Of a stretch of 23,801 bases of DNA, positions 1 to 23,801 are shown piece by piece. This stretch comes from a virus, in IMG/VR virus record IMGVR_UViG_3300029448_000217, positions 7,985 through 31,785 of that record; one strand, written 5' to 3'. The position numbers were made by a program, and so were the translations under genes. The first letter of the stretch is position 1. Every line of letters starts with the position of its first letter. The notes beneath the pieces were generated by a model, which did not search any database, was not told the origin of the DNA, and saw only the letters and a list, made by a program, of their open reading frames with translations.

Positions 1-97
1 CTGTTCTTGGTAGTAGAAGAGAGAAGAGAGACTTATATAAATAAGTACCGCCCTCTATCTAATTTACAACCAATCTGACTAAAGTAAAAGGGGGAGT

Positions 98-107
98 TTG
101 GCGCCAA
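98..107. promoter_or_regulatory. Perfect 10-bp palindrome, possible operator
   Basis: TTGGCGCCAA is a perfect palindrome and one of the few G+C-rich words in this A+T-rich intergenic DNA. It lies about 20 bases downstream of the -10 box of the leftward promoter at 130-158, in the region that would be transcribed first. A dyad there could be an operator for a dimeric repressor. Only the symmetry and position are seen; the function is inferred. Confidence 0.35.
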
Positions 108-129
108 CCAATACAATACAATCGGAACT

Positions 130-158
130 TATATATCACATACAAGAACTTATGTCAA
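130..158 (-). promoter_or_regulatory. Strong sigma70-type promoter, leftward
   Basis: On the minus strand a perfect -35 box TTGACA (158-153) is followed by a 17-base spacer and TATATA (135-130). Transcription would start near 123 and run off the left edge, so it serves genes not in this window. The -35 box overlaps the stop codon of the short reading frame at 155-205, so the promoter begins exactly where the leftward SSB operon ends. Confidence 0.7.
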
Positions 159-205
159 CCTCTTCTTTTAACGACTTTTTTAAAAAACTTTGTCAAAAGA
201 GACAT
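155..205 (-). CDS. Possible 16-residue cationic amphipathic peptide
   Basis: A short frame encodes MSLLTKFFKKVVKRRG and starts 30 bases after the stop of the SSB-like gene. A GGAG Shine-Dalgarno core within a G-run (AAGGGGGGAGAG) sits six bases before the ATG. The peptide is short, strongly basic (seven K/R, no acidic residue) and would form an amphipathic helix with L/F/V on one face. It is the last frame of the leftward operon and its stop overlaps the next promoter. No homologue is recognised. It could be a membrane-active or nucleic-acid-binding peptide, or a chance frame in an A+T-rich stretch. Confidence 0.4.
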   Translation of the reverse strand: MSLLTKFFKKVVKRRG

Positions 206-235
206 TTTACTCTCCCCCCTTATTATTTACTTACT

Positions 236-877
236 TTAGAATGGCACGTCAGAATCTAATTCATCAGCAGAAACATCTGTTCCACCTTCCCAAATCTTTA
301 CACTTGAGACTTTGAATGTAGACCTAACATCTTGCTCATTAGGAGGTAGATGCTTAGTCTGTGAAGTTACGTAAGTTTCTTTCTTTAACCTTACTAAAAC
401 TGCTTTACCAACTACATCTTCTTCTTCAATCTGAACAAGTTTCTTTACTTCTACTCCATCTACTTTATCTGATTCCAACTCGACATTAAGATTCTCTAAC
501 AATTCAAAATATCTAGAGTTTTTACCACTAGAAGAACTATCAAGAAATATAAATGTACCATTGTCTCTGTAAGTTCTATCTTTTAGATGCTCACATGATG
601 AGTATTCATGCTGACCATCGTTATCTAGTTTAGGAATAATATTACCTTGTGAATCTGTTGCATAGTTGTATCCATCCATTTCAAATAACGGTTGATTACA
701 TTCTTCTACTTCAGATGCTATCTTGTATTGCATATTAATAACAATGGAAGGACCGGCTTTTGTATTTACCTCTCTTGTATCAAGAGTTGTAATATGAGCA
801 GGGTATTCACCCTCTTCAACTGGTCTCCAAGCATTGCTTTCTTTCGGGTTATATACTGCGTCTAGTGTTTTTGGCAT
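236..877 (-). CDS. Single-stranded DNA-binding-like protein with acidic C-terminal tail
   Basis: This 213-residue protein ends in DELDSDVPF, which matches the acidic, aromatic-ended tail used by bacterial and phage SSBs (typically D-D-x-P-F) to recruit replication and repair partners. The body is rich in alternating hydrophobic/polar stretches, consistent with a beta-barrel, and is highly charged; I cannot place an OB fold by eye with certainty. It is the distal annotated member of an operon containing a Rad52-like annealing protein and a PD-(D/E)XK exonuclease, which supports a role in coating single-stranded DNA during replication and recombination. The start overlaps the preceding stop by one base (TAATG), with AAGGAT upstream. 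It may belong to a phage family that acts as SSB without close resemblance to E. coli Ssb. Confidence 0.6.
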   Translation of the reverse strand: MPKTLDAVYNPKESNAWRPVEEGEYPAHITTLDTREVNTKAGPSIVINMQYKIASEVEECNQPLFEMDGYNYATDSQGNIIPKLDNDGQHEYSSCEHLKDRTYRDNGTFIFLDSSSSGKNSRYFELLENLNVELESDKVDGVEVKKLVQIEEEDVVGKAVLVRLKKETYVTSQTKHLPPNEQDVRSTFKVSSVKIWEGGTDVSADELDSDVPF

Positions 878-1149
878 TATTTATCCTTATCTTTTTTTAG
901 TGTTGCATATTTAGTTACTAGTTTATTGTATTCTTCTACAAACTTAGTCTGCTTGTCATCAGGAGTAGTATTCTTACCACCTCTCATGTACAACATTGGA
1001 GTAACTTCTTTCTTATCTTTAGTTACAAAGATATATGTAGGAGCAGATTTACGTTTACTAATTCCACCAGATTTCTCTAATGATTTAGTAGCTGCTTCCG
1101 ACAGTATACCTTTCTTTTTTAAGGCTTCTATATTGCTTTGTTTTTGCAT
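877..1149 (-). CDS. Small lysine-rich hypothetical protein
   Basis: I do not recognise this 90-residue protein. It is very basic, with lysine-rich ends, a central YIFVTKDKKEVTPMLYMRGG segment likely to be a beta hairpin, and a C-terminal helix that looks amphipathic. It lies between the 73-residue protein and the SSB-like gene and overlaps both neighbours by one base in TAATG junctions, so its translation is coupled to theirs. The Shine-Dalgarno sequence is GAGAGGACA. Composition and location in the recombination/replication operon suggest a DNA-associated accessory protein, but that is inference from context alone. Confidence 0.75.
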   Translation of the reverse strand: MQKQSNIEALKKKGILSEAATKSLEKSGGISKRKSAPTYIFVTKDKKEVTPMLYMRGGKNTTPDDKQTKFVEEYNKLVTKYATLKKDKDK

Positions 1150-1370
1150 TATTGTCCTCTCTTTCTTTCTGTTATTGTGAATGTATGGAATGAAGGGTTT
1201 ATTGTGATTTGTCTTTGGTCTGTGCTAGTAAATACCATCATAGGTTTACCATTTAATAATTTATTACCAAGATATTTCACTCTTTGATGTTCTCTTCCAT
1301 CACTTAATCCAATTGTATATAGTTCATTTTCTTGTAACAGACTATCATTGTTTTGTTTAACTGGAATCAT
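1149..1370 (-). CDS. Small beta-rich hypothetical protein
   Basis: This 73-residue protein is predicted by eye to be mostly short beta strands (YTIGLSDG, RVKYLGNK, KPMMVFTS, QITINPSFHTFTITE), as in a small barrel such as an SH3- or LSm-like fold. No signature residue assigns a family. The phrase INPSFHTFTITE resembles the last strand of many tiny phage barrels, but I would not name one. The start overlaps the Rad52-like gene's stop by four bases (ATGA), and its own stop overlaps the next start (TAATG). An AAAGGAGAG Shine-Dalgarno precedes it. Position suggests a helper in the annealing/SSB module. Confidence 0.75.
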   Translation of the reverse strand: MIPVKQNNDSLLQENELYTIGLSDGREHQRVKYLGNKLLNGKPMMVFTSTDQRQITINPSFHTFTITERKRGQ

Positions 1371-1984
1371 TTACTCTCCTTTTGCTCTTTTACTTCTCTC
1401 TCTAGTTTAGCGAATGATGCTTTGTAATTCGCAGTATTGATAGTATCATCTTCTATTAGCTCTTTGATTTGCTCTAGTTTCTCTTCATTTATCTCTGAAG
1501 CAAGAACTAGTATATCACTTTTCTCTAAATCAGATAATTCTAAATCATCTACTTGATTACGATAAACATCATCTGCAATGTTCATATACATATTAAATGC
1601 TTTCTTAATCGCATCTGTATTAGCTGCTTTAACATCATTACCAATATCAACAAAGTCATTTGTACCTCGTTGCTTTTGTATACGATGAGATGCTGTTACA
1701 TCGCATTCTCTCCAGATACCTTCGTCATAAAACTTTAGTCTACCATGTACAACATATGCTTCACTACCTAAGACTTCTGTGTTTACAACTTTCCAACTCC
1801 AACCTGGAAATTCTTTATCTGCAATCTCTCTCATATAAGAATACTCTACATATTCCATACCCATTTTCTTTTTAATAAATGGTTTAGGAGTTTTAATATT
1901 AGATACATTCTTGTGCTTATCAGTTATTGCTTTTCTTACAAGTTCAATACTTTCTAAGTTTTCTATTTGTATTATATCGCTCAT
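1367..1984 (-). CDS. Rad52-family single-strand annealing protein
   Basis: The 205-residue protein matches the Rad52/Rad22 pattern. A conserved GMEYVEYSYMREIAD segment (42-56) leads to FPGWSWKV (59-66), a strand GSEAYVVHGRLKFY (73-86), and then the hallmark helix DIGNDVKAANTDAIKKAFN (113-131), equivalent to the A-x-T-D-x-L-K-R-A-L helix of Rad52. The C-terminal part (about 145-205) is acidic then basic and probably helical. Family members form rings that anneal complementary single strands. The upstream neighbour is a PD-(D/E)XK exonuclease, and an SSB-like protein follows two genes later, as expected of a phage recombination pair. AAAGGAAC precedes the ATG. A RecT- or Erf-type protein is less likely because of the Rad52 helix. 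Confidence 0.75.
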   Translation of the reverse strand: MSDIIQIENLESIELVRKAITDKHKNVSNIKTPKPFIKKKMGMEYVEYSYMREIADKEFPGWSWKVVNTEVLGSEAYVVHGRLKFYDEGIWRECDVTASHRIQKQRGTNDFVDIGNDVKAANTDAIKKAFNMYMNIADDVYRNQVDDLELSDLEKSDILVLASEINEEKLEQIKELIEDDTINTANYKASFAKLEREVKEQKESK

Positions 1985-1994
1985 TTTTGTTCCT

Positions 1995-2753
1995 TTATTT
2001 TAGTTTACTTGGACATATTGTTTTATAGTTACAATACTTACATTCCCAATCTTCATATGGCACACCAAATTGCCAACCGGGTCTTAATTTTTCTTCAAAC
2101 AATCCATTCTTCATAGTAGACGCTAATGATTTAAGTTCATCCCAATAGTCTGTTGCCTTATCAATCCATTCATCTGCATATACTTTTACTTCTCTAATCA
2201 TGCTAGTATTCTTATTATAAAATATTAAAAACATATTTAGTTCTTTTACATCTAACTCTTCTTTGATTGCCATACCATATGTTGCTAATTGCATACGATA
2301 CTTATCAAACTCAAATGTAGGTTGTCTGTTTTTCTTTATACCAAACATAGTAGACCACTTATAAGCAGCTGTTGTTTTGAGGTCGTAAAGATTGAAAACT
2401 TTATCTTCTTCTATATATTCACCAATATCAAGTGTTCCTGTTATATTATATTTATCAAGATTTACTTTCTTTTCTGAAAATATAGATATTTTTTTATTTG
2501 TTATATCTTTTGCATTTTCTTCTAAATGATGTGTTATTGCATCTTCAAAATCTTTATGAACAACTGTACCAAGTCTTAATATTTTATATGAATTATCATC
2601 CATATCATCTTGTGGATAATCTTCAAGTCTATACATTTGTTTACGATAACAACTACCTGCTGATGATGCATGAAACTTACCATCATTCCTTGCTTCAGCA
2701 TTTTCTGCATTTTTATACTTTAAAAAGTTTAAATATATATCATGTATATTCAT
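1995..2753 (-). CDS. Cas4/RecB-like PD-(D/E)XK exonuclease with four-cysteine cluster
   Basis: With the start at 2753 the protein has 252 residues. An AAAGGAGAG Shine-Dalgarno sits a few bases before this ATG, whereas an upstream in-frame ATG at 2780 has none. The nuclease motifs are in order: GTVVHKDFE (H66), GTLDIG (D109), YDLKTT (D124, K126) and QLATY (Q155, Y159). A cysteine in SAGSCYRK (C35) and three at the end in WECKYCNYKTIC (C238, C241, C247) give the arrangement that holds an Fe-S cluster in Cas4 and AddB-type nucleases. It would resect DNA ends so that the Rad52-like protein encoded next can load. No CRISPR array or other cas gene is present, so a phage recombination role is more likely than adaptation. 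Confidence 0.85.
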   Translation of the reverse strand: MNIHDIYLNFLKYKNAENAEARNDGKFHASSAGSCYRKQMYRLEDYPQDDMDDNSYKILRLGTVVHKDFEDAITHHLEENAKDITNKKISIFSEKKVNLDKYNITGTLDIGEYIEEDKVFNLYDLKTTAAYKWSTMFGIKKNRQPTFEFDKYRMQLATYGMAIKEELDVKELNMFLIFYNKNTSMIREVKVYADEWIDKATDYWDELKSLASTMKNGLFEEKLRPGWQFGVPYEDWECKYCNYKTICPSKLK

Positions 2754-2808
2754 ACTCTCTCCTTTATCTAAATTTAACAATATCTTAAGTTACATACAAC
2801 AGAATAAT

Positions 2809-2849
2809 GTAGAACAGAGGCCCGAAGGAATAGAAAACCCCTGCTCTAC
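2809..2849 (-). ncRNA. Intergenic hairpin with G-U pairs and UUCG loop in the leftward mRNA
   Basis: In leftward RNA the arms at 2849-2838 and 2820-2809 form a 12-pair stem, GUAGAGCAGGGG with CCUCUGUUCUAC, including two G-U pairs. On the plus strand those positions become A-C mismatches, so the fold is strand-specific. The 17-base interior contains CCUUCGGG, which can close a UUCG tetraloop. It sits between the zinc-ribbon gene and the exonuclease. No U-tract follows, so it is not a standard terminator. It could be an RNase processing or mRNA-stability element, or a translational regulator. Confidence 0.6.
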
Positions 2850-2856
2850 TACGGCG

Positions 2857-3045
2857 TTAGCCAATATTTACTGTGACTGTACCATACCTATCACCAAATA
2901 ACTTAGAACATATTCTACAATTTTTATGAGTCACTTCTCTTTTATCACCATCAGCTACTCTTTCAGTATATATGTTTCTATAAGTTTCTTCTTTATGCTC
3001 CATGTATTTTTGTTCACATAGACCACAAAAGTATATCGTACTCAT
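2857..3045 (-). CDS. Small zinc-ribbon protein
   Basis: Starting at 3045 gives 62 residues and an ATGA overlap with the preceding gene, better than the in-frame ATG at 3063. Two cysteine pairs, CGLC near the N-terminus and CRIC about 35 residues later, are typical of a treble-clef or ribbon zinc site. The spacer is rich in E, K and Y (KYMEHKEETYRNIY), and H44 in THKNCRIC may help metal binding. No enzyme motif is present. Such tiny phage zinc proteins usually bind nucleic acid or host proteins. The function is not known. Confidence 0.7.
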   Translation of the reverse strand: MSTIYFCGLCEQKYMEHKEETYRNIYTERVADGDKREVTHKNCRICSKLFGDRYGTVTVNIG

Positions 3046-3383
3046 GAAGCTGCTAATCCCCAAAAGAAAAATGCTTTTATGTTACGTTTACCTTTGTAAC
3101 CTTCTTTCTCTTTTATTGCTTTTAATACTGCTCCTTTTATCTCAATACAATTCCATGCACTAAACTTTGTACCATCCATTGTTTTATCTACAAACTTCCA
3201 AAACTTCTTAGTACCATATCTAGGATGTTCTGTTATCATTTTAAAACCTCCAGATGTAGATATTGTACCATTGTAACCATCATGTCCATATTCATACTCT
3301 GCTTCTTCTACTAATTCATTATATGCTTCTTCTGCATTTTTGTATCTACCTAATGCAAAGTCTGTTCTATCAAATGCTCCCAT
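3042..3383 (-). CDS. Conserved-looking hypothetical phage protein
   Basis: The 113-residue protein has an acidic helical N-terminal part (residues 14-33, AEEAYNELVEEAEYEYG), a central YNGTISTSGGFKMI segment, and a basic C-terminal half ending in KAFFFWGLAAS. Small proteins with a YNGTIST-type motif recur in phage genomes, as far as I remember, but I know no function. AAGGAG lies seven bases before the ATG. The gene overlaps its upstream neighbour by 14 bases and its downstream neighbour by four. The aromatic C-terminal segment is too short and too close to the end to be a convincing membrane span. Confidence 0.75.
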   Translation of the reverse strand: MGAFDRTDFALGRYKNAEEAYNELVEEAEYEYGHDGYNGTISTSGGFKMITEHPRYGTKKFWKFVDKTMDGTKFSAWNCIEIKGAVLKAIKEKEGYKGKRNIKAFFFWGLAAS

Positions 3384-3540
3384 TATCTAACTCCTTATCT
3401 AATTTATGTACATCATACTGAAGACCATCAACAATTTTTTCAATATCATTACATATATCTGTTATTGCTTTGTATCTATTATCTAGTTCTTCTGCTTGAC
3501 TTTTAAGTTTATCAAGTAAGTCTTCTATTTGTATTTCCAT
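3370..3540 (-). CDS. Short coiled-coil hypothetical protein
   Basis: A 56-residue frame from ATG at 3540 to TGA at 3370 is preceded by TAAGGAGAAATA, an excellent Shine-Dalgarno that contains the stop codon of the gene before it. The protein is nearly all helix, with heptad-like leucine/isoleucine spacing (IEDLLDKLKSQAEELDNRY, then ICNDIEKIVDGL), so it probably forms a coiled-coil dimer. Its last 14 bases overlap the start of the 113-residue gene. The tight packing and ribosome site argue it is real. No function can be assigned. Confidence 0.75.
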   Translation of the reverse strand: MEIQIEDLLDKLKSQAEELDNRYKAITDICNDIEKIVDGLQYDVHKLDKELDNGSI

Positions 3541-3549
3541 TATTTCTCC

Positions 3550-3717
3550 TTATGAATATTTAATATCTAGTTTATTATAATTTCTTATACATTGATACCA
3601 TTTGTTTTTATCTAGTGTAGACATTGCTCTTGCTTGTGGACTAAGCATATTATACTTACCCTCTGCTTGTATCTTCTTGTACTCTTCAAACTCTTCTTTT
3701 GTTACTTCGTATGACAT
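3550..3717 (-). CDS. Short hypothetical protein
   Basis: This 55-residue frame begins in a TAATG overlap with the stop of the 78-residue gene and ends where the Shine-Dalgarno of the 56-residue gene begins. The protein starts with a charged helix (TKEEFEEYKKIQAEGKYNML), then SPQARAMSTLDKNKWYQCI, and ends DIKYS. The phrase GKYNMLSPQARAMS looks like a conserved turn-plus-helix of small phage proteins, but I cannot name a family. It has no upstream Shine-Dalgarno other than purines inside the previous gene (GAGGAAGAG), consistent with coupled translation. Confidence 0.7.
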   Translation of the reverse strand: MSYEVTKEEFEEYKKIQAEGKYNMLSPQARAMSTLDKNKWYQCIRNYNKLDIKYS

Positions 3718-3953
3718 TACTCTTCCTCCTCGTTATTTATTCTTCTATTAATATAATTTTGTGCATAAGTAGTAACTGCTACTACTTCTTCTTCAGCAAG
3801 ACCTATCTCTTTTGACAATCTCATCATCATTACAGAGAATACAATTTTATCAGGCTTTGCTTTATCCTCATTAAATCCATGTGCTGCAAGTAGCTGCAAA
3901 CTTACAAATGCAGTCATGTCTCCAAGTATTTTACATATTTTATCTTTGTTCAT
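3717..3953 (-). CDS. Small helical hypothetical protein
   Basis: The 78-residue protein appears all-helical: residues 3-24 (KDKICKILGDMTAFVSLQLLAA), 33-50 (PDKIVFSVMMMRLSKEIGL) and 53-70. It ends in an acidic EEEE cluster. The methionine-rich middle is amphipathic rather than a membrane span. It is second in the leftward operon, nine bases after the winged-helix gene, with TTAGGAGACATA as its ribosome site, and overlaps the next gene by one base. No domain is recognised. Confidence 0.75.
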   Translation of the reverse strand: MNKDKICKILGDMTAFVSLQLLAAHGFNEDKAKPDKIVFSVMMMRLSKEIGLAEEEVVAVTTYAQNYINRRINNEEEE

Positions 3954-3961
3954 TATGTCTC

Positions 3962-4258
3962 CTAACTATTATTGTTCATGAATTGCAAAGCATGAAGTCT
4001 CCAGATATACTCTGGCTTACCATAAATACCTTTTCTTTTATCAGGTGTTTTCTCTAGATGTCCTTCCTTAGTCAAATCTGTTATAGACCTACGAACAGAT
4101 GTAATCAATGTACCAACAGGCAATGCTAACATTACTTGTGATGGTGATGCTGACTTATTCTTTTTGAAATAATCAAGTATTTTTTGTTGTTGTGATTTTG
4201 CTTTCTGATGTGATTCTTTTAAATCTTTACCAGTTTCATTAGTTGTGTTATAATACAT
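3962..4258 (-). CDS. Winged-helix DNA-binding protein, first gene of the leftward operon
   Basis: The 98-residue protein has a basic, glutamine-rich N-terminus, then a compact winged-helix pattern: helix QQQKILDYFKKN (24-35), SASPSQVMLAL (36-46), recognition helix TLITSVRRSITDLTKEG (49-65), and a wing HLEKTPDKRKGIYGKPEYIW (66-85). This is the layout of phage proteins that sense or regulate via an HTH and a beta wing. As the promoter-proximal gene of the early operon, it may regulate its own promoter about 95 bases upstream; that is inference. AAAGGAGAGATA precedes the ATG. Confidence 0.75.
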   Translation of the reverse strand: MYYNTTNETGKDLKESHQKAKSQQQKILDYFKKNKSASPSQVMLALPVGTLITSVRRSITDLTKEGHLEKTPDKRKGIYGKPEYIWRLHALQFMNNNS

Positions 4259-4287
4259 TATCTCTCCTTTATTGTTATTTAAAATTT

Positions 4288-4349
4288 ATGGGGTGAATAT
4301 GTGAATCGCGGAATCCAACAAAACATGACGTTGTTTTTATCCACCCCAT
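4288..4349 (-). promoter_or_regulatory. Structured 5' leader of the leftward operon
   Basis: Arms at 4349-4342 (ATGGGGTG) and 4295-4288 (CACCCCAT) are perfectly complementary over eight bases and enclose a second hairpin with arms at 4337-4332 and 4325-4320 (AAAACA/TGTTTT). The predicted start of transcription lies inside the outer 5' arm, so the mRNA would begin in the stem, and the 3' arm ends 18 bases before the AAAGGAG ribosome site. Such a fold may protect the 5' end or regulate initiation. The pairing is seen; the role is inferred. Confidence 0.6.
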
Positions 4350-4351
4350 TT

Positions 4352-4381
4352 TGTATACCATATGCTCTGTTTAGGTGTCAA
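4352..4381 (-). promoter_or_regulatory. Early leftward promoter
   Basis: On the minus strand TTGACA (4381-4376) is followed by an 18-base spacer and TATACA (4357-4352), with TGG directly before the -10 box giving an extended -10. Predicted initiation is near 4345, about 90 bases before the winged-helix gene. A host sigma70-type RNA polymerase should recognise it, as expected for a phage early promoter. It is the best promoter match in the window together with the one at 130-158. Confidence 0.7.
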
Positions 4382-4386
4382 GGTAC

Positions 4387-4454
4387 AGAGCAAACCCTGT
4401 TAGAGTAACAATACGTAGGGCGAATCTTCATTACGGCTACAACCTACTTGCTCT
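4387..4454. other. Three-helix structured element beside the early promoter
   Basis: A closing helix pairs 4387-4393 (AGAGCAA) with 4448-4454 (TTGCTCT). Inside are a hairpin 4398-4402/4406-4410 (TGTTA/TAACA with a GAG loop) and a helix 4415-4419/4443-4447 (GTAGG/CCTAC) stacked directly on the closing stem. CCCT at 4395-4398 could alternatively pair with AGGG at 4417-4420. The geometry is not that of a tRNA. All pairs are Watson-Crick, so strand is not decided. It ends five bases from the -35 box, so it may be an RNA from either strand or a DNA binding site. Confidence 0.45.
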
Positions 4455-4717
4455 CTGGTTAAATATTAAGGGGCCTCTTACTATCCATTATCATTTACAC
4501 TGCCGTAAAAAATAATAATTTCATATTTCAGTCAACCCCTCAATAAATCTTCCCCCCTAAGACCTCATGTCTTAAAATAACAACCCAGTTATTAAATTTA
4601 TTACCGACGCGTCTTTACAAGTAACAAATTGGGGGGCAATGAAATGACAGTTTTCGTTTGAAAGTGTATCACTGCCAAAAACACTTGCGTTAATTTCTTG
4701 GTGGCCTCCCCAATAGA

Positions 4718-4990
4718 TTAACTTGAATAGTGCATCTTGTATCCTGTAAGAAATCCTGTATCTTCATCTTCCCAATTTACTATACTAAACGTAACAGCAC
4801 AATTATCTTGAACGTAGATTATATCATCCCATTCAATATTGTTCCAATATCCATGTTGCAGGATTCTACCATCAGAACAATTTTTAAAGCGCAAGTCCTT
4901 ACGTCTATATCCTTTTATACCAAGCAATAACATTACCTTATGCTCGATAGGATGTGCTGGAGTATCAAACTCTAGATTGTGTGATTCCAT
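4718..4990 (-). CDS. Hypothetical protein
   Basis: I do not recognise this 90-residue protein. A hydrophobic segment EHKVMLLLGIKGY sits at residues 16-28, followed by a basic patch (YRRKDLRFKNC) and a C-terminal half of likely strands (DDIIYVQDNCAVTFSIVNW) ending in GFLTGYKMHYSS. It reads as a small soluble alpha/beta protein. AAAGGAGTAAAC precedes the ATG, and the gene overlaps the end of the 50-residue gene upstream by 26 bases. No terminator is seen after it; the hairpin near 4660-4685 lacks a U-tract. Confidence 0.7.
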   Translation of the reverse strand: MESHNLEFDTPAHPIEHKVMLLLGIKGYRRKDLRFKNCSDGRILQHGYWNNIEWDDIIYVQDNCAVTFSIVNWEDEDTGFLTGYKMHYSS

Positions 4991-5117
4991 GTTTACTCCT
5001 TTTGTGCATTATCTTTATCTTGCCACTAGTTATAAATATAACTGTGTTTCTATTATGCATATCGACACCAACTATCTTATCAGGTATCATTGTTTCAAAG
5101 TCTTTTATTGTGAACAT
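4965..5117 (-). CDS. Short hypothetical protein with strong ribosome site
   Basis: A 50-residue frame starts at 5117, six bases after a perfect AGGAGG. The product begins MFTIKDFETMIPDKIVGVDMHNRNT, continues with VIFITSGKIKIM and ends basic. The pattern looks like a beta-strand-rich miniature protein. It overlaps the start of the 90-residue gene by 26 bases, so the two are probably co-translated. The Shine-Dalgarno is the main evidence that the gene is real; no family is recognised. Confidence 0.65.
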   Translation of the reverse strand: MFTIKDFETMIPDKIVGVDMHNRNTVIFITSGKIKIMHKRSKHGITQSRV

Positions 5118-5369
5118 TAGTTCCTCCTATTATTATGTGGTTTATTGTGAAATTTATGCAAAAGCTTGTGCTAACACCTAGCATTCATTTATCAAAATAT
5201 GCGCAATCTAACGTTGGTTAGAGTATTATTTTCTGTTGTGATATAGGCAAGATTTAACGAGTTCCTAGTTACTCACACTTTATAGGCTTTAGGTTATGAC
5301 CTATGTTACTTTTGCAATATAAAAAATTTTTAGAGTTTAACCTATACTACTCTAAAGGTTTTGATGTTG
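5118..5369. other. Non-coding region with several inverted repeats
   Basis: No gene of useful length is seen. Beside the terminator at 5321-5356 the stretch has CTAACGTTGGTTAG at 5208-5221 (five-base arms) and TAGGTTATGACCTA at 5290-5303. The latter competes with an alternative pairing of ATAGG (5282-5286) and CCTAT (5300-5304). I could not find a convincing promoter for the 50- and 90-residue genes here, although one is expected because a terminator lies upstream of them. Confidence 0.5.
5321..5356 (-). terminator. Intrinsic terminator after the 60-residue gene
   Basis: In leftward RNA the arms at 5356-5349 (TTTAGAGT) and 5336-5329 (ACTCTAAA) form a perfect eight-pair stem with a 12-base loop, followed by AATTTTTT. 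The hairpin begins 14 bases after the stop codon at 5370. It should stop leftward transcription before 5321. The A-run on the other side could give weaker function on the plus strand. Confidence 0.75.
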
Positions 5370-5552
5370 CTATGGAATCATGACAAGAGCCTGATGTTTA
5401 TCAAGCCATTTTATCATGTATCTACACCAAGAACTAAATGAAATCCTTTCAGACATATCACCGTTCTCAATGAACCAAAAATCATCATTACTACTACAAG
5501 CAGTAAGATAATTTCCATCCACATCAACATAAGTCATCTCATGTAATTCCAT
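5370..5552 (-). CDS. Short acidic hypothetical protein
   Basis: The 60-residue protein MELHEMTYVDVDGNYL... has alternating strands, a DVDGNY turn, a tryptophan-rich centre (DDFWFIENGDMSERISFSSWC) and a C-terminal helix RYMIKWLDKHQALV. It looks like a small alpha/beta fold. AAGGAGG lies upstream of the ATG. A dedicated intrinsic terminator follows and non-coding DNA lies on both sides, so it appears to be transcribed alone. Single-gene units of this kind in phage early regions often encode host-takeover factors, but nothing in the sequence identifies a target. Confidence 0.65.
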   Translation of the reverse strand: MELHEMTYVDVDGNYLTACSSNDDFWFIENGDMSERISFSSWCRYMIKWLDKHQALVMIP

Positions 5553-5845
5553 GAAATCCTCCTTCGTTGGTTGTGATTAGCATTGTTATTCTTATATAAA
5601 GTAACCAACTATAGAGTAATTAAAGTGTATGCCCAAGTGATGCAAAAAGTAGTATATATATAGTAATAAACTAACTACGTCACTAGTACGTCTAATTGCT
5701 TGTATACGCACACATTACTTACATATCTACATTATATACATATATACATAAATAATAATAATAACATACAATAAAAAAATAAAAAGGTTTCATGGACAGG
5801 AGTAAAATTAATTACCCCCATCCAATCGGTTAGAACTACCAAAGG
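5553..5845. other. 293-bp very A+T-rich non-coding region
   Basis: No gene is supported. The part from about 5650 to 5785 is dominated by TA and TAA runs (TATATATAGTAATAA, ATATACATATATACATAAATAATAATAATAAC) and ends in the terminator at 5772-5821. A TATATAAG box near 5600 could be a -10 element for the 60-residue gene, but no good -35 is in place. Low melting energy and position between two leftward units make it a possible origin or unwinding site, without direct evidence. Confidence 0.45.
5772..5821 (-). terminator. Intrinsic terminator after the 93-residue gene
   Basis: In leftward RNA, GGGGTAA (5818-5812) pairs with TTACTCC (5805-5799) around the loop TTAATT, with one G-U pair, and outer ATGG/CCAT arms can extend or compete. 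After a short gap comes a T-rich tract (TTTTTATTTTTTT). It lies about 25 bases beyond the stop at 5846. Confidence 0.55.
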
Positions 5846-6127
5846 TTACTTCAGAGTTCGAAGTTTCCATGTGACATTACCCCAAGACTTTTGAGCATAT
5901 CTATTATTAGATAGCTGAGCTTGAGTTTCGTACAAAGATGCTTCCATAGCCAATTCTCTAGCTTTCCTACGTCTAGTCGCCAAAGGTAATACCCTTAACT
6001 TAACGATAGCTTCTGCTAGAAACATATCAGGCTCTATATACAATACATCTTCAATAAATGTATCCACTTCAGGTGCTTCCTTCTTTTCAACATGACCAAC
6101 TTTAACTTTCTTTTTATCATCAAACAT
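5846..6127 (-). CDS. Basic hypothetical protein at the divergent switch
   Basis: The 93-residue protein begins with a lysine-rich, probably disordered stretch (MFDDKKKVKVGHVEKKEAPEV), followed by a helical, arginine-rich region (residues 38-70, LAEAIVKLRVLPLATRRRKARELAMEASLYE) and a polar C-terminus. The composition suits a nucleic-acid binder or small regulator. It is the first leftward gene next to the divergent region, with ATAAGGAGAATATC before the ATG and its own terminator downstream. No domain is recognised; it could regulate the rightward operon, by position only. Confidence 0.7.
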   Translation of the reverse strand: MFDDKKKVKVGHVEKKEAPEVDTFIEDVLYIEPDMFLAEAIVKLRVLPLATRRRKARELAMEASLYETQAQLSNNRYAQKSWGNVTWKLRTLK

Positions 6128-6201
6128 GATATTCTCCTTATATTATTCATAAATTAATTAATAAATAAAAATAGAAAATAACGAAAATTCCTAAATGGAA
6201 A

Positions 6202-6219
6202 ACCCCACGATAGGGGGGT
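6202..6219 (-). promoter_or_regulatory. Promoter-proximal G/C hairpin
   Basis: ACCCC (6202-6206) pairs with GGGGT (6215-6219). On the minus strand the hairpin is followed by TTTTCC, a poor U-tract, and it starts right after a weak leftward promoter. That placement, before rather than after the 93-residue gene, suggests a 5' leader structure or attenuator rather than an operon terminator. It echoes the leader stem at 4288-4349. Confidence 0.4.
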
Positions 6220-6246
6220 GGTATAGTAAATAAGGGTCTTTATCAA
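6220..6246 (-). promoter_or_regulatory. Weak leftward promoter candidate
   Basis: TTGATA (6246-6241) and TATACC (6225-6220) lie 15 bases apart on the minus strand upstream of the 93-residue gene. The boxes match well but the spacer is shorter than the usual 16-18, so the call is tentative. Confidence 0.3.
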
Positions 6247-6284
6247 AATCCTACAATTTTTTTAGATAACAACTTGGTCATCAC

Positions 6285-6313
6285 TTGACTTTGGTTTGAC
6301 TTATGTTTAGATT
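6285..6313 (+). promoter_or_regulatory. Rightward promoter for packaging and head genes
   Basis: TTGACT (6285-6290), a 17-base spacer and TAGATT (6308-6313) fit a sigma70 promoter with five of six and four of six matches. A second TTGACT is embedded in the spacer. Initiation near 6320 would give a leader of about 50 bases before the first rightward gene. If the phage encodes its own late regulator, this site may need activation, as the -10 box is imperfect. Confidence 0.5.
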
Positions 6314-6370
6314 CTGGGCGGTGGTTGGGTAAAGGAATAGTAATAATGTGTAGTAGAAAGATAAAACATA

Positions 6371-6589
6371 ATGGCTGAAGAATACAAAGAACTAAGTAAA
6401 TTAACTTTAGGCGAACAAGAGGACATTCTTCAAACTATGTCTGAGTCATATTTCCCCATACAAATAAACGATAGAGTATATATGATACCTGAAGAGGTAA
6501 ATGACCTTATAGATAGATTGGTACAAAGATTAGAACGTAATGGACATCAAGTAAATATAGGAGACTTAATTGGAGAAACAGACAATTAA
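6371..6589 (+). CDS. Small acidic hypothetical protein
   Basis: The 72-residue protein is acidic and helical at both ends (SKLTLGEQEDILQTMSES; EEVNDLIDRLVQRLERNGHQV) with a short strand pair FPIQINDRVYMIP between. It is the first gene of the rightward operon and overlaps the small terminase gene by 20 bases. Its own ribosome site is poor (AGAAAG), whereas a 10-codon frame with AAAGGA ends just inside it, so translation may be coupled. No family is recognised. Confidence 0.65.
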   Translation: MAEEYKELSKLTLGEQEDILQTMSESYFPIQINDRVYMIPEEVNDLIDRLVQRLERNGHQVNIGDLIGETDN

Positions 6590-7343
6590 AGGAGTGCCTC
6601 ACTATGTATATGATACATATGAGGAATTTAAAAAAAATTGCCCTAGTGAAGAATTACATGATGATTGGAGAACTGGTAATGAGGGAGATTGGGTAAGGTC
6701 TGATGATGGTAGAATTATACAATTATTAAAAGTAAGTAAAAATGTAAACCACCCAGGCGACAGAAAAAACTATAAATATGCTAATGGATGGGTAAGAACT
6801 GTTGTTGGTAGTTTTTTAAATAGGCATACAGTTAAAATGGATACTGATTTTTCACAACATCCTAATAGGTATACGTTTAGTAAAACAATTAAAGATACAA
6901 GTAAAAGAGTAAAAGAACGTACTAAGGTAACGAATAAAGAAAAACAATTTGCTACTAATGTTGTTGTAGGTATGGGTGCTGTTAAAGCATATCAAAAAGC
7001 ATACAATGAAATGTCAAAAAACAAAGCTGGTAAAAAAGCAGCTGTATTACTTAAACAGGAAAGAGTTATGAAAGAAATAGAAAAGTCAGTATTAGACGTT
7101 GCAAAAGGTTTAGGTATAGACCACGAGTATATATTAGAAAAACTAAAACATCTTGCTGATTATAGTGAAGATGATAATATTATATTGCAATCAACAAAAG
7201 AATTAGGAAAGATAGTAGGCACATCTGGAACTAATGTTAAGCAAATAGAGACTGGTATGATTGGAATGTTTCAAGGATTTGGTTCAGAAGATATACAAAT
7301 AGCAGATAGAACAAAACAAATAAAATCAGTAGAAGAGGAATAA
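6570..7343 (+). CDS. Terminase small subunit
   Basis: The start is a TTG at 6570 with TAGGAG six bases upstream; no in-frame ATG occurs until residue 90. The 257-residue protein has an unusual N-terminal extension (1-115) rich in charged and aromatic residues. A Terminase_2-type region follows: NKEKQFATNVVVGMGAVKAYQKAYNEMS (122-149) and KKAAVLLKQERVMKEIEKS (155-173), the helix-turn-helix core that recognises the packaging site, and then a helical oligomerisation region (174-220). It precedes the large terminase by two genes. It would form a ring that binds phage DNA and hands it to TerL. The N-terminal extension may be a separate domain of unknown role. Confidence 0.75.
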   Translation: MEKQTIKGVPHYVYDTYEEFKKNCPSEELHDDWRTGNEGDWVRSDDGRIIQLLKVSKNVNHPGDRKNYKYANGWVRTVVGSFLNRHTVKMDTDFSQHPNRYTFSKTIKDTSKRVKERTKVTNKEKQFATNVVVGMGAVKAYQKAYNEMSKNKAGKKAAVLLKQERVMKEIEKSVLDVAKGLGIDHEYILEKLKHLADYSEDDNIILQSTKELGKIVGTSGTNVKQIETGMIGMFQGFGSEDIQIADRTKQIKSVEEE

Positions 7344-7344
7344 T

Positions 7345-8403
7345 ATGATACAAAAAGATGCAGACAATAATATAGTTGGATGTGATAAATGTGGTTCTAG
7401 AAATATAAAAAAGGATGGATGGCAGTATTGGGCAAAAGGTAAAAAGAGACAAAGATGGCATTGTAAAGCTTGTAATAAAAAAATGCTTAATCCTAAGATT
7501 ATTGAAAAATCTCCATTCCAAGCAGAAGAAAGACCAGTTGATTTTGTACCTATAGATGAAATAATAAAACATAGAGAAAAACAATACAATCAAAAGTTAA
7601 AAGCTAAAAAGTCTAGAAAGTTAATTAATATTAAAATTAATCAAATGGGACCTATAGGTATACTCCATTTTGGTGACCCTCATGTAGATGATGATGGTAC
7701 AGACTTAGCTGAAATATATTCATTATGTGATTTAGTTAATAAAACAGATGGATTATTTGGAGGGAACTTAGGAGATATACAAAACAATTGGGTAGGTAGA
7801 CTTCAAGCATTATATGGACAACAATCAACATCTGCAAAAGAATCATGGAGACTTACAGAACATTTTGTTAATCAAGTAGATTGGTTATACTTAGTAGCAG
7901 GTAATCACGATGTGTGGAGTGGAGATGGTGACCCACTAGAATTTATAATGAGAGAACATAGTGGAGTATATGAACAATGGGGAGCAAGACTTAATCTTAT
8001 ATTCCCCAATGGAAAAGAAATACGAGTAAATGCTAGACATATGTTTAAAGGTAATTCAATGTGGAATACAGCTCATGGAGTAGCAAAAGCAGCTCAGATG
8101 GGATGGAAAGACCACATACTTACTTGTGGGCATACTCATGTATCAGGTTATCAAGTATTAAAAGATGCAGCTAGTGGACTTATTAGTCATGCATTGCAAG
8201 TAGCATCATTTAAAATAATGGATAGTTATGCAGACAAACTTGGGTTAGATGATAAGAATATCTTTAATGCACCAGTTACAATTATAGACCCTTACTATGA
8301 AGATGATGATAATAGATTAATTACTACTATCTTTAATCCATATGAAGGTGCTAAGTTTTTAGAATACAAAAGAAAACAATGGGAAAAATCGAAACAGAAA
8401 TAA
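7345..8403 (+). CDS. Calcineurin-like metallophosphoesterase with N-terminal zinc ribbon
   Basis: Residues 10-45 carry CDKC and CKAC (C13, C16, C40, C43) around a KKDGWQYWAKGKKRQRW loop, a zinc ribbon like that at the front of some transposases. Residues 100-290 hold the phosphoesterase motifs: FGDPHVDDDG (D111, H113), GNLGDIQ (D144), AGNHDVW (N187, H188, D189) and CGHTHVSG (H263, H265), with H232 as a further candidate ligand. This set binds two metals and hydrolyses phosphomonoesters, diesters or nucleic acid ends. The gene follows terS after one base and precedes terL. A role in DNA end processing during packaging, or in nucleotide signal removal, is possible; the zinc ribbon favours a nucleic-acid substrate. 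GAGGA precedes the ATG. Confidence 0.85.
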   Translation: MIQKDADNNIVGCDKCGSRNIKKDGWQYWAKGKKRQRWHCKACNKKMLNPKIIEKSPFQAEERPVDFVPIDEIIKHREKQYNQKLKAKKSRKLINIKINQMGPIGILHFGDPHVDDDGTDLAEIYSLCDLVNKTDGLFGGNLGDIQNNWVGRLQALYGQQSTSAKESWRLTEHFVNQVDWLYLVAGNHDVWSGDGDPLEFIMREHSGVYEQWGARLNLIFPNGKEIRVNARHMFKGNSMWNTAHGVAKAAQMGWKDHILTCGHTHVSGYQVLKDAASGLISHALQVASFKIMDSYADKLGLDDKNIFNAPVTIIDPYYEDDDNRLITTIFNPYEGAKFLEYKRKQWEKSKQK

Positions 8404-8555
8404 TTCTAATACCAATCCTTTCATATTGGGGATTAGCAAATAAAGGACCGAATCAACATTCACATCATCAACAAGGTCGTAAATCACAAAGTTATAAACA
8501 ATGGAAGTTTACTATAGATGGCAAATATAAATACACAGAACGTAAGCGAAGCTGA
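8379..8555 (+). CDS. Possible 58-residue bridging protein
   Basis: A frame from ATG at 8379 to TGA at 8555 overlaps the end of the phosphoesterase gene by 25 bases and the start of terL by 38 bases, filling the otherwise empty 114-base gap. The product begins MGKIETEIILIPILSYWGLANKG, then has a polar, histidine/glutamine-rich section and QWKFTIDGKYKYTERKRS. No good Shine-Dalgarno is present (only AGAAAA), but coupled translation from the gene before is possible. It is unrecognised. The fit to the gap argues for it, and the lack of a ribosome site against. Confidence 0.45.
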   Translation: MGKIETEIILIPILSYWGLANKGPNQHSHHQQGRKSQSYKQWKFTIDGKYKYTERKRS

Positions 8556-10083
8556 AGAAGCTCTAAAACTTGCATACACAGATTTAATAGCTTTTGGTAA
8601 ATTATTCTTACCTGATGATTTTTTACGAAGCGAAACACCATTCTTTCATTACGAAGTTGCAGACTCTATAGATAACAAAGAAGTAAAGCAATGTGCTATT
8701 ATTATACCACGAGGTCATGGTAAAACTGTTTTAACAAAAGCATCTATGTTAAAAGATTTTGTTTTCTGTAAAGACGATTTTCTTTTTTATGCTTGGGTAT
8801 CTGCTACACAAAAATTAAGTGTAGGTAATATGGATTACATTAGACACCACTTAGAATTTAACGATAGATTAAAATATTATTTTGGAAATTTAAAGGGGAA
8901 AAAATGGACAGAGGAAGATATAGAGTTAAGCAATGGATGTAAACTTATTAGTAAAAGCAATGTCGCAGGAATCAGAGGTGGAGCGAAATTACACAAAAGA
9001 TACGACCTCATCGTACTTGATGACTTCGAGCATGAAGCAAACACAATTACACAGGAAGCAAGAGATAAGAATGCTAATCTTGTTACTGCTGTTATCTATC
9101 CCGCTATTGAGCCTCACACTGGTCGTCTTCGTGTTAATGGCACTCCTGTACATTATGATTCTTTTATTAACAATCTTCTCAACAATCATGCAAAATCTAA
9201 AAAAGAAAATAAAGAATTTGCTTGGAAAGTAATTACATATAAAGCATTATTAGATAATGATACTCCATTGTGGTCATCTTTTTTTAATAAAAAGAAATTA
9301 GATGAAAAGAAAAAGTTTTATTCTGATAGTGGTATGCCTCAAAAATTCTATCAAGAATATATGATGGAAGTACAATCTGAAGAAGATGCTATATGGAAAA
9401 GAGAACACATTAGATATTGGAATGGATATTTTAAGAATGAAGATGGTGTTAATTATATTGTAAAAGATGGTGATGATATACCAGTTAATACATTTATTGG
9501 ATGTGACCCTGCTACAGATATTGATACAAAGCATTCTGATTATAGTGTTATGACTGTAATAGCTATTGATGCTAACAATGAATTATATGTATTAGAATAT
9601 GAAAGACATCGTAGTATTCCTACTATAGGTTCTAAGAATCCAGACACAGGAGACATTATAGGAAAGAAAGGTGTAGTAGATATTATTATAGAATTACATC
9701 AAAAATATAATTGTACATCATCTACAGTTGAAGATGTAGCAATGAATCGTAGTATATTTCAAGCAATGAATGACGAAAGAAGAAGATTAAATAAGTACGA
9801 TATATCCGTAATACCACAAAAACCAGGCGGTACACAGAAACGAAATCGCATTTATTCTGGACTTTCTGCACGTTTTAGTACAGGAACTGTACATTTACGT
9901 AAAAATATGTTTGATTTGATTAACGAAATACTTACTTTTGGCCCTAAAATGGCCCATGATGATACAATTGAATCACTTTATTACGCACAAATACACGCAT
10001 TTCCGCCAAGTATGAAAAAAAGTAAAGATAAAAAATCATGGTTTAAGCCAAAAAGAAAAGTTAAAAGTTGGTTAGTATCGTAA
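8518..10083 (+). CDS. terL: Terminase large subunit
   Basis: The 521-residue protein is the ATP-driven packaging motor and headful or site-specific nuclease. The ATPase domain has Walker A PRGHGKT (64-70), an adenine/coupling region YAWVSATQK (91-99), SNVAGIRGG (147-155) and Walker B LIVLDDFEHE (164-173). The nuclease (RNase H-like) domain has GCDPATD (D330), the second acidic site STVEDVAMN (E405/D406) and MAHDDTIES (D481, D482). The length is usual for the family. The C-terminus is very basic (KKSKDKKSWFKPKRKVKSW), a likely portal or DNA contact. The ribosome site is weak (GGAAG, ten bases from the ATG). Confidence 0.93.
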   Translation: MANINTQNVSEAEEALKLAYTDLIAFGKLFLPDDFLRSETPFFHYEVADSIDNKEVKQCAIIIPRGHGKTVLTKASMLKDFVFCKDDFLFYAWVSATQKLSVGNMDYIRHHLEFNDRLKYYFGNLKGKKWTEEDIELSNGCKLISKSNVAGIRGGAKLHKRYDLIVLDDFEHEANTITQEARDKNANLVTAVIYPAIEPHTGRLRVNGTPVHYDSFINNLLNNHAKSKKENKEFAWKVITYKALLDNDTPLWSSFFNKKKLDEKKKFYSDSGMPQKFYQEYMMEVQSEEDAIWKREHIRYWNGYFKNEDGVNYIVKDGDDIPVNTFIGCDPATDIDTKHSDYSVMTVIAIDANNELYVLEYERHRSIPTIGSKNPDTGDIIGKKGVVDIIIELHQKYNCTSSTVEDVAMNRSIFQAMNDERRRLNKYDISVIPQKPGGTQKRNRIYSGLSARFSTGTVHLRKNMFDLINEILTFGPKMAHDDTIESLYYAQIHAFPPSMKKSKDKKSWFKPKRKVKSWLVS

Positions 10084-10092
10084 GGAGTATAT

Positions 10093-10473
10093 ATGCCTAA
10101 GTTTGGTAAAAGGTCAAAAGAACGATTAAGAGGGATAGACGCAAGATTAGTTAGTGTCCTAAATGAATTAGTTAAAATTATGGATGTTACAATCATTGAA
10201 GGATTACGGAGTGAGCAACGACAGGAAAAGTTACTAAAAGAAGGCTCAACGAAAACAAAGTTCAGCAAACACATTACAGGAAAAGCTGTAGACCTCGCTC
10301 CATATCCTATTGATTGGAATGATAGAGATAGATTTCATTATATGGGTGGAATGATTAGAGGTATTGCAAAACAATTAAATGTTCCTGTTCGTTGGGGCGG
10401 CGATTGGGATTCTGATGGTGAAACAAAAGATAATCGTTTCGATGATTTAGTTCATGTGGAGATTAAAGGGTAA
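10093..10473 (+). CDS. M15-family peptidase (endolysin type, L-Ala-D-Glu endopeptidase-like)
   Basis: The 126-residue protein fits the short Peptidase_M15 endolysins such as the phage T5 enzyme. GLRSEQRQEKLLKEGSTK (37-54) precedes SKHITGKAVDLAPY (58-71), whose H60 and D67 match the S-x-H-x-x-G-x-A-x-D zinc site, and DDLVHVEI (117-124) supplies the catalytic acid region and the third ligand H121. It has no signal peptide or cell-wall-binding domain. It would cut the stem peptide of peptidoglycan at lysis or, given its place between terL and portal, could be packaged and used during entry. AAGGAGTATAT precedes the ATG, and the stop overlaps the portal ATG (TAATG). Confidence 0.85.
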   Translation: MPKFGKRSKERLRGIDARLVSVLNELVKIMDVTIIEGLRSEQRQEKLLKEGSTKTKFSKHITGKAVDLAPYPIDWNDRDRFHYMGGMIRGIAKQLNVPVRWGGDWDSDGETKDNRFDDLVHVEIKG

Positions 10474-12728
10474 TGGCAAGAACAACAAAAAAATCTAAAG
10501 CACAGATAAATAAACAAATATGGGATAAGGTAAATAACTCCCATAGACATAGATGGCAAAGTGTAAGTCAAAAAGGATATGATTTTTATCTAAACGAACA
10601 ACTTACAAAAGAAGAATTAACAATGTTGGAAGAATCTGGAATGCCAACATTTACTATAAATAGAATAACACCTATTATAGAAATAATGAAATACTTTGTA
10701 ACTGCTAATGACCCTAAGTGGAAAGCAGTCGGAGTAACTGGAGACGATACAGATATTGCTCAAGTACATGCTGATATAGCAGATTATTGTTGGTATCTAT
10801 CAAATGGTAAGTCTTTATATAGTCAAGTAATATTAGACTCACTTACTAAAGGATTGGGTTATTTTCTTGTAGATATAGATAGAGATGCTGATAGAGGAAT
10901 GGGAGAAGTTTGTTTTAAAAGACTTGACCCTTATGATGTATTTGTAGACCCCGCTAGTAGAGACTTTTTATTTAGAGATGCAAACTTTATTCAGATAAGA
11001 AAGAATATTGCTAGAGCAAGACTTATTAATATGTTACCACAATTTGAATCAAAAATTAAAAAAGTATCAAAAGGAACTGATGTAATATCTTATTCACAAA
11101 GAGATATTGATTTTACAGATAGTATCCAAGCAGAAGATTTGACATATGGTGTTAATATGGATGCTGAAGATGATGACATTCTACCATACTATGAAACATA
11201 TAGTAAGAAAAAATTTAAATATTATAATGTATATATAAAAGTTGAACCATCTCCCGCTCAATTAGATTTATTAAAAGAACAAATACAAGAAGCATTAGAA
11301 TCTTTTAAACAAGAAGTAGAAGTAGGTTTAATTGAAAAGCAAATGCAAATTGAACAACAAGTTCAAGAAGGTGAAATTATTCCAGAACGAGCAAAATTAA
11401 TGATTGAAAATTCTCAAAAAATGGCTGCTCAAGCAATTAAAGAAAAAGAAATGGAATTATTATCACAGGCTCAAGACGAAGCTACTATTATTAAACAACA
11501 AATAATGTCAAATGCTGATTATAATATTTTAAAACAAAGTAAAGAAGTTCAAAAAAATATAATAGATGCAATTGAATTTTATGAAAATAGAATTGTAAAG
11601 ACTGTAAGTGTAGGAGATGATACATTTTTATATGAATCTATTATTCCTATAAACGAATATCCGATTGTTCCTATTCCATATATGTATACAGGAACTCCAT
11701 ATGCTATGAGTGCAGTAACTCCACTTATAGGCAAACAACAAGAAATAAATAAAGCACATCAAATAATGCTTCACAATGCAAACTTGTCTTCTAATCTTAG
11801 ATGGATGTATGAAGAAGGTTCGGTCCCTGAAGATGAGTGGGAAAAATATTCATCAGCGCCTGGAGCATTGTTAAAATATAGAAGTGGATTTTCTCCACCT
11901 ACCCCAATACAACCAGCACCAATTAATAATGCATTTTTTACTGTTGTTCAACAAGGTAAATCAGATGCAGAATATATTAGTGGTGTACCTAGTGCAATGA
12001 TGGGATTTTCTCAAGACCAAGCAGAAACATATCGAGGATTACTTGCTAATGATGAGTTTGGTACTCGTAGATTAAAAGCATGGATGAATAGTATAGTAGA
12101 ACCATCACTTGAACATTTAGGTAGAGTATTTAAAATGTTAGCACAAAAACATTATACAGTTGAAAAAGTATTTAGAATTGTACAACCTGAAGCAAATGCT
12201 CAAGAAGAAAAAGAAGTAAGAATTAATATTAATATGTATAATGATTATGGTAAAGCTATAGGTAAATATAAAGATTATGCATCTGCAAGATTTGATGTAA
12301 GAATTATAGCAGGTGCAACATTACCATTAAATAGATGGGCATTATTAGAAGAATATTTTAAATGGTATCAAGCAGGATTAATTGATGATATTGCAATGTT
12401 AGCTGAAACAGATATTAGAAATAAAGATAAAATTGTTGAAAGAAAATCAATGTTATCTCAAATGCAAGGTCAATTACAATCTGTACAAGGATTAATAAAA
12501 GAAAAAGACGGAACAATAGAAACACTACAACGTCAATTAGTACAAGCAGGTATTAAGATGAAAGTAGGAGATGCATCCAATGAAATACGAAAAGATGTTC
12601 TTGAAACTGAAGCGCAACAAAAACTTCTGAAAGGAATGTTAAAAGTTGAGTTTGAGAAAATGAGAGACAAAATGAAAAACGACATGGAATCTACAAAGCA
12701 AGACGTTGCTCAAAACGAGCAATCTTAG
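10473..12728 (+). CDS. Portal protein, P22-like size
   Basis: The 751-residue protein begins with a clip/wing region including TFTINRITPIIEIMKYFV (59-76) and a conserved core GYFLVDIDRD...CFKRLDPYDVFVDPASRD (129-164) typical of P22-type portals. Residues 261-345 are an inserted, glutamine/glutamate-rich coiled coil, and the end (about 656-745) is another long coil, as in the barrel of P22 gp1. QAETYRGLLANDEFG, around 513-528, begins the long stem-type helix. Twelve copies would form the DNA gate at the capsid vertex and bind TerL. The gene starts in a TAATG overlap with the peptidase gene, so synthesis is coupled. Family membership is clear from the core and context; exact domain limits are estimates. 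Confidence 0.85.
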   Translation: MARTTKKSKAQINKQIWDKVNNSHRHRWQSVSQKGYDFYLNEQLTKEELTMLEESGMPTFTINRITPIIEIMKYFVTANDPKWKAVGVTGDDTDIAQVHADIADYCWYLSNGKSLYSQVILDSLTKGLGYFLVDIDRDADRGMGEVCFKRLDPYDVFVDPASRDFLFRDANFIQIRKNIARARLINMLPQFESKIKKVSKGTDVISYSQRDIDFTDSIQAEDLTYGVNMDAEDDDILPYYETYSKKKFKYYNVYIKVEPSPAQLDLLKEQIQEALESFKQEVEVGLIEKQMQIEQQVQEGEIIPERAKLMIENSQKMAAQAIKEKEMELLSQAQDEATIIKQQIMSNADYNILKQSKEVQKNIIDAIEFYENRIVKTVSVGDDTFLYESIIPINEYPIVPIPYMYTGTPYAMSAVTPLIGKQQEINKAHQIMLHNANLSSNLRWMYEEGSVPEDEWEKYSSAPGALLKYRSGFSPPTPIQPAPINNAFFTVVQQGKSDAEYISGVPSAMMGFSQDQAETYRGLLANDEFGTRRLKAWMNSIVEPSLEHLGRVFKMLAQKHYTVEKVFRIVQPEANAQEEKEVRININMYNDYGKAIGKYKDYASARFDVRIIAGATLPLNRWALLEEYFKWYQAGLIDDIAMLAETDIRNKDKIVERKSMLSQMQGQLQSVQGLIKEKDGTIETLQRQLVQAGIKMKVGDASNEIRKDVLETEAQQKLLKGMLKVEFEKMRDKMKNDMESTKQDVAQNEQS

Positions 12729-12787
12729 TTATTGCATTTTAGATTTTATAGTTGCTAAATTAAAATAACCTTAAAATAGGAGATAGT

Positions 12788-13642
12788 ATGTCAGAACAAG
12801 TAGGTAACGCTCAAGTAGCCCCCGAAAGTACAAACGTACAAGATGCAGTTATGAGTAACTCAAGTGATTTTTTTGAATCACTAGATAGAGAAGTTAATGG
12901 CGGCATATTAGACGAACAACAACAACCAACCTCGGTACAAAGCGGTAATACGCAGTCGAGCCCCAATGTAGAAGTTCAACCGCAAGATGACAACGAAGTC
13001 TTGCAAAAGCGATATAGCGATTCAAGTAGAGAGGCTAAAAGACTCAATGGTAAACTAAAAGAAATTGAGCCTTATATGCCTATTCTAGACGCTATGCGTG
13101 AAGACCCTAATTTAATTTCTCATGTAAGAAATTATTTTGAGGGTGGAGGTCAGGCCCCACAATCAATGAATCAACAACTGAATCTTGATGAAGATTTTGT
13201 TTTTGACCCTGAAGAAGCATTTCAACAACCTGATTCCGATTCTGCAAAAGTAATGGGTGCTACAATCGATGGTATTGTACAGCGTCGTTTAAATAATACA
13301 CTACAAACTCAAAAAACTGAAAATGCAAAAATGGCTAAAGAAGCTCAATTCAAACAAAAGATGGATATGTCTGATGAAGAATGGAGTACATTTACTGATT
13401 TTGCTAAAAGTAAGTCTTTGGAGCTTGAAGATATATATTACTTAATGAATCGTAAGAACAGAGATAGTCAAATTGCTGATTCAACAAGACAAGAAATTCA
13501 TAACAAGATGAGAGAAGTGCAATCTCAACCTAGCACACTTGCAACACAAGGTAGTGTTCCTGTTGAGAAAAATGCAGACGATAATGTTTTTGATGCCATT
13601 TTGGGTACTGACAGTGAACTAGAAAAGGCTTTCAGTATATAA
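12788..13642 (+). CDS. Capsid scaffolding protein
   Basis: The 284-residue protein is acidic and hydrophilic, with a disordered Gln/Ser/Pro-rich N-terminal third, a helix LQKRYSDSSREAKRLNGKLKEIEPYMPIL (about 77-105), a likely capsid- or portal-contact DAMREDPNLISHVRNYFEGG, and charged helices to the end. This layout, directly between portal and major capsid genes, is standard for scaffolds that template the procapsid and then leave. No protease motif is seen here or next door, so exit without cleavage, or cleavage by an unknown protease, is implied. ATAGGAGATAGT precedes the ATG. Confidence 0.8.
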   Translation: MSEQVGNAQVAPESTNVQDAVMSNSSDFFESLDREVNGGILDEQQQPTSVQSGNTQSSPNVEVQPQDDNEVLQKRYSDSSREAKRLNGKLKEIEPYMPILDAMREDPNLISHVRNYFEGGGQAPQSMNQQLNLDEDFVFDPEEAFQQPDSDSAKVMGATIDGIVQRRLNNTLQTQKTENAKMAKEAQFKQKMDMSDEEWSTFTDFAKSKSLELEDIYYLMNRKNRDSQIADSTRQEIHNKMREVQSQPSTLATQGSVPVEKNADDNVFDAILGTDSELEKAFSI

Positions 13643-13685
13643 AATTATATTGTTAGCCATTAACTCAAACTAAAGAGGTGTAAAA

Positions 13686-15251
13686 ATGGCTGATGTATTC
13701 GGCATGGAGACCGTTTCTGACGTACAAAGTTGGAATGATGGTACTTCAAAAGACACAGGCGACCTTAGAAGAAAATATAATTTTGGAGATAGAGTTTCTG
13801 AACTTTCAATAGCTCAAGACCCTTTTTTCAGATTTGTTTCTCAAGTCGCTAAAAAACCTACGGATGACCCTGAGTTCAAATTTACTGAACAAAGAAGTTC
13901 GTATCACAAACGATACGCTTATGTATCAAATCATGGAGTTAGCGCTCCTGCATCAATGGCAGGAGATGACGCAACTGTTACTCATACTAATGTAGACGCT
14001 GGTGATGTATATTACTTTGTAATGATTGGTGATTATAAATCATCAGGTAATATTCAAACAATCTATGGTCAAACAGGAAGTGATGTATTACCAGGTTCAT
14101 CTGGTTCTCAACCTCAATTCTTTCTTCCAGATTCTGTAGTTAAGATTCCTTATCTTACTAGTTTTAAAGGTTCTGAAGTTATAAGCGATTGGGAAGATGA
14201 TGCAGCTGCTGATGAAGCAACTACTCCAGATGATTATCTTTTAGCTAAGATACTATCTGTAGATTCATCATCTGTAACAGATGCTATTGTATTAAAAACA
14301 GAGATTGTAAGTAAAGGTTCAGCTTCTGCTAACTTTGCACTTGCTTCTTATGAGGCTCATGATGATGCTCTTGATGCAGTAGATATTTCTTCTAGGTCAA
14401 TTGCTAATTACTTAGAAAAGAAAAGATGCTACGTTGTTGGTTCTGCTCATTCACAAGGTTCTGGATACCCAGAGTCTTGGAAAGACCAGCCTTACTCAAC
14501 TGCTTTTGGATTAACTCAAATCTTCAAAACTGCAATGGCAATGGATAATACTACAAGAGCAACTGTTCTTAAGTATGAACCAAATGAATTTGCAAGAATT
14601 TGGCGGTCAAAGTTAATTGAACATAAGTTTGATATTGAACAAGCGTTGTTATTTGGTTCTCAAGGAACTGATAATTCTGGAGCTCAATATACTGAAGGTG
14701 CTGTTAGTTTTATTACTAGTTATGGTAATATCTTTGATGGTTCAGGTATAGGTGGAACTGGAACAAAATCTCAAGATGACTTTCTTGACGATATGAGTAA
14801 TTTCCTTGACCCAAGATACAACAATGCAAGTGCAACTCTATTCATGTGTTCTACTGAAACATACAATTGGATGCATAAACTAAGTGGATATTTTTCAGCT
14901 AATGTTTCTAAAGTTAGTGATGGAAGTAATTCTCTTGGTCGTGCAGACTTTAGTATCTCAGGTAAGAAAAATGTCTATGGTCTAGATGTTACTCAAGTAA
15001 TGACTCCTTATGGAAATATGAATCTTGTTCGCAATGTTCATTTAGATGGAACTGGAGTTAAAATACTTGGTATCAATATGACTCAATGTGCTTACAGACC
15101 TTTGGTTGGTAACGGATTGAATCGTGATACAGCAGTATACGTTGGAGTTCAGACTCTTGAAAATAGTGGTGTTGACCGAAGAGTTGACTTAATTCAAACA
15201 GAAGCTGGGATGGAATGGCGTATGCCTGAAGCCCATGCTGTCTGGAAATAG
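13686..15251 (+). CDS. Major capsid protein (HK97 fold, SU10/DUF5309-like)
   Basis: The 521-residue protein carries the block GLTQIFKTAMAMDNTTRATVL...EFARIWRSKLIEHKFDIEQALLFGSQG, around residues 275-330, which resembles the spine region of the SU10-type/DUF5309 capsid family (TQIF...E.A.Q..K...ELKRDIE..LL). RKYNFGDRVSELSIAQDPFFRFV near the start is the usual N-arm approach. Residues about 95-220 are a polar, Ser/Asp-rich insertion relative to the shortest members, probably an exposed domain. Position after scaffold, length and AAAGAGGTG ribosome site agree. It should be the most abundant protein of the virion. Confidence 0.85.
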   Translation: MADVFGMETVSDVQSWNDGTSKDTGDLRRKYNFGDRVSELSIAQDPFFRFVSQVAKKPTDDPEFKFTEQRSSYHKRYAYVSNHGVSAPASMAGDDATVTHTNVDAGDVYYFVMIGDYKSSGNIQTIYGQTGSDVLPGSSGSQPQFFLPDSVVKIPYLTSFKGSEVISDWEDDAAADEATTPDDYLLAKILSVDSSSVTDAIVLKTEIVSKGSASANFALASYEAHDDALDAVDISSRSIANYLEKKRCYVVGSAHSQGSGYPESWKDQPYSTAFGLTQIFKTAMAMDNTTRATVLKYEPNEFARIWRSKLIEHKFDIEQALLFGSQGTDNSGAQYTEGAVSFITSYGNIFDGSGIGGTGTKSQDDFLDDMSNFLDPRYNNASATLFMCSTETYNWMHKLSGYFSANVSKVSDGSNSLGRADFSISGKKNVYGLDVTQVMTPYGNMNLVRNVHLDGTGVKILGINMTQCAYRPLVGNGLNRDTAVYVGVQTLENSGVDRRVDLIQTEAGMEWRMPEAHAVWK

Positions 15252-15262
15252 GAGGTTCAATT

Positions 15263-15832
15263 ATGGGTATACCTTTATATGGACAAAATAAAGATGGTGG
15301 AGCCTTAGAAAACGCTGCTGATTCAGGATTATTTACTGATAATAAAGTAGCGAGGCTTTCATCAGCTGAATCAGAATGGACTGCTATACCAGTCGCTCAT
15401 GGTTCAACTGACGTAGCTGCTATTGCTCAACCTGCTAATAGTGTAATCAAAGATTTATTTTTAATCTCTGATGCAATTATTAGTAGTTCTGGAGCAAGTG
15501 GCGATGGTGTTGATATGAGTATTGGAACAGCTGCTGGTGGAGCTCAGATAATGGCTTTATGTGAAATTTTAGATGATGGGGGTGCTGCTGTACATTTACA
15601 AGCTAACACACCTCTTTATGTTATCGAAAATTGTCATGGACAAGCTGCTAATTGGGCTGCTCCTGATACTGCTACTAGTGAAGCTACAACAGGTAAACTT
15701 GTTGCGGGACTTCTAGATAGTGGTTCTTCAGCTAGAGAAATCCATGTTAGACTAGACGTTATTGACGCTAACTTAACTGCGGCTGGTAATGTTAAAGTAG
15801 GTGTTGTTTTTCAACATTATGAAAAAGCATAA
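15263..15832 (+). CDS. Probable capsid decoration or minor virion protein
   Basis: This 189-residue protein follows the capsid gene after 11 bases, and the ribosome site TAGGAGG includes the capsid stop codon, so the two are made together. It is Ala/Gly/Ser-rich with long beta strands (SVIKDLFLISDAIIS, VDMSIGTA, IHVRLDVIDA, VKVGVVFQHY), suggesting a single beta-sandwich. The pattern from VIKD to EILDDGG resembles the C-terminal domain of the fibre at 18675. The location suits a decoration or cement protein. Identification as such is by position and composition, not a known motif. Confidence 0.55.
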   Translation: MGIPLYGQNKDGGALENAADSGLFTDNKVARLSSAESEWTAIPVAHGSTDVAAIAQPANSVIKDLFLISDAIISSSGASGDGVDMSIGTAAGGAQIMALCEILDDGGAAVHLQANTPLYVIENCHGQAANWAAPDTATSEATTGKLVAGLLDSGSSAREIHVRLDVIDANLTAAGNVKVGVVFQHYEKA

Positions 15833-15857
15833 TCACTAACATCTGATTAATAATATG

Positions 15858-15877
15858 TGGGGGATTTCGGTCCCCCA
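15858..15877 (+). terminator. Strong hairpin after the capsid genes, no U-tract
   Basis: TGGGGGA (15858-15864) and TCCCCCA (15871-15877) form a perfect seven-pair stem around TTTCGG. A terminator's U-run is absent (ATGTATAGAG follows), so it is more likely a partial terminator or 3'-end stabiliser that raises capsid mRNA relative to the genes beyond. The next ATG is 18 bases further. Confidence 0.6.
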
Positions 15878-15894
15878 TGTATAGAGAATAAAAT

Positions 15895-17100
15895 ATGGCA
15901 ACAACAAATATAGCAGATGAAATAGAATTAATTGCTCAAGTAACTACGGCAGATAATAAATTTATTGTATCTGCTCAAAAAGCAGTTTCTTCTAGTATAC
16001 CAAAAGAAATATTAAGATGGGCAACTTCTGAAACAACAGTTGGTTCACATGGTGGAAACGCAAGTGCAACAAAAATAACATTACCTAGTAAAACTGATAA
16101 TATTATATCTGTAAAAAGAGGAACATTTATAGCACAAGAAACATTAAAAGAAGATGCTCCTTTTATTGCTCCAAGTTCTGGAAGTTTAAAAGTAGCAACT
16201 AGTACATTTCCAAAATACTATAGAGATTCTAATAATTCAATAGTAATAAAACCAGACCCTACTGATGGCGAAACTGGTATAGTTGAATATGTTGATTTTA
16301 GTAACTTAGATGATGATTGTGATTTAAAAAGTGCAATTGTTTATAAAGCATCTTCAAATGAATTAATGGTTAAGGCATCAATATCAGTAGTAAATTCAGA
16401 TATATCTTTACAAACTGAACCTATTGCTCCAGAAGTTCCAAGTTTTACATATACAGATGTAAGTATTCCTGATGTAGATTTTTCAATATTATCAATATCT
16501 GATATGGCATCTCTTAATGTATCTGCCCCAGAATATATTGAACCTGTAATAAGTTCTCCTGATTATTCGGATGCAAATAATTGGATAAATAGTGAAGAAG
16601 ATAGTGAAATGTCTTCAGCTAGAGTTCAAGTAATACAATCTCAAATAGCAGATTTTAATTCAAAATTACAAGATTCGTTAAATAGTTTTAACAAAGAAAA
16701 TATTGTATACCAAGAAGATATACAAAGAAAAATTCAAAACTTAAACAAAGATACTCAAGAAGCAATTCAACAATTACAATCAGACTTGTCAATTAAAAAT
16801 GCTAACTTATCTAAAGACCAACAAGTAAGTTTGCAAAATGCGGTACAAAATTTTCAAGCAGAAGTACAAGAATACTCTTCTAAACTTCAATTGTATTCTA
16901 GTGAATTAAGTTCTTATCAAGGTAAAGTATCTGAAGAAGTTCAAAGAAAACAAAATAAATTACAACAATCTCAAACATATTTGGCAGAAGCAGATAAATA
17001 CTATAATTGGTATTTATTAGAAATTAAACAATACATAGAATCAAATAGTAATATGATTAATAAATCAATGGCTATGCAAGCTATGTCAAGTAAGAGATAG
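15895..17100 (+). CDS. Coiled-coil virion structural protein
   Basis: The 401-residue protein has a beta-rich N-terminal half (to about 170) with ITLPSKTDNIISVKRG and IAPSSGSLKVATSTFPKYYRDSNNSIVIKP, a Pro-rich linker (175-220) and a long coiled coil (about 240-375) full of Gln, Ser and Lys (QLQSDLSIKNANLSKDQQVSLQ...). Such proteins following the capsid module are often connector or tail-spike base parts. The ribosome site is weak (AGAGAATA), and expression may depend on transcription past the hairpin upstream. No family name is certain; a tail or ejection protein is also possible. Confidence 0.6.
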   Translation: MATTNIADEIELIAQVTTADNKFIVSAQKAVSSSIPKEILRWATSETTVGSHGGNASATKITLPSKTDNIISVKRGTFIAQETLKEDAPFIAPSSGSLKVATSTFPKYYRDSNNSIVIKPDPTDGETGIVEYVDFSNLDDDCDLKSAIVYKASSNELMVKASISVVNSDISLQTEPIAPEVPSFTYTDVSIPDVDFSILSISDMASLNVSAPEYIEPVISSPDYSDANNWINSEEDSEMSSARVQVIQSQIADFNSKLQDSLNSFNKENIVYQEDIQRKIQNLNKDTQEAIQQLQSDLSIKNANLSKDQQVSLQNAVQNFQAEVQEYSSKLQLYSSELSSYQGKVSEEVQRKQNKLQQSQTYLAEADKYYNWYLLEIKQYIESNSNMINKSMAMQAMSSKR

Positions 17101-17109
17101 GAGAAAAAA

Positions 17110-17613
17110 ATGGCTGATAAAGCAAGAGGAAAAATAAGCATGACACCAGTTGTGACAATAGAAGCTGATATTGATGCTGATGCAGTTGATGCTATACATC
17201 ACGATATAAAAGGCTCTTTAGGTGGAAAATTAGAATATACAAAAGTAGATGCTAATGATAAATGGTTTTATACAACTACAAAGAGTGTAACAGGAACTAG
17301 TGGAGATTTAATACCTGATGGTAGTATTGCAACAGAAGGAGGTAGTTTAACTTATCCAGACGATGTAAGATTTTTATTTCTTAAGAATACAGGAACTACA
17401 GATGGAACTACGGCAACATCATCAAAAGTTTATTTATGTCTTGATGGTGGAGACGCAGCTAGTGTAACTGATGTAATAGAAATAGGACCTGGAGAAGCAA
17501 TTAATTTAAAATTTAAAGCATCTGGTGGAGTAGACCAAGCAAATTTACACGCAGCTAGTTCAAGTGGAACTGTTAGATGTATTGTAGCAGCTATAATAGA
17601 TGATGGAGGTTAA
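17110..17613 (+). CDS. Small beta-rich virion protein
   Basis: The 167-residue protein is acidic and rich in Gly, Asp, Ser and Thr, with alternating strands such as VRFLFLKNTG, KVYLCLDGGD, IEIGPGEAINLKF and VRCIVAAIID. The segment ending in GEAINLKFKASG...NLHAASSSGTVRCIVAAIIDD reads as the closing strands of a beta-sandwich used by phage surface or minor capsid proteins. It starts ten bases after the coiled-coil gene with AGGAGAAAAA. It could be a second decoration protein or part of the head-tail junction. No catalytic motif is visible. Confidence 0.5.
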   Translation: MADKARGKISMTPVVTIEADIDADAVDAIHHDIKGSLGGKLEYTKVDANDKWFYTTTKSVTGTSGDLIPDGSIATEGGSLTYPDDVRFLFLKNTGTTDGTTATSSKVYLCLDGGDAASVTDVIEIGPGEAINLKFKASGGVDQANLHAASSSGTVRCIVAAIIDDGG

Positions 17614-17616
17614 ACA

Positions 17617-17907
17617 ATGACTGTTTTAGAATTAATGGAAAGAGCAGGTATTCAGAATGAAACACTTGCAATTGCATATATAAAAGATGCTATACATTTA
17701 ATACAAAGTAATACAAAAGAAAAAATAAAAGTTAATAAACAAAATATTTTAAATGCATCAGATAATGATGATAATATTTATAGATTTCCTGCTGACATGA
17801 TAGCGTTAGAAAATGTAAGTATATTAGATACAAGTAATAGCAAATATAAAAGAATTAAAAGAATATCTAGTCAACCTCATTACTTACTTGAGGATACATC
17901 ACCATGA
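17617..17907 (+). CDS. Head-tail connector-like protein, N-terminal part
   Basis: The 96-residue product opens with helices VLELMERAGIQNETLAIAYIKDAIHLIQSNT (3-33), then DNIYRFPADMIALENVSI and KYKRIKRISSQPHYLLEDT. Connector (adaptor) proteins of short-tailed phages share a helical start followed by a 'P-x-D-x-x-x-L' strand and a short loop before the second half. Here the second half is encoded separately at 17904 with a four-base overlap. GGAGGTTAAACA precedes the ATG. The pair most simply represents one connector split in two; an ordinary small protein is the alternative. Confidence 0.5.
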   Translation: MTVLELMERAGIQNETLAIAYIKDAIHLIQSNTKEKIKVNKQNILNASDNDDNIYRFPADMIALENVSILDTSNSKYKRIKRISSQPHYLLEDTSP

Positions 17908-18626
17908 GTAGTTATGTAGATAAAGAATATTTTTACTATTTAAGAGGTAGAGAACTTTTACTTTATAAATTATTAGGAAGTAGAAATAGGACTAGAATAA
18001 CTCAAACTGGTATTCTTCAATCTTATCACAATGAGTTAATGTATCCAGATGAAGATATTACAGATGGTCTACGAATAGAATATACTGCATTAAACGAACC
18101 ATTTATATCAGAAGCATTTGAAAGTTCAACAGGTTATGGAACTTCTACGGAAGTAACTTTTACTGGTTCAAGTAGATATATTGGAGTTGGTAGTGTAAAT
18201 GGATGGTGGAAAGACCACGGCTTTACTGATGGAGACAAAATAAGAATACAGGGTAGTACAAGTAATGATGGAGAGCATATTATATTTGGAGGAGTAGGCG
18301 TTTCTATTGCAAGTGGAGCATTTACAATTTCATTAACATCTGCTTCTACAATTACAGATGAAAGTGCAGGCGAAAGTATTACTATTACTCAGATACCAGA
18401 ACCAGATACAATTACATCTCCTAGTTCTACTTCACATATAAATTTAAATAAAATGCTTTCTTTAGCAGTAGTGGATTATGTAAAAGCAATGATTCATGAA
18501 GAAAGAGGCGAAATTGATAAAAAAGAATACTACATAAAAGAATTTTATAGTAAATTAGCAGACAATGAAAGCAATAAGAGAATAATATCTACTGCTTTCC
18601 CAGTCTCGCCTTTTGCGGTGAGATAA
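17904..18626 (+). CDS. Connector-like protein, C-terminal part with inserted beta domain
   Basis: The 240-residue product starts with YVDKEYFYYLRGRELLLYKLLGS and GLRIEYTALNEPF (4-67), which read like the second half of a connector. Residues 72-163 are a Gly/Ser/Thr-rich beta domain (VTFTGSSRYIGVG, GFTDGDKIRIQGSTSNDGE) that interrupts the fold, and 177-225 are the C-terminal helices (HINLNKMLSLAVVDYVKAMIHEERGEIDKKEYY). The start is in an ATGA overlap, so it is translated by re-initiation after the 96-residue gene. It should lie at the portal-tail junction; the inserted domain may project outward. Confidence 0.5.
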   Translation: MSSYVDKEYFYYLRGRELLLYKLLGSRNRTRITQTGILQSYHNELMYPDEDITDGLRIEYTALNEPFISEAFESSTGYGTSTEVTFTGSSRYIGVGSVNGWWKDHGFTDGDKIRIQGSTSNDGEHIIFGGVGVSIASGAFTISLTSASTITDESAGESITITQIPEPDTITSPSSTSHINLNKMLSLAVVDYVKAMIHEERGEIDKKEYYIKEFYSKLADNESNKRIISTAFPVSPFAVR

Positions 18627-18674
18627 AAATTAATTGCCTTAGTGGCGGTGGAGGTGGATAAATAGGAGTAAGTT

Positions 18675-21600
18675 ATGGCAGATAATTTACGAAAGTTCAC
18701 GACTCAAGAGGTCCTAAATAAAGTATACACAGATTCCTCTGGTATTACGATAGGATTAAACTCACAATCTTCAAAAGAAACATTAAACGCAGTATTAGAT
18801 AGTTCTAATAATAGGTTACAAGTAGCAATGGCAGGTGGTACAATATCTGGTGACGTTACTATAAGTGGTGATTTAACTGTAAGCGGTAGCGGTGGAATGG
18901 CTTTTTCAGAAGTCTTAACTGGTGATATGAAGATTACTACTTCAAGTAGTGCAACTGCTCTTTATATAGAATCATCAGATAGTGGTGCTTCTTTAATCCA
19001 ATTTACAAATAGCACAACTGGAACAACAGCAAACGATGGTTTAAAAATAGGTCTTGGTGACGATGAAGTTGGTTTGTTTAGAATGCAAGAAGCAAAAGAT
19101 ATGGTTTTTCAAACTGATAGCACCACTAGAATGACTATTGATTCATCAGGTCGTGTTGTAATTGGTCACACAGCCAATGTTGCTCTTGGGACTACAGACC
19201 CAGCACTTCAAGTATTAGGAACTAGTGAAGATGCTAGTCAAATTAGTATTGGTAGATTTTCAGCAGATGATACTGCTCCTAAGATTAATCTTATAAAAGG
19301 CAGAGGTGGAATTGGTGCAAATACTATAGTTACTGATAATGACAACTTAGGGACAATAAATTTTAGAGGAGCTGATGGTTCTGATTTAGATACTATTGGA
19401 GCATCTATTGAAGCTCGTGTAAATGGAACTCCCGGTGCAAACGATTTACCTGCTGAATTATTATTTAGCACTACTGCTGATGGTGCAGCTACTCCTACTA
19501 CTAGAATGATTATTACTTCAGCAGGTAAGGTTGGAATCGGAACTGGTGTAACGCCAACAATGAATTATCAATCAACTCATATTAAAGTTAGTACAAGTGG
19601 TTCAGATAGTATTCTTGGTATTGACAATGCAGGTAGTGGAACAACCAGTATTACAATGATAAGAAGTGCTGGTGTTCATACTTGGACTCATGGTGTAAAT
19701 ACATCAGGAAATTATGTTATTGCAAATCAACATAATGTTGGTGGTGCTATTAGAATGGTACTCGATGCCAACTCTCGCATTAGTCTTAGTAATAATGATA
19801 ATAATACTAGCAATACAGTATTTGGTAAAAATGCTTTTAACGCTAGTAGTAATAATGACTCAGATTTTAATGTTGTTATAGGTGAAGATGCAATGGCAAC
19901 TGGGTCTGTTAGCTCAGCTCAATACAATGTTGCAATTGGTTATAGTGCATTTACTGATTCCACAAGTGGAAAATATAACGTACTTATTGGAGCGGTTGCT
20001 GGTACAAGTTTAACTACAGGAGATGATAATGTTGCTATCGGTACAAATGCATTTAAGGATAGTATCGTTAATAAATATACAGTATCTATTGGTACACAAG
20101 CTTTAGAAAATATAACTGATGATGCAAATGATGGGTCTATAGCTATTGGATATAAAGCAGCTTCTGGCAAAGTAGGTAGTGGTGACCAATATACAACAGC
20201 TAGTGTTCATATAGGATTTCAATCAGCAGTAACTCAGACAACTGGAGCTAATAATACTTCAGTAGGTCACGCAACTATGGGTGGTAATGCTTCAGGAACT
20301 GCATTAACTGGTAGTAATAATACTGTTATGGGATATTCAGCAGGTTATGCAATGCAAGGCACATCACAGAATAATACTATTATAGGTGCTAGTGCTGGAG
20401 ATGCAATAACAGATACCGCTGATACAGTTTTAATTGGTTATGATGCTGGTGGTGCTATTAATCACGCCAATGGACAAGGTCAAGTATTTATTGGGGCACA
20501 AGCTGGTCACGAAATCACTCAAGGTGCTCATAATGTAGCAATCGGTTATTTAGCTCTTTCAAGTGCTGATAATGTTGAGTCTCACAATACAGCAATAGGT
20601 GCAGGTTCAATGCAAAATGTTGATAATGATTCATCAAATCATAATGTTGCTCTTGGAAAAAGTTCATTAATTGGTGGTAGTGGTGCATTAACTAATAATG
20701 TTGCAATAGGTTCTAATGCTCTTAATTCTACTGGTTCATACGATATAACTGGTGCAGTCGCAATAGGTTATGATGCTCTTACTGCTCTTACTTCAGGAAG
20801 TGGAAATACAGCAATTGGTTATAATAGTTTAAAAGAAGTTACAACTGGTAGCAACCTAACTGTTCTTGGTTATCAAGCTGGTGAATCTATAACTGATAAT
20901 GGACACTCAGTAATAATTGGGCAAGGTGCTGGAAGAGATGGCAATGTAGCAAGTTATAGCGTACTTGTAGGTAATTTTGCTGGGTATAAATCAACTGGAG
21001 ACATAACTGCTGTTGGTTCTTCGGCAGGTTCAAATTTAACAACAGGCATTAGAAATACTTACTTTGGAAGTTCATCAGGCTTTGGAAACCATACAGGAAG
21101 TTATAATACTTATGTAGGTTGGAGAAGTGGATATGGTGTAGCTGATAATGCTAATAATTCTAATACAGCAGTTGGTTACGCAACTTTAACATCAATTACA
21201 ACTGGTAGTAATAATGTTGCAATAGGAAAAAATTCATTACCAGCTAGTACAACCGCAGGAAATAATGTAGCTATCGGAATAAATTCGATGCTAAATATTA
21301 CAACTGGGCAAAGAAATGTTGCAGTTGGTTCGTTTTCAATGGCAATGAATAACGATGGAAATCCAAGAGAATCAGTTGATAATGTATTTATAGGATATAA
21401 CTCAGGTGGTGGTACTTGGGCAAATGTAGCTTCAAATCAAAATACTGCTGTTGGTGCAAACACAATGGATGCAGCTTGTAATGATGTAGATGACAATGTA
21501 GCTTTTGGTTTTAGTGCTCTATCTGCTTTAACAACTGGTAGTGATAATGTTGCTGTAGGTAGTGGTTCTCTTGTATTAAACACTACTGGTCATTCAAATG

Positions 21601-22412
21601 TTGCTATTGGTAAAGGTGCAGGAGCTGCAATTGTAGATGCTACATTCAATACAGCAGTTGGATTTAAAGCAGGAGATGGAACTGTAGATGGGGGTAGAAA
21701 TGTTTCATTAGGTGCTCACGCTCACGGAAACGCTGATACTGGCGACAAGAATATTGCAATCGGATATCAAGCTGGAAATGTTATTACTGGTAGCAATAAT
21801 ATTACTATTGGTAATCAATCTGGTGATTCAATTACTTCAGGAAACCATAATACTTTAATTGGAGATGAATCCGATGTAGATACTGCTACAGATTCTTATC
21901 AAGTAAAAATTGGTTCTTATGGAATTATAAAGTATAAAACTGCTAGAGTAACATTAAATTCATATAGTGCTGGTTTTAGTGCTGATAATAGAGCAGTAAC
22001 ACCAAATGGTGTATTTACAATTCCTAGATATTCTCATATAAGTAAAATTTGGGTAAAAGTAGTGACTTTAAGTGCTGGAACTGCTTTATATAGTATCTTT
22101 GTTGGTACTGCTGATGATGAAACAGCTGGTGAAGTTATCGCTGGTGGAGTAGAAATACTAGGAGCAAATTGTGATTCAGGATGTATTACTAGATGTGAGG
22201 GAACTGAAACTGCTAATTCTGATATTGTTGCATCAAGTGGAGGAGTCGTTGGTAGGACTTGGATATCTAGCATTAATGTAGAAACTGATAATTCACCAGG
22301 TTGGATGAGTGCCGCTACTAATGCAATTTATGTAGCTTGTGCAGGAACTGGAAATAATCAAACTGACCCCGGTGCAGATGCAGTATTAGATATTGGTGTA
22401 GAATATTATTAA
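18675..22412 (+). CDS. Giant tail fibre with about 39 YadA-head-like repeats
   Basis: The 1245-residue protein has a short N-terminal virion anchor (1-50) and beta-rich stem segments (50-375) including ISGDVTISGDLTVSG and TTRMTIDSSGRVVIG. From about residue 380 to 1065 there are roughly 39 repeats of the form N-(V/T)-A-I-G-x-x-A-(L/G), averaging about 18 residues; these are the left-handed parallel beta-roll of trimeric adhesins (YadA/Hep_Hag head). The last 180 residues form a distinct domain (IPRYSHISKIWVKVV to the final DIGVEYY) likely to bind the receptor. ATAGGAG precedes the ATG. It would trimerise into a fibre for host recognition. No chaperone or peptidase tail such as an intramolecular chaperone is seen. 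Confidence 0.9.
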   Translation: MADNLRKFTTQEVLNKVYTDSSGITIGLNSQSSKETLNAVLDSSNNRLQVAMAGGTISGDVTISGDLTVSGSGGMAFSEVLTGDMKITTSSSATALYIESSDSGASLIQFTNSTTGTTANDGLKIGLGDDEVGLFRMQEAKDMVFQTDSTTRMTIDSSGRVVIGHTANVALGTTDPALQVLGTSEDASQISIGRFSADDTAPKINLIKGRGGIGANTIVTDNDNLGTINFRGADGSDLDTIGASIEARVNGTPGANDLPAELLFSTTADGAATPTTRMIITSAGKVGIGTGVTPTMNYQSTHIKVSTSGSDSILGIDNAGSGTTSITMIRSAGVHTWTHGVNTSGNYVIANQHNVGGAIRMVLDANSRISLSNNDNNTSNTVFGKNAFNASSNNDSDFNVVIGEDAMATGSVSSAQYNVAIGYSAFTDSTSGKYNVLIGAVAGTSLTTGDDNVAIGTNAFKDSIVNKYTVSIGTQALENITDDANDGSIAIGYKAASGKVGSGDQYTTASVHIGFQSAVTQTTGANNTSVGHATMGGNASGTALTGSNNTVMGYSAGYAMQGTSQNNTIIGASAGDAITDTADTVLIGYDAGGAINHANGQGQVFIGAQAGHEITQGAHNVAIGYLALSSADNVESHNTAIGAGSMQNVDNDSSNHNVALGKSSLIGGSGALTNNVAIGSNALNSTGSYDITGAVAIGYDALTALTSGSGNTAIGYNSLKEVTTGSNLTVLGYQAGESITDNGHSVIIGQGAGRDGNVASYSVLVGNFAGYKSTGDITAVGSSAGSNLTTGIRNTYFGSSSGFGNHTGSYNTYVGWRSGYGVADNANNSNTAVGYATLTSITTGSNNVAIGKNSLPASTTAGNNVAIGINSMLNITTGQRNVAVGSFSMAMNNDGNPRESVDNVFIGYNSGGGTWANVASNQNTAVGANTMDAACNDVDDNVAFGFSALSALTTGSDNVAVGSGSLVLNTTGHSNVAIGKGAGAAIVDATFNTAVGFKAGDGTVDGGRNVSLGAHAHGNADTGDKNIAIGYQAGNVITGSNNITIGNQSGDSITSGNHNTLIGDESDVDTATDSYQVKIGSYGIIKYKTARVTLNSYSAGFSADNRAVTPNGVFTIPRYSHISKIWVKVVTLSAGTALYSIFVGTADDETAGEVIAGGVEILGANCDSGCITRCEGTETANSDIVASSGGVVGRTWISSINVETDNSPGWMSAATNAIYVACAGTGNNQTDPGADAVLDIGVEYY
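19810..21870 (+). repeat. Coding tandem repeats in the fibre gene
   Basis: The DNA here encodes the beta-roll repeats, each roughly 54 bases, with recurring words such as AATGTTGCAATAGG and ACTGGTAGTAATAA. Copies have diverged in sequence but keep codons for N-V-A-I-G. Such diverged repeats can recombine and change fibre length between relatives. Confidence 0.8.
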
Positions 22413-22445
22413 AGATTTTTAATTAACAAACAAAGGAGCTAAATA

Positions 22446-22682
22446 ATGGCTAAAAAAGAAAAAGAACAAAAGCCTGTTTTAACTTTCGATGACAAAGAGT
22501 ACGTAATCGAGGATATGACAGATGAACAAAAAGCACTTCTTAACCACATTAATGACTTACAGAATAAAATGAACTCAATGCAGTTTAACTTAGACCAGTT
22601 AAGTGTTGGTAAGGATGCGTTCATAAGTAAACTTCGAGAAGCTCTTGAAGAAAAGCCTGAAGCAGAGGAATCTGAAGAGTAG
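22446..22682 (+). CDS. DUF6447-like small coiled protein
   Basis: The 78-residue protein begins with a lysine-rich stretch, then LTFDDKEYVIEDMTDEQKALL (12-32), and a helix NHINDLQNKMNSMQFNLDQLSVGKDAFISKLREALEE (33-69), ending acidic. The pattern F-D-x-K-E-Y-x-(x)-x-D-(M/L)-(T/S)-D-E-x-K, then a long helix with D-Q-L-S-V-G-(K/R)-D-A-F, matches the DUF6447 family of small proteins found next to structural genes in marine phages, whose role is unknown. AAAGGAG precedes the ATG. It is the first gene after the fibre and may assist fibre or tail assembly, by position. Confidence 0.65.
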   Translation: MAKKEKEQKPVLTFDDKEYVIEDMTDEQKALLNHINDLQNKMNSMQFNLDQLSVGKDAFISKLREALEEKPEAEESEE

Positions 22683-22685
22683 GTT

Positions 22686-23123
22686 ATGATTATAAGGAAG
22701 TGTAGTCAAGGTCATCGAATTAGGTTACATCGTAACACGACTCCTAATGCTGTACGTACTAAAACGTATGCAGATGGGACTGTCGAGACTTTGACTTACC
22801 CTTCTTCTGGTTATGATTACTTTGTTGAAGTAGATGGTACGGTTGTAAAGCGTTCTGATAGTTTTAAAAATATAGAAAATTATTATGTAGATGAATGTGA
22901 AAAAGTTCATAGTGATAGTCATGGTAGATTAATAGTAGGTAAACATCAAGTAATAGGTGGTATTGCTACGTTACAATCTGAGTTTCCTGATGAATCAAAT
23001 ACTAAAGCAGAGATAAAAGCGTGGTATGATATGAGAAGTATTTTATATGATGATAATGAAACTAAAGCAGAATTGTTATCTAGAATTGTAGATAACTTTG
23101 GTGCAAAACATATAAAGAAATGA
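22686..23123 (+). CDS. Hypothetical protein
   Basis: The 145-residue protein starts IIRKCSQGHRIRLHRN and has a beta-rich middle (YADGTVETLTYPSSGYDYFVEVDGTVVKRS). The second half is helical and acidic (SNTKAEIKAWYDMRSILYDDNETKAELLSRIVDNFG). It does not match a named family for me. The gene lies three bases after the DUF6447-like gene, with AGTAGGTT near the start, and overlaps the next gene by four bases (ATGA). It may be structural or a host-interaction protein. Confidence 0.65.
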   Translation: MIIRKCSQGHRIRLHRNTTPNAVRTKTYADGTVETLTYPSSGYDYFVEVDGTVVKRSDSFKNIENYYVDECEKVHSDSHGRLIVGKHQVIGGIATLQSEFPDESNTKAEIKAWYDMRSILYDDNETKAELLSRIVDNFGAKHIKK

Positions 23124-23338
23124 CATTAGCAGAAATATATAGCAAACAAAATAATCTTGAAAAAAAAGAAGAACAACCTTCTTCTAAAAAAGAATTAGTT
23201 ATACATATGCCAGAAGTAGCAATGCTTATTAAACATTTAGATTTATTATATACTAAAATGTTAATGCAAGATGAAAACAAAGAAGTTAGTTGGTTCAATA
23301 ATGGACAAGGAATTAAACAATCAGAAAGTGTTAATTAA
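23120..23338 (+). CDS. Small charged hypothetical protein
   Basis: The 72-residue protein is charged and helical: LAEIYSKQNNLEKKEEQPSSKKE, then VIHMPEVAMLIKHLDLLYTKMLMQDENK, then a polar tail. It overlaps the preceding gene in ATGA, has no separate ribosome site, and its stop directly abuts the ATG of the membrane-protein gene at 23339. It appears to be part of the same translation unit. The function is unknown. Confidence 0.6.
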   Translation: MTLAEIYSKQNNLEKKEEQPSSKKELVIHMPEVAMLIKHLDLLYTKMLMQDENKEVSWFNNGQGIKQSESVN

Positions 23339-23632
23339 ATGAAGAATCCTTTAGCAACATTTTATTCATGGCAAGTTAGTTCAGGAGCATTAGATGGGTG
23401 GACATCCTATCATTTAGCAGCTGGATTATTTATAGCAAAAGTAGCACAATGGTTAGGTGCATCAGATTTATGGGCGGTCTTATGGGTACTTATAATAGGT
23501 ATAGCATGGGAAATATTTGAAGTGTACGTTGAAGGTACAGAAGAAACATATGGTACAAAACAAAGATGGGCAATTAATACTGCATCAGATATATTTGTTG
23601 AAGTAGCAGCTGCTTGGTGGATGGTATTGTGA
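23339..23632 (+). CDS. Small integral membrane protein, lysis candidate
   Basis: The 97-residue protein has hydrophobic spans at about 23-40 (SYHLAAGLFIAKVAQWLG), 43-62 (LWAVLWVLIIGIAWEIFEVY) and 82-97 (IFVEVAAAWWMVL), with conserved-looking H25 and WEIFE (57-61) in the membrane and an NTASD turn before the last span. H plus E-x-x-E in membrane helices recalls VanZ- or DUF2238-type proteins more than classical holins. Its place just before a tiny lipoprotein suggests the lysis region, where it might act as holin. That is position-based, and a different membrane role is possible. Confidence 0.6.
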   Translation: MKNPLATFYSWQVSSGALDGWTSYHLAAGLFIAKVAQWLGASDLWAVLWVLIIGIAWEIFEVYVEGTEETYGTKQRWAINTASDIFVEVAAAWWMVL

Positions 23633-23745
23633 AAAAAGATTATTCAGACATAATGAAAATAATAATTTTTATGGGATTGTTTTTTTTACTCTTTATATTT
23701 ATGGCTTGTGATAGTGGATGGTCAATAGCTGGTTATGAGGTATGA
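23629..23745 (+). CDS. Tiny lipoprotein, possible outer-membrane spanin
   Basis: A frame starting with GTG at 23629, in a four-base GTGA overlap with the membrane-protein gene, encodes 38 residues: VKKDYSDIMKII..., a hydrophobic segment and FMACDSGWSIAGYEV. FMAC before D-S-G looks like a lipobox, giving a mature lipoprotein of only about 12 residues. A start at the internal ATG (23653) would give a standard signal peptide but lacks a ribosome site. Aspartate at +2 would keep it in the inner membrane in E. coli. Tiny lipoproteins next to lysis genes are often o-spanins, but the very short mature part makes that uncertain. Confidence 0.55.
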   Translation: MKKDYSDIMKIIIFMGLFFLLFIFMACDSGWSIAGYEV

Positions 23746-23801
23746 GTGATGAAAAGACGTACAGGTCGGTCGGTATGGCAAAGATTGATGATAACTTTCG
23801 T
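23742..23801 (+). CDS. Start of a further gene, cut by the window edge
   Basis: ATG at 23742 in an ATGA overlap with the lipoprotein stop opens a frame beginning MSDEKTYRSVGMAKIDDNFR that runs to the end of the window. A different frame begins at 23749 (MKRRTGRSVWQRLMITF) and would look like a basic-start membrane protein. With only 60 bases I cannot choose with confidence; the four-base overlap and balanced amino-acid use favour the first. The product is not identifiable. Confidence 0.4.
   Translation, partial: MSDEKTYRSVGMAKIDDNFR

Follow-up and report, generated by a model that had tools for sequence, protein, structure and literature searches.

Genes for the small (TerS) and large (TerL) terminase subunits flank a gene for a ribbon-headed metallophosphoesterase (MPE) in the DNA analyzed here, a stretch of 23,801 nucleotides (the window) from a 31,785-base virus record that has no completeness estimate. 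Does such a position indicate a function in DNA packaging, or does the enzyme have another task? The first-pass annotation had suggested an enzyme acting on DNA ends or packaging intermediates or, alternatively, a defense-signal phosphatase. We addressed the question using the family and predicted fold of the protein, the location of its homologues in other phages, and its inheritance relative to that of the terminase genes.

An intact phosphoesterase gene between the terminase genes

Replication-type genes occupy the minus strand of the window up to approximately position 6127, and structural genes are found on the plus strand from position 6371. Profile matches to the flanking genes confirmed that the MPE gene lies between the two terminase genes (Table 1). 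The TerS stop codon is 1 nt ahead of the MPE start codon, and the 114-nt gap between the MPE and TerL genes is bridged by a conserved small ORF. A homologous ORF is present in most of the close relatives checked, and a Pfam search with the small ORF gave no match. L020, L024 and L035 have a different small ORF in this gap. At L066 (2838-3230), a staphylococcal-nuclease homologue (PF00565, E = 9.4e-9) is located between MPE and TerL, and the TerS-TerL interval thus admits other nuclease genes. Walker A/B-like and nuclease-type motif strings were found in TerL. Farther downstream, a plus-strand ORF of 1245 aa (18675-22412) with many AIGY/AVGxxA-like repeats had no Pfam match at E ≤ 0.01 and is probably a fiber or adhesin-like structural protein.

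Table 1 Features of the window around the MPE gene
Feature	Coordinates	Strand	Remarks
Terminase small subunit (TerS)	6570..7343	+	PF03592, E = 4.5e-9
Ribbon-headed metallophosphoesterase (MPE), phrog_7339 family	7345..8403	+	352 aa, ATG start, ORF open and intact
N-terminal four-cysteine ribbon (Cys13/16/40/43)	7381..7473	+	IS1/IS1595-like by weak matches below curated cut-offs
MPE catalytic domain, residues ~100-335	7642..8349	+	Motif conservation; fold matches across residues 91-333
Small ORF, 58 aa, contains LSYWGLANKGPNQHSHH	8379..8555	+	Overlaps the MPE 3' end and the TerL 5' end
Terminase large subunit (TerL)	8518..10083	+	phrog_38, E = 1.3e-73
M15-type endolysin, immediately 3' of TerL	10093..10473	+	PF13539; phrog_465, E = 1.5e-39

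The five phosphoesterase motifs recognized in the first-pass annotation are all intact and in order in the window protein, namely, GDPH (residues 110-113), LGDIQNN (142-148), GNHD (186-189), RH (231-232) and GHTH (262-265). This ordered chain did not occur in any of 200,000 shuffles of the protein. The equivalents of the eight motif residues (D111, H113, D144, N187, H188, H232, H263 and H265) are invariant in an alignment of 33 sequences (A4), and pN/pS values of the catalytic domain against close relatives are mostly below 0.15. With its ordered motifs and MPE fold, the protein belongs to the metallophosphoesterase superfamily. The fused ribbon is also present as described: its cysteines are four of only six in the protein, and two CxxC pairs arose in 49 of 200,000 shuffles. 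Similarity to transposase ribbons was found at E = 0.11 for PF12760 and E = 0.014 for NF050000, both below curated cut-offs, and the AlphaFold2 model has beta strands in this region at residues 10-12, 21-28 and 34-40. The MPE gene is genuine and intact, and it belongs to a phage phosphoesterase family that is widespread and common in marine and freshwater viruses, with at least 600 matches in one pattern scan.

Similarity to DNA-acting phosphoesterases

The window protein matched phrog_7339, annotated 'DNA repair exonuclease', over residues 76-319 (profile positions 3-253 of 263, E = 1.3e-41), and so did all 44 relatives scanned from a diverse alignment. That annotation name denotes a putative function. 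The catalytic domain is shared by the other members of phrog_7339, which come from Thermus phages P23-45 and P74-26, Marinitoga camini viruses, Caldibacillus phage CBP1 and Moorella phage MTATph1. The Pfam catalytic-domain scores of the window MPE were weak and under curated cut-offs, and the gene escaped a PF00149 search of its own genome, since family members score too low against that profile. In sequence searches, neither the single protein nor a profile found a useful match among solved structures; a scan with the Thermus protein returned P23-45 itself and nothing else.

We used predicted structures only as far as the fold matches quoted here, the remaining matches excluding no family, and treated matches up to 1 Z apart as ties. 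The AlphaFold model of the window protein (mean pLDDT 82.9, pTM 0.70) best matched the proofreading exonuclease subunit DP1 of PolD (6t8h_A; Z 15.5, rmsd 4.3, 229 aligned), followed by MJ0936 (Z 14.9), the Pol-delta B subunit (14.8) and Mre11/SbcD (~13). The second model (pLDDT 83.8) represents a freshwater relative that has a head of helix-turn-helix (HTH) type in place of the ribbon. Its best match was again DP1 (Z 16.7, rmsd 4.3, 232 aligned), followed by Mre11 (~14) and LpxH (~13.5). The phosphodiesterase MJ0936 is tied with DP1 for the ribbon form and, for the HTH form, the lipid-A enzyme LpxH trails the top match by only approximately 3 Z; the fold alone thus does not fix the substrate. 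Together, the phrog_7339 matches and the two models favor a DNA-acting enzyme over a signal phosphatase, consistent with the DNA-acting side of the earlier proposal.

Archaeal DP1, a 3'-5' proofreading exonuclease and one of the closest known systems, shares the fold and catalytic motif set of the window MPE, at approximately 12% identity. DP1 is, however, a polymerase subunit with N-terminal domains of its own, paired with DP2 in the two-subunit D-family polymerase PolD, and the window MPE probably has no PolD partner. Mre11/SbcD shares the fold (Z ~13-14) and the five motifs. An SbcC/Rad50-type ATPase (PF13476) was found in 14 of 14 controls and in none of the possibly incomplete records of the window and nine relatives. 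RusA, considered as a resolvase that the MPE might replace, was present in 1 of 10 records. As virus records are fragments, little weight can be given to these absences.

Variation of the N-terminal head

The two-CxxC ribbon head is present in 56 of 100 family clusters (95% identity), and many others have an HTH-like N-terminal segment according to HTH_8 matches. The second AlphaFold model has a three-helix N terminus. Head type, ribbon or HTH, goes by lineage, and the Thermus and Marinitoga members (253-287 aa) have no head. A hypothetical protein of Pseudomonas phage IME307 (Detrevirus) is 44% identical to the window MPE over the catalytic part and has an HTH-type head; its gene is directly upstream of antiterminator Q, not between terminase genes. 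Within the MPE gene the head diverges faster than the catalytic domain. Synonymous divergence from the window among L010-L048 is often also higher in the head-coding part (e.g., 0.79 versus 0.42 in L010), possibly as a result of intragenic recombination. The heads resemble DNA-binding types and would bring the enzyme to DNA. The family is carried by many phage types, its active site is constrained and its head is interchangeable, all of which would fit an enzyme that combines one chemistry with varied targeting.

Location of the gene in other phages

We surveyed the position of the gene in the 100 clusters, a sample biased to the queries used, whose fractions are not natural frequencies. The TerS-MPE-TerL order was found in about one-third of them, all within one marine ribbon-headed group, of which they form a part. 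It is present in all window-like phages, and the arrangement orf6371-TerS-MPE-TerL-(M15)-portal is repeated across dozens of loci in the marine group of the window.

Elsewhere, the gene occupies other slots. An M15 peptidase precedes it in L110 and L062-L064, and a PF13539 peptidase, from the endolysin family found 3' of TerL in the window, does so in the freshwater clade. The preceding enzyme belongs to the GH108 family in L123, is a VanY peptidase in L251 and a lysozyme (GH24) in L248, and is GH19-type in L161; Thermus phages have an M23 peptidase together with a holin in this place. Several lineages thus have cell-wall hydrolases, from families unrelated to one another, no more than a few genes upstream of the MPE. 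In L096, L098 and L102, the MPE ends the structural genes, and no recognized endolysin was found within 6 kb of it. The upstream gene, usually a structural or lysis gene, is on the same strand in 91 of 99 clusters, and the MPE mostly occupies the lysis/packaging end of the late strand. This late location is not universal, since in Pseudomonas Detrevirus-like phages the MPE adjoins antiterminator Q and precedes the lysis and terminase genes by several genes. In the groups without the terminase position, records with an identified TerL place the MPE 11-31 kb from it.

An endolysin lies within four genes of the MPE in 8 of about 18 lineages, compared with about 2.4 expected (P ~0.001), a rough post hoc binomial estimate that assumes a background of 8/60, uses lineages and endolysins called partly by hand, and does not amount to proof. 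Endolysin calls are profile matches, with the exception of cl22, which is included in the 'lysis' class of the tree described below. This protein, encoded directly upstream of the MPE in 17 clusters, looks lysozyme-like by eye; as it had no match in Pfam, PHROG-function or PDB searches, it was not counted as a proven endolysin.

Other genes around the MPE were recorded as well. In the freshwater clade, a 118-aa HExxH protein is encoded directly upstream (L183:5639-5995 and 52 other loci), and a VRR-NUC protein is convergent with the MPE across the late/early boundary (L157:2485-2901, minus strand, and freshwater relatives). In Thermus phages, the second gene after the MPE codes for a putative metallopeptidase-like protein (L162:5443-5868). 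The 80.8-kb record of L123 (G016) has two MPE copies of the family, at ~4.2 kb and 54 kb.

Inheritance of the MPE and terminase genes

On a tree of 96 rows, whose long branches make deep placements unsure, the terminase position requires approximately 10 gains or losses, at least 6 of them forced by well-supported branches. We then compared divergence among 33 dereplicated loci with the TerS-MPE-TerL order. TerS and TerL distances were strongly correlated (rho 0.92), in contrast with MPE-TerS (0.42) and MPE-TerL (0.44). L010 and L011 differ by 0.9% in the MPE, 37% in TerS and 21% in TerL, and their DNA identity goes from ~0.7 in TerS to ~0.96 at the MPE start and ~0.8-0.9 in TerL. The TerL of L024 is within 5% of several relatives, and its MPE is 13-15% away from theirs. 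These results indicate that the MPE gene has been exchanged independently of its neighbors, which argues against a tightly co-adapted component of the terminase.

Possible functions of the MPE

The position in the window could mean that the MPE is a dedicated partner of the terminase and processes either DNA ends or intermediates of packaging, like the terminase-adjacent HNH endonucleases of other phages. The recurrence of the TerS-MPE-TerL order, with the 1-nt spacing after TerS, is in line with this, as is the order TerL-unknown-MPE-unknown-portal in Moorella phage MTATph1. However, the MPE has changed position many times and lies far from TerL in other phages, its divergence correlates poorly with that of either terminase gene, the L010/L011 exchange left TerS untouched, and the nuclease motifs of TerL itself appear intact. 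The stable linkage and co-inheritance that would mark a terminase-associated packaging nuclease were not found, and a search of the open-access literature gave no packaging role for the family. We consider a dedicated partner improbable. The first-pass view of a DNA-end or packaging enzyme is therefore retained for its DNA-acting side, and the packaging role drawn from the position between TerS and TerL is not. The first-pass annotation had taken scattered homologues unlinked to terminase genes as evidence against its proposal, and this pattern was largely observed.

A counter-defense phosphoesterase that breaks down a signaling molecule, whether a cyclic nucleotide or another, or that repairs RNA ends, appears improbable to a similar degree. 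Superfamily members do comparable work, such as D29 Gp66, reported as a 2',3'-cyclic phosphodiesterase (as cited in PMC10580990), and exchange between phages would suit an arms-race gene. Nevertheless, the best fold matches are DNA-acting MPEs, and heads of DNA-binding type are hard to square with a small-molecule enzyme. A PADLOC scan found no family at E ≤ 0.1, which counts for little since that library covers defense and not counter-defense proteins; nothing positive emerged for the defense-signal phosphatase of the initial proposal. A somewhat more doubtful reading is that of a host-takeover nuclease attacking the host chromosome. Its model, mycobacteriophage A10ZJ24 gp48, is an MPE with nuclease and phosphodiesterase activities that degrades DNA in vitro and in vivo and is required to kill one host (PMC12287305). 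The likeness is by analogy, both being phage MPEs, and gp48 is expressed early (PMC12287305), whereas the window-family gene is mostly on the late side. Lastly, the Pol-delta B subunit among the close fold matches recalls the inactive B subunits of eukaryotic DNA polymerases, which would make the protein a non-catalytic scaffold or regulator with the head as its working part. This is highly unlikely given the invariance of all eight motif residues and the strong purifying selection on the catalytic part and not on the head.

The explanation we prefer, to which we give about an even chance on the basis of sequences and models, is a DNA-directed MPE nuclease acting around packaging and lysis and encoded by an exchangeable cassette in the lysis/packaging block. 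The head, a ribbon here and an HTH in other lineages, would bring the enzyme to DNA, where a PolD-DP1/Mre11-like two-metal center, by analogy likely with Mn2+, would cut phosphodiester bonds. Made along with the late genes, the enzyme might trim or clear DNA ends, branches, and unpackaged or host DNA. The gene is passed between phages and has settled in a few preferred late slots, of which the TerS-TerL interval is one. DNA degradation by the mycobacteriophage MPE gp48 lends this explanation some outside support, against which its early expression must be set, and T1 gp16 provides a further parallel.

A similar-looking gene occupies a comparable place in T1-like coliphages. Gp16 of coliphage T1 has an HTH-like N-terminal segment and MPE motifs, and it is encoded near HNH, holin, endolysin and spanin genes. 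This T1-type module is reported to be stable in 508 of 522 Drexlerviridae, and its authors group the exonuclease with the lysis-cassette locus (PMC13164509). T1 gp16 matches phrog_704, not phrog_7339, and hhalign found no significant similarity between it and alignment A2, so that we handled it as a tractable analogue and not as a homologue.

The location of a gene between two terminase genes thus appears to be weak evidence for a packaging role. More speculatively, and on balance unlikely, MPEs with interchangeable DNA-binding heads beside lysis/packaging genes might form a recurring class of 'exit' nucleases that remove or trim DNA when packaging gives way to lysis. Such a class would span unrelated phages, marine, freshwater, Thermus and possibly T1-like coliphages, and the presence of a similar-looking gene in the latter makes the idea testable in an Escherichia coli system. 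The MPE family has so far been known just as 'DNA repair exonuclease' or 'hypothetical protein'. Its proximity to several unrelated types of cell-wall hydrolases and its swappable head point to a common task in the final stage of the phage cycle, one that is absent from the standard models of packaging and lysis.
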